The notes under the pieces are model-generated. The model had not been told where the DNA came from, did not search any database, and worked only from the letters and a program-made list of their open reading frames with translations. From contig LR134390.1 of assembly GCA_900637705.1 (NCBI GenBank), forward strand, positions 1,426,001 through 1,490,000: a stretch of DNA of 64,000 nucleotides. The letters are read 5' to 3'. Positions 1-64,000 of this stretch are shown here, piece by piece (the stretch's first letter is position 1; every line of letters starts with the position of its first letter). The translations under genes were made by a program, and so were the position numbers. The stretch comes from Fusobacterium varium. GTDB lineage: Bacteria; Fusobacteriota; Fusobacteriia; Fusobacteriales; Fusobacteriaceae.

Positions 1-77
1 TTAAACTCATTAATTTTTTTTGCTACATATACTGCAGCCCAATCTCCAACTTTTTTGTCTGTGATGATAACTCTCAT
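1..77 (-). CDS. nagB: glucosamine-6-phosphate deaminase, N-terminus (partial)
   Basis: Only the first 25 or so codons are inside the window; the gene runs off the left edge. The start reads MRVIITDKKVGDWAAVYVAK, which matches the N-terminus of NagB-type glucosamine-6-phosphate deaminases (conversion of GlcN6P to Fru6P plus ammonia in amino-sugar catabolism). The ATG is preceded by a GGAGGG ribosome site. It lies 39 bp downstream of an RpiR-family regulator on the same strand, which fits amino-sugar control. The call rests on the N-terminus alone. Confidence 0.8.
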   Translation of the reverse strand, partial: MRVIITDKKVGDWAAVYVAKKINEF

Positions 78-116
78 AATACCCTCCATATGTTCTTATT
101 TAAAAAAATTTATTAA

Positions 117-971
117 TTAGCTTAACTTAAACCCTTTTACAAGTTCAATTGCATTGAAAATATAATCTTGTAAATCTTCATTTTCCAACATAAGCTTTAT
201 GTATATCATATCTACCACTGTCAACTGAGATATTCTTGGAGATAAAGCTGTTGCTCTGAAATCACTTTTCATTTCCACTGTACTTAATTTTATATCTCCC
301 AATTCTCTTATAGGACTTTGAACTACACTTGTTAATGTGATTATTTTTATTTTTTTATTCTTTGCAGCTTTTGCAAGGTTAAATACTTCTAAAGTTTTTC
401 CACTGTGAGATATTACAAAAAGTACATCATTTTCATTCATTGTAGCCAGACAACTCAACTGCATATGAGTATCAGCTTCAAATAAAGTTTCTTTTCCTAA
501 TTCCAATAATTTAAAGTGAAAATCTTTAGCTACTATACCTGAAAACCCTACTCCTGCAAGCATAATTTTTCTAGCATCAGATATTGCTTTTACAGCCTTT
601 TCCAACTCTTTAAAATCAGTTATTTCATAAGTGTTATTTACAGCCATTGTATTTTCAGTGGCCACTTTTTTCCCAATTATTTCAAAAGTATCTGTAGGTT
701 TGATTTCTTCATGCATTATATTCACATGTGATTCAGCTTTTCTATTTCCGATATCTTGACTAAGTGAAAGCTTAAAGTCTGGAAACCCTTTGAATCCAAG
801 TTTTTTTGAAAACCTTACAATAGAAGCCTGACTTGTTTCACAGTTATTTGCAATCTCATAAGTATTGAGATTTTTTATCCTTTCAGGATCAGCTAATATA
901 TATTCAGCTATTTTCTTTTCAATAGATGTAAGCTCATTTTTCATAGCATTTAATTTGATAATCACTCCCAT
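117..971 (-). CDS. RpiR/MurR-family sugar-phosphate-responsive transcriptional regulator
   Basis: A 284-residue protein with an N-terminal RpiR helix-turn-helix (about residues 1-75; 'NCETSQASIVRFSKKLGFKG' is the recognition helix region) followed by a SIS sugar-isomerase domain (about 110-260; 'GVGFSGIVAKDF' and 'FVISHSGKTLEV' are phosphosugar-binding loops). Family members sense a phosphosugar and control amino-sugar, sialic-acid or muropeptide genes. It is immediately upstream of nagB on the same strand, so amino-sugar catabolism is the likely target (inference). The start follows an AAAGGGGG site. Length is normal for the family. Confidence 0.88.
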   Translation of the reverse strand: MGVIIKLNAMKNELTSIEKKIAEYILADPERIKNLNTYEIANNCETSQASIVRFSKKLGFKGFPDFKLSLSQDIGNRKAESHVNIMHEEIKPTDTFEIIGKKVATENTMAVNNTYEITDFKELEKAVKAISDARKIMLAGVGFSGIVAKDFHFKLLELGKETLFEADTHMQLSCLATMNENDVLFVISHSGKTLEVFNLAKAAKNKKIKIITLTSVVQSPIRELGDIKLSTVEMKSDFRATALSPRISQLTVVDMIYIKLMLENEDLQDYIFNAIELVKGFKLS

Positions 972-986
972 TTTAAAACGCCCCCT

Positions 987-1903
987 TTAAATTTCAGTTC
1001 CCCCTTGATATATATTTTCCATTTTCATTTCTTTTTCAATACTGTTTAAAACATCTCTTTTATTAAGACTCCACAGTGGTGCGATTAATGTATCTCTATT
1101 TCCGTCCCCTGTCAGTCTATGTATAACTATATTATACGATATATTTTGCAATATTTTAACTACTTTTTTCACATATTCATCTTTTTTTGTATTTTTAATT
1201 CATTTTTTTTATATAAGGTTTCAAGCTTGGTATTTTTAATAATATGAAGTAAGTGAATTTTTATTCCCCATGTTCCACATTTTTCTGAAAATAGAGCTGT
1301 ATCTAAAGAATCATTTTCCTTTTCTCCTGGAAGACCTATAATTATATGAGTAACAAATTTTATATTTCTACTTTTCAGTTTTTCAGCTGCTTCTTCATAA
1401 GTTTTCAAAGAGTATTGTCTATTGATAATTTTTGCAACTTCTTCATTTATAGTTTGCAGCCCCAGTTCTACCCATAAAAAATATTTGTTATTTATTTCAC
1501 TCAATAATTCTATTATATTTTCCCCAAGACAATCTGGTCTGGTAGCAATAGCCAACCCTATAACTCTAGGGTGGGAAAGAGCTTCATAATATATTTTTCT
1601 TAGATAATCTATATCAGCATATGTATTTGTAAAATTTTGAAAATATGCTATAACTTTCCCTGAAGGAAATTTATTTTCAATAAGTTTCAGTTGTTCCTCT
1701 ATCTGCTCATCAATAGATAATCTCCTACTTCCAGCAAAATCTCCACTACCACTTTCACTACAGAAAATGCAACCTTTAGTACTTAGAGTTCCATCTCTAT
1801 TTGGACAAGTAAATCCCCCATCTAATGATACCTTATATATTTTTTCTCCAAAAGTATTTTTAAAATAATTATCTAATGAATTATACCGTTTTTTATTATT
1901 CAT
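987..1903 (-). CDS. YhcC/TIGR01212-family radical SAM protein, frameshifted
   Basis: The N-terminal 244 residues carry the radical-SAM cluster motif 'CPNRDGTLSTKGCIFC' and the family's later segment 'ELGLQTINEEVAKIINR'. The reading frame then stops (QKKMNM-stop), while the next frame supplies the missing C-terminus 'VIHRLTGDGNRDTLIAPLWS', typical of YhcC-type proteins. Adding one A to the A7 run at 1182-1188 joins the parts into a 305-residue protein of normal length (QKKDEYVKKVVK across the join). The break is therefore either a homopolymer sequencing error or a recent mutation. The exact reaction of the family is not established here. The gene is 15 bp upstream of the RpiR gene, possibly in the same transcript. 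Confidence 0.85.
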
Positions 1904-2339
1904 TATTATTCCTTTCTAAAATTGAAACTTCTTTATTACATTGTAATAAATTTTCAAGGAAAAAGAAACATTATATTTTAAATAAATTTAAGAAAAAATT
2001 GAAAATAATCAATAAAACATTTCATATTACTTCATTATTATATTATAATGTTATTAATACTAAATATTAGAGAAGAAAAACTAATCTCCACAGTATATTA
2101 CATAAACTGTAAAAAGGTTTAATAAATAAAAAATTATTATATGAACACTACATGAGAAGAAAAGAAAAAACTATACTACAGTATCTAATAACAGTATTAC
2201 ATAAATTGTAAAAAGATTTAATAAATAAAAAATTATTATAAAATATTATATGGGAGAAAAGGAGATGATTATATAAAAATCAAAAATATTATATCCCTTA
2301 ACAGCTTTTAAAATATATGTAATAATATGGGAGGAACAA
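1904..2339. other. 436-bp intergenic region with an imperfect direct repeat
   Basis: This separates the divergent radical-SAM and EamA genes. No convincing gene is present; a short open frame near 1876-2070 is low-complexity AT sequence. The main structure is a direct repeat of about 73 bp described separately. The right end holds the GGGAGG ribosome site for the EamA gene. Confidence 0.6.
2091..2264. repeat. imperfect direct repeat, two copies about 100 bp apart
   Basis: Copy 1 is at about 2091-2164 and copy 2 at about 2192-2264. Both share the series CAGTAT...TTACATAAA, TGTAAAAAG, TTTAATAAATAAAAAATTAT and then TATGGGAGAAAAGG-like or CATGAGAAGAAAAG ends. Roughly 85 percent of positions agree by eye. 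The repeat lies upstream of the EamA exporter and could be duplicated promoter or operator DNA. Function unknown. Confidence 0.6.
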
Positions 2340-3185
2340 ATGAACAGGCAACTAAGAGCAAATTTTTTTGTAGGGTTGGTAGCTTTATTCTGGGGATCAA
2401 CTTATTTTCTAACCAAGATAGGAATAGGAATGCTTGAACCTTTTAATCTCACTTCATTAAGATTCGCTACAGCATTTCTAGTGACAGCTCTATTTTTCCG
2501 TAAGAGAGTATTAAAAGTTGATAAAGTAACTTTAAAATACTCAATTATATTAGGAATACTTGCATTTATCTCAGTACTTACAATGACTATAGGAGTAAAA
2601 TACACAAGTGCTTCTAATGCAGGTTTTCTTATAAGTCTTTCAGTAGTAATGATTCCATTAATATCTGTAATTTTTTTAAAGAAAAAAATAAAATTTAAGC
2701 TGCTAGTAAGTGTTATTTTAGCAACTATCGGAATAGTTCTCCTCACTTTAAATGAGCAATTAACCATTAATAAAGGAGATATCCTGTGCATCATTTGTGC
2801 TCTTGCTTTTGCCCTTCAAGTTTTAGTTATGGAAAGGATACCTAAGAATGCTGATTCAGTAGCCATAGGTGCTTTACAGCTTGGAATAGTCGGTGTTATG
2901 AATGGAATTATTTCATTTACTATTGAAACTTTTAAATTTCCACATAATCTGAAATTATGGGGAGTAATAATGTTATTGGGAATATTCTGTACAGCCGTTT
3001 GCTATATTATGCAGATATATGCTCTTAAAGATACCAGTGCTATACAGGCTGGAATAATACTATCCCTTGAGCCTGTATTTTCAGCAATTTTTGCCTTTGT
3101 ATTTCTCGGAGAACTTCTTTCTACAAAAGGTTATATAGGAGCAGTCTTATTATTTATAAGTGTTATTTTAGCTGGAGTTATTTAG
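2340..3185 (+). CDS. EamA/DMT-family inner-membrane transporter
   Basis: A 281-residue, strongly hydrophobic protein with about ten predicted membrane helices arranged as two EamA repeats ('NFFVGLVALFWGSTYFLTK' at the start; 'LSLEPVFSAIFAFVFLGE' near residue 240 is the conserved end of the second repeat). The family exports small metabolites or amino acids; the substrate cannot be read from sequence. The ATG follows GGGAGGAACAA. The stop codon overlaps the stop end of the convergent ComB-like gene by 8 bp. Confidence 0.88.
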   Translation: MNRQLRANFFVGLVALFWGSTYFLTKIGIGMLEPFNLTSLRFATAFLVTALFFRKRVLKVDKVTLKYSIILGILAFISVLTMTIGVKYTSASNAGFLISLSVVMIPLISVIFLKKKIKFKLLVSVILATIGIVLLTLNEQLTINKGDILCIICALAFALQVLVMERIPKNADSVAIGALQLGIVGVMNGIISFTIETFKFPHNLKLWGVIMLLGIFCTAVCYIMQIYALKDTSAIQAGIILSLEPVFSAIFAFVFLGELLSTKGYIGAVLLFISVILAGVI

Positions 3186-3888
3186 TTATAACTCCATTTT
3201 TATATTCTGGAACAATATCAAACATATCCATAGTGAAACAATGATTCATATCACCATAAAAACCTATTGTCTTTAAATATTCAAAATGCTTGCTCCCTTC
3301 AAGAGTATTTTCGATAGAAATAGATGTTTCAGCCAATTTTTTCATAGCAAGACTGATATCTGTAAGATACACATTTTTATTTTTTTCTTTTACTCTTTTT
3401 ATTATTTCTCCTGCACATAGGGCATCATCTAGAGAAAAATTATTATCAGTACCTGAGCATACTATAACAGTATCATCATTTTCTTTCAATATTTTTTCAG
3501 CTACACTTTCTACATTTAAAAAAGCTGCTATAAATAATTTTTTAGAACCATTAGCAGAATTTTCTATAGCTCTTGTTCCGTTGCTTGTTGTCATAAACAT
3601 ATCTTTTCCTTCTACAGCTTCTCTAGTATATTCCAATGGGGAATTTCCAAAATCAAATCCTTCGATTTTTAATCCTTTTCTTTCACCACCTAATACAAAA
3701 GATTTAGATTTTTTTGAATTTTCCAACACACTTTCTATATCTTTATAGGGATATACTGCTTTTGCTCCATTGGCAAGAGCTGTTATCATAACACTTGTTG
3801 CACGTAGTACATCTATTATCACTACAATTTTATCTTTTATTTTTTCAGGTTGAATATCTGCTGCTGTTAAAATTACATCTATTTTCAT
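3178..3888 (-). CDS. ComB-family 2-phosphosulfolactate phosphatase-like protein
   Basis: A 236-residue protein with the ComB family layout: 'VVIIDVLRATSVMITALANG' near the N-terminus, 'GGERKGLKIEGFDFGNSP', 'TTSNGTRAI' and 'CSGTDNNFSLDDALCAG'. ComB hydrolyses 2-phosphosulfolactate in archaeal coenzyme M synthesis; bacterial homologues outside that pathway have unclear physiological substrates. The start at 3888 was chosen because AGGAGAAAAGAA precedes it; a longer start 30 bp upstream lacks such a site. Single-gene unit, tail-to-tail with the EamA gene. Confidence 0.85.
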   Translation of the reverse strand: MKIDVILTAADIQPEKIKDKIVVIIDVLRATSVMITALANGAKAVYPYKDIESVLENSKKSKSFVLGGERKGLKIEGFDFGNSPLEYTREAVEGKDMFMTTSNGTRAIENSANGSKKLFIAAFLNVESVAEKILKENDDTVIVCSGTDNNFSLDDALCAGEIIKRVKEKNKNVYLTDISLAMKKLAETSISIENTLEGSKHFEYLKTIGFYGDMNHCFTMDMFDIVPEYKNGVITK

Positions 3889-4004
3889 TTCTTTTCTCCT
3901 TAATACATATTTATACAATAATTATATCACTTTTAATAAAAAATAAAAGCAAAATAAGAGGCTGTTGGATTTCTGATAGCTCAAGAGAAAAACACTGAAA
4001 AGAA

Positions 4005-4034
4005 AAAGGAGTTGTGATTTACAACAACTCCTTA
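4005..4034 (-). terminator. intrinsic terminator of the amino-acid ABC operon
   Basis: The inverted repeat AAGGAGTTGT / ACAACTCCTT, read on the minus strand, is followed by TTTTTCTTTT. It lies 150 bp beyond the stop codon of the solute-binding gene and is the only strong stem with a U-run in the gap. The rest of the gap 3889-4184 holds no gene. Confidence 0.75.
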
Positions 4035-4184
4035 AAAATTATATAATCTGAATTATTTATTTGATTAAGTAAAAATCATATATCTATTAAACCACTTTGA
4101 AACAGATTACTTCTTTTCCCAATTTTGTTTTTCTTAACTGGAAATCATATCTTTGATATAAGTTTAAAATTAAATATCTATTTT

Positions 4185-4910
4185 TTAATTAAAATATTTT
4201 TGAAGAAGTTTATCATAAGTTCCATTTTCTTTAATTTCTTTAAGAGCTTTTTCTACTTTCTCTAAAAGAGCCTTATCATTTTTTCTGACAGCAATAGCAT
4301 ATTCTTCCTGCTCTGCATCAGCATCTGCCAGAACCAGTCCCTTATTTTGTGCAACATAATTTTTTGCTGGTTCAGAATCTAAAACAACAGCTTCAACTTT
4401 TCCAGCTTGAAGTGCCATTATTCCTGCATAGGCAGCATTGAATCTTTCAATTTTTACTCCTTCAATTTCACTGACTACCATATCTCCTGTAAACCCAAGC
4501 ATAACTCCTACTTTTTTCCCTTTTAAGTCATTAAAAGATTTTATAGAATCATTTCCTTCTTTTACTATAATTACCTGACTTGCAGTGTAGTAAGGCTGTG
4601 TAAAAGATACAGTTTTCATTCTCTCTTCATTAGCAGTCATTCCAGCTATTACCAAATCAACTTTTTTCATTTGAAGTGCAGGAAGAAGTCCATCAAAAGC
4701 CATATCTACTATTTTTATATCAGCATCTAAGATTTTTCCTATTTCATTTACCAGTTCCATATCGAATCCTTTTATTTCCCCATTTTCAAGATATTCAAAT
4801 GGTGGAAATTCTGCATTTGTTCCTACATAAATTTTTTCCTTAGCAAAGGCTGTTACTGATAGTGACAACACCATTGCTCCCATAACTAAAGACTTAAACA
4901 ATTTTTTCAT
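4185..4910 (-). CDS. polar amino-acid ABC transporter, periplasmic binding protein
   Basis: A 241-residue family-3 solute-binding protein with an N-terminal signal peptide (MKKLFKSLVMGAMVLSLSVT, AFA cleavage) and no lipobox cysteine, so it is probably free in the periplasm. Family marks include 'YVGTNAEFPPFEYLENGEIKGF' near the start of the mature protein and 'AFDGLLPALQMKKVDLVIAG'. The ligand is a polar amino acid; which one is not certain. It is the last gene of a permease-ATPase-binding-protein operon. Confidence 0.9.
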   Translation of the reverse strand: MKKLFKSLVMGAMVLSLSVTAFAKEKIYVGTNAEFPPFEYLENGEIKGFDMELVNEIGKILDADIKIVDMAFDGLLPALQMKKVDLVIAGMTANEERMKTVSFTQPYYTASQVIIVKEGNDSIKSFNDLKGKKVGVMLGFTGDMVVSEIEGVKIERFNAAYAGIMALQAGKVEAVVLDSEPAKNYVAQNKGLVLADADAEQEEYAIAVRKNDKALLEKVEKALKEIKENGTYDKLLQKYFN

Positions 4911-4959
4911 ATTAATCTCCCTCCTTGTACTACTATACTACTATTAAACTACAAATTCT

Positions 4960-5688
4960 CTATTTATTCAAGACTTTCTCTAAAAATTCTTTAGCTCTTT
5001 CATGTTTCGGATTATCAAATAGTTCAGCAGGGGTAGTATCTTCCAGTATATCTCCTCTATCCATAAAAAATAATCTGTTTGCAACATTTCTTGCAAATCC
5101 CATTTCATGTGTTACTATGAGCATTGTCATTCCTTCCTTTGCCAGACCTCTCATAACATCAAGAACCTCTTTAATCATTTCTGGGTCAAGAGCAGATGTA
5201 GGCTCATCAAAGAGCATTACTTCTGGTTCCATAGCGAGAGCTCTTGCTATAGCTATTCTCTGTTTTTGTCCTCCTGAAAGCTGATTAGGATAAGCATCGG
5301 CTTTTTCTCTCAAACCTACTTTATCTAATAATGCCATAGCTTTTTTATCTGCTTCCTCCTGTGAATATCCTTTTAATTTCATAGGTGAAAGAGTCAGATT
5401 TTCTAAGACTGTCTTGTGAGGAAAAAGATTAAAATGCTGAAATACCATTCCTACTTTTTCACGAACTTTATTTATGTCAGTTTCTGGAGCCATAAGATCT
5501 TCACCTTTTACATAAATATGTCCATCTGTAGGTTCTTCAAGTCTATTTAGACATCTAAGAAAAGTAGATTTTCCACTTCCTGAAGGACCTATTATTGCTA
5601 CAATATCCCCTTTATGTATTTCTGCACTTATATTTTTTAATACTTCTAATTTTCCAAAATTTTTATACAAATTAACTACCTTAATCAC
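4960..5688 (-). CDS. polar amino-acid ABC transporter, ATP-binding protein (GlnQ/HisP type)
   Basis: A 242-residue ATPase with Walker A 'GPSGSGKST' (about residue 35), signature '[19 protein letters not shown]' and Walker B '[14 protein letters not shown]', followed by the switch 'IVTHEM'. This layout and length are standard for the polar amino-acid uptake family. Its start overlaps the end of the permease gene by 8 bp, consistent with translational coupling. It powers the permease encoded just upstream. Confidence 0.95.
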
Positions 5689-6391
5689 TTACCTTCAACC
5701 CCTTTTCAATTCCTCTCATGAATTTAGTAAATACTGCTGTTAATACCAGATATATTAAACCTACTGCCAATAGAGGTTCAACTCCTCTATATGTTTGACT
5801 TGTTATAATATTTGCCGATCTCAGCAAGTCCACTCCACCAATAAATCCAACTATTGATGTTTCTTTCAACAAAGTGATAAATTCACTTACCAATGCTGGA
5901 AGTATTTTCTTTACAGCCTGAGGAATAATTATTTCCTTCATTGCAATACCATAAGGCATTCCCAAAGCTCTTGCAGCTTCCATCTGACCTTTATCAAGTC
6001 CTTCTATCCCAGCTCTTATTATTTCAGCAACATATGCACCAGAGTTGATTCCAAAAGACAGACCAGCTATGACAAGTATAGGTGTATCTCTCAATGCTCC
6101 TACAAATATAAGGTTAGCAAGAATCATAAGCTGTACCACAGCTGGTGTTCCTCTTATAAGGTCTACATATGCAAATGCCAGTGATGACAGAGGATTAAAC
6201 TTTTCCCAACCCTTTCTATGTTTTAATGGATAAAAATGCGACAATTCCATAAGAGCAATAAATATACCCAGTATCACCCCGATTAATGCTGCCAGCATAG
6301 TTGTTCCAATAGAGAAAGCCAGACCATTAACAATATACATGTATCTGTTTCCTCCTAAAAAAATATCTTTTAGTAATGCTAAATATTCCAT
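5681..6391 (-). CDS. polar amino-acid ABC transporter, permease (GlnP/HisM type)
   Basis: A 236-residue membrane protein of the HisMQ permease family; the conserved cytoplasmic loop is '[20 protein letters not shown]', which docks the ATPase. The start at 6391 was preferred over one 15 bp upstream because AAGGGGGAACAA then forms the ribosome site. It is the first gene of the three-gene operon, downstream of a roughly 310-nt leader with a short open frame and a terminator. Lysine, arginine, glutamine or asparagine are possible substrates; the leader and the adjacent asnA hint at arginine or asparagine. Confidence 0.93.
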
Positions 6392-6438
6392 TTGTTCCCC
6401 CTTCATTTATTTAAATTTTTATTTTTTATTTATAAAAA

Positions 6439-6470
6439 AAAGTACAGCCTTTAAAACAGGTCTGTACTTT
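6439..6470 (-). terminator. leader terminator (attenuator candidate) before the amino-acid ABC operon
   Basis: On the minus strand AAAGTACAG and CTGTACTTT form a 9-bp stem around an ACC...GG inner pair, followed by a run of seven or more U and AU-rich sequence. It sits between the promoter and the first gene of the operon, where a terminator is expected only if transcription is attenuated. Another 8-bp hairpin (CAATAGAT / ATCTATTG) lies just upstream at about 6491-6510. Confidence 0.75.
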
Positions 6471-6620
6471 AAACTCCTAAAAAAACAAAATCAATAGATA
6501 AATATCTATTGACCATTCTCATTCTATACTCATGGAAATATACATTAAATAAAAACAATTTCCAATCTTTTCAAAGAAAGTTTAATTTTGATCAGCCAAT
6601 TTTTAAAGATAAGGTGATAT

Positions 6621-6668
6621 TCAATTTTCTATTAGCAAATTCCTTATCCTATTATTCCTGAACTTCAT
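6621..6668 (-). CDS. putative 15-residue leader peptide of the amino-acid ABC operon
   Basis: ATG to TGA encodes MKFRNNRIRNLLIEN, preceded by AAGAGGGAGAAAGAGA, a good ribosome site. Three of fifteen codons are arginine AGG (uncommon in this AGA-using DNA) and four are asparagine AAT. It lies 35 nt past the predicted transcription start and about 150 nt upstream of a terminator. This is the arrangement of ribosome-mediated attenuation (established mechanism); its use here is inferred. It is too short to be sure from sequence alone. Confidence 0.45.
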   Translation of the reverse strand: MKFRNNRIRNLLIEN

Positions 6669-6709
6669 TCTCTTTCTCCCTCTTACTTAAATGATTTATA
6701 TTTTTTACT

Positions 6710-6738
6710 ATTATACGCTATTACTTTTGAAATGTCAA
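6710..6738 (-). promoter_or_regulatory. sigma-70 promoter of the amino-acid ABC operon
   Basis: TTGACA (6733-6738), a 17-bp spacer and TATAAT (6710-6715): a perfect consensus match on the minus strand. Transcription would start near 6703, giving a leader of about 310 nt before the permease gene. Confidence 0.85.
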
Positions 6739-6814
6739 TTTTTTATTTTGTGATATTATTTTTTCAAACAAATATTATTCTTGAAGTTTTTTTTCATTTT
6801 TTTATTATTTAGTA

Positions 6815-6843
6815 TTGACAAGGGGCTCAACTAGTGATATCAT
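6815..6843 (+). promoter_or_regulatory. promoter of asnA
   Basis: TTGACA (6815-6820), 17 bp, TATCAT (6838-6843), about 48 bp upstream of the asnA start. It is divergent from the ABC-operon promoter about 80 bp away. Confidence 0.75.
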
Positions 6844-6890
6844 ACTAAATTATATTGAAGTGATAATAATTTAATAAGGAAGTGATAAAA

Positions 6891-7874
6891 ATGAGTTACA
6901 AATCAAAACTAGACATCAGGCAGACTGAAGTCGCAATCAAGCAAGTAAAAGATTTCTTTGAAAGGGAATTGGCTAAAGAACTTAATTTAACAAGAGTTTC
7001 AGCTCCATTATTCGTTAAACCAGAAAGTGGATTAAATGATAACTTAAATGGAATCGAAAGACCAGTAAGCTTTGTTACAAAAGCTGGAGATAAAGCTGAA
7101 ATTGTTCACTCTTTAGCAAAATGGAAAAGAATGGCACTTCACAATTATAACTTCAATATAGGAGAAGGACTATACACTGACATGAATGCTATAAGAAGAG
7201 ATGAAGATACAGACTTCATTCATTCATATTACGTTGACCAATGGGACTGGGAAAAAATAATAGCTAAAGAAGACAGAAAAGAAGAAACTTTGAAAGAAAT
7301 AGTTTCTGGAATATTTGAAGTATTAAGAAAAACTGAAGATTATGTTGTTTCTTTGTATCCAGAGATAGATAAAAAGATACCTGAAAAAATAACATTCATT
7401 ACTGCACAGGAACTTGAAGACAAGTATCCTCTTCTTACTCCAAAAGAGAGAGAACATGCAGCTGCTAAAGAATATGGTGCTATATTTCTTATGAAAATAG
7501 GAGGAGAACTTAAATCTGGAGAAAAACATGATGGAAGAGCTCCTGACTATGATGACTGGGAATTAAATGGAGATATAATTATAAATTATGAACCTTTAGG
7601 AATAGGATTGGAACTTTCATCTATGGGAATAAGAGTAGATGAAGATTCATTGGTTAAACAACTTGAAATAGCTGGCTGTGAAGAAAGAAAAGAGCTGGAT
7701 TATCACAAAAGACTTATCAATAGAGAGCTTCCATACACTATTGGTGGAGGAATTGGACAATCTCGTATCTGTATGTTCTTCCTTGATAAACTTCATATAG
7801 GGGAAGTTCAGGCATCTATGTGGCCAAAAGAAGTTCATGAGATATGTAAAAAATTAAATATTCATCTTCTATAA
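6891..7874 (+). CDS. asnA: aspartate-ammonia ligase (asparagine synthetase A)
   Basis: A 327-residue AsnA, the ammonia-dependent enzyme making asparagine from aspartate, ammonia and ATP; it resembles class II aminoacyl-tRNA synthetases. Conserved blocks are '[20 protein letters not shown]' near residue 40, 'VHSLAKWKR', 'YVDQWDWEK' and 'GGGIGQSR' near the C-terminus. The ATG at 6891 follows AAGGAAGTGATAAAA; an upstream GTG lies inside that site. Its length is normal. It has its own promoter and a terminator at about 8049. Confidence 0.96.
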
Positions 7875-7916
7875 GAATTTTAATAATTGTTTCATATTTA
7901 AAAAAGTTGATTAATT

Positions 7917-8020
7917 AGGCTTATTTCACTAAAAATCCAAAACTCGTTACACTCAAACAGTTGTATTTTTCAGCGTTCAATTTCGCTATATTAATCTCAT
8001 AAATTACACAATTATTTAAG
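7917..8020. repeat. intergenic repeat element related to that at 13140-13215
   Basis: Segments such as AAACTCGTTACACTCAAACA, then TTTTTCAGCGTT and TATTAATCTCATAAATTACA match, in the same order, AAACTCATTTCATTCAAACA, TTTTTTACGTT and TTAACTTCATTAATTACATA at about 13153-13212. This indicates a dispersed intergenic repeat family. No coding capacity is visible. Confidence 0.5.
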
Positions 8021-8048
8021 TTTTATAATGCTAAGATAAAGATAAATG

Positions 8049-8079
8049 TCCTCTCATTTAATTGAGAGGATTTTCTTTT
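8049..8079 (+). terminator. terminator of asnA
   Basis: TCCTCTC and GAGAGGA form a 7-bp stem around ATTTAATT, followed by TTTTCTTTT. It lies 175 bp after the asnA stop codon, beyond the repeat element. Confidence 0.8.
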
Positions 8080-8128
8080 GTAAGAAAATATGGTAAAATA
8101 TTCTGATAAAACTAAGGGGGAAAGAAAA

Positions 8129-9043
8129 GTGATTACTTATATTTTACTAAAACAAATAATAATAATGTTTATGCTCATGGGGGTAGGTGCTGCACTTTAT
8201 AAATTAAAATACATCACTGATCAGGGAGCAAAGGAATTCGGAAATGTTCTGCTTCGTATAATTATACCAAGTGTCATTATCAAATCATATATAGTTGAAT
8301 TTACTCCAGAAAAATTTAGAGATATGTGGATGTCAACAGGACTGGCCCTTTTGGGACTTCTTCTGGCTATGGCAGTTTCTGCTGTTGTATATGGAAAAAG
8401 AAAACCGATTGAAAATTTTGCTTCATCATATTCAAATGCCGGTTTTATTGGAATTCCTCTTACTCAAGCAGTTTTTGGCAGTGAAGCAGTCTTTTATGTA
8501 GCTGCTTATGTTACTCTTTTAAATCTTTTTCAATGGACTTATGGTGTATTTATAATGACTGGAGAAACTGAAAATATAAAGCCTAAGAATCTTGTCACTA
8601 ATCCAATGCTTGTGAGCATGGTGATAGGACTTGTAATATTTCTTTTCTCTATTCCTGTACATGAAACAGTTGTAAAGACAATCGGCTTTCTTGCTTCAAT
8701 GAATACTCCTGTTGCTATGCTGGTACTAGGTGTATTTCTTGCCAAAGCTGATATAAAAGATATTTTTCTTGATTATAAAATTTATCCTTGTATGGCTATG
8801 AGGCTTTTGGTTATTCCATTGATAACACTAGGTGTATTTTATTTTCTTCCAGTAGATAATACTACAATGGTAATGTCAGTGCTTATTGCTGCTTGTACTT
8901 CTGTGGGAGGAAATATAGCAATTTTTGCCCAGCAGTATGACAGAAATTACTTACTTGCTATAAAGACAGTTTGCTTGAGTACTATTCTTTCTATTGTGAC
9001 AATACCACTGTTTTTTATGGTAGTTCAAATGTTATATATGTAA
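8129..9043 (+). CDS. AEC-family (auxin efflux carrier-like) transporter
   Basis: A 304-residue protein with about ten hydrophobic helices and the AEC family pattern, including 'ASSYSNAGFIGIPLTQAVFG' and 'LGVFLAKADIKDI'. Bacterial members transport carboxylates such as malate or malonate; substrate unknown here. The GTG at 8129 is chosen because AAGGGGGAAAGAAAA precedes it; an ATG at 8090 overlaps an extended -10 element (TATGGTAAAAT) and is unlikely to be translated. Followed by a strong terminator. Confidence 0.85.
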   Translation: MITYILLKQIIIMFMLMGVGAALYKLKYITDQGAKEFGNVLLRIIIPSVIIKSYIVEFTPEKFRDMWMSTGLALLGLLLAMAVSAVVYGKRKPIENFASSYSNAGFIGIPLTQAVFGSEAVFYVAAYVTLLNLFQWTYGVFIMTGETENIKPKNLVTNPMLVSMVIGLVIFLFSIPVHETVVKTIGFLASMNTPVAMLVLGVFLAKADIKDIFLDYKIYPCMAMRLLVIPLITLGVFYFLPVDNTTMVMSVLIAACTSVGGNIAIFAQQYDRNYLLAIKTVCLSTILSIVTIPLFFMVVQMLYM

Positions 9044-9048
9044 AAGGC

Positions 9049-9078
9049 AGATGGCTTATAATAGCCATCTGTTTTTTT
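9049..9078 (+). terminator. terminator of the AEC transporter gene
   Basis: GCAGATGGCT / AGCCATCTG stem with a TATAAT loop, followed by seven T. It lies directly after the stop codon, between the convergent AEC and MATE genes. Confidence 0.85.
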
Positions 9079-10405
9079 ATACATATCCATAATTATTTTT
9101 CTCTCTTCTTATAAAATATAATGATACAAGAATAGATAATATTTCTGCAAAAGGAACTGCCAGCCATATTCCATTTACTTTAAATACCATAGGAAGAAAA
9201 AATATTCCTATTACTATAAAAACCAATGTTCTCATAAAGGAAATTACTGCTGATATTTTTCCATTAGACAATGCTGTAAATAGTGATGAAGAAAATATAT
9301 TGTACCCTGCAAAAATATACCCTATTGCAAATAATGAAAATCCTTTTTTAGCTATTTCATATACTTCCGTTCCTTCAGGGGTAAAAAAACCAACAATATA
9401 TTTTGCAAATATCAGAGAGATAATAAATACTCCTATTGATGAATTCATAATAAGTTTAGAGCAGATATTAAATATCCTCTTTAATTGTTTTTGATTTTTA
9501 TTTCCATAATTATAGCTTATAATCGGAGCTGTTCCCATAGAAAATCCTAAATATACTGCTATAAAGACGAATTGTGAATATAATATTATAGTTATAGCTG
9601 CTACTCCCTTTTCTCCCATATATTTCATCATAACTATATTAAAGAGAAAAGTAACTATTCCACTTGAAATATCTGTAACCATTTCCGAAGAACCATTTAT
9701 ACAGCTTTCTTTTATAGTTTCCAATTCCATTTTTACTTTGACAAAATATAGACTCTTTTTATTCTTTATAAAATATACTATACCAAATATTGAAATAATC
9801 AGATACCCTGACACTGTTGCCAATGCTCCTCCTGTCATTCCCATTCCAAATAATTTCATAAATATATAATCTAAAACCCCATTTGCAGTTCCTGAAAGGA
9901 TTGTCATTCTCAGTCCTAATTCTGGTCTGCCAGCTGTTATAAAAAAAGTTTGAAAAAGTGTCTGAAGTATAGAAAAAGGAGCAAATAATATTATTATCTT
10001 CAAATAATCATATGAATATTTTTCTAATGCTGGTGAAGCTCCCAAAAATCGTATAATTTCATTTATAAATATACTTCCAAAAACTGCAACAAAAACTCCT
10101 AAAAATATTCCACTATATACTATTAATGAAAAAGTTCTTCTAGCTTCTTCATTTTTGCCTTCTCCCATTCTTATTGCTACAATAGCACTTCCTCCAGCAG
10201 CCAGCATAATAGCTATTGCATGTATAAAACTCATAAAGGGATATATTATATTTAGTCCAGAAAGTGCAGTTGTTCCAATAAATCTTGAAATAAATATTCC
10301 ATCAACTATTGTGTACAAAGACATAAACAGCATCATAATTATTGCTGGTACTGTAAATTTAAGCAGTGATAGAAAAGTAAATTTTTTTGTTGTTGTGTAG
10401 CTCAT
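9077..10405 (-). CDS. MATE-family multidrug efflux transporter
   Basis: A 442-residue protein with twelve predicted helices in two MATE halves; the N-terminus 'SLYTIVDGIFISRFIGTTAL' and 'AAGGSAIVAIRMGEGKNEEA' are family signatures. MATE pumps expel cationic drugs or metabolites using Na+ or H+ gradients. The ATG follows GGAGGAAAA. A divergent MerR-type regulator and a promoter with a 19-bp spacer suggest drug-inducible expression. Confidence 0.92.
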   Translation of the reverse strand: MSYTTTKKFTFLSLLKFTVPAIIMMLFMSLYTIVDGIFISRFIGTTALSGLNIIYPFMSFIHAIAIMLAAGGSAIVAIRMGEGKNEEARRTFSLIVYSGIFLGVFVAVFGSIFINEIIRFLGASPALEKYSYDYLKIIILFAPFSILQTLFQTFFITAGRPELGLRMTILSGTANGVLDYIFMKLFGMGMTGGALATVSGYLIISIFGIVYFIKNKKSLYFVKVKMELETIKESCINGSSEMVTDISSGIVTFLFNIVMMKYMGEKGVAAITIILYSQFVFIAVYLGFSMGTAPIISYNYGNKNQKQLKRIFNICSKLIMNSSIGVFIISLIFAKYIVGFFTPEGTEVYEIAKKGFSLFAIGYIFAGYNIFSSSLFTALSNGKISAVISFMRTLVFIVIGIFFLPMVFKVNGIWLAVPFAEILSILVSLYFIRREKNNYGYV

Positions 10406-10454
10406 TTTTCCTCCATATTATAGAAAACTATTGAATTTATCTCTTACATCAGTT

Positions 10455-10485
10455 ATGATAAAGTATAGTGTTACCCGATAGTCAA
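10455..10485 (-). promoter_or_regulatory. MerR-type promoter with 19-bp spacer for the MATE gene
   Basis: TTGACT (10480-10485) and TATCAT (10455-10460) are separated by exactly 19 bp. The spacer and -35 contain the imperfect dyad ACTATCGGG TAA CACTATACT. Over-long 19-bp spacers are the hallmark of promoters activated by MerR proteins through DNA untwisting; a MerR gene starts 17 bp away on the opposite strand. Confidence 0.8.
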
Positions 10486-10501
10486 GAGGAGAATGAAAAT
10501 T

Positions 10502-11338
10502 ATGCTGAATAAATCTAATTTATATTTTACTACTGGTGAATTTGCTAAGCTTTTTAATGTAACTAAGCATACACTTTTTTATTATGATGAAGTAGGTATA
10601 TTCTCACCTGTTATAAGAAAAGAAAATGATTACAGATTTTATGCAGTTGAACAAATAGAAGTATTTGAAGTTATATTAACTTTGAAAGAATTGGGAATGT
10701 CTTTAAAAGATATAAAAGAGTATATGGAAAACAGGAGTCCTGAAAATTTTATCAGCCTTATGGAAGAAAGAGAAAGAATAATAGATGAAAAAATAATTTA
10801 CCTAAAGGAAATAAAAAAATTCTTTCATAAGAAAGCTGAAATAGTGAGAACTGCTTTATCTGTAGATATAAATAAAATAGATATAAAAGAATATCCTGAT
10901 GAATATCTTATACCTATAAAAACTGAAATAAATAATGAAAAAGATATGGCTGTTTATCTGGCAAAACATATCCAATTTTGTGAGGAAAAAAATATATACA
11001 GTCCACACCCCATAAGTGGTATTCAAAATTATCAAAATATTGTCAATGGAATATATTACAAGTATTCATCTTTCTATACTAAAATTACACCTGAACAGCT
11101 TCCACTATTGCATAATAATAATATTCCCTTTCTTTTAAAAGAAAAAGGAAAATATATAACTGCTTATCATTCTAAAGGATATTATTCATTAGATGAAACC
11201 TATAATAAAATATTTGCTTTTATAAAAGAAAATAATCTTGAAACTACTGGGGATTTTTATGAAGATGTTTTATTAGATGAACTTTCTATAAAAGGCTATG
11301 AAAACTATATGGTAGAAATTTCTATTCAAGTTAAATAA
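10502..11338 (+). CDS. MerR-family multidrug-responsive transcriptional regulator
   Basis: A 278-residue BmrR-like protein: winged helix MerR domain ('YFTTGEFAKLFNVTKHTLFY', then 'YYDEVGIFSP'), a coiled linker (about 85-120) and a GyrI-like effector-binding C-terminal half. The start at 10502 gives a 10-nt gap from GAGGAG; an ATG 9 bp upstream would overlap the site too closely. It probably senses a drug or cationic compound and activates the divergent MATE gene (inference from layout and promoter). Confidence 0.87.
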   Translation: MLNKSNLYFTTGEFAKLFNVTKHTLFYYDEVGIFSPVIRKENDYRFYAVEQIEVFEVILTLKELGMSLKDIKEYMENRSPENFISLMEERERIIDEKIIYLKEIKKFFHKKAEIVRTALSVDINKIDIKEYPDEYLIPIKTEINNEKDMAVYLAKHIQFCEEKNIYSPHPISGIQNYQNIVNGIYYKYSSFYTKITPEQLPLLHNNNIPFLLKEKGKYITAYHSKGYYSLDETYNKIFAFIKENNLETTGDFYEDVLLDELSIKGYENYMVEISIQVK

Positions 11339-11412
11339 TTTAGACTATGATATTTACAACTCATAGGTTATAATAATATTGAAGTAAAAATATATTTAAA
11401 AAGGGGTGTTTT

Positions 11413-12567
11413 ATGTTTAGATTAATAAAAAATGTTGAAGTATATTCGCCTAAATATCTTGGAGCAAAGGATATTCTTTTCTGCAATAATAAAATAGTAA
11501 AGATAGAGAATAATATAAATATTGAGGGCTTTGATTGTGAGATTATAGATGGAACTGGGAAAAAAGCTATTCCTGGATACATAGACCAACATATTCACAT
11601 TACTGGTGGAGGTGGTGAAGGAAGTTTTAAAACTAGAGTTCCAGAAGCACCATTATCTAAAATAGTTGAAGCTGGAGTTACTACTGTAGTGGGTGTACTT
11701 GGTACTGACAGTACTACAAGAAATGTTGAAAATCTTCTTGCTAAGGCTAAAAGTTTAAAAGAAGAAGGGATATCTTGCTATATTACAACTGGAGCTTATG
11801 AATTCCCTTCTCCTACTATCACTGGAACAGTAAAAAGAGATGTCACTTTTATTGAGGAAATAATCGGAGTAAAACTTGCTATTTCAGATCATAGAGCTTC
11901 TTTTATCAATGAGGAAATTTTAGAAGATTTGGGATCACAGGTAAGAACTGCTGGAATGTTTGCAAACAAAGCTGGAATAGTTGTTCTTCATATGGGAGAT
12001 GGAGATAGAATTCTTTCTCAAGTTTTAAATGTTATTAGAGATTCTGAAATACCTATCAAACATTTTATTCCTACACATGTAAACAGAAAAGCTGAAGTAT
12101 TTGAAGCTGCTTTGGATTTTGCAAAAAGAGGTGGCTATATTGATATCACTTCTTCATTTACTGAAGAGGACTATATGACAGCAGCCAAAGGAGTAGTTGC
12201 TGCTCAGAAAGCTGGAGTACCTTTAGACCGTATTACATTTAGTTCTGATGGATATGGAAGCTTTTCAGATTATGATGCTGCAGGAAATCTTATCAGAATA
12301 GGAGCTTCTCCTATAGATACTGATCATAAGCAGATAGTAGAGCTTGTTAAAAAATATAGATTTAACCTTGAAGATGCACTTCAATTTCTTACTGTAAATC
12401 CTGCTAAAGCTTTAAAACTTTATCCTAATAAAGGAATACTTGCTGAAGACAGCGACGCTGATATGATATTACTAGATGAAAATTTAGATATCACTGATGT
12501 ATTTGCACTTGGAAAACAATTTGTAAAAAATAAAAAAGTTATTGTAAAAGGAACATATGAAAATTAA
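11413..12567 (+). CDS. iadA: isoaspartyl dipeptidase (beta-aspartyl peptidase)
   Basis: A 384-residue amidohydrolase of the IadA type, which cleaves beta-aspartyl (isoaspartyl) dipeptides from damaged protein. Metal-site motifs are 'DQHIHITGGGGEGSF' (HxH), 'KLAISDHRAS', 'PTHVNRKAEVFEAALDFA' and 'SSDGYGS' carrying the catalytic Asp. The ATG follows AAGGGGTGTTTT. Length is normal for the family. The DUF1232 gene follows 18 bp later and may be co-transcribed. Confidence 0.94.
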   Translation: MFRLIKNVEVYSPKYLGAKDILFCNNKIVKIENNINIEGFDCEIIDGTGKKAIPGYIDQHIHITGGGGEGSFKTRVPEAPLSKIVEAGVTTVVGVLGTDSTTRNVENLLAKAKSLKEEGISCYITTGAYEFPSPTITGTVKRDVTFIEEIIGVKLAISDHRASFINEEILEDLGSQVRTAGMFANKAGIVVLHMGDGDRILSQVLNVIRDSEIPIKHFIPTHVNRKAEVFEAALDFAKRGGYIDITSSFTEEDYMTAAKGVVAAQKAGVPLDRITFSSDGYGSFSDYDAAGNLIRIGASPIDTDHKQIVELVKKYRFNLEDALQFLTVNPAKALKLYPNKGILAEDSDADMILLDENLDITDVFALGKQFVKNKKVIVKGTYEN

Positions 12568-12585
12568 TTTACAACTGGAGGGTAG

Positions 12586-12990
12586 ATGGCAGAAAAAAAT
12601 ATTAAAGAAGAAGAAATTAATCTTGAAGATGAAAAATATCAAGAAAAATATGATGAAAAAACTTTTCTTAATAAACTTGGAAGTGTTGTAAAAAAAGTAG
12701 GATTAAAAGGTGTTTATTATCTATTAATTCTTTATTTTACTATGAAGAAAAAAGGAATTCCTCCAAAAGAAAAGTCTATTATAATAGGAGCTTTGGGATA
12801 TTTTATTCTCCCTCTGGACATTCTTCCAGATATCACTCCATTAGTTGGATATACTGATGACTTAGTAGCTTTGGGACTAGCTCTTGCAAAAGTAGCACCA
12901 TATATTGATGATGATGTAAAAGCAAAAGCTAAGGCTGCAGTAAAAAAACTTTTTAAAACTACTGATGAAGAATTAGATAAATTTCTATAG
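12586..12990 (+). CDS. DUF1232 (YkvA-like) small membrane-associated protein
   Basis: A 134-residue protein. The C-terminal half carries the DUF1232 core 'IIIGALGYFILPLDILPDIT' followed by 'GYTDDLVALGLAL'. The N-terminus is charged and possibly disordered (residues 1-30), with one or two hydrophobic segments after it. Function unknown. The ATG follows GGAGGGTAG. Confidence 0.85.
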   Translation: MAEKNIKEEEINLEDEKYQEKYDEKTFLNKLGSVVKKVGLKGVYYLLILYFTMKKKGIPPKEKSIIIGALGYFILPLDILPDITPLVGYTDDLVALGLALAKVAPYIDDDVKAKAKAAVKKLFKTTDEELDKFL

Positions 12991-12995
12991 GTAAT

Positions 12996-13270
12996 AAAAA
13001 AAGGATACCTTTAAATAGATTCTTACTTTAGAAGTTCTTCAATAGAAATATTTATTATTAATTTTGTTCTTAAAATATAAAAGAATAGATGAAGGATTAC
13101 AAGTTGCATCTCAGTAATTATAGCAGTTAAAATTCTAACTGCTTAATTACTGGAAACTCATTTCATTCAAACATACTGTTTTTTACGTTTTATTAACTTC
13201 ATTAATTACATAAATCTCTCTAATTTCCGAACTTCTAAAATTAATCTAGCTTTTAGGGTATCCCTTTTAC
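12996..13270. mobile_element. MITE-like intergenic element with long imperfect terminal inverted repeats
   Basis: The ends AAAAAGGATACC...TAGATT...TTTAGAAGTTC (12997-13037) recur inverted at the right end (13222-13268: GAACTTCTAAAA...AATCTAG...GGTATCCC). An inner hairpin CAGTAATTA..AGCAGTTA / TAACTGCT TAATTACTG spans about 13112-13152. No open frame is present. The inner right part is related to the element at 7917-8020. The size and structure fit a non-autonomous miniature element or a fold-back repeat; it may also terminate the convergent genes. Confidence 0.6.
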
Positions 13271-13272
13271 TT

Positions 13273-14028
13273 TTAAATCTTCTTTGCTACAATAAATTTA
13301 ACTTTTGTATTATTTTCATGTTCAGCACTTTTGAAAAGTGATAGAAGTTCTTTTTTTATCTCCTGAGAAATTTTTTCAGGATAATATTTGCTTATATTTA
13401 ATCTATCCAAACGATTTTTCCATATTTCAAAAACTTCATCACTCATAATTCCTGAAGCTGTCAATTCAATATCTTCAAGATCTTTCTCTATAATTATTTC
13501 CATATCTAATCTTTTAAGAATATTTTTAATTTTTCTTCCTGCCTGAAAATCATATTTTCCACTTTCTTTTATATGTTCTTCATATCTTGCAAGTTTACCA
13601 AAATTTTCTTCTGATAAAGGTTGATGTCCTCTTAAAAGATCATCTATTTCTATTAGAGCAATCCATCCTCCAGATTTTAATTTCCCTGCCCAGTTTTCAA
13701 TAACTTTTTTCATATCATTAGGAAAATAAGCTATTGTAAAACTTGAAAATATCCCATCTAACTCCTCTGTAATATAGTCAATATTCATAATATCTTTTTC
13801 TACTATATTTACATTTTTTATATTTTTTTCTTTTAAATTATTGAGAAGATCTCTATTCCTGTCAACAGCTATTACATGTTTTACTTTCTCTGAAGCTATT
13901 TCAGTAAATTCACCAATACCACACCCTAAATCAGCAATAATCTGATTATTATCAATAGGAAGTAATTCCAATATTTCCAGCCAACTACGGTATTTCTGCT
14001 GTTTTTCATATTCTTCTCTCAATTCCAT
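13273..14028 (-). CDS. class I SAM-dependent methyltransferase
   Basis: A 251-residue methyltransferase with the SAM-binding motif I 'IIADLGCGIGEFTEIA' near residue 33, acidic 'VIAVDRNRDLL' and motif IV-like 'LDGIFSSFTIAYFPND'. Substrate unknown; general similarity to small-molecule or quinone-type methyltransferases. It lies 24 bp downstream of livF on the same strand and may ride on the same transcript. Confidence 0.82.
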   Translation of the reverse strand: MELREEYEKQQKYRSWLEILELLPIDNNQIIADLGCGIGEFTEIASEKVKHVIAVDRNRDLLNNLKEKNIKNVNIVEKDIMNIDYITEELDGIFSSFTIAYFPNDMKKVIENWAGKLKSGGWIALIEIDDLLRGHQPLSEENFGKLARYEEHIKESGKYDFQAGRKIKNILKRLDMEIIIEKDLEDIELTASGIMSDEVFEIWKNRLDRLNISKYYPEKISQEIKKELLSLFKSAEHENNTKVKFIVAKKI

Positions 14029-14052
14029 TTTAATCTTTGCTCCTTTTATTTT

Positions 14053-14769
14053 CTAAGCACCAAGATATGCTTTTTTAATTTCTGGGTTATTCATAAGTTC
14101 TTTAGCATTTCCTTCAAGTGTTATGTTACCAGTTTCAATAACATATGCACGATGAGATATAGAAAGTGCCATTTTTGCATTCTGCTCTACTAGTAAAATA
14201 GTTGTTCCTGCTTCATTTAATTTTTTAATTACTGCAAATATTTCTTTTACAAATAATGGTGAAAGTCCCATAGAAGGTTCATCAAGTATTAAAAGCTTAG
14301 GTCTGCTCATAATAGCTCTCCCCATAGCAAGCATTTGCTGTTCTCCTCCAGAAAGAGTTCCTGCCATTTGATTTTTTCTTTCAGACATTCTTGGAAAAAC
14401 TTCATAAAATCTAGCACGATCTTTTTCAAGATTTTCTGGAGTATCTTTTATAGTAAAAGCTCCCAATTTTAAATTATCTTTTACTAATAATCTTGAAAAT
14501 ATTCTCCTTCCTTCAGGAACCTGTGCTATTCCGATTTCACATATTTTATGTGATTTTTCTTTAGTTATATCTTTTCCTTCAAACATTATATTACCCTGTT
14601 TAGACTGGATAAGTCCAGAAATTGTCTGCAGAGTAGTTGTTTTTCCTGCACCGTTGGCTCCAATCAAAGAAACTATTTCTCCCTGTTTTACATTTAGGGA
14701 AATTCCTTTTAAAGCATGAATATTATCATAATATACATGCAAATCTTTTATTTCAAGCATATTTTCCAT
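14053..14769 (-). CDS. livF: branched-chain amino-acid ABC transporter ATP-binding protein
   Basis: A 238-residue LivF with Walker A 'GANGAGKTT', signature 'LSGGEQQMLAMGRAIMSRPK', Walker B 'LLILDEPSMGLSP' and 'LLVEQN'. The start at 14769 was chosen because GAGGAGGAATAATCTC lies just upstream; longer starts would run into livG. It overlaps no gene and follows livG by 5 bp in the liv operon. It pairs with LivG to power LivHM. Confidence 0.95.
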   Translation of the reverse strand: MENMLEIKDLHVYYDNIHALKGISLNVKQGEIVSLIGANGAGKTTTLQTISGLIQSKQGNIMFEGKDITKEKSHKICEIGIAQVPEGRRIFSRLLVKDNLKLGAFTIKDTPENLEKDRARFYEVFPRMSERKNQMAGTLSGGEQQMLAMGRAIMSRPKLLILDEPSMGLSPLFVKEIFAVIKKLNEAGTTILLVEQNAKMALSISHRAYVIETGNITLEGNAKELMNNPEIKKAYLGA

Positions 14770-14773
14770 GAGA

Positions 14774-15571
14774 TTATTCCTCCTCTTCTCCAGTTTCATC
14801 TTCATCATCTTGTCCAAGATATGCTGTAACTACTGCTGGGTCGTTTACCACTTTTCTAGGATCTCCTGAAGCTATTATATTTCCATGATCCAATACAACA
14901 AGTCTTTCACAAATCCCCAATACAAGTTTCATATCATGTTCTATTAAAAGAATTGCTATGTTGAATTTATCTCTAATTAAACGAATTGTATTCATAAGTT
15001 CTTCTGTTTCTGTAGGATTCATTCCTGCTGCTGGTTCATCTAAAAGAAGCACTTTTGGATTAGTAGCCATTGCACGAGCTATTTCCAGTTTTCTCTGTTT
15101 TCCATATGGAAGATTTCCTGCAGCAGTATGTGCATATTCTTCCAACCCGAATATTTTTAAAAGATCCATAGCTTTCTTTTCAGCTTCTTTTTCTTCTCTC
15201 CAGTATTTAGGAGTACGAAACATTCCAGCCAGTATACCATATTTCATATTAAAATTATTTGCCACAAGTACATTCTGAAGAACAGAAAGATATTTAAAAA
15301 GTCTGATGTTCTGAAATGTTCTTGCCAGTCCTTTTTTAACTAATTTAAATGTAGGCATTTTATTGATAACCTCTCCATTAAATTTATATTCACCAGAAGT
15401 TGGTGAATATACTCCAGTAAGGATATTGAAAACTGTTGTTTTTCCTGCACCATTTGGTCCAATAAGTCCTACAAGTTCATTTTCTTTTATTTCAAGATTA
15501 AAATCTGTAACGGCTTTTAGAGCACCAAAAGTGATAGATATATCTTTTGCTTTCAAGATAGGATTACTCAT
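14774..15571 (-). CDS. livG: branched-chain amino-acid ABC transporter ATP-binding protein
   Basis: A 265-residue LivG: Walker A 'GPNGAGKTT', the LivG-specific 'LARTFQNIRLFKYLSVLQNV', signature 'LPYGKQRKLEIARAMATNPK' and Walker B 'LLLDEPAAGMNPTE'. The C-terminus is acidic (GQDDEDETGEEEE). The ATG at 15571 follows AAAGGTGATACAA; a GTG 9 bp upstream lies within that site. It overlaps the end of livM by 8 bp. Confidence 0.95.
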   Translation of the reverse strand: MSNPILKAKDISITFGALKAVTDFNLEIKENELVGLIGPNGAGKTTVFNILTGVYSPTSGEYKFNGEVINKMPTFKLVKKGLARTFQNIRLFKYLSVLQNVLVANNFNMKYGILAGMFRTPKYWREEKEAEKKAMDLLKIFGLEEYAHTAAGNLPYGKQRKLEIARAMATNPKVLLLDEPAAGMNPTETEELMNTIRLIRDKFNIAILLIEHDMKLVLGICERLVVLDHGNIIASGDPRKVVNDPAVVTAYLGQDDEDETGEEEE

Positions 15572-16535
15572 TTGTATCACCTTTTTTCTTCATAAATCTT
15601 TCAATCACTTTAGTTATCTGGAATTCTTTACGTCCCAACAATCCAGTTGGACGGAATATCATTGTCATAATAAGAAGCAGAGAATAAACTATCATACGGT
15701 AATCAGAGAACCCACGAAGAACCTCTGGCAGAATAGTTAAGGCTATTGCTGAAAGAATAGAACCTGTAAAACTTCCCATTCCACCAAGTACTACCATTAC
15801 CAATATATTGATTGAATAGTTGTAATCAAACTGTCTTGCACCTAAAATTCCAAGATAATGTGCATAAACCCCTCCTGCTACCCCAGCAAATGCAGCTGAA
15901 ATAGTGAAGGCAAATGTTTTATAATATGTAGTATTGATACCAGAAGCACCACTCGCTATTTCATCTTCACGAATAGATAAAATGGCACGTCCATGCCTGC
16001 TTGTCATTACAGAAAACATCATCATGACAGAAGCTGCCATAATTATATAAATAACTCCAAATTTATTAAAACGAGGAATTCCACGAAGTCCCTGTGCTCC
16101 ACCAGTAAAACTGAAATATTCAATAAGAACTCTTATAATTTCTCCAAATGCTAGTGTGATGATAGCAAGGTAATCTCCATTTAACCTAAGAGCTGGAATT
16201 CCGATTATAATACCTATAATAGCAGCAACTATTCCACCAATGATAAGAGCCAGAATATATCCTGGAATACCTTCTACTATTCCACTTTTAGCAAAGAGAG
16301 CAGCTGCATATGCTCCAACTGACATAAACCCAGCATGACCAATAGTTATCTGTCCCAGACACCCAACAGTAACATTAAGACTTACAGCAAGAATTATATT
16401 TATACAGATAAGTGTAAGAATATTTGTTTGATATCTTGAAATAAATCCTGCTCCAATCATACCTGTGAGTATAAAATAAAGAATTGTTAATAAAATAAAC
16501 GTTGAAATATAACTAATCATTTTTGTTTTTGACAT
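15564..16535 (-). CDS. livM: branched-chain amino-acid ABC transporter permease
   Basis: A 323-residue LivM-type permease with eight to ten helices. 'NVTVGCLGQITIGHAGFMSV' and 'AIREDEIASGASGINTTYYK'-like cytoplasmic loop (SIREDEIASGASGINTT) are typical. It forms the membrane channel with LivH. The start follows GGTGATATAG. Lies 9 bp downstream of livH. Confidence 0.94.
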   Translation of the reverse strand: MSKTKMISYISTFILLTILYFILTGMIGAGFISRYQTNILTLICINIILAVSLNVTVGCLGQITIGHAGFMSVGAYAAALFAKSGIVEGIPGYILALIIGGIVAAIIGIIIGIPALRLNGDYLAIITLAFGEIIRVLIEYFSFTGGAQGLRGIPRFNKFGVIYIIMAASVMMMFSVMTSRHGRAILSIREDEIASGASGINTTYYKTFAFTISAAFAGVAGGVYAHYLGILGARQFDYNYSINILVMVVLGGMGSFTGSILSAIALTILPEVLRGFSDYRMIVYSLLLIMTMIFRPTGLLGRKEFQITKVIERFMKKKGDTNE

Positions 16536-16544
16536 CTATATCAC

Positions 16545-17429
16545 CTATACCTTTTCTCTCATATTTTTACCTAGTATACCTGTAGGTTTGACTAAAAGTA
16601 CTACTATAAGGATAGCAAATACAAAAGCATCTGCCAGTTGAGAAGAAAGATAAGCTCTTGTCAGACTTTCTACAATTCCCAAAATAAATCCTCCAATAAC
16701 AGCTCCTGGAAGAATTCCTATACCACCTAAAACTGCTGCAATAAAAGCTTTTATTCCAAGCATAGATCCCATAAGAGGTTGAACTTGAGGATAAGCTGAA
16801 ACATAAAGAACTGAGGCTACTGCTGCCAGCCCACTCCCAATTGCAAATGTTAATTGAATTGTATTATCAACATTTATTCCAACTAATTTAGCTGCTCCAT
16901 AATCTTCACTTGTGGCCATCATCGCTTTCCCATATTTAGTTTTTTTCATAAAATACTGGAGCCCTACTGATAAAGCTATTGTAAGAACAATAGTTACTAC
17001 TGTTCCAAAATTTAAATGCATTCTTCCTATAATAATAGGAGCGTTTGTAAATACTTTTGGAAATGCTCTTGTGTTTGGAGTAAAAAGTTTCATAAAAGTA
17101 TTTTCTAATAATAAGCTTACTCCTATGGCTGTAATCAGGTTAGAAATTCTTGGTGAATTTCTAAGAGGTCTATATGCTATCCTCTCTGTCAAAGTACCTA
17201 AAATTACACATATAATTATTGCTGGAAATACAGTAAGCCATACGGGCAACCCTATTCTTGTAAAAATCGGAATACTAAATAATGAAACATATGCTCCCAC
17301 CATAATGATATCTCCATGAGCAAAGTTTATGAGTTGTGCTATTCCATAAACCATTGTATATCCTAAGGATACCAAGGCGTATATACTTCCTATTTGTAAT
17401 CCATTTATTATCTGAAGTAAAAATTCCAT
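16545..17429 (-). CDS. livH: branched-chain amino-acid ABC transporter permease
   Basis: A 294-residue LivH-type permease; 'ISLGYTMVYGIAQLINFAHG'-like N-terminal block (SLGYTMVYGIAQLINFAHGD) and 'GSMLGIKAFIAAVLGGIG' are family hallmarks. The ATG follows GAAAGGAGATTAATAA. It is separated from the binding-protein gene by a strong hairpin that may limit expression of the membrane parts. Confidence 0.95.
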   Translation of the reverse strand: MEFLLQIINGLQIGSIYALVSLGYTMVYGIAQLINFAHGDIIMVGAYVSLFSIPIFTRIGLPVWLTVFPAIIICVILGTLTERIAYRPLRNSPRISNLITAIGVSLLLENTFMKLFTPNTRAFPKVFTNAPIIIGRMHLNFGTVVTIVLTIALSVGLQYFMKKTKYGKAMMATSEDYGAAKLVGINVDNTIQLTFAIGSGLAAVASVLYVSAYPQVQPLMGSMLGIKAFIAAVLGGIGILPGAVIGGFILGIVESLTRAYLSSQLADAFVFAILIVVLLVKPTGILGKNMREKV

Positions 17430-17459
17430 TTATTAATCTCCTTTCTCATATTTTTTAAA

Positions 17460-17488
17460 GAAACCATCTCTCATTGAGAGATGGTTTC
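17460..17488 (-). terminator. intercistronic hairpin between livJ and livH
   Basis: A perfect 13-bp inverted repeat GAAACCATCTCTC / GAGAGATGGTTTC around a 3-nt loop, followed on the minus strand by TTTAAAAAATATG, a weak U-tract. It lies 10 bp after the binding-protein stop. Such a site usually gives partial termination or protects the upstream mRNA so that binding protein exceeds permease. Confidence 0.75.
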
Positions 17489-17498
17489 ATATCTTTAA

Positions 17499-18659
17499 CT
17501 ATTTAGGCTGAATAACTGAATCAAATGTGTAGTTTCCATCTACAACTTTGATAATAGTTACAGCTTTTACTGGGTTATTTTTAGCATCAAAAGTAAGTTG
17601 TCCAGTTACACCATCATAATTTATATTTTTCATTGCTTCAACAACAGCTTTTTTATCTGTAGAACCAGCTTTTTCAATAGAAGCTTTTACGATATAAGCA
17701 GCGTCATATCCCAAAGCAGAGAAAGCAGATGGATCTTCATTGTATTTAGCTTTATAAGATTTAATAAAGTTTTGTACTTTTTCAGAAGTGTCCTGTGTTG
17801 AATAGTGATTTGTAAAATAACTATTTTCAATAGCACCATAAGCTGATTTATCTAGTGCTTTAGCAATTCCGTCCCAACCATCTGGACCAATAAAAGTAGA
17901 TTTGATTCCAACTTCTCTTGCTTGAGTTGCAATTAAAGCTGCCTGTTCATAATATTCAGGTATAACTAAAACATCAGGATTAGTTGGAGCAATTTTTGTT
18001 AACTGAGCTTTAAAGTCTTTATCTCCATCTGCATATCCCTCTTTTCCTACAATAGTAATTCCAAGTTTTTCAGCTTCTTCAGTAAATGATTTAGCAATTC
18101 CATCAGAATAGTCACTTGAGTTATTTACTAAGATAGCAGCAGTTTTTGCATTAAGCTTTTGTTGTGCAAAATTTGCCAAAACAACTCCTTGATATGGATC
18201 AGTAAAACATACACGGAATACATTCGGTCCTGCTTCAGTGATATTATATTGAGTTCCAGTAGGTGTAATCATAGGCATATTGTCCTGTGCAGCAATTTCT
18301 GCAACTGCCAGAGTTGGCTTAGATGTAATATCACCAATAAGTGCTACAACTCCATCATCAACTAATCTATTATATGCAGTAACTGCCTCTGTAGAATCTC
18401 CTTTTTCATCATAGACAATAAATTCTACTTTTTTTCCTAGAATTCCTCCATTAGCATTGATTTCCTCAAAAGCCAATTTACTTGCATTTGATGCTGTAGT
18501 ACCATATATAGCAAGTCCTCCAGTAAGTGGAGCTAATCCTCCGATTTTAATAACTTCAGGTTCTTTTTTCTCAGTTGCTGCTGCTGGTTTTTCACTGTTT
18601 CCTCCACATGATGTCAGTAACAACGAAAGTCCTAATAAAGCTACGGTAAATTTTTTCAT
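17499..18659 (-). CDS. livJ: branched-chain amino-acid ABC transporter substrate-binding lipoprotein
   Basis: A 386-residue family-4 binding protein. The N-terminus MKKFTVALLGLSLLLTSCGG is a lipoprotein signal (lipobox LLTSC), followed by a low-complexity linker and 'IKIGGLAPLTGGLAIYGTTA', the usual Leu/Ile/Val-binding start. 'MITPTGTQYNITEAGPNVFR' is also typical. Expected to be anchored facing the periplasm. First gene of the livJHMGF operon; the start follows AAGGGGGAAACAATT. Confidence 0.93.
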   Translation of the reverse strand: MKKFTVALLGLSLLLTSCGGNSEKPAAATEKKEPEVIKIGGLAPLTGGLAIYGTTASNASKLAFEEINANGGILGKKVEFIVYDEKGDSTEAVTAYNRLVDDGVVALIGDITSKPTLAVAEIAAQDNMPMITPTGTQYNITEAGPNVFRVCFTDPYQGVVLANFAQQKLNAKTAAILVNNSSDYSDGIAKSFTEEAEKLGITIVGKEGYADGDKDFKAQLTKIAPTNPDVLVIPEYYEQAALIATQAREVGIKSTFIGPDGWDGIAKALDKSAYGAIENSYFTNHYSTQDTSEKVQNFIKSYKAKYNEDPSAFSALGYDAAYIVKASIEKAGSTDKKAVVEAMKNINYDGVTGQLTFDAKNNPVKAVTIIKVVDGNYTFDSVIQPK

Positions 18660-18695
18660 AATTGTTTCCCCCTTAATCTCTTTATTTTTAATTTA

Positions 18696-18725
18696 ATTAT
18701 AAACTAAATTGTATACAGTGACCAA
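18696..18725 (-). promoter_or_regulatory. promoter of the liv operon
   Basis: TTGGTC (18720-18725), 18 bp, TATAAT (18696-18701) on the minus strand, about 37 bp before the livJ start. The spacer contains the palindrome TGTATACA, a possible operator. Confidence 0.65.
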
Positions 18726-18770
18726 TAAAATAGTTATTTTGTTTGTTGTAGACGTACATTTTAATTGGTT

Positions 18771-18795
18771 AAAAAAAGCAGCCTTGTTAGGCTGC
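18771..18795 (-). terminator. terminator of the 46-residue protein gene
   Basis: GCAGCC / GGCTGC stem around TTGTTA (reading GCAGCCTAACAAGGCTGC on the minus strand), followed by seven U. It isolates the small gene upstream from the liv promoter. Confidence 0.85.
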
Positions 18796-18863
18796 AAAAT
18801 TTCTATCCTGTTCTCTAATATATTTTATCTTATATTAAAGAAATTATTTAATCAAACTATTTT

Positions 18864-19004
18864 TTACTTTATATAAATATAGTTTAAAGATTCAGAATAT
18901 TGTTTATTAACCTTAACAAAATCATTTGCATATAAAATTTTACTCACTATGTGTATGAGTAGTATGACATATATGACCAATGATATTATGTTAAGTGTAA
19001 ACAT
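18864..19004 (-). CDS. 46-residue predicted single-pass membrane protein
   Basis: ATG to TAA encodes MFTLNIISLVIYVILLIHIV followed by SKILYANDFVKVNKQYSESLNYIYIK: an N-terminal transmembrane helix (about residues 3-20) and a polar tail. It has GAGGAGG six nucleotides before the ATG, a promoter at 19043-19071 and its own terminator at 18771-18795, so the unit looks genuine. No family recognised. It could also be a type I toxin-like peptide or a small regulator of a membrane protein; nothing in the sequence decides this. Confidence 0.65.
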   Translation of the reverse strand: MFTLNIISLVIYVILLIHIVSKILYANDFVKVNKQYSESLNYIYIK

Positions 19005-19042
19005 ATTCTTCCTCCTCTTTCATAAAACTTATTGTTATGTCG

Positions 19043-19071
19043 AGTATAAACCTAAATTAAAAAAAAATCAA
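19043..19071 (-). promoter_or_regulatory. promoter of the 46-residue protein gene
   Basis: TTGATT (19066-19071), 17 bp, TATACT (19043-19048) on the minus strand, about 40 bp before the ATG at 19004. Between here and 19301 there is only AT-rich sequence with no other gene seen. Confidence 0.65.
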
Positions 19072-19301
19072 GTAAAATTTTTAAAATATTTTTTATTTTT
19101 TTGATACTTATTGAATTTTAATTTCTTAATGAAATAAAATACTAAAAAAATAGTATCCTTTTTATTTTTATTTGTACATAAAAATTTTATGAAAAACTAA
19201 TTTTTTTTAATGTTTATACCAGAATAATTTTATCTATTTATCATTATTTAAATATTTCTATTTGCTTACTTTCTGGATATTTAGATCTGTATTAATTATT
19301 T

Positions 19302-19586
19302 CTATTTAATAACGTCTAGTAATTCTTCTCTATGTTTTTTTAATTCGTGAAGAACATATGGACAAGTAGCAAGTATCTTGATTGAATGCTCTCTCGCATA
19401 CTTTACTAGCTGGTCAAACATTTGTTTTCCAAGACCTAACCCTTTCTGACTGTCATCTACCCAAGTATGATCAGCTATCAATATATCTTTACCTGCAAAA
19501 ACAAAAGTCATTTCTGCAACTCTTTTTCCACTTTTCTCAATATAGAATTCACCACTTTTATCTGATATCTTTCTTAAAATTTCCAT
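19302..19586 (-). CDS. YjdJ-type GNAT-like N-acetyltransferase
   Basis: A 94-residue short GNAT protein. The acetyl-CoA-binding loop is 'DSQKGLGLGKQMFDQLVKYA' and the C-terminus 'ILATCPYVLHELKKH' matches the small YjdJ-type family (Pfam GNAT_2). Substrate unknown. The ATG follows AAGGAGGAATTCAA. Followed by 23 bp and the MORN lipoprotein gene upstream on the same strand, possibly co-transcribed. Confidence 0.88.
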   Translation of the reverse strand: MEILRKISDKSGEFYIEKSGKRVAEMTFVFAGKDILIADHTWVDDSQKGLGLGKQMFDQLVKYAREHSIKILATCPYVLHELKKHREELLDVIK

Positions 19587-19609
19587 TTGAATTCCTCCTT
19601 AAATTATAT

Positions 19610-20095
19610 TTAGTTAAAAAAATCTTTTATTTTTTCCTTCAACTTGTCTGTATCTACTAAGTACTGTTTAACATCTACAAGTTCTCCATCTTTATATATT
19701 TCAGTAAGAATAGGCTCATTTTCATTTGTATATCTGTTCCATTCACCCTCTCTTTTTCCATTAAGAAAATTTCCAGTATAAGCAACAGCTCCATTTTTAT
19801 AATACTCATAAAAAGTTCCAACAGCTACACCATTTTCAAAAGTAGCTTTTGACTGTATCTGTCCATTATCATAATATGTAAATTGCTCTCCATTATACTT
19901 TCCATCTTTAAAAGCTTCTTTTATTTTTAATTTCCCATTTTCATATTTTCCTGTAATAATTCCAGAATAAGGTTTTTCTTCATTTACTATATATACAATT
20001 CCATTTCTTTTTTGTTTTTTTGAAATATCAACTTCACTTAGACTACACCCTATTATTGAAAAAGCTGCAAGGATTAGTAAAAGTTTTTTAAACAT
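19610..20095 (-). CDS. MORN-repeat lipoprotein (YwqK-like)
   Basis: A 161-residue protein: lipoprotein signal MFKKLLLILAAFSIIGCS (lipobox SIIGC) then about five MORN-variant repeats of the type 'YxNGxxxxxxxFxxGxxxGxxxxYY' between residues 45 and 140. The start at 20095 was chosen for the GGAGGTTGAAAAT site. Such proteins are often annotated as 'toxin-antitoxin YwqK antitoxin' by similarity, but no toxin partner is visible. MORN-lipoproteins are abundant in Fusobacterium; role unknown. Confidence 0.8.
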   Translation of the reverse strand: MFKKLLLILAAFSIIGCSLSEVDISKKQKRNGIVYIVNEEKPYSGIITGKYENGKLKIKEAFKDGKYNGEQFTYYDNGQIQSKATFENGVAVGTFYEYYKNGAVAYTGNFLNGKREGEWNRYTNENEPILTEIYKDGELVDVKQYLVDTDKLKEKIKDFFN

Positions 20096-20264
20096 ATTTT
20101 CAACCTCCAATTAAATTATTATAATTAATATTAATACAAAAAGAGTGAATTTCCTTTTATTTTTTAATATTATTTTATATTATATTAAATTATACCTTAT
20201 TTCTTTGTTAAAACAGAAAAGAAAAATTATATAATTTATATATATGAGAGTTAGAGTCGTGCTA

Positions 20265-20293
20265 TTTACAATTTTTTAATTATTTTGTATAAT
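20265..20293 (+). promoter_or_regulatory. promoter of the TSCPD protein gene
   Basis: TTTACA (20265-20270), 17 bp, TATAAT (20288-20293), about 40 bp before the ATG at 20333. Confidence 0.7.
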
Positions 20294-20332
20294 AATATAT
20301 AAATTGTTAGTAGGAAGATTTAAGGAGGAAAA

Positions 20333-20575
20333 ATGCATTACTATTCAACTGAAAAAACTTGTGCAAAACAAATAGGTGTTACTGTAGATGGAGATGGAAT
20401 TATAACTGAAATAGAGTTTGTAGGAGGATGTGATGGAAACACTCACGGACTTCAAAATCTTATCTTAGGAATGACAAAAGATGAGGTTATTAAAAGATTA
20501 GATGGTATAGATTGTAGAGGAAGAGGAACTTCTTGCCCTGACCAGCTTGCAAAGATATTAAAAAAAATCAAATAA
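20333..20575 (+). CDS. TSCPD-domain protein (TIGR03905-like)
   Basis: An 80-residue protein ending in the eponymous 'TSCPDQLAKIL' motif, with conserved Cys residues also at 'KTCAKQI', 'GGCDGNTHG' and 'DCRGRGTSC'. The TSCPD domain also occurs at the C-terminus of some ribonucleotide reductases, where it is cysteine-rich; stand-alone members have no established role. The ATG follows AAGGAGGAAAA. Followed by a strong terminator. Confidence 0.88.
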   Translation: MHYYSTEKTCAKQIGVTVDGDGIITEIEFVGGCDGNTHGLQNLILGMTKDEVIKRLDGIDCRGRGTSCPDQLAKILKKIK

Positions 20576-20580
20576 ATTCT

Positions 20581-20621
20581 CAAAACTCAAGAAATAAAAT
20601 TTTCTTGAGTTTTTCTTTTTA
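20581..20621 (+). terminator. terminator of the TSCPD gene
   Basis: AAAACTCAAGAA and TTCTTGAGTTTT form a long stem directly after the stop codon, followed by TCTTTTT. Confidence 0.85.
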
Positions 20622-20688
20622 TAAAAAAGAAAAACTCTGCTTTTTTAGTAGAACCTTTATATATAATCTTATGGAGGAGGAAATAATT

Positions 20689-21432
20689 ATGTATAAATAT
20701 CTTTACTATTTTTTTATATATTCTTTTTTAGGTTGGTGTCTGGAAGTATGTTATGCAGCTCTGAATACGGGGAAATTTATTAACAGGGGATTTTTGAATG
20801 GACCATATTGCCCTATATATGGTGTTGGAGTTGTTATAATTATCCTATTTGTATTTCCTTTAAGAAAAAATATATTTGTTCTTTTTATTGCTTCAGTCAT
20901 ACTTACTTCCCTCTTAGAATTAGCAACTGGATTTGCTCTGGAGAAAATATTTCATTACAGATGGTGGGATTATTCAAATGTCCCATTTAACATTGGTGGG
21001 TATGTATGTCTTAAATTTTCTCTCATGTGGGGAATAGCATGTATTTTGGTTGTAGATATCATTCACCCATTAGTTAATGATTTTATAAAATTTATCCCAC
21101 ACTTTGTTGGTAAAATTTTGTTAGCTATAATGATAATAATGATGACTGTAGATTTAGTAGCTTCTGTAAGAACTGTTTTAAAATTAAATTCCAGATTAGA
21201 TAGGATAGATAAGATAGCTGTTGATATACATGATTTTTCAAATGGAATAGGAAGTAAATTGACAAGTGATTTTTTAGCTACAGATGAAAAAATAAAAAAA
21301 TTAAATCAGGAGAAAGAAGATTTAATGAAAAAACTTGATTGGGATCAAAGACGTCTTTTAAAAGCTTTTCCTACTATGAAATCAAATCATCACAAAGAAT
21401 CATTTGATGACATGAAAAATAATTTAAATTAA
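20689..21432 (+). CDS. putative ABC-transporter type IV / CmpB-like membrane protein
   Basis: A 247-residue protein with five to six N-terminal helices and the family pattern 'IYSFLGWCLEVCYAAL', 'RGFLNGPYCPIYGVG' and 'RWWDYSNVPFNIGGYVCLKF', typical of the CmpB-like (DUF1113) membrane family. The C-terminal 80 residues are charged and helical. Function unknown. The start at 20689 follows GGAGGAGGAAATAATT; a longer frame upstream overlaps the previous terminator and is not credible. Confidence 0.82.
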   Translation: MYKYLYYFFIYSFLGWCLEVCYAALNTGKFINRGFLNGPYCPIYGVGVVIIILFVFPLRKNIFVLFIASVILTSLLELATGFALEKIFHYRWWDYSNVPFNIGGYVCLKFSLMWGIACILVVDIIHPLVNDFIKFIPHFVGKILLAIMIIMMTVDLVASVRTVLKLNSRLDRIDKIAVDIHDFSNGIGSKLTSDFLATDEKIKKLNQEKEDLMKKLDWDQRRLLKAFPTMKSNHHKESFDDMKNNLN

Positions 21433-21446
21433 TAATATATAAAAGA

Positions 21447-21519
21447 ACAGCTGAAAATGAAATGAACTTTAGAAATTAATTTCTAAGATTTAATTTTATA
21501 TTTTTCAGCTGTTTTTTTA
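21447..21519 (+). terminator. long-stem terminator after the CmpB-like gene
   Basis: AACAGCTGAAAA and TTTTTCAGCTGTT pair across about 45 nt that include a smaller TTAGAAATTAATTTCTAA hairpin, followed by TTTTTTT. Confidence 0.75.
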
Positions 21520-21567
21520 TTTGGACAATAATTTTTTTGTAATATAACTATTTTTTTATTTCTTTAA

Positions 21568-21920
21568 ATTGAATAGGAACTAAATAGTTCTTAAATTATT
21601 TTATATTTAAATGTTTGGCTGGTTTAAAATATTGAATAATAGCTTAGAAGTCTTTAAATTTAAAAAATATGGAAATTTCAGTTGAGGAAAATAAAAATTG
21701 AATAGTAACTTGGTAGTTTTTAAATACTGTACAGTTGTAAGCTTTTGCTTTGCTGTAGCATATTGAATAATAACTTAGAAGTCTTTAAATTAATAAGTTT
21801 CTGGTACATCAAAATAATAATCTTTTCTAAAATATCAACTTGGAAATATCTAAATTTCATTAAAAGATTGGGAGATAGGATTATAAAAATATTGAACAGC
21901 AACTAAAAGTTTTTTTAAAT
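21568..21920 (+). CRISPR. decayed CRISPR array (six degenerate repeats), no cas genes nearby
   Basis: Six copies of a 29-bp unit of the form ATTGAATAA.AACTTAGAAGTCTTTAAAT occur at about 21568, 21631, 21697, 21762, 21827 and 21891, spaced 63-66 bp. They match the reverse complement of the repeats at 49.6-51.2 and 60.3-61.1 kb with several mismatches each, while the intervening sequences are unrelated. Both loop variants (TAGA and TGGT) are present. It lies 28 kb from cas2. Best read as an eroded relic of the same CRISPR system. Confidence 0.8.
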
Positions 21921-22072
21921 TCTCTGGCTATTTTTCCTTCAAAATAAATATTAAACATAATTTTAAAGTAAAATGTTTTATTTTTAAGTATTAGGTTGTT
22001 CAAAATTTCAAGTAGATAAATTTTTACTTATAAACATATATTCTATATATTTTTAAAATATTGCCTAAAGGA

Positions 22073-22100
22073 GTAATATATACTAACAAATTTATATTAC
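22073..22100. promoter_or_regulatory. inverted repeat upstream of the peptide-binding gene
   Basis: GTAATATA and TATATTAC form a perfect 8-bp inverted repeat around 12 nt, about 35 bp before the start codon. A possible operator; nothing else is recognised between the decayed array and the gene. Confidence 0.35.
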
Positions 22101-22133
22101 TATGCCTATATATAAATACGGAGGAGGAAAAAA

Positions 22134-23660
22134 ATGAAGAAAAAGTTAATTACAATCTTAAGTATGGCTCTCCTTATTTTTGGATGTTCATCTAAAGATG
22201 GAGAAAAGAAATCAGATGCACCAAAAGAAAAAGTAGTGGTAGTTTCACAAGGATCTAAACCAAAAAGTCTTGACCCTTATATGTACAATGAAATCCCTGC
22301 TCTTGCTGTTACAGAACAAATTTTTAACACTCTTTTAAGAGTTGATGAAAAAGGAAATGTAGTTCCTGAACTGGCTGAATCATATGAATATGCTTCTCCT
22401 ACAGAACTTATTATCAAAATCAAGAAAAATGTAAAATTCCATAATGGAGATACTATGACTATCAATGATGTGGTTTTCAGTCTTAATAGAATGCTTGAAA
22501 AGCCTGCCAGCAGAATCATGGTTGAAATTATTGATAAAATAGATATTATAGATGATTCAACTATTAAACTTACTCTAAAAAATAGTTCAGCACCGTTATT
22601 ATTTAGTCTAGCTCACCCATTAACAGCTATACTAAGTGAAAAAGATACAAAAGCTAAAAATGATATGATTGCTACTGAACCTATGGGAACTGGACCTTAC
22701 AAATTTGTAAGCTGGGGAGATGGAGAAAAAATTGAATTTGTAGCCTTTGATGACTATTTTGAAGGAAGACCTAAAATAGACAAACTTGTAATAAGAGCTA
22801 TAACTGAAAATAGTAGCAGACTTGCAGCTCTTGAAACTGGAGAAGTTGATATTGCTTATTCTATAGCTCCTGTAGACACTGGAGTTATCGAAAATAATAA
22901 AAAGCTTGAGCTTATTTCTGCTCCAACTACATCAACAGAATATATAACTTTAAATACAACTAAAGCTCCTTTTAACAACAAAGATTTCAGAGTTGCTTTA
23001 AATTATGCACTTGATAAACAAAGTATGGCTGACTCTGTATTTATGGGAAAAGCTACACCTGCTACTACTATAGTTAATCCAAATGTTTTTGGTTATTCAA
23101 GTGAGGTTCCTGGATTTGAATATAACCCAGAAAAAGCTAAAGAGCTTATAAAAAAATCTGGTGTTACTAATCCAAACTTTAAATTATATGTAAATGACAA
23201 TGCTGTAAGATTACAGCTAGCTCAAATAGTTCAGGCTAACTTTAAAGAAGTTGGAATAGATATGGAAATAGAAACTCTTGAATGGGGAGCTTATCTGCAA
23301 AGAACTGCTCAAGGTGAACATACTGCTTTCATAGGTGGTTGGGTATCTGGAACTTCTGATGCTGATATCGTTCTTTATCCACTTCTTCACAGCAGTTCAC
23401 ATGGTGGAGCTGGAAACAGAGCTTTCTATACTAACAAAGAATTTGATAAGGAAGTAGAACTTGCTCGTGCAACTTCTGATCCAGAAGTAAGAAAAATTCA
23501 TTATAAAAATGCTCAAATGATATTACAGGAAGAATCTCCATTAATTGTTCTTCTATACAAAAATGAAAATATAGGAATTAATAAGAGAATTAAAGGATTT
23601 AAATATGATCCAACTACAATGCATAATTTATATAATCTAGATGTAGTAGAAGTAAAATAA
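22134..23660 (+). CDS. peptide/nickel ABC transporter substrate-binding lipoprotein (family 5)
   Basis: A 508-residue DppA/OppA-like protein. Lipoprotein signal MKKKLITILSMALLIFGCSS (lipobox IFGC), then 'SQGSKPKSLDPYMYNEIPAL' and 'KNVKFHNGDTMTINDVVFSL' typical of family-5 binding proteins. Peptide is the likeliest ligand, since an aminopeptidase gene follows 36 bp later. No permease or ATPase genes are next to it, so it must work with a transporter encoded elsewhere. GGAGGAGG precedes the ATG. Confidence 0.9.
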   Translation: MKKKLITILSMALLIFGCSSKDGEKKSDAPKEKVVVVSQGSKPKSLDPYMYNEIPALAVTEQIFNTLLRVDEKGNVVPELAESYEYASPTELIIKIKKNVKFHNGDTMTINDVVFSLNRMLEKPASRIMVEIIDKIDIIDDSTIKLTLKNSSAPLLFSLAHPLTAILSEKDTKAKNDMIATEPMGTGPYKFVSWGDGEKIEFVAFDDYFEGRPKIDKLVIRAITENSSRLAALETGEVDIAYSIAPVDTGVIENNKKLELISAPTTSTEYITLNTTKAPFNNKDFRVALNYALDKQSMADSVFMGKATPATTIVNPNVFGYSSEVPGFEYNPEKAKELIKKSGVTNPNFKLYVNDNAVRLQLAQIVQANFKEVGIDMEIETLEWGAYLQRTAQGEHTAFIGGWVSGTSDADIVLYPLLHSSSHGGAGNRAFYTNKEFDKEVELARATSDPEVRKIHYKNAQMILQEESPLIVLLYKNENIGINKRIKGFKYDPTTMHNLYNLDVVEVK

Positions 23661-23696
23661 CAAAATTTCAACAATACATTTAAGGAGTGATTTCAA

Positions 23697-24725
23697 ATGA
23701 ATATTGATTTAGATTACATCTTAGAAACAACAGTTGAACTTCTTGGTATTCCAAGTCCTGTTGGTTTCACAGATGCTGCTATGAACAGAGTGGGAGAAGA
23801 ACTTAATGCTCTTAATGTCCCTTTCAAAATGACAAAAAAAAGAGCTATCATTGCTTTCATCGAAGGAGAAAACAGAAACTATAAAAAAATGATTTCTGCT
23901 CACCTTGATACTCTAGGTGCAGTAGTAAAAAAGATAAAACCTAATGGAAGGCTAGAACTAATTAATGTTGGAGGTTGTCCTTGGGCTGGAGTAGAAGGTG
24001 AAAATCTTACTGTACATACACTAGACGGAAGAGAATATGAAGGAACTTTGCTCCCTACAAAATGTTCTGTACACATTTATGGAGATGTAGCTAGAGAAAT
24101 GCCTAGAACTGCTGAAACTATGGAAGTTAGATTAGATGAAGATGTTCATACAGCAGAAGATACAGAAAAATTAGGAATTAGAGTGGGAGATTTTGTTTCT
24201 TATGAAACTCGTACTAGAATCACTGAAAATGGTTACATAAAATCTAGATATCTTGATGATAAATTATGTGTAGCTCAAATCTTGGGATATATAAAATTTC
24301 TTAATGATTATAATCTAAAACCAAAATCTGATCTTTATATCTATTTTTCTAACTATGAAGAAATTGGTCATGGAGTATCTGTTATTCCAGAGGACCTTGA
24401 TGAATTCATAGCTTTGGATATTGGTTTAGTTGGAGCAGACGCTCTTGGAGATGAAAGAAAAGTCAGCATTGCTGCTAAAGATAATAAAACTCCATATGAC
24501 ATAGAAGTGAGAAAAGGACTTATGAGAGCTGCTGAAGAAATGGATATCAATTATACAGTTGATGTATATAATAGATATGGTTCTGATGCCAGTGCTGCAG
24601 TGCTTCAAGGTTTTGACTTCAAATGTGGTTGCATCGGTCCAAGTGTAGATGCTTCTCACCATTATGAGAGAACTCATATTGATGGTGTAGTTGAAACAGT
24701 AAGACTTATGATTGCATACTTATAA
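23697..24725 (+). CDS. M42-family metallo-aminopeptidase
   Basis: A 342-residue M42 peptidase. Zinc-site motifs are visible in order: 'SAHLDTLGAVV' (His-x-Asp), 'SRYLDDKLC' (bridging Asp), 'SNYEEIGHG' (catalytic and metal Glu), 'ALDIGLVG' and the C-terminal 'DASHHYERTH' (His). Co-catalytic zinc aminopeptidases trim N-terminal residues from imported peptides. It follows the peptide-binding lipoprotein on the same transcript and shares its terminator. Confidence 0.93.
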   Translation: MNIDLDYILETTVELLGIPSPVGFTDAAMNRVGEELNALNVPFKMTKKRAIIAFIEGENRNYKKMISAHLDTLGAVVKKIKPNGRLELINVGGCPWAGVEGENLTVHTLDGREYEGTLLPTKCSVHIYGDVAREMPRTAETMEVRLDEDVHTAEDTEKLGIRVGDFVSYETRTRITENGYIKSRYLDDKLCVAQILGYIKFLNDYNLKPKSDLYIYFSNYEEIGHGVSVIPEDLDEFIALDIGLVGADALGDERKVSIAAKDNKTPYDIEVRKGLMRAAEEMDINYTVDVYNRYGSDASAAVLQGFDFKCGCIGPSVDASHHYERTHIDGVVETVRLMIAYL

Positions 24726-24732
24726 TAAAATT

Positions 24733-24786
24733 AAAGGCTGTTGGAAACCAGTAATTTATTTTACTGATTTCCACAGCCTCTTTTTA
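24733..24786 (+). terminator. terminator of the peptide-uptake unit
   Basis: AGGCTGTTGGAAACCAGTAA and TTACTGATTTCCACAGCCT form a long, nearly perfect stem around TTTATT, followed by CTTTTT. Confidence 0.85.
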
Positions 24787-24862
24787 TATTTTATATATGT
24801 AACATTCATAGCGTGCTGTTTCACAATTTCTTTATTGTATCGACTTTAAAATATTTCTATAT

Positions 24863-24894
24863 AAAAAAGCTGACATGAAAAATCCAAGTCAGCT
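24863..24894 (-). terminator. terminator of the galactitol-type PTS operon
   Basis: Minus strand AGCTGAC...GTCAGCT around 13 nt, followed by TTTTTTAT. It lies 24 bp past the gatC stop. Confidence 0.8.
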
Positions 24895-24917
24895 CTCCCA
24901 ATAAAAATACTTTTCTC

Positions 24918-26176
24918 TTACTTAAATATTCCAAATACTTTCCACATAATATATGAAATCACATGTGAACCAGCATCAACTGAAGATACACTTCCTACAC
25001 CTTTTGGTATATCAAAACCAACTTCCCCTGCCACTCTAGTTAAAAGAGGTGCCATTGATGAACCAATAAGAAGTATCAAAGACATTATAATCATAGAAGA
25101 AATAAATGCTCTGAATATATTTCCTTTTGCTGGAATTATTGCCCATGTTAAAAGAATTGGAATAATACCTATATCTGCAAATGGAAGCATTGTATTTCCT
25201 GGAAGTATTACTGCTAAAAGAAGTGACATAGGAACCATCATAACACCTACTGACATAATTGTTGGATCTCCTATTGCTATTGCTCCATCAAGACCTATAT
25301 ATACTTTTCTTCCTGGAAATCTGCTGCTCATAAATTCTTGAGCTGCTTCTGATAATGGAATTAATCCTTCCATTAAAAGCTTAGTCATTCTAGGCATTAA
25401 GAATAAAACAGCTGCTAGATTTATTCCTAAAAGAAGAACTGCCTGCCAGTTATACCCTGCTAAACATCCGATTATAACCCTAATATCAATCCCATTATAG
25501 CAGGGTCTCCAAATATAGACATCAATGAACTAGTATTATCCTTTTCTTTTAATTCCATTTTTATATCTTTGATAACTGGTATCATATCTATTAATTTATT
25601 AATTGCATATCCTACTGGAAGCCAGTTTATTGTCTCGACATGGGCAAATGTTACTCCCTCCATACCAAAATATTTACTTATTATTGGAGCTGCCCAGTCT
25701 GCCAGCTTTAAAATTATTATAATAGTTATTGCAGAGGCTATCATTGCAAGAACAAAAGAACCTGTACTATAGTATACTAATGCACCTGTGAATATAAAAT
25801 GCCAGAAATTCCAAAGATCTACATTCATTACATTTGTCCAATTTAAAGCAAGCATAATAAAATTTATTCCTATTGCAAGTATAAATATCCATACAACAAG
25901 AGGAGTTGCAAAGGACATAGCTGCTTCAACAGGCCATCCTACATCCATTGTAGTCAGATTAAGATTAAAATTTTCAGACATTTTCTGTGTTGCAGTTCCC
26001 AAGTTAGAAACCATCATTCCTATAATAAGATTTATTCCTATAAAGCCAATTCCAATAGTCAACCCAGATTTGAAAGCTTCTTTTGGCTTTAACCTAAATA
26101 TCAATCCTAAAATAAAAATGATTATTGGTAAAACAACAACTGCTCCCATATCAAGCAATGCTTGTATTATATTCAT
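24918..26176 (-). CDS. gatC: galactitol-type PTS EIIC, frameshifted
   Basis: The two parts (residues 1-234 ending 'GDPAIMGLILGL', and a second frame starting '...MPRMTKLLMEG') together form a GatC-type permease of about 419 residues with ten helices. Adding one G to the GGG at 25478-25480 restores 'LILGVIIGCLAGYNWQAVLL' across the join. Typical sites: 'DVGWPVEAAMSFATPLVVW' and 'DPTIMSVGVMMVP'. It transports a polyol or related sugar into the cell with phosphorylation by EIIA/EIIB. Its ATG overlaps the restored stop of gatB. Confidence 0.87.
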
Positions 26177-26582
26177 AAATCCCTCCTCATTTTATATTTA
26201 TTTTTTATAGCTTCAACAATTTCATCTAAAGTTTTTTTCATTCCAACACCAGTTAAAAATGGTACTCCTGAAAAACAGGGCAATCAAATTTCTGATCTTT
26301 TGGTAAAACTACTGTATGTACTACAAAGTCAGGTTTTAAAGTTTTTGCCATTCCTTCAAGTTCACCTATTTTACATTGAGTAACATCTAAAAGAATCCCT
26401 CTCTCTTCAAGTCCTTTTTCTATTTTGCTTCTAGCCATTGTTGAAGTAGCTATCCCACTTCCACACGCAATAATTGTTTTATATTTTTTATTCCCTGTGC
26501 TTATTTTTATTTCAGTTTTTTCTTCTCTTGCCTCTACTTTTTCTACTTTATCATTTTTTAAAAACTTGCTAAATATTCCCAT
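26173..26582 (-). CDS. gatB: galactitol-type PTS EIIB, frameshifted near the C-terminus
   Basis: A phosphotransfer protein with the active-site loop 'IIACGSGIATSTMARSKI' (Cys accepts phosphate from EIIA). The frame stops early at 'CPVFQEYHF'; one extra T in the T5 run of the coding strand (26271-26275) restores 'CPVFSGVPFLTGVGMKKTLD', the usual GatB C-terminus, and a 136-residue protein whose stop overlaps the gatC start as ATGA. An N-terminal 30-residue charged extension precedes the domain. Confidence 0.86.
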
Positions 26583-26591
26583 CTTGCCTCC

Positions 26592-27029
26592 TCATAAAAG
26601 AATATCCAATATTTCTTCATCTGTCATTAAAGGAAATTTTTTCAGGATATCTTCATAATTTTCAAATAAATCAGCCATAGCTGATAATATTTCGTTTTTA
26701 TTTTCTTTAGTTAATGCCATTACAAAAAATATATTACACTTTATATCATTTTTTCCATTTTCTATACTTTTAAAAATAACAGGATTATCAGCTATAATTA
26801 TTGCTATTCTATCTTTTATTACATATTTATCATCTGTGTGTGAAATAGCTATATTAGTGCCTTTTTCTAAAATCATTCCTGTTGGAAAATCTTTTTCTCT
26901 CTGCTGTATTGCTTTTACAAAACCTGTTGTTACAATTCCATCATGATAAAATTTATTTCCAACAGTTTCTAACACTTCATCTCTTGTAAGTTTTTCATTT
27001 AATCTGAATATGTATTTTTTTTCAAACAT
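26592..27029 (-). CDS. gatA: PTS EIIA, galactitol/fructose type
   Basis: A 145-residue EIIA_2-family protein; the phosphorylated His is in 'NIAISHTDDKYV'. It receives phosphate from HPr and passes it to GatB. It stands 9 bp upstream of gatB and starts after AAAGGGAGAAATA. Length normal. Confidence 0.87.
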   Translation of the reverse strand: MFEKKYIFRLNEKLTRDEVLETVGNKFYHDGIVTTGFVKAIQQREKDFPTGMILEKGTNIAISHTDDKYVIKDRIAIIIADNPVIFKSIENGKNDIKCNIFFVMALTKENKNEILSAMADLFENYEDILKKFPLMTDEEILDILL

Positions 27030-27053
27030 TATTTCTCCCTTTATAGATTAGAA

Positions 27054-27704
27054 TTATAGTTTGCAGTATGAACCAAATTTGGCAATATGCCTATCTATCT
27101 CTTCCTTAGAAAGTATTACTGGATTACCTATGCTTCTGGCTTTTACATAAAGTTCTGCACAAAATTCTACATATTCTGTTATTGCAAAAGCATTTTCTAT
27201 ATCTATTGCTCCTACATTAACCCCATGATTTGCTAATAAACAAGCCTTTGCTCCTCTCATAGCTTCAAAGGCATTTTCTGCTAATTCTGGGGTTCCAAAC
27301 ATTGCATATTCTGCACATTTCACCTCATTAGTTCCTGTTATTGCCAGCATATAATCAACAGCTTTTAATGGTTCTCTTAAACATGAAATTGTTGTACAGT
27401 ACATTGCATGAGTATGGACAAGAGCTTTAATATCTTCTCTTCCCTTGTATACTTTTAAATGCATTCCTGTTTCTGAAGAAGGCACATACATAGGATTTCC
27501 ATCTACTACTTTCCCATCTAAATCTACAACCATAATATCTTCAGGTTTTAAAATATCATAAGGAACACTGCTTGGAGATATTGCTACTAGATTTTCTTTT
27601 TCATTGTAAATAGATATATTTCCCCCAGTTCCTTTTGTTAATCCTTTTTCAATTAAAAGATTTAAATATTTTACAACTTTCTCTCTTTCAGTTTGTAATT
27701 TCAT
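27054..27704 (-). CDS. class II aldolase (L-fuculose-1-phosphate aldolase-like)
   Basis: A 216-residue class II aldolase/adducin-domain protein. 'GLTKGTGGNISIYN' near residue 20 binds phosphate; zinc ligands are in 'VHTHAMYCTTISCL' (HxH) and 'LLANHGVNVGA'. The start at 27704 follows AAGGAGGATGATTTT. Within a PTS operon it probably cleaves the imported ketose-1-phosphate to DHAP and an aldehyde (inference); the sugar itself is not determined. Located between the regulator and gatA. Confidence 0.86.
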   Translation of the reverse strand: MKLQTEREKVVKYLNLLIEKGLTKGTGGNISIYNEKENLVAISPSSVPYDILKPEDIMVVDLDGKVVDGNPMYVPSSETGMHLKVYKGREDIKALVHTHAMYCTTISCLREPLKAVDYMLAITGTNEVKCAEYAMFGTPELAENAFEAMRGAKACLLANHGVNVGAIDIENAFAITEYVEFCAELYVKARSIGNPVILSKEEIDRHIAKFGSYCKL

Positions 27705-27723
27705 AAAATCATCCTCCTTAAAA

Positions 27724-29786
27724 TTATTTGCTAATATTTTCAATTATGTTAAAAATTTCTTCTGATGTACTACATTTTTCTAAAATTTCTTTTAGATTAT
27801 TTTCATCTATATTCTTCTTTAATTCAAGCAGACCTTTTATATGTTCATTTTTATCACAGCTTGCCAGTGCAAAAATATGTTTTATTTCTATATCATCTTC
27901 AATTTTTACAGGTTCTATTAATTGCAGATAACTAATTCCTGTTTTAATAACATTTTCTCCAATATCTGCGTGAGGTAGAATTATAGCTTCTCCAATCATC
28001 ATATATAAACCAAGTTCTTTTATTTTCTCTATCATTTCAAAAATATAGTTCTTTTTTATATAACCATTGTCATAAAGTATTTTTCCTGCTTGGAATATAG
28101 CTTTTTCCCATGTTTTTGCATTTTTCATTATTTTTATGTTTTTTAAAGGAAGAATATCTTTTAATGATAGTTCTATAAATTTTTCTATCTCTTTATTTTC
28201 AATATTTTTAAAATAATCTGCTAATATTTTTTCTAATTCTTCCTCGTTCTCTATACTGGAATATTTCTTAATTATTTCCATTATTTCTGGAATATTTATT
28301 CTGCTTTTTCGATTTTTTATTCCAACTGTTAATAAGTCAGTTATATTTTCTTTTGTAAGAATTGAATTTACCTTAACTATCGGTATATTTACTTCTAATT
28401 TTTTATATCTGTCGTAGTGATTATAAAATCAATTTCACTTATATCAATATTTTTCAAATTATTTAAAGGAACTAGATCTTTTATTTCAACATCAAAAAGT
28501 TCTTCCATTTCTTGTTTTAAGAGATTAGAAGTTCCATATCCTAATCCACATACTATTAAAATTTTTTTCTTCTCTTCTAATTTTTCAGCCATTCTTTTTA
28601 TAGAAAGTACAAAATGAACTACAAAAAATGATGTTTCATTTTCAGAAAATTCCTTCCCTATAAAATCTTCTATTTTTTTTAATGCTGTCTTTACTTCACT
28701 ATAGAGAACAGGATATTGTTCTATGATTTCCCTGTGAATTGAATTTTCAAGCTCTATATCATTTTTTAATCTGTATATTGTAGGTATAAGGTGATTTATC
28801 AATCCATCTCTTAAAGTACTGTCTTTTAATATGTTCAAATTAATTTTTTCACTTACTTTTTTAATGAGATCATCTGCCATTTTTTCAATATAAATCCAGT
28901 TTTCATAAAAAGAATATTTAAAATTATAAGTATGTGCTCCTAAAAGAAATTCTGTTATTTTAATAATTTCTAATTCATTCATTTTAATATTTTCATTATT
29001 TTCTAAAATAAAAATATTACTTTTTACAATTTCAAAATCATAGGTTGATTTTATAAATTCTTGATTCTGTAATTTTTTTTCTAATGTTAAGTTATTTTTT
29101 AACCTTTTAATTACTATAAGGAGATAAATCATAAGAATTTGGTAAGCTTCATCTGAAATTTTTTTATTTAAAACTATCTTTAATTTTTCCAGATATTGTG
29201 TTACTGTTTGAATATTATGTGGACTTATATAATTTTTTATTATATTGACTTCATAACTGCTTATTTTTTCAAAAAATTTTAATTTTTTATTTTCTATTTC
29301 AAAAATCTTTTTTAGTTTTTCTAATAGAAGTTTTCTAATAATAATTTCATTTCCTAAAATTATAAGACCTTTATTAGCCTTAGAAATTACTTTTAATTCT
29401 TTCTTTTCAAATTCTTGTCTTATAAATCTCATATCAATTTTAAATGTACTTCTGCTTATATCAACTAAACTACATATTTCATCTGCTTTGCATCCATCAC
29501 TTGAAATTAACAAAAATAAAAATATTATTTCTAGTCTTTCTGATTTTGAGAAATTATAATTTTTATCTTCAAGCTCTTTTATCACTTCTTCAAGATTTCC
29601 AAACCCTTTTATTATCCTGTTTTCTATAATTATTTTGTAATCAATTTTTTCATCAATAAAAAATTCGTTCAAATCTTCTATACGATATCTGATGGTTCTT
29701 TCAGATATGCCTAGAATTTCAGAGACTTTTTCTATATCCTCGTTTAAATGATTTAATAATATAATTTTTTTATTATCTATAAACAT
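27724..29786 (-). CDS. PRD-containing PTS regulator (MtlR/LicR type), frameshifted
   Basis: Restored length is 687 residues: N-terminal HTH ('VSEILGISERTIRYRIEDL'), two PRD domains (about 160-380), an EIIB-like domain ('KILIVCGLGYGTSNLLKQEM', about 405-463) and an EIIA_2 domain ('IGEAIILPHADIGENVIKTG' with the phosphorylatable His). The frame breaks at the A6 run (28399-28404), stopping after 'ITTTDIKN'; one more A gives 'DIKKLEVNIPIVKVNSIL' and joins both parts. It should control the PTS operon downstream according to PTS phosphorylation. Confidence 0.88.
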
Positions 29787-30088
29787 ATAGTCTCCTTTCT
29801 GTATATCTTAATATAATATTATTCTAAAAAATTTACATTTAAAAGGACTTTATTCTTCATTATTTTTGCAATTTTTTGTCCCTTGTCACAAATGTTCAAA
29901 ATTACCATATCTTATAATTTATTTAAGGTTTTAAACTTTTATTAATTTAATATAATGAGTGCATAATAAATTATATCAAATTATTTTAGCTTTTTAGGAT
30001 CTATGTTCTTCACTTAAATTTCCTTTTAGTTGCAGATAAATAAATTTTCCTGTAAAATTATCATTAAATATGTATTTAGGGGGAAACG
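29787..30088. other. 302-bp divergent intergenic region
   Basis: Separates the PTS regulator (minus) and a GNAT gene (plus). AT-rich; no gene, array or convincing hairpin seen. AGGAGACTAT before 29786 and GGGGGAAACG before 30089 are the ribosome sites at its ends. Promoters must lie here but none stands out clearly. Confidence 0.5.
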
Positions 30089-30619
30089 ATGCGTAAATAT
30101 GTTATCAGAAAAGGAACTATGAATGATTTAGATGAATTGGAAAAACTATATGATTCTTTGAATGATTATCTGGAACAAAATATTAATTATCCTGGTTGGA
30201 GAAAAGGGTTATACCCAATCAGAGAAAATGCAGCTGAAGGAATCAAAAGTGAAAATTTATATGTAATTGATATAAATAAGGAAATTGCAGGAACTATTAT
30301 ATTGAGCCATGAACCTGAAAAAGCTTATGACAAAGCCATTTGGAAAACTGAAAACAATTATGAAAATATATTAGTTATAAGAACTTTTGCTGTTCACCCA
30401 AAGTTTATGAAAAATAATGTGGGATTTTCTCTTATGAAATTTGCAGAGAAATTTGGAAAAGAAAATGGAATGAAGTCTATTCGTTTAGATGTTGCCGTTC
30501 AAAATACACCTGCTATATCTCTATATGAAAAATTAGGATATGAGTATATTGATACAATAGATTTAGACCTTAATATACCTTGGCTGAAATGGTTTAAATT
30601 ATATGAACTTCTTTTGTAA
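30089..30619 (+). CDS. GNAT-family N-acetyltransferase
   Basis: A 176-residue acetyltransferase; acetyl-CoA site in 'RTFAVHPKFMKNNVGFSLMK' and the C-terminal 'LDVAVQNTPAISLYEKLGYE' typical of GNAT folds. Substrate unknown. The loop has Lys-Asn-Asn in place of the common Arg/Gln-x-x-Gly, as in some divergent members. The ATG follows GGGGGAAACG. Confidence 0.85.
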   Translation: MRKYVIRKGTMNDLDELEKLYDSLNDYLEQNINYPGWRKGLYPIRENAAEGIKSENLYVIDINKEIAGTIILSHEPEKAYDKAIWKTENNYENILVIRTFAVHPKFMKNNVGFSLMKFAEKFGKENGMKSIRLDVAVQNTPAISLYEKLGYEYIDTIDLDLNIPWLKWFKLYELLL

Positions 30620-30720
30620 TATAGATATTTTATAAGTTTTTTGTTTTCATAATGTAGTTTTAAAAGTGTTTTTATGCTATAATAGAATATAAATTGAATA
30701 TATTGAGGAGCATTATATTT

Positions 30721-30960
30721 ATGGAGGAAAGAAAAAACTTTTGGAAAATCTGGGGAAAATTTGTTGGGTTACTTTTAGTTGTCCTTGCATTGTGGATAGC
30801 TTTAATATTCATATGTGACAAAATGCTGGGAAAAACTTTTGAAGAACTAAAATATATTCACTATTTCATTTTATTAGTTGTAATAATTAAAGTGAAAAAA
30901 TGGTTTTTAAAAAAACTAGATGAAGAGGATAATGAAGAAAAAGAAATAATTGAAAAATAA
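30721..30960 (+). CDS. small two-helix membrane protein, unknown function
   Basis: A 79-residue protein with two predicted helices (about residues 13-35 and 44-60) and a charged C-terminus rich in Glu/Lys. The ATG at 30721 is chosen because TTGAGGAGC lies 10 nt upstream; a longer frame has no such site. No family recognised. It precedes the MORN protein gene by 38 bp. Confidence 0.6.
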   Translation: MEERKNFWKIWGKFVGLLLVVLALWIALIFICDKMLGKTFEELKYIHYFILLVVIIKVKKWFLKKLDEEDNEEKEIIEK

Positions 30961-30998
30961 AAAATTGATGAAATATAGTTTTGTGCAGGAGGATTCAA

Positions 30999-31754
30999 AT
31001 GGAAAAAACTAGGGAAGTGGAATTTTACCAGAAACAATTAATAGATGGACTAGCTTATGTCTTAGGCGAAAATGATCCTTTCTCTGGAAATTTTATATAC
31101 AGATATCCCAATGGTGAAATTAAAACAATAGAACCTTATATAAATGGGCTTAAAGAAGGAACTGAAATAAAATTTTACGAAAACGGTCAAGTAAAAGAAT
31201 CTATTGATTTTAAAGCTGGGCATATTTCTGGTGATTCTATTCAATATTATGAAAATGGTCAAATGAAAGAATATATGGGATTTTTAAATGATAGAATGGC
31301 TGGAGAATGGGTTAAATATTATGAAGATGGTTCTGTAAAAACAAGAGGATTTTTTAAAAATGGTAAATTGAATGGAAATAAAATGACTTATTATCCCAAT
31401 GGTGCAATAAAAGAATTAGCTTCATTTAAAAATAATCTCCTTCATGGAAAATATGAAACATATTTTGAAAATGGTGAAATAGAAGTAAGTGAAAATTTTT
31501 GTAATGGACTTCTTGATGGAGAAGCTATTTATTATTATGAAAACGGAGAAGTAAAAATAAAAGAAGAATACAAACTTCATGTAAAAAATGGGAAATATGT
31601 AAGATACTATGAAAATGGAATAATCAATGCTGTGGGAAATTTTAAAGAAGGACAGCTCAATGGTGACTGGAGTATGTTCTATGAAAATGGAAAACTTTTA
31701 GGTACTGCTTCTTTTAAAGAAGGCGAAATAAAAAAAGATGATGATAAAAAGTAA
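30999..31754 (+). CDS. MORN-repeat protein (YwqK-like), cytoplasmic
   Basis: A 251-residue protein made almost entirely of nine or ten MORN-variant repeats, each close to 'xYxxGxxKxxxxFxxGxxxGxxxxYYENG'. Unlike the lipoprotein at 19.6 kb it has no signal peptide. The start at 30999 follows GGAGGATTCAA. MORN repeats can bind lipids or other proteins; specific role unknown. Followed by a weak terminator-like hairpin at about 31762-31795. Confidence 0.8.
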   Translation: MEKTREVEFYQKQLIDGLAYVLGENDPFSGNFIYRYPNGEIKTIEPYINGLKEGTEIKFYENGQVKESIDFKAGHISGDSIQYYENGQMKEYMGFLNDRMAGEWVKYYEDGSVKTRGFFKNGKLNGNKMTYYPNGAIKELASFKNNLLHGKYETYFENGEIEVSENFCNGLLDGEAIYYYENGEVKIKEEYKLHVKNGKYVRYYENGIINAVGNFKEGQLNGDWSMFYENGKLLGTASFKEGEIKKDDDKK

Positions 31755-31761
31755 AATATAA

Positions 31762-31797
31762 AAGGCAGAGTAATTAACTTTGTCTTTTTTTATATTT
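31762..31797 (+). terminator. weak terminator after the MORN gene
   Basis: GGCAGAG and CTTTGTC can pair with two G-U pairs around TAATTAA, followed by TTTTTTT. Confidence 0.5.
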
Positions 31798-31941
31798 CTG
31801 ATTATAAAAAACATTAAAAGGAAATATGATGATAACAGTAGTATATTATTATAAGCGTATTCAAATGAAAATAATAGTGGTAAAAAATCTATTGTTGTAA
31901 TAGAATATAAAAAACGGTTAAATAACATAGGGGAGGTAAAA

Positions 31942-33360
31942 TTGAAAAATTTAATCTTAGTAGTTTACTCTATTTTAATAGCAGGTTGTTCTACTCTTAA
32001 TACCTCTGATAAAAATACTAAATTATTCGATGATCTTTCATTAAAAGAGAAAGAAAGCAAAGAATATATAAAACAATATAATAACACACTTACTTTAGAA
32101 GCAGCTTTAAAAATAAGTGTAGACAGAAACCTTGATTTAAAAGTAAAGAGTATTGAAGAGGAAATAGCAAAACTGGATAAAAGAATAGCTTTTGGTAATT
32201 TTCTTCCAAAAATTTCATTAGGGTATAGTTATACTATGCTGAACAGCAAAGTTATGGGTGAAGCTTTAGACACAGGAATTCCTGCTTTGCCTGGATTTCC
32301 AGCTACATTAGAAGGAAGGCTTCTTGATAAAAGTTTTTCTTTTTTCAATGTAAATGCACAAATACCTATTTTTGTCCCATCTACGTGGTTCTTATACAGT
32401 GCTAGACAAAAGGGAGAAAATATATCTGCACTTACTAGAGATCTTACAGAAAAAATGATTAAGCTCCAGACTATTGGTGAATATTACTATATTCTTGCTT
32501 TGGAATCTGAAAGAGAGTATTTGTCTAAAGAATTGGCTTCTGCTCAAGAATTAAATAAAAATGCAAAAGTTGCATTAGAAACCGAAAGCATTTTAAAGTG
32601 GGAGTATGAAGGAACAGAACAGATGGTAAAAATGAAAGAACATGCTTTGAAACAAAACGAGCGTGATCTTCAAAATGCTAAAATTTCTTTGATGAATAAT
32701 CTTGATTTATATCCATTTTTAGATATTCACTTGGAAAAGCCAACTCCTTTCATTGAAGATAATATTTCTATGGAAGAGGCTGTTTATGAGTCATTAAAAA
32801 ATAGTGACTTTATAAAAATAAGGGATACTGCTACTGATATGAATGGAGATGCTGTAAAAATAGCAATTACAAATTTTCTTCCAAGAATAGTTTTGACTGG
32901 TGGATATATAAATACAAGTAATGAAGCTCTTGCTGACCCTGATTTTTTTATGGGTACTCTTGGAGGATTTTTTTCTATATTTAATGGTTTTCAAAATATA
33001 AACGAATATAAAAAAGCCAGAAAAAATCAAGAAATTGCCTTCATCAAAAAAGAACAGGAAATAATGAAAGTTATTTTTGAAACGGTAAATGCATATAATG
33101 TTTTAGAAAGTTCTAAAGAAGAAAGAGATATAGCTTCAAAAAATTATATTGTAAATAAAGGAAGATTTGAACAGAAAAAAGCTGAAAAAGAAGTAGGAGC
33201 TATTGATAACTGGGAATATATAAAAGCTTTGGCTGACTATGAACAGGCTTTAAGTATAAAAGAAAAAGCTGAATATAAATATCAGATTTCTTTATCTTCT
33301 CTTAATATGCTTATGGGAAAATCTATATTTACAAAAGGAGAAAAGGTATATGAAAAATAG
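31942..33360 (+). CDS. TolC-family outer-membrane efflux lipoprotein
   Basis: A 472-residue outer-membrane factor. Signal MKNLILVVYSILIAGCST (lipobox IAGC) and two long heptad-rich halves (about 55-260 and 270-460) typical of TolC/NodT. It forms the outer duct for the MFP/RND pump encoded next. The start codon is TTG, supported by GGGGAGGTAAAA just upstream. Presence of this gene shows a diderm envelope. Its stop overlaps the MFP start. Confidence 0.9.
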   Translation: MKNLILVVYSILIAGCSTLNTSDKNTKLFDDLSLKEKESKEYIKQYNNTLTLEAALKISVDRNLDLKVKSIEEEIAKLDKRIAFGNFLPKISLGYSYTMLNSKVMGEALDTGIPALPGFPATLEGRLLDKSFSFFNVNAQIPIFVPSTWFLYSARQKGENISALTRDLTEKMIKLQTIGEYYYILALESEREYLSKELASAQELNKNAKVALETESILKWEYEGTEQMVKMKEHALKQNERDLQNAKISLMNNLDLYPFLDIHLEKPTPFIEDNISMEEAVYESLKNSDFIKIRDTATDMNGDAVKIAITNFLPRIVLTGGYINTSNEALADPDFFMGTLGGFFSIFNGFQNINEYKKARKNQEIAFIKKEQEIMKVIFETVNAYNVLESSKEERDIASKNYIVNKGRFEQKKAEKEVGAIDNWEYIKALADYEQALSIKEKAEYKYQISLSSLNMLMGKSIFTKGEKVYEK

Positions 33361-34452
33361 AAGAATAAAATCATTGATTTTAATTACTGCTTCTATCTTG
33401 TTAATTTCTTCATGTGGAAAACAGAAAGAAGTGGAAAAAATAATTCGTCCTGTAAAAGTTATAGAAATAAAAATTCTGATTCTATTGAATATTTTTCTTT
33501 TTCTGGAATAACTACACCAAGCAAAGAAACAATTTTATCTTTTAAGATAGCAGGACCAATAGAAAGTATGAATCTTACCCAGGGACAAACAATAAAAAAA
33601 GATGAAATATTAGCTAAAATGGACAGCAGAGATTATGAAATAAATCTGGAAGTTTATAAGAAAAAATATGAAGCTTCTAAAGCTTCTGCTGATAATGCAG
33701 TTCTTCAATATAACAGAGCTGAAAAACTTTACAAAGCTGATGCTATGACAAAAAAGAATTTTGATATAATAACAGCTCAAAAAAAAGCTGCTGTTTCTCT
33801 TTTAAAAGAAGCACAACAGGGAGTGGAAAATGCTCGAAACAAATTAAAAGATACTGAGCTTAAAGCTCCATATTCAGGATATATTTCTAAAAAATTTGTT
33901 GATGCAGGAACTGTTGTAAATGCTGGAACACCTATAGTTTCTCTTTCAGCAGATGTAAATCCAGAAGTAACAATCAGTATTGCCAGCAAAGATATTGATA
34001 TTTTAAAAAATGCTGTATCATTTATTTTTGTTTTAAACGACAACACAGAAAAGAAATATGAGTTAAAGCTTAAAGAAATTGGAAAAAATCCTGAATTTTC
34101 AAAATTAACTTATCCAGCAACTTTTGAACTACTTGATGGAAAAGATATCAATATGGGAATGAGTGGAAAAGTTATAGCCTCTGTAAAAAGAGATGACTCA
34201 TCACCAATTATTATTCCAGCCTCTGCTCTTTTTGAAGATAATGGAAGTAAAGTATATATCTATGATAATGGTGTTGCAAAAACAAGAGAAGTTAAAATTG
34301 GAAATCTTTACCCTGATGGAAATATAGTGATTTTAGAGGGGTTGAATAAAAATGAAAAAGTTATTACTGCTGGAGTTAATACTATCATAGATGGAGAAAA
34401 GGTAAAACTTATTCCTGAAGAAAGTGAAACTAATGTGGGAAATGTCTTATAA
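33350..34452 (+). CDS. RND efflux membrane-fusion lipoprotein, frameshifted near the N-terminus
   Basis: The ATG at 33350 begins a lipoprotein signal (MKNRRIKSLILITASILLISSCG, lipobox LISSC; given here as two pieces of the same segment). The frame stops after 'VKVIEIKILILLNIFLFLE'; one extra A in the A5 run at 33469-33473 gives 'VIEIKNSDSIEYFSFSGITT' and continues into the normal MFP body (coiled hairpin 'YNRAEKLYKADAMTKKNFD', lipoyl-like 'LKAPYSGYISKKFVDAGTVV'). Restored length 367 residues. It links the TolC and RND parts. Confidence 0.88.
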
Positions 34453-34464
34453 GAGGTGGAGCAT

Positions 34465-37400
34465 ATGAATATAATCGATTACTCGATAAAAAATAGAACA
34501 GTTACACTTTTTCTGACATTTGTCATTATAGTAGGTGGAATTTTTTCTTATATGAAACTTGGAAAATTAGAAGATCCTGAATTCAGAGTAAAAGAAGCTA
34601 TTGTAGTAACTTTATATCCAGGAGCTGATCCACACCAAGTTGAATTGCAGGTGACAGATGAAATAGAAAGTGCACTTCAACAAATTGAAAATGTAGAATA
34701 TATTGAAAGTGTTTCTAAAGCTGGCTATTCAGAAGTTAAAATAAAATTAAATGAAGCATTAAAGGCAGAGGTAATAGACCAGTACTGGGATAATGTCAGA
34801 AAAAAAATAAATGATGCACAAAAAAATCTTCCTAGTGGTGTTATTCCTTCCATTGTCTTAGATGATTATGGAGATGTCTATGGAATGTTTTTTGCTGTTA
34901 CAAGTGAAGGATATTCTAAAGAAGAATTAAATAGGTATGTAAAATATATAAAAAGAGAGCTTCATTCTATTCCAGGGGTATCAAAGACTACAATTTATGG
35001 AAAAGTTGATTCTGCTGTTGAAGTAGTTATTGATAGAGAAAAAATTAATGCTCTTGGAATAAATGAAAAGCTTATACTTGCTTCTTTTATTTCACAAAAT
35101 CTTCCAGCTTACAGCAACTCAATAGAACATGGAGATATGAAAATAAGAGTAGATATCAATGAAGCTTTCAATAGTTTGGAAGATATAGAAAATCTAGTTG
35201 TTTTTTCTAAAGATAATTTAAGGGGTGGAGAAGAAACAGTTCTTTTAAAAGATATTGCTGTTGTAAAAAAATCTTTTTCAACTCCTGTAAAAAGTAAAAT
35301 GAGATATAATATGAAAGATGCCATGGGACTTATGCTTTCACCAGAAGTCGGAACTAATGTCATAGATACTGGTAAAGCCATTGATAAAAAACTCAATGAA
35401 ATAAAGAAAAATCTTCCTGTAGGTATAGAAATTGAAAAAGTATATTATCAGCCAGAACTTGTTACAAATGCTATTGGACAATTTGTCAACAATCTTGTTG
35501 CCTCAGTAGTAGTAGTTGTTGGAGTTTTATTATTTACAATGGGTATGAGAAGTGGACTTATAATAGGAAGTGGACTTATTCTTTCCATACTGGGAACTTT
35601 GATATATATGCTTGCTGTTAAAATGGATATGCAGAGAGTTTCTCTTGGTTCTTTTATCATTGCCATGGGAATGCTTGTTGATAATGCAATAGTCGTAGTT
35701 GATGGAACACTTACCAGTCTGGAAAAAGGTGAAAATAGATATGATGCATTGACTAAACCAGTTAAAAAAACTGCTGTTCCTCTGCTTGGAGCCACTGCTA
35801 TTGCTGTAATAGCATTTCTTCCTATGTATTTGATGCCAACTGATGCAGGAGAATATATCTCTACTCTTTTCTGGATAATGGCTGTATCCTTAGGATTGAG
35901 CTGGGTATTGGCATTGACTCAAATACCTGTATTCTGTGATATCTTTTTAAAACTGGATAAAGAAAAAGATAAAAATGGAAGAAAAGAAAAATTTTATGAT
36001 TTGTGTCATAAATTTTTAGAAAAAGTTTTAACTCATAAATTCCTTTCATTAGGAATAATTATTGGTGCATTTTTATTTTCTATGCTGCTTTTCACAAGAC
36101 TGCCTATTACCTTTTTCCCTGATTCTGATAAAAAGGGATTTGTTGTAAATTTATGGCTGCCTGAAGGAACTTCACTTGAAAAAACAGATAAAATAAGCCA
36201 AATAGTAGAAAAAGAATTACTCAAAGATAAGGATATAATAAATGTAACAGCTGCTGTTGGTTCTTCTCCTTCCAGATACTATGTGGCAACTATTCCAGAG
36301 CTGCAAAATAATAGTTTTTCTCAGCTTATCATTTCAGTGAATAAATTGGAAAGTGTAAATAGAATTGGAGAAAATATAAAGAAATTTGTCAGGGAAAATA
36401 TTCCTGATACTAAAATAGAAGTAAGAAAATATGTAAATGGTATTCCTACAAAATATCCTGTAGAAGTGAGAATACTTGGACCAGACCCATATGTTTTAAG
36501 AGAATTGTCAAAAAAGTCATGAATATTATGAGAACTATTCCAAATGCTGAAAATATACAGACAGATTGGAAAAATAAAGTTTTAATCTGGTCACCTGTAT
36601 TATCACAAAATATTGAAAGAAAAAATCTGATTTCTCCTTTAGATGTTGCCAATTCATTAAATAGAGCTACTGAAGGAATGACCCTTGGAAAATATAAAGA
36701 GGGAACTGAAATAATGCCGATAGTTCTAAGAGAAAAATCTGGAGGACAACAGCTTGAAATTAATAACATTGGTCAGACACCAGTATGGGGATTAGGAATA
36801 AAAAGTCTTCCTTTAAATAGAGTTATTGAAAAAGAAAGTTTAAAATGGGAAGACCCTGAAATCTGGAGAAGAAATAGAATAAGAGCCATAAAGGTTCAGT
36901 GTGATATTTCTGGTGGTGTTACTGCTGAGAGCATTAGAAAAGCAGTTGAAAAAGAGGTAAATAAATTATCTCTACCAGATAATTATAAAATTGAATGGGG
37001 TGGAGAATATTATGAGCAGAACAAAAACGTAGCTGCAGTATTTTCTACACTTCCACTACAAGGAACAATCATGTTCACAATATGTGTGTTTTTATTCGCA
37101 ACTTTGAAAGATCCACTTATAATTTTTGCTATACTTCCTCTGTCATTTATAGGTATAGCACCTGGATTATTTCTCACAGGAAGATCTTTTGGATTCATGT
37201 CTATCATAGGAGCTATAAGCCTTAGTGGTATGATGATAAAAAACTCTATAGTGCTTATAGATGAAATAAAATATGAGATAAATGTAGATAAAAAGATCCC
37301 TATACTGCCATTATTGATTCAGCTATAAGTCGGATAAGACCAGTTTCTATGGCGTCAGTTACAACAATTTTTGGAATGCTGCCTCTTATCTTTGACCCAC

Positions 37401-37516
37401 TATATGGAGATATGGCTATAACAATAGTTTTTGGACTTACAGCTTCAACAATGTTGACACTGTTTGTTGTTCCACTTTTATATTCTTTGCTGTATAAAAT
37501 TGAAAAGCAACAATAA
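34465..37516 (+). CDS. RND-family multidrug efflux transporter, two frameshifts
   Basis: Restored length 1017 residues, standard for AcrB/HAE1-type pumps with twelve helices and two periplasmic loops. Motifs: N-terminal 'NRTVTLFLTFVIIVGGIFSY', 'GMLVDNAIVVVDG' (proton-relay Asp pair) and 'GMMIKNSIVLIDEI'. Frame breaks lie in the A6 run at 36510-36515 (restored 'ELSKKVMNIMRTI') and in the A5 run at 37290-37294 (restored 'DKKDPYTAIIDSAISRIRPV'). The start at 34465 follows GAGGTGGAGCAT. Third gene of the TolC-MFP-RND operon. Confidence 0.9.
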
Positions 37517-37518
37517 AA

Positions 37519-37567
37519 TAAAAAGATCAGAGGAGAAGAGAGATTTCTTTCCTTTGATCTTTTTTAT
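37519..37567 (+). terminator. terminator of the RND operon
   Basis: AAAAGATCAGAGGA and TCCTTTGATCTTTTTT form a long stem starting three bases after the stop, followed by T-rich sequence. Confidence 0.8.
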
Positions 37568-37706
37568 ATTTCTACAAAAGAGATGATTATAACATTATTA
37601 TAACTAAAAATTAAATATATATTTCAAAATTTTATTCAATAAATTCCACTCTATTTCTACAGATAATTTTTTATTAATCATTAAATAATAAATAAATTTC
37701 TAGATT

Positions 37707-38788
37707 TTATGAAATTTCCAATATTTCCTCTATAGATTTACCAGCTATCTTTTCAAAATATTTTTTGATATCATAGATTGCTCCCCATCTTTTAGTAGTA
37801 TATTCATTTACTCCATACCTCATTGCTACATCTACAAACCTTTTTTCAAGAAAGCAAAATCCACTTGGTAGAGCTAAACTGTCACACATTTGGACTAATT
37901 TGTCATAGTCATCATAGACAACATCTTCTATAAATCTTTTCATAAATTCATAGTCTTCTTTAGAAATATCCCACTTTCCAATAGAAGTAGTTATATCTTT
38001 CAGCATAAAAGAATGTGTTATACATATCTGAGCAACTTCCTTCCACCCTTTAGACATGCAATATTTATATCCTTCCAGCATATGCCTTTCCTGTACTATT
38101 CCTACTCTTCTTCCTATATCATGAAGCAGTCCTACCACATAAGCTTTTTCACTATCCATATGAGGACAGCACTCTGCAATTTTTTCACATGCAAGAGCTG
38201 CATATTTAGAATGAGTTATCCATTGACCCGGATTAAGTTTTCCTGCTTCTTCTAGTTCTCTTTCAGCAGTTTCTCTGTCTGGATATCCTTTTCCTTTATG
38301 TTTTACTTTTTCTACAATTTCATTTAAAGCTTTATTAAAAATATCATATCCATCATTATTTAAATGTATCCCATCTACTGTATATTTATCTGCCAGCAAT
38401 TCACCTCCATCTAAAAATAAATTATAAATATCAAAAAATCTTCATTGTATAGATTTTTTAATTTAATATTTAACATTTTAGATTTTATATTTATTCTTGG
38501 GGTATCACTTGGAAGCATACTTAATAATATAAGCTTCTTAAATCTTTGCTTAAGCAATTCTACAGTTTTATTATAATATTCTAAAGTATATTCTTCTTTA
38601 AAGCCACATAAAATATCATTTACTCCAACTAAAAGTATTCCAATATCTCCTTTTATTTCAGATTTTTCTTCCAAAAGCCATAATACATCTCTTGTTTTAA
38701 ATCCTGCATGTCCATAATTTATATATTTACTGCTGTGATTCCAGTCTATGATGCTGTCACCAAGCATAACTATTTTTTCTAGTGCCAT
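37707..38788 (-). CDS. GDSL/SGNH hydrolase fused to an HD-domain phosphohydrolase, frameshifted
   Basis: N-terminal SGNH hydrolase: 'IVMLGDSIIDWN' (block I Ser), 'ILLVGVNDILCG' (block III) and 'DGIHLNNDGY' (block V Asp-His). C-terminal HD domain: 'SKYAALACEKIAECC' and 'VVGLLHDIGRR'. The frame breaks at the A6 run at 38433-38438 (coding T6); one extra T restores 'NEDFFDIYNLFLDGGELLAD' and a 360-residue protein. Because block V lies after the break, both domains belong to one gene. Function unknown; a hydrolase-phosphohydrolase fusion is unusual. Confidence 0.82.
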
Positions 38789-38949
38789 TTTTATTCAGCC
38801 TCCTCATATTACAATTAAATTATATTATAGAAAAATCATAAAAACAATAAAATCTTATTGAAATTAAAGCTGAAAAATGTTAGTTCTTTTACTATAAAAA
38901 TTTATTTTTTATCCTATTGATTATCGGACTTTTAATTTAGAAGTAAAAA

Positions 38950-38998
38950 ATAAAATATCTGTATCTTGTCTTTTTATCAACATTTCTACAGATATTCT
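38950..38998 (-). terminator. terminator of the hom-lysC-asd unit
   Basis: Minus strand AATATCTGT and ACAGATATT pair across about 30 nt, followed by TTATTTTTTAC. Lies 10 bp after the asd stop. Confidence 0.65.
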
Positions 38999-39007
38999 AA
39001 TTTTATT

Positions 39008-40027
39008 CTATATCATTTCTTTTTTAATAAGCAGTTCTGCAATTTGAACTGCATTAGTTGCTGCTCCTTTACGCACCTGATCTCCACAACACCAAAGAGT
39101 TAATCCTTTTCCTTCATCATTACTTATATCTTCTCTTATTCTTCCAACATACACTAAATCTTGATCACTTGTATCTAAAGGCATAGGATATTTTTTATTT
39201 TGAGGATCATCTACTAATTTTACCCCTTCTGCTTTACTCAATATTTCTCTTGCTTTTTCTGCATCTATTCTATCTTTAAATTCAATAGTTATAGATTCAG
39301 AATGACTTCTGTACACTGGAACTCTAATACATGTACAGTTAACTTTTAACTTAGGATTATTCAATATTTTTCTTCCTTCATTCTGAAATTTCATTTCTTC
39401 TGAACTGTATCCTTTTTCATCAAATCCACCTATCTGAGGTATTAAATTATATGCTATTTGATAAGGGAATATTTTCATAGCAAAACCCTTTCCCTCTGCT
39501 ATAGCTTTTATTTCTGCGTCCAATTCACTTATACCTCCACTTCCAGCACCAGATACAGCTTGGTAAGTGGATACTATCATTCTTTCTACTTCAGAATATT
39601 TATTAAGTTCATTTACTGCTACGAGTCCTATTATAGTTGCACAATTTGGATTGGCAATGAGCCCTTTATGAGTTTCTACAGCCTCTGGATTTACTTCTGG
39701 AACTATAAGTGGTACATCATCTGCCATTCTATAGGCACTGCTGTTATCTATTACTATTGCACCATTTTCTATTGCAGATGGAATAAATTCCTTAGCCTGT
39801 TCATTTTCTACTGCTCCTAACAATATATCTATTCCTTTATAAATTCCTTTTTTAGCTTCCTCTATTTCATATTCTTTACCTTTAAAAAGCATCTTTTTAC
39901 CAACACTTCTGCTGCTGGCAAAAAGCCTTATATTTTCTACTGGAAAATTCCTTTCCTCTAATACTTTTAACATCTCTTTTCCTACTGCTCCAGTAGCTCC
40001 CAATATTCCTACATTATATTTTCTCAT
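39008..40027 (-). CDS. asd: aspartate-semialdehyde dehydrogenase
   Basis: A 339-residue Asd: NADP-binding 'GILGATGAVGKEMLKVLEER' at the N-terminus, catalytic Cys in 'LIANPNCATIIGL' and 'STYQAVSGAGSGG'. It reduces aspartyl phosphate to the semialdehyde, the branch point to lysine, threonine and methionine. The ATG follows AAGGAGAGATAAA. Downstream of lysC in the same operon, which ends at the terminator near 38950. Confidence 0.96.
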   Translation of the reverse strand: MRKYNVGILGATGAVGKEMLKVLEERNFPVENIRLFASSRSVGKKMLFKGKEYEIEEAKKGIYKGIDILLGAVENEQAKEFIPSAIENGAIVIDNSSAYRMADDVPLIVPEVNPEAVETHKGLIANPNCATIIGLVAVNELNKYSEVERMIVSTYQAVSGAGSGGISELDAEIKAIAEGKGFAMKIFPYQIAYNLIPQIGGFDEKGYSSEEMKFQNEGRKILNNPKLKVNCTCIRVPVYRSHSESITIEFKDRIDAEKAREILSKAEGVKLVDDPQNKKYPMPLDTSDQDLVYVGRIREDISNDEGKGLTLWCCGDQVRKGAATNAVQIAELLIKKEMI

Positions 40028-40038
40028 TTTATCTCTCC

Positions 40039-41361
40039 TTAAATAACAAAATTATTATATATTACATTTATGGCTTTTTCAAAATCTTCATTTTCAACAC
40101 CAACTATAATATTTATTTCATCTGATCCCTGAGATATCATTCTTATATTTACTCCACTATGTCCTATGGCAGCAAAAAGCTTTCCAGACATTCCAGGTCT
40201 GTCAGCCATATTACGTCCTACAGTAGCTATGAGGCTTATATTATCTATCACCTTTACTTCTGAAGGCTCACATTCTCTTTTAATATCTGCTACTATTTCA
40301 TAAAGATATTTATTTATATTTTCAGTAGCTACTACTATAGAAAAAGTATCTATTCCAGTAGGAATGTGTTCTATACTCACTTTATATTTTTCAAATATTT
40401 CCAAAACCTTTCTTATAGCCCCTATCTCCCCTGACATATGATCTTTATATATTGATATGACAGAGAAATCTTTTTTTCCTGCTATTCCAGTTATAAAATA
40501 ATTTTTAGCATTTTTCAACAGCTCATTATTTTCATCAACTATTATAGTTCCAGGATTTTCTGGAGCATTTGTATTTCTTATGTTGATAGGAATATTAGCT
40601 TTTTTTGCTGGTGCTACTGCATCAGTATGAAGCACATTAGCTCCCATATATGAAAGCTCTCTCAATTCACTGTATGTTATTATTTCTATCCTCTTAGGGT
40701 CTTTAACTATGTTTGGATCTGCCATTAATATTCCAGATACATCAGTCCAGTTTTCATAAACAGCAGCTTTTATACAATCTGAAACTATTGCTCCTGTTAT
40801 ATCTGAACCTCCTCTGGAAAAAAGTTTAATCTCTCCATTTGGCAATGTTCCATAAAATCCAGGAATAACTCCTTTGGGATTTCTTTCTACTGCTTTTTCA
40901 ACTGCTTCTCTTGTTTTTTCAATATCTACTTTACCGTTATAATCAAAAAATATTACATTTTCAGCATCTATGAATTCATATCCTAAATATTCTGCCATTA
41001 ACATTCCAGCAAGATATTCTCCCCTACTCACTAAATAATCCCTGTTCATACCTTTTTTCATTCTACTTTTTATTACTCTGAATTCACTCTCGAGATTGCA
41101 TTTTAACCCTAATTGATCTCTTATCTCTAAATATCTTTTTTCTATTATAGAAAACATACTTTCATAAGAAACTGAATATTTTATATGAGCATAGCAGAGA
41201 TATAATAAATCTGTTATTTTATTATCTTCCTTAAATCTTTTTCCAGCAGCTGAAACCACTACAATTCTTCTATTTTCATCATTTTCTATTATTTTTTTCA
41301 CTTTTTTAAATTGCTCGGCATCAGCCAGTGATGAACCTCCAAATTTTGCTACTTTTATCAT
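40039..41361 (-). CDS. lysC: aspartate kinase
   Basis: A 440-residue monofunctional aspartokinase: 'VAKFGGSSLADAEQFKKV' kinase start, 'FSRGGSDITGAIV', and a C-terminal pair of ACT domains (about 300-440) for feedback by an end-product amino acid. The ATG follows AAAGGAGATTAAA. It lies between hom and asd in the operon, so it feeds homoserine as well as lysine synthesis. Confidence 0.95.
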   Translation of the reverse strand: MIKVAKFGGSSLADAEQFKKVKKIIENDENRRIVVVSAAGKRFKEDNKITDLLYLCYAHIKYSVSYESMFSIIEKRYLEIRDQLGLKCNLESEFRVIKSRMKKGMNRDYLVSRGEYLAGMLMAEYLGYEFIDAENVIFFDYNGKVDIEKTREAVEKAVERNPKGVIPGFYGTLPNGEIKLFSRGGSDITGAIVSDCIKAAVYENWTDVSGILMADPNIVKDPKRIEIITYSELRELSYMGANVLHTDAVAPAKKANIPINIRNTNAPENPGTIIVDENNELLKNAKNYFITGIAGKKDFSVISIYKDHMSGEIGAIRKVLEIFEKYKVSIEHIPTGIDTFSIVVATENINKYLYEIVADIKRECEPSEVKVIDNISLIATVGRNMADRPGMSGKLFAAIGHSGVNIRMISQGSDEINIIVGVENEDFEKAINVIYNNFVI

Positions 41362-41379
41362 TTTAATCTCCTTTAATTT

Positions 41380-42551
41380 CTAGTTCTCAAATCTAGCATA
41401 AAATATATCTTTTTTTAGATATTTTTCTGCTGCTTGTTTCATAGTCCTGCAATCTATTTCTTTAGTTATATAGATAGTATTTCCTGAGTATTCTAATTTT
41501 TTTTCAATAATATTAGAATTATCTTTTTCAAATTCTTTATCATTGATTCTTATATAATATTTTCCTGATATTAGGGAACTGTCTTTTATTAAATTTTTCT
41601 CAAATTTTCTTTCAATTAAATTTCCTTTAGCTTCCATAATATCAATTATATCCTGTACTATTGCATTTCCAGTTGGCAGTTTACCTGCTCCCTGTCCATA
41701 AAATTTTAATTCTCCTATAGTTTTTCCACAAATAGTTCCTATATTAAAATTTTGAGGTACTGCTGCTTCTATTCTGTCATTTTTAAAAAGTACTGGCTCT
41801 ACAGAAGCACAATATCTATTTTCTGATTTTTTTCCTTTTGCAATAAGTTTTACTGTGCAATCAATACTGTTAAAATATTCTATATCTCCTTTTTGTATAT
41901 TTCTTATTCCAAAAACATCTATTTCTTTTTCTGGTATTTCACATTCAAAAGCTAGGCTAGAAGTTATCAATAATTTCCTCATTATATCTATTCCATCTAT
42001 ATCAGCTGATGGATCACTCTCTGCATATCCTTTTTCCTGTGCCATTTTTAATATTTCCTGAAATTCATAACCTTTCTTAGCCATATTATCCAGTATAAAA
42101 TTACTTGTTCCATTGAATATTCCATACACTTCATTTATTTCATCAATTCTTTTTGCTTTTTCTAAAGATTTTATCCATGGAATTCCACCACATACACTTG
42201 CTTCATATTCAAATGACACTCCATTTTCATAAGCTGTTTTGGTAAACTCCTTTAAATATGCAGCTACCACTGCTTTGTTTGCAGTTACTACACTTTTTTT
42301 ACTTTTTAATGATTTCATTATATACTCATATGCAGGATGTATTCCTCCCATTACTTCAACTACCAGATCAATATCTTTATCATTCAATATTTCTTCTGCA
42401 TCTGTAGTTATTATATCCATAACTTTATCTTTTTCATCTTTTACAAGAATTTTTTTATTTCTATATCATTAAAAAAACAGGTTGGGCTGCTCTTAACTAT
42501 CTCATATACTCCACTTCCTACTGTCCCAAAACCTAATAATCCTATTTTCAT
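41380..42551 (-). CDS. hom: homoserine dehydrogenase, frameshifted
   Basis: The Rossmann start 'MKIGLLGFGTVGSGVYEIV' lies in one frame that stops after 'NDIEIKKFL'; the rest ('VMGGIHPAYEYIM', 'VTANKAVVAAY', 'GTSNFILDNM', 'GYAESDPSADIDGIDIMRKL') is in another. One extra A in the A7 run at 42450-42456 (coding strand) joins 'DIEIKKILVKDEKDKVMD', giving about 390 residues without an ACT domain. The enzyme reduces aspartate semialdehyde to homoserine. The ATG follows AAAGGGGTAAAAT. Confidence 0.92.
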
Positions 42552-42596
42552 ATTTTACCCCTTTCAAAATATTTTTTGTTTTTATAATAAAAACAC

Positions 42597-42644
42597 TTGT
42601 ATTTATTTGAAAAACATTATATCATAGCAAGTAGGTAAATGCAA
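42597..42644. promoter_or_regulatory. overlapping divergent promoters of hom and thrC
   Basis: Plus strand: TTGTAT (42597-42602), 17 bp, TATCAT (42620-42625) for thrC. Minus strand: TTGCAT (42639-42644), 17 bp, TATAAT (42616-42621) for hom. The two -10 elements share bases, so the promoters cannot be occupied together. Confidence 0.75.
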
Positions 42645-42664
42645 TAAGAATTTGGAGGAAAATT

Positions 42665-44143
42665 ATGAACAGCAAATTTGAAAGTACAAGAGAAAAAGAT
42701 ATAACATGCTCAGCTTCACAAGCTGTAATAAGAGGAATTGCCAGTGATGGAGGACTTTTTGTAAGAAGAGATATGGAAAATTTAAAGATAAATATTTCTG
42801 AATTAAAAGGTAAAAAATATACTGAGATAGCTGAAATAATTCTTTCTAAAGTATTAGATGACTATCCAGAAAAAAATATAAAATATTGTGTAGAGAATGC
42901 TTATGACAAAAAATTTAACTCAGATGACATAACTCCCTTAGTTAAAGTTGGAAACGACTATATATTAGAATTATTTCATGGACCTACTTCTGCTTTTAAA
43001 GATATGGCTCTCTCTATACTTCCATATCTTTCTACTGAAGCATTAAAATTAAACAAAATAAAAGAAAAAATTCTCATATTAACTGCAACTTCTGGAGATA
43101 CTGGAAAGGCAGCTTTGGAAGGTTTTAAAAATATTGAAGGAATAAAAATACTGGTATTTTTTCCAAATGATGGAGTCAGCAAAGTACAGGAAAAACAAAT
43201 GATAACACAAGAGGGAAATAATACATATGTTTATGCTATAAATGGCAATTTTGATGATGCACAAAGTGAAGTTAAGAAAATATTTACAGATGAGGAAATT
43301 AAAGAAAAACTAAAAAAGAAAAATTATTCTCTTTCTTCTGCTAACTCTATAAATATAGGAAGATTAGTACCTCAGATAGTTTATTACTTCTATTCATATA
43401 TGAAATTGGTTGAAAGAAATGAAATTGTTTTAGGAGAAAAGGTTAATTTCACTGTTCCTACTGGAAATTTTGGTGATATTCTTGCTGGATATTATGCAGA
43501 ACTCATGGGACTTCCTGTAAATAAATTAATATGTGCATCTAATGAAAATAATGTTTTGTATGACTTTATAAAAACTGGAACATATGATAGAAATCGTTCA
43601 TTCTATAAAACACTATCTCCATCTATGGATATATTAATATCCAGCAATTTAGAAAGACTTATCTATCATTTAAGCAAAAATGATAACAAATATGTAAAAC
43701 ATCTTATGGCTGAATTAAAATCTAATGGGAAATATACTGTATCCCAAGAAATAAAAAATTATATAGATAATCTGTTTTATGCAGGATATACTACTGACTT
43801 GCAAACAAGTGAAACAATAAAAAATGTCTATAATGAATACAATTATCTTTTAGATACACATACTGCAGTAGCATACAATGTTATGAAAGAATTTAAAGAG
43901 AAAGATTCTAGACATAAAAATATAGTTTTAGCCACAGCCAGTCCATATAAATTCAGCAAAGCTGTTTATGAATCTCTCTTTGGAGAAAATAATTCTGATG
44001 AATTTAAGATTATGGAACTACTAAATGAAAAAACAAAAGTTCCTATTCCTGAAAATCTTAGAAATTTAAAAAATAAAAAAGATATACATACTTCAGTTAT
44101 AAATAAGAAAGATATGAAAAACTGTTTTGAGGTGATATTATGA
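42665..44143 (+). CDS. thrC: threonine synthase
   Basis: A 492-residue ThrC of the longer type; the PLP lysine is in 'GPTSAFKDMALSILP' and 'LTATSGDTGKAALEGF' binds phosphate. 'TVPTGNFGDILAGYYAELMG' is the PLP-phosphate loop. It converts phosphohomoserine to threonine. The start follows TTGGAGGAAAATT. Its stop overlaps thrB by ATGA, indicating coupling. Confidence 0.95.
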   Translation: MNSKFESTREKDITCSASQAVIRGIASDGGLFVRRDMENLKINISELKGKKYTEIAEIILSKVLDDYPEKNIKYCVENAYDKKFNSDDITPLVKVGNDYILELFHGPTSAFKDMALSILPYLSTEALKLNKIKEKILILTATSGDTGKAALEGFKNIEGIKILVFFPNDGVSKVQEKQMITQEGNNTYVYAINGNFDDAQSEVKKIFTDEEIKEKLKKKNYSLSSANSINIGRLVPQIVYYFYSYMKLVERNEIVLGEKVNFTVPTGNFGDILAGYYAELMGLPVNKLICASNENNVLYDFIKTGTYDRNRSFYKTLSPSMDILISSNLERLIYHLSKNDNKYVKHLMAELKSNGKYTVSQEIKNYIDNLFYAGYTTDLQTSETIKNVYNEYNYLLDTHTAVAYNVMKEFKEKDSRHKNIVLATASPYKFSKAVYESLFGENNSDEFKIMELLNEKTKVPIPENLRNLKNKKDIHTSVINKKDMKNCFEVIL

Positions 44144-45015
44144 TTACTGTAAAAGTTCCTGCAACTACAGCAAATATAGGCCCTGGTTTTGATACTTTGG
44201 GACTTGCTTTTAAGCTCTATTCATATTTTACTTTTAAAAGAATTGAATATGGTTTAAGAATTGTTGGTTGTGAAGAGAAATATCAAAACGATTCTAATTT
44301 AGTATATACATCATTTAAGAAAACTCTGGAAATTTTAAATTATCCTGTTCCAGGTATAGAAATTAGCATAAAAAGTGATATCCCTATATCTAGAGGATTA
44401 GGAAGCAGTGCTGCTTGCATTGTTGGAGGGGTAATGGGAGCAAATATTATTGCTGGAAGTCCATTATCTAAAGATGAAATATTTAAAATATGCAATGATA
44501 TTGAAGGTCACCCTGACAATATAGCTCCTGCTCTTTTTGGAGGTCTTACAGCTTCTTTAGTGGAAGATGGTATTCCATATACTGTTCAGTATAATATTAG
44601 TGAAAATCTTTATTTCTGTGCACTAGTGCCAGATTTTAGATTATCTACAGCTGAAGCAAGAAAAGTTCTTCCCTCTGAAATATCTTATAAAGACGCAATA
44701 TATAATATATCAAGAACTGCTGTTTTATTAAAAGCTCTTGAAAATGGTGATGAACTTCTTATAAAAAAATCACTTTCTGATAGACTCCATGAAAAATACA
44801 GAAATGTTCTTATCAATGAATATGAAGAGGTAAAGGAAATTTGTGAAAAAAATGGTAATACTGCTCTTTTTATTAGTGGCTCAGGTCCAACACTAATGAA
44901 TATTGCAAAAACTAAAGATTTTCAGTGGAAGATAGAATATGAGATAAAAAATCTAAAAAACAGCTGGATTATTAGAACTTTAGATATAGATATGAAAGGA
45001 GCAGTTGTTTTATAG
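44140..45015 (+). CDS. thrB: homoserine kinase
   Basis: A 291-residue GHMP kinase: N-terminal 'VPATTANIGPGFDTLGLAF', ATP loop 'IPISRGLGSSAACIVGG' and 'FISGSGPTLM' near the C-terminus. It phosphorylates homoserine for ThrC. Overlaps thrC by 4 bp and is followed by the ACT-protein gene after 9 bp. Confidence 0.96.
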   Translation: MITVKVPATTANIGPGFDTLGLAFKLYSYFTFKRIEYGLRIVGCEEKYQNDSNLVYTSFKKTLEILNYPVPGIEISIKSDIPISRGLGSSAACIVGGVMGANIIAGSPLSKDEIFKICNDIEGHPDNIAPALFGGLTASLVEDGIPYTVQYNISENLYFCALVPDFRLSTAEARKVLPSEISYKDAIYNISRTAVLLKALENGDELLIKKSLSDRLHEKYRNVLINEYEEVKEICEKNGNTALFISGSGPTLMNIAKTKDFQWKIEYEIKNLKNSWIIRTLDIDMKGAVVL

Positions 45016-45024
45016 GAGGAGATT

Positions 45025-45462
45025 ATGAAAGAAAAATATCTTATTGTCAATAAAAAAATACTTCCAGATTACTTTGAAAAAGTGGTTGAAGCTAGAAATC
45101 TTTTAACTGAAGGTAAGGTAAAAGGGATAAGTGATGCTGCAAAAATTGTTGGAATCAGTAGAAGTACTTACTATAAATATAAAGATTATGTATTTCTTCC
45201 ATCTGACAACAGTATAGGAAGAAAAGCTCTTGTGTCCATGATGCTTGAACACAAAAAAGGTGTGTTATCTGAAGTCCTTAATTATCTCTCTTCTGTAAAT
45301 GGAAATATAATTACAATAAATCAAAATATTCCCATAAATGATGTTGCATCAGTAGTAATATCTTTGGATATCTCAGATATAACTATTCCTATTGAAGATA
45401 TAATATCAGGAATAGAACAAATAAATTATGTAAATTCAACAAAGCTTCTCTCGTTGGAATAA
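45025..45462 (+). CDS. ACT-domain protein (PheB/UPF0735-like)
   Basis: A 145-residue protein: an N-terminal helix-turn-helix-like segment ('ISDAAKIVGISRSTYYKYKD') followed by an ACT domain ('MMLEHKKGVLSEVLNYLSSV'). This layout fits the PheB/UPF0735 family, which may sense an amino acid. It is the last gene of thrC-thrB, so feedback sensing of threonine-pathway amino acids is plausible (inference). AGGAGGAGATT precedes the ATG. Confidence 0.85.
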   Translation: MKEKYLIVNKKILPDYFEKVVEARNLLTEGKVKGISDAAKIVGISRSTYYKYKDYVFLPSDNSIGRKALVSMMLEHKKGVLSEVLNYLSSVNGNIITINQNIPINDVASVVISLDISDITIPIEDIISGIEQINYVNSTKLLSLE

Positions 45463-45482
45463 TAATCAAAAAAATAAATTTT

Positions 45483-46445
45483 ATTTTTTTAATAACTTGG
45501 TGTAAATTTCAAGTTCTAATTCTATTTTATTATTAAATAATAACTTTAGAGAGTTTTAAATTTATTATAGAACTTCCTAAATCATATTATTTTATTTATT
45601 TAAATAGTAATTTGGCAATTTTAAATTACTTTATTTCCTAGTAATATTTCATAATAATTAATTGAATAATAAGTTAGAAATTTTTAAATACTATTAATAT
45701 TTATTTACTTTCTTTATATAATTATTAAATGATAAATTGATAGTTTTTAAATGAAGAAAGTATGTTAAGATATAGAAGTATTATTAGAATAGAATAATAA
45801 CTTAGAAGTTTTTAAATGAAGAAAGTATGTTAAGACATAGAAGTATCATTAGAATATAATAATAACTTGGTAGTTTTTAAATGAAGAAAGTTTGCTAAGA
45901 TATAAAAGTATTATTAGAATAGAATAATAACTTAGAAGTTTTTAAATGAAGAAAGTATGTTAAGACATAGAAGTATCATTAGAATAGAATAATAACTTGG
46001 TAGTTTTTAAATGAAGAAAGTATGTTAAGACATAGAAGTATCATTAGAATAGAATAATAACTTGGTAGTTTTTAAATGAAGAAAGTATGTTAAGACATAG
46101 AAGTATCATTAGAATAGAATAATAACTTGGTAGTTTTTAAATGAAGAAAGTATGTTAAGACATAGAAGTATCATTAGAATAGAATAATAACTTGGTAGTT
46201 TTTAAATTAGGTAATAAAATAATTAACTTTACTCTTTTCAATTTTCAAACTTAGAAGTTTTTAAATGGCTTCTAGTATAGATTAAAAAATTTACTCCTAT
46301 TGTTGAATAGTAACTTAGAAGTTTTTAAATATAGTTTCTTTTAATAAGTCTACATATTTTTGTTCGTTGAATAAGTTTCTAAATCAGAGATTAGATATCA
46401 GATTGATGATAGAAGGAAAAATTGAATAATGATTCATAAATTTAT
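45483..46445 (+). CRISPR. decayed and tandemly amplified CRISPR array
   Basis: About sixteen copies of a 29-bp repeat related to GTTGAATAGTAACTT..AGTTTTTAAAT occur here, in the opposite orientation to the arrays beside the cas genes. Those at the left (45483-45689) are degenerate, spaced 63-65 bp, with unrelated intervals. The middle copies are a satellite (see separate entry). At 46302-46330 one copy is a perfect consensus repeat. The last two copies (46366, 46421) are truncated. No gene is found in 45463-46730; a terminator closes the region at its right. Confidence 0.85.
45724..46207 (+). repeat. 65-bp CRISPR-derived tandem satellite (about 7.5 units)
   Basis: Repeat copies at 45724, 45789, 45854, 45919, 45984, 46049, 46114 and 46179 are spaced by exactly 65 bp and are separated by essentially the same 36-bp 'spacer' (GAAGAAAGTATGTTAAGACA then TAGAAGTATCATTAGA). 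The repeats alternate between the TAGA-loop form (45789, 45919) and the TGGT-loop form (45854, 45984 onward). A normal array has different spacers, so this is amplification of one repeat-spacer unit. Confidence 0.9.
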
Positions 46446-46492
46446 AATTATAATGACTGGTAAGATAAAAAAATAGTAATTTTTCAATAATT

Positions 46493-46552
46493 AGGAACTG
46501 CTGCAAATTGATGATTTTTTATCATTTATTTGAGCAGCTCCTTTTTATTTTC
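46493..46552 (+). terminator. long-stem terminator right of the decayed array
   Basis: AGGAACTGCTGCAAAT.GATGA pairs with TATCATTTATTTGAGCAGCTCCT, followed by TTTTTATTTT. Between 46553 and 46730 only AT-rich sequence is present. Confidence 0.75.
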
Positions 46553-46730
46553 AACATTTTTATTTAAGCTATTTAGAAAATATAGTACTCTTAATTACTT
46601 AAATACAACAATGAAACTGTCATAATTTTATCTTCCTCATGTTTCAAAAACAAAATTAATATCAAATTTTCTATTAGAAAATTTAAAATTTCTTTCTATA
46701 TAAACAGGACAACCCTATTCTCCTTTTTTC

Positions 46731-48227
46731 CTAAATTCCAGTCATTTTTTTCAAATCATTACATATGAACTGTGCTTTTGAACCAAAAATAGCCTGAACT
46801 CCATTAGCTCCCACTTTTAATACTCCAGAAGCTCCTAATTTTTTTAATTCCTGATCACTTACTATTTTTGTATCTTTTACTTCTACTCTCAATCTTGTTA
46901 TACATGAATCAAGTGATATTAGATTGTCTTTTCCTCCCAATGCTTCCAAAACTCCTACTGCAAGTTCATCTGATTTAATTTCAGAACCAGAAGAAGCTGA
47001 AGTACTTTCTACAACTGCTTCCTCTCTACCTGGAGTCATTAAATTGAATTTTCTAATAGCAAATCTAAATCCAAAATAATAAACTACTGATAAACATAAT
47101 CCAACTACTATTACCATATACCAGTTATTTTGAAACCCACTTGTACCAGGGAGAACTCCAAAAGCTATATAGTCAATAAGTCCTCCAGAAAATGTCATTC
47201 CAATTCTTACATGAAACATATTCATAAGCATAAACGAAAGTCCTGCAAATATGCAATGAATCCCATATAGAATAGGAGCAACAAATAGAAATGAGAATTC
47301 TAAAGGCTCTGTTATTCCAGTAAGAAATGAAGTAAGAGCTGCTGAAAATAGTATTCCTCCTACCAGCTTTTTATTAGCAGGTTTTGCTTCCTGATACATT
47401 GCTAAAGCTGCTGCTGGAAGTCCAAACATCATAAATACAAACTTTCCTGTAAGAAATTTTCCTGCTCCTTGATAAGTGGCACTAGAGAAATTAGTAACGC
47501 CATCTTTAAGCATAGCAAACCATATTGCCTGATCTCCATTGACAACTTGCCCTGCTGCATTTGTATATTCTCCGAATTGATACCAGAAAGGTGCATAGAA
47601 AATGTGATGTAATCCAAATGGAATAAGAGATCTTTCTATTACTCCAAATATAAAAGTGGACACATTTGTATTTGTTTCATTAGCTAGATATGATAGTTTT
47701 GCCAATCCTATTTGAACAGGCTGCCATATAACAGGCATTGCTAACCCTATTATAAATGCTGCTACTGCTGTCACTATTGGTACTAACCTTTTCCCTGCAA
47801 AGAATCCTAAAAATGCTGGAAGCTCAGTCTTATAAAATTTCTTGTAACATATTGCTGCTATTATACCAGCTATCAATCCACCAAAAACTCCAGTTTGAAG
47901 TGTAGGTATACCTAATACCATTGCATATGACATATTTCCTGCTGCTATTCCTTCAGCAGCCCCAGATATAATTCCCATTGTAGTATTCATGATAAGTATT
48001 GCTACTACTGCTGATAGTGCTGCTACTCCATCTCCTCCTACGAGACCAATAGCTGCTCCTATTGCAAATAGTAATGGAAGATTACTGAATATTACTTGTC
48101 CTGCTTGTTCCATCAGTGTGAATTGTAATTTGTTTCCAAAAGCAAGGAATAGTCCAGCAGCTGGTAATATAGCAACTGGTGTCATCAATGCTTTTCCGAT
48201 TTTTTGTACTTCTGCAAAAATCTTCAT
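46731..48227 (-). CDS. ptsG: PTS glucose-type EIICB permease
   Basis: A 498-residue protein: EIIC domain (about 1-390, ten helices; '[20 protein letters not shown]' start, '[20 protein letters not shown]') linked to an EIIB domain (about 420-498; phosphorylated Cys in '[14 protein letters not shown]'). It imports and phosphorylates glucose or N-acetylglucosamine; which of the two is not certain. No EIIA domain is fused. Its promoter at 48276-48304 is near consensus with three TTTGAAAA-type motifs. Confidence 0.93.
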
Positions 48228-48275
48228 TTTTCCTCCTGTTTTTTTACCCGTTTTTATTTATTCTCTGTAATTGAA

Positions 48276-48341
48276 ATGATAATATCTTTTCAAAAAAATG
48301 TCAAGTTTTTTTCAAATAAAATGAGCTTTTTTCAAAAAAAA
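48276..48341 (-). promoter_or_regulatory. ptsG promoter with three spaced TTTGAAAA motifs
   Basis: TTGACA (48299-48304), 17 bp, TATCAT (48276-48281) on the minus strand. Motifs close to TTTTTTGAAAA are centred at 48291, 48313 and 48333, about two helical turns apart, two of them flanking the -35. This looks like a cooperative operator; the regulator is unknown. Confidence 0.65.
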
Positions 48342-48432
48342 CTATTCATAATAGAATGATTTGCATTTTTTTCTTAAATATAGTATTATCTATATAAGCA
48401 AATATTTAATTTCATATTTTAGGAGAAAACAA

Positions 48433-49554
48433 ATGGATACAGAAAAAGAATTACAATTACAACGTTTCAAAATAATTGAGCCTTTTTTAAGAAAAGAAAA
48501 AAAATTAAAAGAAATAGAAGAAGAAACAGGTATTTCTTATGCCACTTTAAAAAGATGGGTAAATGCTTACAAAAAAAATGGAATATTAGGTCTTGATAAA
48601 AAACAAAGAACTGATAAAGATTCATATAGAGCTATTGACGAAGATGGAGTGGAATATATTGAGCAAATTTGTCGTGAAAGTAAGGAAACTAAAATTTCAA
48701 AGCTTTATTCTTTTTGCAAAGAAAAACTTTCAAATAAATATAACATAAGTTATCCTACTTTTTATAGAATAGTTAGTAATTTAGATGGTTTTTTTAATAA
48801 GTCTTCAAATTTTCATATGAAAAAAATAAAAAAGGAAAATCAAGTTTATCTCATTCTTGAAATTTCTTTATACATACTTGTATCTGAAGAAGAAAGTGAG
48901 CATAAGATAGTTCCACAATTATTAATTTCTCTAGATGCTGCTACTTTAAAACCCATCAATCATGCTTTGAACTATAATACTTCAAGTATATATACACTTT
49001 TGAGTTTTATTAGAGAAAGTATCTTAAAAGTATCTTATAAATCCAGTAAGCTTATAAAGCCTCAAGAAATTTTAGTTTCTTCTGAAAATATAAATAATAA
49101 AAAAATATTAAAAGAAATATATGACAATACTTCTATAAAAATAACTGAATATTTTAGTGAGAATGAAGAAATTAAAAAGTTTATCTCTTTTCTAGAAGAA
49201 GATATAGAAAAATTTTATTACCAAAATAATAAAAATCTTTCATATCAGAATTTGAAAAGTTTTCTTGATTCATATATCTATTTAGATAATCAAAAATATG
49301 ACTTTACACTCAAATATGGAATGGTAGAAAATATTTCAAACGTTCGTGAATTTGATGTCTTTCTTCAGGAAGCCAGCAGAAAAATAAGTAAGTCTTCTTT
49401 AAGATTTAATAATTTTATCTATACAAATAATTTTTTAACCACATTGGAAGGAAAAAAAGTTATTGTTAAATACAATCCTTTAGATACTGATATTTTATAC
49501 TTATTCTTTAAAAATCAATTTTTAGGAACTGCTAATATCATAACAACAGGCTGA
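48433..49554 (+). CDS. transposase-derived protein (Mu/TniA-like fold, catalytic core not conserved)
   Basis: A 373-residue protein with an N-terminal helix-turn-helix ('KEIEEETGISYATLKRWVNA') followed by a region with the outline of a Mu/TniA-type integrase ('LISLDAATLKPINHALNYNT' resembles the strand after the first Asp) and a C-terminal beta-barrel-like end ('VIVKYNPLDTDILYLFFKNQ'). The expected W-x-x-D-H-T first-Asp motif is replaced ('LILEISLYILV'), so it is probably not a transposase any more. Start at 48433 follows AGGAGAAAACAA. Divergent to ptsG, next to the main CRISPR array. Confidence 0.6.
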   Translation: MDTEKELQLQRFKIIEPFLRKEKKLKEIEEETGISYATLKRWVNAYKKNGILGLDKKQRTDKDSYRAIDEDGVEYIEQICRESKETKISKLYSFCKEKLSNKYNISYPTFYRIVSNLDGFFNKSSNFHMKKIKKENQVYLILEISLYILVSEEESEHKIVPQLLISLDAATLKPINHALNYNTSSIYTLLSFIRESILKVSYKSSKLIKPQEILVSSENINNKKILKEIYDNTSIKITEYFSENEEIKKFISFLEEDIEKFYYQNNKNLSYQNLKSFLDSYIYLDNQKYDFTLKYGMVENISNVREFDVFLQEASRKISKSSLRFNNFIYTNNFLTTLEGKKVIVKYNPLDTDILYLFFKNQFLGTANIITTG

Positions 49555-49577
49555 AAAATTCTTAGCCTGTTTTTTAT
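49544..49577 (+). terminator. terminator of the transposase-derived gene
   Basis: AACAGGCT and AGCCTGTT stem around GAAAAATTCTT, overlapping the stop codon, followed by six T. Confidence 0.85.
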
Positions 49578-49604
49578 ATTTAGTTAATAAATTTATATTC
49601 TATC

Positions 49605-49630
49605 ATATCATTGCACATGTGCAACGATAT
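49605..49630. promoter_or_regulatory. 26-bp palindrome beside the main CRISPR array
   Basis: ATATCATTGCACA / TGTGCAACGATAT is a 13+13 bp inverted repeat with one mismatched pair and no spacer. It lies 10 bp before the leader-distal repeat and 28 bp after the transposase gene terminator. Candidate binding site for a dimeric protein. Confidence 0.65.
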
Positions 49631-49640
49631 AATATTTTCT

Positions 49641-51224
49641 ATTTAAAAACTTCTGAGTTACTATTCAACTTTGTAACAAATAGCAGTAGCAGTAGTTATA
49701 TATGATTTAAAAACTTCTAAGTTACTATTCAACTTTTTCCTAGCAAGAAATATAATTTTATAAGTTGGTATTTAAAAACTTCTAAGTTACTATTCAACAA
49801 TTTGAAAAATGAAGTTAGAAAAAATAATACTTTTATTTAAAAACTTCTAAGTTACTATTCAACCACCTGCACATGAACCATTTTGTTTTATTAATTCCAT
49901 TTAAAAACTTCTAAGTTACTATTCAACGATTACAGGATATAAAATATTAGACAAAATAAGAATATTTAAAAACTTCTAAGTTACTATTCAACGATTACAG
50001 GATATAAAATATTAGACAAAATAAGAATATTTAAAAACTTCTAAGTTACTATTCAACTAAAATAGATAGTGCAGTAATGGATTTTATTAATGGATTTAAA
50101 AACTTCTAAGTTACTATTCAACAAATTAATTGCATTTTTAAAGTTAAGGGGGTAAAAATTTAAAAACTTCTAAGTTACTATTCAACTCAAACTTTCAGAG
50201 CTGGTACTTTTATATCTGAATATTTAAAAACTTCTAAGTTACTATTCAACTTGACTACAGAAGAAATGAACCTAAAATTTCAAAAATTTAAAAACTTCTA
50301 AGTTACTATTCAACAGCATACAAAGAAATAATAATGGCTAGAAAGCTGTAATTTAAAAACTTCTAAGTTACTATTCAACTCTGTTCTTTTTTTTCTTAGC
50401 TTTATTTCTCCTTTTATTTAAAAACTTCTAAGTTACTATTCAACATCCATGCATCTTTAAAAAAATATGAATTTACATAATTTAAAAACTTCTAAGTTAC
50501 TATTCAACTGGACATAAGAAAAAATATTCTTATAGAACAGGGAGAATTTAAAAACTTCTAAGTTACTATTCAACTAGTAAATAAGCTTCTGGACTATAAG
50601 TTATATTTTTAATTTAAAAACTTCTAAGTTACTATTCAACTTTTCATGACTTACATTTTCATAATGATTTTCAAATATTTAAAAACTTCTAAGTTACTAT
50701 TCAACCTAATTGAGTTTCTTTAATTTTTACTTTAAATTTCAATTTAAAAACTTCTAAGTTACTATTCAACTACATTTACACCTCTATACCCTGCAACACC
50801 TAAAAAATTTAAAAACTTCTAAGTTACTATTCAACTATGGAAAAAATATTGAATGTGGCTCAGTATATTTTATTTAAAAACTTCTAAGTTACTATTCAAC
50901 CTAAACATCTTATCTGGAACTGATAATATTTTTTCTATTTAAAAACTTCTAAGTTACTATTCAACATATCTAAATGTTCTAACTTCTTTATTAGAATACC
51001 TATTTAAAAACTTCTAAGTTACTATTCAACTAAGTTAGATAAACTAAATAAGATAGAGGATATGCCATTTAAAAACTTCTAAGTTACTATTCAACACCTT
51101 CCATTGCTCCTGACTTAGTAGTACATAACCCATTTAAAAACTTCTAAGTTACTATTCAACTAGAAATTAGGAAGATCAGTACTTCTATTGTTCAAATTTA
51201 AAAACTTCTAAGTTACTATTCAAC
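49641..51224 (-). CRISPR. CRISPR array A, 25 repeats (TAGA-loop type), leader on the right
   Basis: Twenty-five 29-bp repeats, read on the minus strand as GTTGAATAGTAACTTAGAAG then TTTTTAAAT, separated by 24 spacers of about 35-37 bp. The leftmost copy (49641) has a substitution (CTGAG), the usual sign of the leader-distal end. Spacers between repeats 5-6 and 6-7 are identical (GATTACAGGATATAAAATAT...). The central AACT-TAGA-AGTT forms a hairpin. Transcription is inferred leftward, in the cas direction, because the conserved leader lies at the right and the 3' handle would be TTTTAAAT. Spacer targets were not searched. Confidence 0.97.
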
Positions 51225-51394
51225 ACTCATCAAATCAAGCTCGTTATTATTAATTAATATCTTCAACTATGATTTTATCAGGATTTTCTTTCTATTTTTC
51301 CAAGCTTACTAGAATTTTTATCAAATAAATTTTTTCTTCTCAATCCCTTTTAAAATAATTATTTGATAAAATTATTAGCTTTTGGACTTGGAAA
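51225..51394 (-). promoter_or_regulatory. leader of CRISPR array A
   Basis: This stretch is homologous over about 125 bp to the right flank of array B (61073 onward): both begin CTCATCAAA and share TTTTTCCAAG, AATTTTTATCAAA and a TTTTTTCTT..CTCAAT block in the same order. Conserved leaders hold the array promoter and the spacer-integration signal. It lies directly downstream of cas2. Confidence 0.8.
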
Positions 51395-51952
<558 letters not shown>

Positions 51953-52838
51953 CAAAAGTTTCATTCATTCTATCTTCTAGAGCTCCTAAAAATATTTTTT
52001 TCCCATCTTCATTCAAAATACAATAGTTCAAACTTTTTTCAAAATGTTTTTCTACATTTAATTTCCTATTATTTACACAATCAAAAATAGTTCTAAATAC
52101 AATTATTGGTTTAAATACCTCTGATAAATCTAAAGATAGTGAAAATCTTCTTTCAGATGGAGAATGTAAAAAACTTATTGTCTGTTCTAGGTGTGTTTGA
52201 TAAATCTGACCAATAGTTTTAGTATATAGAATTGAATTCCCAAAAGAAATTAAAGCATTTATTGGGTTATCTGGTGGTCTTTTGACTCTTTTATTTAGAA
52301 TAAAATCTTCTCTCAAAAAAATTTTAAAACTATCATAAAATTTAGCCCAAATTTCTCCCTCAACAGCCATTATTTCATTTATATCTGAACTTTTATTCAA
52401 TCTTTCTTCTACTTCATTAGAAAGCCAATCCAAATATTCTTTTAGTTCTTTTTTATCATGACGATAGTAGTGATACAGCAATTCATAAATATTCTTTCCG
52501 ATACCATTAATTATACTTTTAGCAATTTTTTCTTTGTAGAGCTTATGGGCTTCTACTTGTTTTATCACCAGCTTTCCGCTTACATATTTTTCTCGGGGAT
52601 AAAAAGTTCCAGAGTATCCTTCATAATGATTAAAGAAATGTAATACTATTCCATGTTTAGCTAAAAAATCAAAAAGTTTTGTATTTACAGAAATTTCATC
52701 TAACGCAAATATTTCTTTAACACCTTCAATGGGAATATATGTTGTTTTACTTTCATTTTTAAAACACAGTGAATTATCTTTTCTTTCAAGAGTTCCTTTA
52801 CTCAAAATATACTTTGTCCCAGCTCCCATATACACTCC

Positions 52839-53321
52839 TTAAATGTAGCAATATGAATAATATGCACATTTTTTACATTTATTATTCTTCTCAATTGGTG
52901 GTAATTCATCTTCCTTAACCAATTTTTCTATTTCTTCCATTATATTTTTTATATGTAATTCATTTTCAGCAGTAAGTTCAATTTCATAACTTTTTCTTGA
53001 AGATTTATTTTTTTCAATTACTTCTATTTTTCCTTTTTTTACTATTCCTTTTTCTTTTAATTTCAGAAGGTAGTAAAGCACCTGCATTTTTGCTGCTTCA
53101 ATATCTGCATCTGATTTTTTTATTTCTATTAAATAATCTTTCTTTATCTTGTCCACTTTAATATTATCTACAGTTATTTCCTCTGTATTTTTTTCTTCAT
53201 GCATGGCTTTTCCAATTTTTACTAATTCACTTTCATCTTCCATATTTATTCTATTGTAATGCATATAACACTGTCTTTTACAATGAATATAATAATTTAT
53301 AATTGTTCCATTTATAGGCAT
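52839..53321 (-). CDS. cas4: CRISPR-associated exonuclease Cas4
   Basis: A 160-residue Cas4. Cysteines expected to hold an Fe-S cluster lie at 'YIHCKRQCYMHY' and at the C-terminal 'NKCKKCAYYSYCY'; the RecB-type nuclease core has 'LIEIKKSDADIEAAKMQVLY' (E-x-K and Q). It trims prespacers and checks the PAM for Cas1-Cas2. The start follows GGAGGGTAT. Normal length for I-B Cas4. Confidence 0.92.
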   Translation of the reverse strand: MPINGTIINYYIHCKRQCYMHYNRINMEDESELVKIGKAMHEEKNTEEITVDNIKVDKIKKDYLIEIKKSDADIEAAKMQVLYYLLKLKEKGIVKKGKIEVIEKNKSSRKSYEIELTAENELHIKNIMEEIEKLVKEDELPPIEKNNKCKKCAYYSYCYI

Positions 53322-53334
53322 ATACCCTCCATAG

Positions 53335-55910
53335 TTACAATATCATTTCACAATCATTCTTTGACTGCATTTTTTTTCTATCAAATTTTCCATTTACAAA
53401 ATATTCCTCTCCATCTTGAATATATAAGATATTATCTCCAATGCTATCCTGATAAGATAACCTATATGTCATTTCCTTAGGAATATTATATGAAAACAAA
53501 TCTACTTTTTCCATCACTTTAGACAGTTTTACTCTTCTTTCTGCATATCCTATTTCATTGTTTAAAAACACTTCTTTAAATTCTTTCCAAACCTTGTTTC
53601 CTTCTATCTCTTCTCCTTCTATTTTTATATTTCTAGAGAAAAATATCATCTTTGTTTTCATTTCATCTGTTATTAATTTCAATCTTTTATTTATTTCTTC
53701 AAAATTTAGCTGAACAACTTTATTTCTTCTAAAATTTTCTATATTCTCTTCATCTTCTTTATTCGAAAAATCATCTAATACCTCAAGAATTTTACTATAG
53801 TATTCACTAAAATTCTTACTTTTAAGAATTTCTCTCATCTCTTCATTCATCAGTGTAAATCTACCCTGTATTCTCACATCACTTTTATAAATTTTTCCTC
53901 CATCATCTAATTTGAAAAAATAAACTTTACAATTTTTTTTCTTACAAGAACGATTGATTCTTCCTAAAAATTGTTCATCAGCATCTAAGATAGATATATT
54001 TTTAAAGCCAATATCCATATCTATATCTACTCCAGCTTCAATTACTTGCGTTGCTACCAATATCATGCTTTTTCTTTTTTTATCTTTTGCTTCTTTTATT
54101 ATTTTTTTCTTTCAGCTTTATTATCATCACCAGTTATTAAAAAAATATCTTCTTTAGAATCTTCATTTTTTTCTACTAATCTCTTATAGAAATCAAATGC
54201 AGAAGATTTTTTAATAAATTCAACTACCACTTTTTTATCTCTATATTTTTCTAAAATAATTTTTTCTATCTGATCAAATAATTCTTCTTTCTCATATTCT
54301 TTTTCTAAAAGTGAAAAATCCAAAGATACTCTGTCTTTAAAAATTGGATTTCTATAATATTTTTCTTTATTAATTACAAGTGATGGGATTTGTGCTTCGC
54401 TGTTTAAAAGAAAAGATAAGTTTGGAAGAGTTGCAGACATAATTATTATTTTAATATTTAAAATTTCAGCATATTTTTTTAAGAAAATTATAATTTCTTT
54501 CCAGATTTTATTTTTATAGCTTTGAATTTCATCCATTATCACTACACTATTAGCTAAGTGTGGAAGAGCAAAACTGCTCTCCCTATCAATTCCAAATAAA
54601 TTTTCAAAGAAATGAACATGTGTTGTCAAAACTATTGGCGAATGGATAAACTGCCTGTTCAATAAAGATCTTTCATAATCTATTTGAGCTCTGCCATCTT
54701 CATTTTCAACTTCTTTTATAGGAGTTATCGAATTTATCACTGAAATATTTTCTTCCAAGAATGACCCTTGAAATATCTCTCTTAATGAGGCATTAGTTTG
54801 CTCTACTAAAGTATTAAATGGAAATATATAAAATATTTTATTTAACTCTCTATTTTTTTCTAACAATTTCAATGCCAAATTAATAGAAGTAATTGTTTTT
54901 CCTGAACCTGTTGGAGCTTCTAAAAATAAAATATTTTCTTTTATATTTTTTCCCAAATTTTGTTCTGCTTCTAAAAACATTTCACTTCTATAATAGTTTA
55001 TATTATCCTTTGAAAAAATTTTCCCTGTTTTTTGATGTAATTTTATTCCTTTATATATGTCTGTATTATTAAAAACAGATATATACTCATCAATGTTTGT
55101 CAGCAGATTTAGACTCTCTATTGGTTTTCCAGAACTATACTCACTAGTAGCATAGAAATCTGATGATACTAATAAAGAATATAATAATTTTGTGTAAATA
55201 TAGTAATCTACAGATTCCCAATCTTTAGTTTCTATAGAATTATTCCATTCTTTTTCTCCAATTTTTAATTGTTTCAATATCCTAAAGAGGTTTTTACTTT
55301 CTTTTATTAAGAAATTTAAGTTCGGGCAATAATTATTTACTTCTTCAAATAATTCTTTGTATTCTTCGTAATCTTTTATTATTTCATTAAAAAAATCTTC
55401 ACTTAAACTTTTAGTTGATGAATGATGCCTTGATATAATATAAGAATTCAATATAATAAAAATAAAACATTTTAGTGCTGTTTTATTATCTAATTTTTTT
55501 TCTGAATATAGTTTAAAAACTTTATTGCCAAAATGATCAATATATATTCTTGCAGATAAATTAGAATGTCTCTTACTTTGATATAAGTGCTTTCTGTCAA
55601 ATATTTTATTTTTCATTTTATCAATTTGAAAGTTTATATTCAACTTACCTATATCATGCATATATATTGTATTGACTATCATTTCATTCCAAAATTTCTT
55701 TGTGCTCTCATTTTCTCTCCAAAATTTATCTGCAAGTTTATCAAAAATTATTTTCAAATTTTTATCTTCATAGATTTTTTTGAAATACTTTATCACTAAA
55801 TCAGAATGTTCTAATAATGTTTCTGGATTCTTTATATCTGATATATGAGCTAAAACTTTATTTTCATCTTTTACATACTTTTCTATTGAAAAAAGTTCTT
55901 CTTCAAACAT
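53335..55910 (-). CDS. cas3: CRISPR-associated nuclease-helicase Cas3, frameshifted
   Basis: Restored length 858 residues. N-terminal HD nuclease: His35, 'MHDIGK' (85-86), His115 and 'SRHHSS' (162-163). Helicase: Walker A 'APTGSGKT' (332-339), 'DEIQ' (460-463), 'SATLP' (492-496), then 'ATQVIEAGVDIDMD' and 'LGRINRSCKK' in the second frame. The break is at 54102-54108 (coding A7): one more A turns 'KAERKK-stop' into 'KAERKKIIKEAKDKKRKSMI'. As written, the helicase lacks its second RecA lobe and interference would be lost. The start follows TAGGAGGAAT. Confidence 0.92.
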
Positions 55911-55917
55911 ATTCCTC

Positions 55918-56670
55918 CTAATAGAATTCTATTATTTGATTATTTATTTTTGCAAAATTACTTTTATCTTTTAAAATACATTTTTTATTAGTAAAAATTA
56001 AGCTTTCAACTTTATATTGATTAGAAATACTATCAAGAGAAATAGGTAATTTTTCTTCATATTTATAATCATATTTTATCTCATCTTCTTCTGATCCCAA
56101 TATATTAAATTCTTCCTCTAAAAAGCCTTCTATATCTTTTCTCAGAAATAGAGAATTTATTTCACTTTCATCTTCTAAGAAACTTTCTCCTTGAAGTACC
56201 TCTACATTATTTATTGTTGCCAAATGGTCATTTTTTCCAAGATATATTGTGTATTCAAATTTATAGTTCTCCATTCTTTCTTTTAATTCTTTATGAATAT
56301 CTGTATCTTCCATTTTTATAAAAATATCCCACTCTACATCTTCAAGCCACTGCTCTTTAACTATGAGATTTCCACCCTCTTCATTACTTGCATATCCTAC
56401 TGAATTATTAAAAATTTGAATTTTCTTTGAAAAACTCCCATTAGTATTTTTAGGCATGATAGAAATTTTTATATCTTTTAGTTTCTCATAAAATTCTGGA
56501 AATTCCTTTTCCCCTTGAGAATTGTATCCTTCATAGCCCATTACAGCTCCTAATAATCCTAATAAAGAAACTTTATGTATATGTCCATAAGAGAAATATA
56601 CATAAGAATTGACTTCTGGAATCTTAAAAAAAGCTGTTCTTCCACTTAAGGTAAATTTTAATATCTCCAT
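55918..56670 (-). CDS. cas5: CRISPR-associated protein Cas5 (type I-B)
   Basis: A 250-residue Cas5 RAMP protein. The start 'LKFTLSGRTAFFKIPEVNSY' and 'YGHIHKVSLLGLLGAVMGYE' (the thumb/G-loop zone) are characteristic of Cas5b. It caps the 5' handle of the crRNA in Cascade. It starts 3 bp after cas7 ends (AAAGAGGTATAATC precedes the ATG) and ends 8 bp before cas3. Confidence 0.92.
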   Translation of the reverse strand: MEILKFTLSGRTAFFKIPEVNSYVYFSYGHIHKVSLLGLLGAVMGYEGYNSQGEKEFPEFYEKLKDIKISIMPKNTNGSFSKKIQIFNNSVGYASNEEGGNLIVKEQWLEDVEWDIFIKMEDTDIHKELKERMENYKFEYTIYLGKNDHLATINNVEVLQGESFLEDESEINSLFLRKDIEGFLEEEFNILGSEEDEIKYDYKYEEKLPISLDSISNQYKVESLIFTNKKCILKDKSNFAKINNQIIEFY

Positions 56671-56672
56671 GA

Positions 56673-57626
56673 TTATACCTCTTTTCTAGTAAAGATATTA
56701 TATTCTTTAGCTCCTTTTATATTATGTTTTACTTTTACATTTAAAGTATTGTAGTATATCTCTACAGATAAAATATTATCTTTAAATTGATTTATAAGTT
56801 CATCAAATCCTAATTCTATTACATCATAATCTTTTTCTTTAGAAAATTTTACATATTGAGCTAATTCTGGAAGATAATATCCTTCTTTTACTTCTATAAA
56901 TAATGCAAACTCATTTTCACATCCTAACTTTGAGTTTGAATTAAAGAATGTAGCTGAAGTCAAAGCTGCATCTTTAAATTTTTTATAATCTTCTTCTGTA
57001 TACCCTTCAGTCATTCCCATTTTTACAAAATCTTTATACACTTGTGGATTAATTACAAATGGATAAAAATAATGAGCCTCATTACTTACTATTTTTGTTC
57101 CTAAAGTTGATTGATTGGCTTCTCCTTCTTTTTCATCCTTACTACTATCTCTAAATGGTGATAATATTTGCTGTTCTTCTGGATACGTATCAACATATTT
57201 ATTAAATCCTTGTCCTATTTGAACTGCTCCTGTAATAGATGCATTATTTTTCTCTTCTGCAAAAGTTGCTCCAAAATTCTTTACATCTATTGCTTTAAAA
57301 AGATTTTTTATTACATTAGTTTTATCTTTTTCCTCTTTTAAATTAGTTTCAAATATCTCATCATATCTTTCTCTTAAAGATTTAGGTCTTACTGCTATTT
57401 CTCCTTTTTTCCCTTCTCCACTATCTACTTTCAAACTTTTTATATACAGAACTTTTTCTCCTTCAGCTTCCCACATTTTTTTCATTGGATATTTTAAAGC
57501 TTTATCACTTCCAAAAGTTTCTCCAGATGAAATTGTTTTAGGATAACCTTCAAAATCTGCATTCCAGTTAGCCATTATTGATTTTACTCCAATTATTCCA
57601 TAAACTCTATTTTCATAATTATTCAT
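56673..57626 (-). CDS. cas7: CRISPR-associated protein Cas7 (Csh2, type I-B)
   Basis: A 317-residue Cas7 backbone protein of Cascade. 'NRVYGIIGVKSIMANWNADF' at the start, 'VDVKNFGATFAEEK'-like (IDVKNFGATFAEEKNNASIT) and 'GAVQIGQGFNKYVDT' are standard Csh2 blocks. The start at 57626 overlaps the cas8b stop (ATGAATAA) and uses the GGAAAGGAG within the cas8b end; an in-frame ATG 12 bp upstream is an alternative. Confidence 0.93.
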   Translation of the reverse strand: MNNYENRVYGIIGVKSIMANWNADFEGYPKTISSGETFGSDKALKYPMKKMWEAEGEKVLYIKSLKVDSGEGKKGEIAVRPKSLRERYDEIFETNLKEEKDKTNVIKNLFKAIDVKNFGATFAEEKNNASITGAVQIGQGFNKYVDTYPEEQQILSPFRDSSKDEKEGEANQSTLGTKIVSNEAHYFYPFVINPQVYKDFVKMGMTEGYTEEDYKKFKDAALTSATFFNSNSKLGCENEFALFIEVKEGYYLPELAQYVKFSKEKDYDVIELGFDELINQFKDNILSVEIYYNTLNVKVKHNIKGAKEYNIFTRKEV

Positions 57627-58062
57627 TCTCCTTTCCATTAATATCTTTATTTTCTTTATCTGTTTTTTCATATATCAATGATTCTGATAAATATCCACCA
57701 ATTATTAATCTTTTATTTCTTTCATTAATATTTTCATTTTCAAGTTCATATAAAGATAACAATGAAAATAGTTTATCAAACTTCATTTTACTCTTATCTT
57801 TATTTTCTTTTTCATATCGTTTTATAGCATAATTATATTTTTTATACATTGTTTCTAAATTTTGGTCTAATCTTTTCCTATTATTAACTTTTAAAATCGG
57901 ATTTATTAATTTATGAGTTTTTTCAGTTGTTCTATTTAAAGAAATAAAATAATCAACTATTTGTCCTACTACATAGAAGAATTCATCATCATTTTCTATT
58001 ATTCCCTCATTAGTCTTAAGAACTTCCCTAAATTTAGTCTTCATTTTTTGATAATTATCCAT
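57619..58062 (-). CDS. cas11b: predicted Cas11b small subunit translated from inside cas8b
   Basis: Within the last quarter of cas8b an ATG at 58062 follows AAAGGGGAAAAAACT, a good ribosome site where none is needed for the long protein. It would give a 147-residue, mostly helical, charged protein ('MDNYQKMKTKFREVLKTNEG' start), the right size for Cas11. Independent translation of the small subunit from the 3' end of cas8/cas10d is established for types I-B, I-C and I-D; its use here is inferred. Confidence 0.6.
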   Translation of the reverse strand: MDNYQKMKTKFREVLKTNEGIIENDDEFFYVVGQIVDYFISLNRTTEKTHKLINPILKVNNRKRLDQNLETMYKKYNYAIKRYEKENKDKSKMKFDKLFSLLSLYELENENINERNKRLIIGGYLSESLIYEKTDKENKDINGKENE

Positions 58063-59423
58063 AGTTTTTTCCCCTTTATTTATAAGACTTTCTTCAATAC
58101 TTACCATTAAATTAAACATGTCATATGCAGGATATTTATTTTCATTTTTAAATAGATAATTTTTTATTAATTCCAAAAATATATTTTCACAACTCTTAAA
58201 AAAAGCATTTAGCTCTCCTTTATAAATCAATTTAAAAAATGTTTCTTTATATTGATTTACTATATTTTTTACTCTTTCATCATATATTTTCAAATCTTTT
58301 GAATTCTCAAAAATTATTCCATAAAGTTTTCCATTGAATAAAAGGTTATTCAATTTTGCAGCTAATTCAGAATTCTTTTTATTGAACTTCCATATTCTAA
58401 TTTCCCCTTATCTCCATTTCCTAAACAATCCAATATTTTTATTTCAGGATAAATTTCAGCTCTATAATCTGAAATAATTTCATACCTCTCTACTGCACTT
58501 TCACTTTTATCTTTTCTTATTCTCAAGTAGTATCCAGTAAAATTATTGTCTAAAAATTCACTATCTTTCAAAGGAATTATTTCTTTTTTATCAGGTGAAA
58601 TATATATATTTCTTTTTCCTGAATTTGACATATTATAGAGATAATCAAAAAATTTCTTCTGCTCAAATACTTCTTCTTCATTCAATAAATAAGGAACAGT
58701 ATATTTCTTTTTCCTTGTTTTATTTTCTAAATATGGTTTTTTAGAATTTAAATTAAGGTTATTATTTGGTAATCCATAAGTTTCATTATCTATTATTACA
58801 TTATAATCTATACTGTTGTATATATTAGGAATAATATATCTCTCACTTTCTTTCTTATATTCTTTTATATCTTCATCAAAGAATATCTTGATATATTCCT
58901 TCCCAGCTTTTATTTCTTCTTTTATTTTATAGAGATTTGTTTTAATCCATTCTTGATTTTTTTGGATCTTTTCCTCTGAAGGTTTTCCTAATTTTTCTTC
59001 TAGTTGTGTATATACCCTTTTCTTTTCTCCTTTATCATATTTAAGAAATGGATTTTTTAAAATTTCATAATACTTTTCCATGCTTTCTTCTAGTTCTTTT
59101 TTCTTTTCACTTAGAACATTATTTTTAACAAAAAAAGATAAATAATTATTAGAATGGATTTGTTTCTTTCCATCAATTGGCTTATTCATATCCAACAATC
59201 TGCTTAAATAATCTCTTTCAGCTAAATATTCATAATCTTCTATAGTTCTTCTATTTAAATTCTCTTCTGATTTTTTTCTTCTTTCTATTTTTATATGACT
59301 ATAACTTCCATCACTTTTAACTATAAAATAATCTCCTGGTTCCAATTCATAGCTATCTGTTATAAATCTTTCTCCTTTTTGGTTGTATATCTCAGTAAAG
59401 ATTTCAACGCATTCTCGTAACAA
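57619..59423 (-). CDS. cas8b: CRISPR-associated protein Cas8b (Csh1), frameshifted
   Basis: Restored length 601 residues, normal for the Csh1/TM1802 large subunit of type I-B Cascade. Part one (353 residues) ends 'LEYGSSIKRILN'; part two begins in another frame. One more A in the A5 run (58376-58380) joins 'YGSSIKKNSELAAKLNNLLF'. The gene starts with TTG after GGAGGTGAGATTAT. It recognises the PAM and forms the Cascade body. The C-terminal half probably also yields Cas11b. Identification rests on position between cas6 and cas7, size and general similarity. Confidence 0.86.
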
Positions 59424-59441
59424 ATAATCTCACCTCCTCCA

Positions 59442-60137
59442 TTATACCCATCTCGGGTTCATGTAAGAAAATCCTCTCGCATTCATCTCACCTAAACCTA
59501 CACTCAGGCACAAAAAAGCTAACTTTTGAGCAGTTTCATTCTTTGCAATTCCTAGAGTAAGTTTATCCCCAAGCAGATTAATATTCTTATATTTTACTTT
59601 CACTGGAACTTTATTTTTAAATTCAATAAAATTAAATAAATCAATATTTTCATCTATTTTTTCATTAAAAATAGAATTATATTTTTTTATTATATTTAAC
59701 TTTAATCTATTTTCATATTCTTCCAGTGTAATATTTTCTCTCCAATAACCATTTTCTGTTTTAATTATTGTAGGTGTAACAGAAACAAGCTTATCAATAT
59801 ATCTGTATTTTATCTCTTTTTCTTTTATTATCAGCCCTTTTAATTCTTTTGTTATATTGTCTTTCAAATATTTCATAAAATGCTCTTTCAATTCCTTAGA
59901 GATAGTTCGTATCTGAACTGTATATATTTCTCCAGCATTGTATTTTTGGGCATTGACTTTTACCGGATAGAAAGAATTAAAACAATATTCTTTTACTTTT
60001 TTATCTTTATGATATTTTTTCCAATATTCACTCTTATCAAAAGTAGAATCTATGAGAGCTGCTATTTTTTCTATAGCACTATGTGATTCTATATCTTCCA
60101 ATAAAAAAACTTTTAATTCTAAAACCCAACTTTCCAT
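59442..60137 (-). CDS. cas6: CRISPR repeat endoribonuclease Cas6
   Basis: A 231-residue Cas6 with the C-terminal glycine-rich loop 'GLGEMNARGFSYMN'. It cuts the array transcript in the repeats to make crRNAs. As the first cas gene it follows AGGAGGGATGAA; a TATAAT at 60168-60173 is a possible -10, but the -35 is weak. It must process repeats with both tetraloop forms if both arrays are used. Confidence 0.93.
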   Translation of the reverse strand: MESWVLELKVFLLEDIESHSAIEKIAALIDSTFDKSEYWKKYHKDKKVKEYCFNSFYPVKVNAQKYNAGEIYTVQIRTISKELKEHFMKYLKDNITKELKGLIIKEKEIKYRYIDKLVSVTPTIIKTENGYWRENITLEEYENRLKLNIIKKYNSIFNEKIDENIDLFNFIEFKNKVPVKVKYKNINLLGDKLTLGIAKNETAQKLAFLCLSVGLGEMNARGFSYMNPRWV

Positions 60138-60264
60138 TTCATCCCTCCTTTTTAATACTTAATATTAATTATACCTCATTTTTTAATAAATAATAGTCAT
60201 TAATTTAAAATTTTTAATTTTTTAAAAGAATTTTTTTATTTAGATTATCATCTCCTATCATTTT

Positions 60265-61072
60265 AAAATTTTTATTATAAGTTACTATTCAACTGTAAAA
60301 TCAATCATATAAAGACTCTCGACTTTGCTATTTAAAAACTACCAAGTTACTATTCAACTTTGATAAGAGGAGAGAGAGCTATTTTTTAAATATATTTAAA
60401 AACTACCAAGTTACTATTCAACCAGGTGAACATTTTGATAAAGTTTATGAGGAATACAAATTTAAAAACTACCAAGTTACTATTCAACAATGACTATAGG
60501 TTCTATATAAACTTAAAATTTTAAATTTAAAAACTACCAAGTTACTATTCAACTGGAATAAAAGGAAGTATGGCTGGAACATCTTTAAAATTTAAAAACT
60601 ACCAAGTTACTATTCAACTTTTTTAAGTGCATTTTAAGTGCAAAAATATAAAGAATTTAAAAACTACCAAGTTACTATTCAACTTTTTTAAGTGCATTTT
60701 AAGTGCAAAAATATAAAGAATTTAAAAACTACCAAGTTACTATTCAACAGAAACAATTCATCTATTTTTTCACTTTTATTAGAATTTAAAAACTACCAAG
60801 TTACTATTCAACAGAAACAATTCATCTATTTTTTCACTTTTATTAGAATTTAAAAACTACCAAGTTACTATTCAACTATTTACACTAATTTTTAAATTTA
60901 TCAAAATATTTTATTTAAAAACTACCAAGTTACTATTCAACAGGAAAACAACAAGAGCTTTTAAAAGAAGCTTTTTTAATTTAAAAACTACCAAGTTACT
61001 ATTCAACTGTTAGTTTTGCTTTTAATGTAGGAACTAAAGCATTATTTAAAAACTACCAAGTTACTATTCAAC
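60265..61072 (-). CRISPR. CRISPR array B, 13 repeats (TGGT-loop type), leader on the right
   Basis: Thirteen 29-bp repeats, minus strand GTTGAATAGTAACTTGGTAG then TTTTTAAAT, with 12 spacers of 35-37 bp. The leftmost copy (60265-60293) keeps only the last 15 bases, a sign of the leader-distal end. Two spacers are duplicated side by side (TTTTTTAAGTGCATTTTAAG... at repeats 6-8; AGAAACAATTCATC... at repeats 8-10). Repeats equal those of array A outside the loop. It lies directly upstream of cas6. Confidence 0.97.
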
Positions 61073-61245
61073 CCTCATCAAACTAAACTTCATTTTTTAT
61101 TTTTTCATCTTTAAACCATAATTTTACCAAAATTTTATCTTTATTTTTCCAAGTTCATCAAAATTTTTATCAAACAACTTTTTCTTTCTCAATTTACTTT
61201 GAAATCTAGCTTAGAAAAAATTGTACTATTTTTTACTTGGAAAAT
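61073..61245 (-). promoter_or_regulatory. leader of CRISPR array B
   Basis: Homologous to the leader of array A in the same position (CTCATCAAA start, TTTTTCCAAG, AATTTTTATCAAA, TTTCTTTCTCAAT, and ACTTGGAAA near the far end). It abuts the 3' end of an unknown membrane-protein gene. Confidence 0.8.
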
Positions 61246-61869
61246 TTATTTAGTTTCTAAATCTACTAAATTTATTCCATAAAAAATTCCAAGTGATCCT
61301 TTTTTTATGTTAATATTCATACTCTTTTTTCCCAAATACTTATCATAAAACTCCTTTTCTATAAGGAATTTTACCTCTTCTCCATTTACATCAGCAATTA
61401 AATAATAAAAATTAATATAATATTTGCTTCCAGGTTTTTTAAAATATCTTTTCTGATCTATAATCATTTTTATAATCTTATATTCTTTTTGCTCTCCTTT
61501 ACTTCCTATTCTATTTATAAAAAACTTTATTCTCATATAAATATACTTAGCAATAAAACTTCCCAGCCACATTCCTATACAAAATGATATTGTTCCTTTT
61601 AATGCAATTACTTCCTTTGTTGATACAACTTCACCTTGTAGATAATATTGGCAATAAAATATAAATGCTGAAAGTAAAAGACCAATTACAATTGGAGAAA
61701 ATCTCCCTATTCTATCCTCGAACATAACTACTTTCCATGTAGAAAAATATATCATTATTGGAATTATCATCAAAGCAAAATAATAATGATGATTAAGTCC
61801 TAATAATAAAAATAGTAATAAAAAACAAATTGAAATATTTTTTACAGTTTTTTCTGAAAAGTTTTTCAT
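61246..61869 (-). CDS. unknown membrane protein
   Basis: A 207-residue protein with four predicted helices in the N-terminal 130 residues (around 10-25, 28-45, 58-75 and 90-112) and a soluble, basic C-terminal domain ('KIIKMIIDQKRYFKKPGSKY'). No family is recognised. Its start overlaps the queH stop as ATGA, so it is co-translated with queH, and its end lies at the outer edge of the array B leader. A link to CRISPR function is possible but unsupported. Confidence 0.75.
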   Translation of the reverse strand: MKNFSEKTVKNISICFLLLFLLLGLNHHYYFALMIIPIMIYFSTWKVVMFEDRIGRFSPIVIGLLLSAFIFYCQYYLQGEVVSTKEVIALKGTISFCIGMWLGSFIAKYIYMRIKFFINRIGSKGEQKEYKIIKMIIDQKRYFKKPGSKYYINFYYLIADVNGEEVKFLIEKEFYDKYLGKKSMNINIKKGSLGIFYGINLVDLETK

Positions 61870-62522
61870 CTTTCCCCTCCATTATTTTCTCTCTTTTCTT
61901 TTTCATTTTTTTCTCTTTCTAACTTAGAAAATATACAGCCACAATAATCTTGTCTATATAATTCATATTCTTTTGAAATCTCGATAGATTTTAAATACCT
62001 GCTTTTCTTTTTAAAATCTCCATTAAGAAATTTTATTCCGTATTCTTTTTCAAGTTCCTCACCAATTTCATTTATCCACTGTGCGTTTTTCATTGGACTT
62101 ATACTCAATACTGTTGTAAAGTATTCATATCCATCTTCTTTAGCTTTTTTTGCAGTTTCTTCAAGACGGATTCTATAACATTGATGGCATCTTTTCCCAC
62201 CTTCTTTTTCATTTTCCAGCCCTTTTATACTTTGAAAGAAGTCAATTTCAGAATTATATCTTCCTTCAATTACATTTATTTGATATCCTCTTTTCTTATG
62301 ATATTCTTTTTGTTCTTCTAGCCTTTTCATATATTCTTCTTGAAAAGTTATATTAGGATTAAAAAAATATACTGTTATTTCAAAATACTCCTGTAAAAAT
62401 TCTAAAATTGCAGAACTACATGGTGCACAGCAGGAATGAAGAAGAAGCTTTGGTTTAATTTTATTTTTTTCTATTTCTTCCAACTGTTTTTCCATTACCA
62501 AATCATAGTTAATTTTCATCAT
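61866..62522 (-). CDS. queH: epoxyqueuosine reductase QueH
   Basis: A 218-residue QueH (DUF208). Cysteine motifs for the Fe-S cluster and metal are 'LLLHSCCAPCSSAIL', 'RCHQCYRIRLEE' and 'YRQDYCGCIFSKLE'. It reduces epoxyqueuosine in tRNA to queuosine. Species with QueH usually lack QueG, as in Fusobacterium and Clostridia. The start at 62522 follows GGAGGTTAAA. It overlaps the membrane-protein gene by 4 bp. Confidence 0.95.
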   Translation of the reverse strand: MMKINYDLVMEKQLEEIEKNKIKPKLLLHSCCAPCSSAILEFLQEYFEITVYFFNPNITFQEEYMKRLEEQKEYHKKRGYQINVIEGRYNSEIDFFQSIKGLENEKEGGKRCHQCYRIRLEETAKKAKEDGYEYFTTVLSISPMKNAQWINEIGEELEKEYGIKFLNGDFKKKSRYLKSIEISKEYELYRQDYCGCIFSKLEREKNEKEKRENNGGER

Positions 62523-62600
62523 TTTAACCTCCAACATTGATTATATCATAGGTTTAATTTTTATCAAAATAAGTTTCTCAACATAAAAATGGAAGAGAGT

Positions 62601-63029
62601 TCATCTCCTCCACTCCATTAAATGTTCCTTTTCTCTTGTTTTTTTATCAATTTCAGTATTTAATATTTTAAACCCTGATTTGAGATAAAATTTCATTGCT
62701 CTTTCATTTTTATCATATACTGTAAGCTGTAATTTATCATTCCTTTCTTTTAAAAAGTCTAAAATTACACTTCCAATTCCCTCTCTCTGACTATCTACTC
62801 TTATAAATAATCCACCTATAAATATATTTTCTATCAAACTTACAAAACCTTTTATTTCTCCATCTTCTTCATACACATAAGTATCTGAATTAGGCAGATA
62901 ATTGTTTTTCACATTATCATAATTTTCCAACCAATAGCTATCAGGAATAAAATTTTGAGCTTCAATTGTTGAATCCTTCCATAATTCCATAACTATATCA
63001 ATATCATCATTTTTTAGATTTCTAATCAT
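62601..63029 (-). CDS. GNAT-family N-acetyltransferase
   Basis: A 142-residue GNAT protein; acetyl-CoA loop 'RVDSQREGIGSVILDFLKER' (Q/RxxG) and C-terminal 'VYDKNERAMKFYLKSGFKIL'. The N-terminus 'DIDIVMELWKDSTIEAQNFI' resembles the PhnO/YjaB-like group. Substrate unknown. Its start overlaps the preceding small gene by 8 bp. Confidence 0.9.
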   Translation of the reverse strand: MIRNLKNDDIDIVMELWKDSTIEAQNFIPDSYWLENYDNVKNNYLPNSDTYVYEEDGEIKGFVSLIENIFIGGLFIRVDSQREGIGSVILDFLKERNDKLQLTVYDKNERAMKFYLKSGFKILNTEIDKKTREKEHLMEWRR

Positions 63030-63189
63030 TTTTCTTCCTTTTTAATTTTTTTAATTCTTCCATTTGGACAGTTAATCTCTTATATTTTTTGAGCAGAGCA
63101 TTTCTTTCTGGTTCATAATCACATTCATGTAATTCCTCTTTCAGTTCATCAATCATCTTTTCCAGCTTTTCAATTTCTCCATTACTCAT
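63022..63189 (-). CDS. small coiled-coil protein, unknown function
   Basis: A 55-residue charged protein with heptad spacing along almost all its length ('IEKLEKMIDELKEELHE', 'KKYKRLTVQMEELKKLKRKK'). ATG at 63189 is preceded by GGGAGATGATGAAAAA; a GTG at 63207 is an alternative start. No family recognised. It overlaps the GNAT gene and probably shares its mRNA. Confidence 0.65.
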   Translation of the reverse strand: MSNGEIEKLEKMIDELKEELHECDYEPERNALLKKYKRLTVQMEELKKLKRKKND

Positions 63190-63276
63190 TTTTTCATCAT
63201 CTCCCACAAGATTATTTATCCTAATATCTTATATACCTTTTGAAAGACAAAAAATCAATAGCTTTTTTCTTTAAAT

Positions 63277-63621
63277 TTATTTTAATTTTTCTGTCCAATT
63301 TTTCCAAACTTCTGGTTGATACCCCAATGTTATTTCATTTTTAAATCTTCCAATAGGACTTTTAAATAAAACTGGGTTTTCCAACAAAGTTTCTTCTAAA
63401 TTAAATACCATATACTGAAGATTTCTTTTTTTATAATCCATTCCTTCTGTATCAATCAACTCTTCAAGAGGGTACTTGCTGCATATACTTTTTAATTCTC
63501 CCTTAGATGGAGCTTTTTCTTTTAAGTCAATAAATTGGATTTTTATCCCTCTTTCTTTAAAGAATCTTTCAGCCTTCTTTGAACCATTACAATTCTTTTT
63601 TCCAAAAATCTGTATTATTAT
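63277..63621 (-). CDS. ArsC/Spx-like thioredoxin-fold protein, no standard start codon
   Basis: About 115 residues with 'QIFGKKNCNGSKKAERFF', the reductase-family Cys in the usual position, and the C-terminal 'NPVLFKSPIGRFKNEITLGY' typical of ArsC-like proteins. The ribosome site GGAGGAG (63628-63634) is followed by ATT AAA ATA ATA ATA CAG; no ATG, GTG or TTG exists between the upstream stop (TAG of the SbcC-like gene) and the conserved Q-I-F-G. An ATA stands where ATG is expected. Either a rare AUA/AUU start or a mutated start. Confidence 0.7.
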   Translation of the reverse strand: MIIQIFGKKNCNGSKKAERFFKERGIKIQFIDLKEKAPSKGELKSICSKYPLEELIDTEGMDYKKRNLQYMVFNLEETLLENPVLFKSPIGRFKNEITLGYQPEVWKNWTEKLK

Positions 63622-63633
63622 TTTAATCTCCTC

Positions 63634-64000
63634 CTATAGTTCTATTACCTTCTGTGCCATTTCTCTAAAAGTATCATCATGAGTCACTATTATACTTTGT
63701 TCCAGATTTTTCAATATCTCTCCAATTGAGTCAGCTAAACTTCTTCTTCTTTCTGTATCAAGATTATTAGTAGGTTCATCAAATATTGAAAATTTACTTT
63801 CTGTAAACAGTTCACTCATTGCTCCTCTTATAGAAATTGCTACTGCAACCTGTTCTCCCCCTGAAAGCTGCTCAAATTTCAATTCTCCCCTGTCCCCATC
63901 TAAAAACACAACATATTTATTTTTATCTTCATTAGACCAGACTATCTTTTCTCCTCTTCCAGTTATTTTTCTAAAATTCTCAGTTGCGAGTATTTCTATC
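63634..64000 (-). CDS. SbcC/Rad50-like ATPase, C-terminus (partial)
   Basis: The open frame runs past the right edge; about 120 C-terminal residues are present. The ABC signature 'LSGGEQVAVAISIRGAMSEL' and Walker B 'FSIFDEPTNNLD' followed by 'IIVTHDDTFREMA' show the C-terminal lobe of a Rad50/SbcC-type double-strand-break repair nuclease subunit. It could instead be a related SMC-like ATPase; the rest of the gene would decide. Confidence 0.8.
   Translation of the reverse strand, partial: IEILATENFRKITGRGEKIVWSNEDKNKYVVFLDGDRGELKFEQLSGGEQVAVAISIRGAMSELFTESKFSIFDEPTNNLDTERRRSLADSIGEILKNLEQSIIVTHDDTFREMAQKVIEL

Follow-up and report, generated by a model that had tools for sequence, protein, structure and literature searches.

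A sevenfold spacer-repeat satellite, probably an amplified CRISPR unit, within a decayed array of Fusobacterium varium

Tandem duplication of spacer-repeat units through misalignment between repeats is an accepted inference from many CRISPR arrays (PMC8047081, PMC11472070, PMC5641575). Consecutive identical spacers were recorded in 2,391 of 39,378 arrays; there were mostly fewer than three duplicates, and larger clusters, with more than five, were regarded as spurious (PMC7913763). Such clusters of identical 'spacers' are usually dropped as false CRISPRs (PMC7913763, PMC5294841), and here we describe one whose flanking sequence points to an origin in a true array. We consider it very probable that this locus is the relic of a genuine type I-B-family array in which one unit was amplified by replication misalignment or unequal recombination, and that it is neutral now.

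The window, a stretch of 64,000 nucleotides (G000:C1:1426001-1490000), comes from an F. varium genome of 3.30 Mb that is represented by a single contig. It contains a type I-B cas operon on the minus strand (51395..60137) with the genes cas2, cas1, cas4, cas3, cas5b, cas7, cas8b and cas6. Protein models matched Cas1b, Cas4, Cas3, Cas5b, Cas7 and Cas6 in this operon, and cas2 and cas8b were named by operon position and size through comparison with the sister operon. Two cas-adjacent arrays lie on the same strand. Array 1 (49641..51224) has 25 TAGA-loop repeats, 24 spacers and one tandem doublet, with leader-side sequence above 51225, and array 2 (60265..61072) has 12 TGGT repeats, one damaged terminal repeat and two tandem doublets. 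With a further doublet in one sister array, this makes four doublets in the sixteen array stretches compared, three of them in the window. Both cas3 (53335-55910) and the cas8b-like gene (57619-59189) are read here in two frames, with breaks near 54090 and 58375 respectively, whereas each is one open frame in the sister genome G008 (861 and 516 aa). As read, these frameshifts could reflect either real inactivation or sequencing error. At the cas1/cas2 junction (51657-51952) we also observed a 148-bp tandem duplication with one mismatch; the two genes are directly adjacent in the sister genomes.

The satellite occupies positions 45724..46207 on the plus strand, opposite to the cas operon and 3-15 kb from the cas-adjacent arrays. 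TRF called 45728-46207 with a period of 65, 7.4 copies, 93% matches, 0% indels and a score of 855. The block opens with a repeat at 45724-45752, whose loop reads TGAT (a decayed TGGT), and continues with seven 65-bp units, each consisting of one 36-bp spacer and one 29-bp type I-B repeat. Repeats start at 45724, 45789, 45854, 45919, 45984, 46049, 46114 and 46179, in seven exact 65-bp steps, and 65 bp is also the repeat-plus-spacer period of the cas-adjacent arrays. The same 36-bp 'spacer' is found with few changes in 7/7 units, and units differ from one another at 0-8 of 65 positions. The copies are integral spacer-repeat units with preserved repeat boundaries, indicating duplication of whole units. 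After the first repeat, the loops read TAGA, TGGT, TAGA and then TGGT four times. The preliminary description had reported both the seven exact steps with one shared spacer and the switching between TAGA and TGGT repeats; the former is borne out by the TRF call, the repeat starts and the unit table, and the latter proved real when the loop was read repeat by repeat. Its argument that normal adaptation is unable to yield such a block is supported as well, ordinary acquisition being at the leader end. Its picture of one CRISPR unit turned into a satellite stood as far as amplification is concerned but not for the satellite as a whole array, which is instead a block embedded in a decayed array of greater extent (about 45480-46450), where the spacers to its left and right are distinct.

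To score the decayed repeats, local alignment against the live repeats was used, with shuffled flanks as a control (95% level 29; top of 300 shuffles 37). The repeats at 45532, 45599, 45661, 45724, 46238 and 46302 scored 34, 34, 44, 36, 39 and 58, respectively. The left flank (45532..45723, plus strand) comprises the first three of these on a 62-67-bp grid with distinct spacers, and the right flank (46208..46330, plus strand) comprises a distinct spacer, the damaged repeat 46238, a further distinct spacer and a perfect TAGA repeat at 46302-46330. The flanking decayed repeats stay on the CRISPR grid and are separated by distinct spacers, which measure 33-38 nt where intact, whereas the satellite's seven are all one spacer. 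Farther out on the same strand lie a possible left remnant at about 45486-45512 (score 22, not above chance) and two right remnants within 46366..46449, a repeat lacking 10 bp internally (46366-46384, score 21) and a decayed repeat (46421-46449, score 24). Since the remnants near 45486, 46366 and 46421 are on the grid yet individually at chance level, they are counted as probable only. Compared by eye rather than by alignment score, the sequence upstream of the array is unlike the leaders at 51225+ and 61073+ or those of the sister arrays. Satellite repeats 2-8 have an intact stem and 3' handle, and the stem is lost in three of the flanking decayed repeats; the intact stems could reflect past selection or the copying of a younger unit.

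These features bear on whether the block is an unrelated minisatellite that merely resembles CRISPR. Like the tandem repeats described as 'false-CRISPRs' (PMC5294841), it has a repeat-spacer look and no spacer diversity, is found by TRF and lacks a leader of its own. However, false CRISPRs are recognized by an absence of spacer diversity together with at least five mismatches to real repeats, whereas the 29-nt repeats 2-8 of the satellite differ by 3-4 changes from the repeats of the cas-adjacent arrays 3-15 kb off; with repeat 46302 included, the range is 0-4 changes. In addition, and also unlike false CRISPRs, the satellite is flanked by decayed repeats with distinct spacers, at least five of which are very unlikely to have arisen by chance. 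Because the repeat is near the local CRISPR repeat and the flanks carry distinct spacers, there is good support for a true CRISPR origin, and we find a mere resemblance hardly credible.

Comparison of the seven satellite units revealed eight variable columns. Four of them, spacer columns 19 and 30 and loop columns 52 and 54, separate units 1 and 3 from units 2 and 4-7 with zero exceptions, and the changes in the remaining four are confined to unit 2 or to unit 3. Type A combines T19/T30 with the loop TAGA and is represented by unit 1 (45753..45817) and unit 3 (45883..45947, with three private changes). Type B combines C19/C30 with the loop TGGT and is represented by unit 2 (45818..45882, with one private change) and by four identical copies, units 4-7 (45948..46207). 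All lie on the plus strand, and the order is A B A B B B B, so that the linked unit types form a record of the duplication order. Since the loop varies strictly together with two spacer sites, the loop types did not move independently and gene conversion is unnecessary within the satellite.

The preliminary description had attributed the mixed loops to gene conversion or array fusion, an idea that is not needed inside the satellite, where the linkage of loop and spacer and the order A B A B B B B are sufficient. That conversion between, or fusion of, the two live arrays made the mixture has some points in its favor, in that the satellite has the very loops found in the two live arrays, a second relic in the window (relic A, 21568-21919) mixes TAGA and TGGT repeats among distinct spacers, and one sister array has a hybrid-looking repeat at the junction of two repeat types. 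Against this, the linkage is complete within the satellite and duplication of a doublet and a monomer suffices, which makes such an exchange unlikely as the source of the satellite's loops. An older exchange between arrays is possible, because TGGT and TAGA match the live loops exactly and two substitutions would be needed if one unit begat the other; gene conversion could also explain the older mixture of loops in the flanks. At 45486-45812 and 21631-21790, where decayed repeats are set among distinct spacers, the loops seem to alternate between TAGA and TGGT. A label shuffle over the left flank and relic A gave P of about 0.03-0.09 for a pattern picked after sight, and alternation is therefore not claimed.

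In place of the GTTGAATAG of the live repeat, satellite repeats 2-8 have ATAGAATAA, the sole exception being a private G-to-T change in repeat 3 (unit 2). The first satellite repeat and the flanking repeats differ from the ATAGAATAA form. Because the amplified copies share changes that are absent from the first and flanking repeats, the repeat appears to have been variant already before amplification, and the copied unit's repeat had probably drifted by then. ATAGAAT- repeats are present in sister arrays too, so that this polarity is not fully proven.

Based on these data, we propose that the repeats of the starting array belonged to the type I-B family that is also found in the arrays next to the local cas operon. 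Since it has no visible leader, it probably ceased spacer acquisition long ago, and its repeats would have drifted. One spacer and its following, already variant repeat would have been duplicated through replication misalignment or unequal recombination between neighboring repeats, after which the two copies would have diverged at four sites into types A and B. If the A-B pair was then duplicated and B amplified further, A B A B B B B would result. Slippage or unequal recombination is taken as the mechanism because of the duplication literature, the doublets in the compared arrays and the 148-bp cas1/cas2 duplication. Unequal crossing-over, the mechanism named in the preliminary description, fares no better than replication misalignment, as the two are inseparable by sequence alone; the amplification of the unit itself is upheld.

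The copy number merits separate consideration. If identical units had been mis-joined during assembly, the true number could differ, and units 4-7 are indeed identical over 260 bp, their count of four being that of the assembly; the two cas frameshifts could likewise signal uncorrected errors. On the other hand, the genome is one contig and the genes neighboring the satellite are intact. The block is not the product of a collapse, since units 1-3 are marked by private or type-specific changes and the flanking sequence is unique. We therefore regard an assembly artefact as improbable.

On one side of the satellite is the gene for an ACT-like protein (45025..45462, plus strand), preceded by threonine synthase and homoserine kinase, and on the other a convergent gene that was recognized as PTS-type by eye from its sequence. 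The same arrangement is conserved in three sister genomes, in which the ACT-like protein is 97% and the PTS protein 95-96% identical. The two genes are about 1270 bp apart here, against about 85 bp in G008 and 315 bp in both G009 and G010, and no CRISPR repeats were found in the matching gap of the three sister genomes. A scan of genome contigs with the ACT-like protein returned mainly Firmicutes matches and no close relative of this genome. Relic A (21568..21919, plus strand) is another small decayed array, in which the spacers are distinct and the repeat types run TAGA, TGGT, TAGA. It too is without counterpart at the matching site in the three sister genomes, where the boundaries were not cleanly resolved. 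Both arrays may have been gained here or lost in the sisters.

Further array remnants were seen beyond these sites. A third one, L139:1306-1464 (G000:C1:1503305-1503463), lies outside the window and has three TGGT-type repeats. L138:1907-3094 and L140:1123-2190 are seemingly the same array locus in two species, with the trailer TTTTTCAAATAAAAAAGAGAAGAACTGG shared and the repeats different. Two repeat types meet in L140 at repeat 1586, which looks hybrid, as recombination within a repeat would leave it.

The satellite spacer was searched against phages and plasmids, as the preliminary description had suggested, and no target was found. In blastn against phages, only chance-level matches were obtained (E 0.4 and above), and there was no match to plasmids. 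Exact 17-19-mers of the spacer in viral contigs extended to 27/36 at best, and an 18-mer spanning the junction gave ten single matches there, all with extensions below 27/36. A 26-mer of the spacer with up to 3 mismatches was found in 12 genomes of the genus only in the array itself. Within its own genome, spacer 17-mers with 2 mismatches gave 4 hits outside the array, compared to 3 for a reversed control pattern. The satellite had no match in Rfam. As a control, live array 1 was searched against phages and gave no convincing protospacer either, so the missing target of the satellite spacer says little.

We also considered whether the satellite might act as a decoy or high-dose crRNA source, in which seven copies would be transcribed, for example by read-through from the threonine operon, and cut by Cas6 into one guide that loads or titrates Cascade. 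Read-through is conceivable, since the array is co-oriented with the upstream threonine operon and just one strong terminator-like hairpin was detected, which has a U tract and lies downstream of the relic array (46493..46548, plus strand; -24.2 kcal/mol, z -6.7). A Cas6 gene is present, and the intact stem and 3' handle of repeats 2-8 would suit such processing. In contrast, the array has no leader, cas3 and cas8b are frameshifted as read, the flanking repeats have decayed freely, and the searches gave no target at up to 3 mismatches over 26 nt in the 12 genomes of the genus and at best 27/36 in viral contigs. Moreover, an A-U hairpin stands immediately past the upstream gene and may halt the read-through. 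Promoter-like matches (AAGACA-17-TAGAAT or similar) occur in most units, but overall they are no commoner than in shuffled sequence. A decoy or high-dose role is accordingly quite improbable, and there is only a slim chance that the dead array is a growing minisatellite whose read-through transcripts would be cut by Cas6 so that one guide in excess would occupy Cascade. Most likely the array is presently without function, and the earlier suggestion of a non-functional relic is the best reading of an array that has no leader and decayed repeats.

Apart from its duplication record, the locus is an ordinary relic. That record is a small natural one of how array units are copied after acquisition stops, and it is relevant to the open question whether arrays are rearranged in a RecA-dependent or a slippage-type manner (PMC8047081). 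Orphan and degenerate CRISPR arrays resemble it in having no leader, no cas genes of their own directly beside them and many repeat substitutions. It departs from them in its distance of only about 5 kb to a cas operon whose repeats are related, in the perfect state of repeat 46302, and in the amplification of a block, probably after drift had begun. As in the tandem spacer-repeat duplications described in other arrays (PMC8047081, PMC5641575, PMC11472070), the whole unit is repeated with its length and boundaries kept; in contrast to those reported, which mostly have fewer than three copies (PMC7913763), there are seven copies of two diverged types in a leaderless, decayed array. The satellite is thus the extreme outcome, in a dead array, of tandem spacer-repeat duplication, a copying error that is already known.
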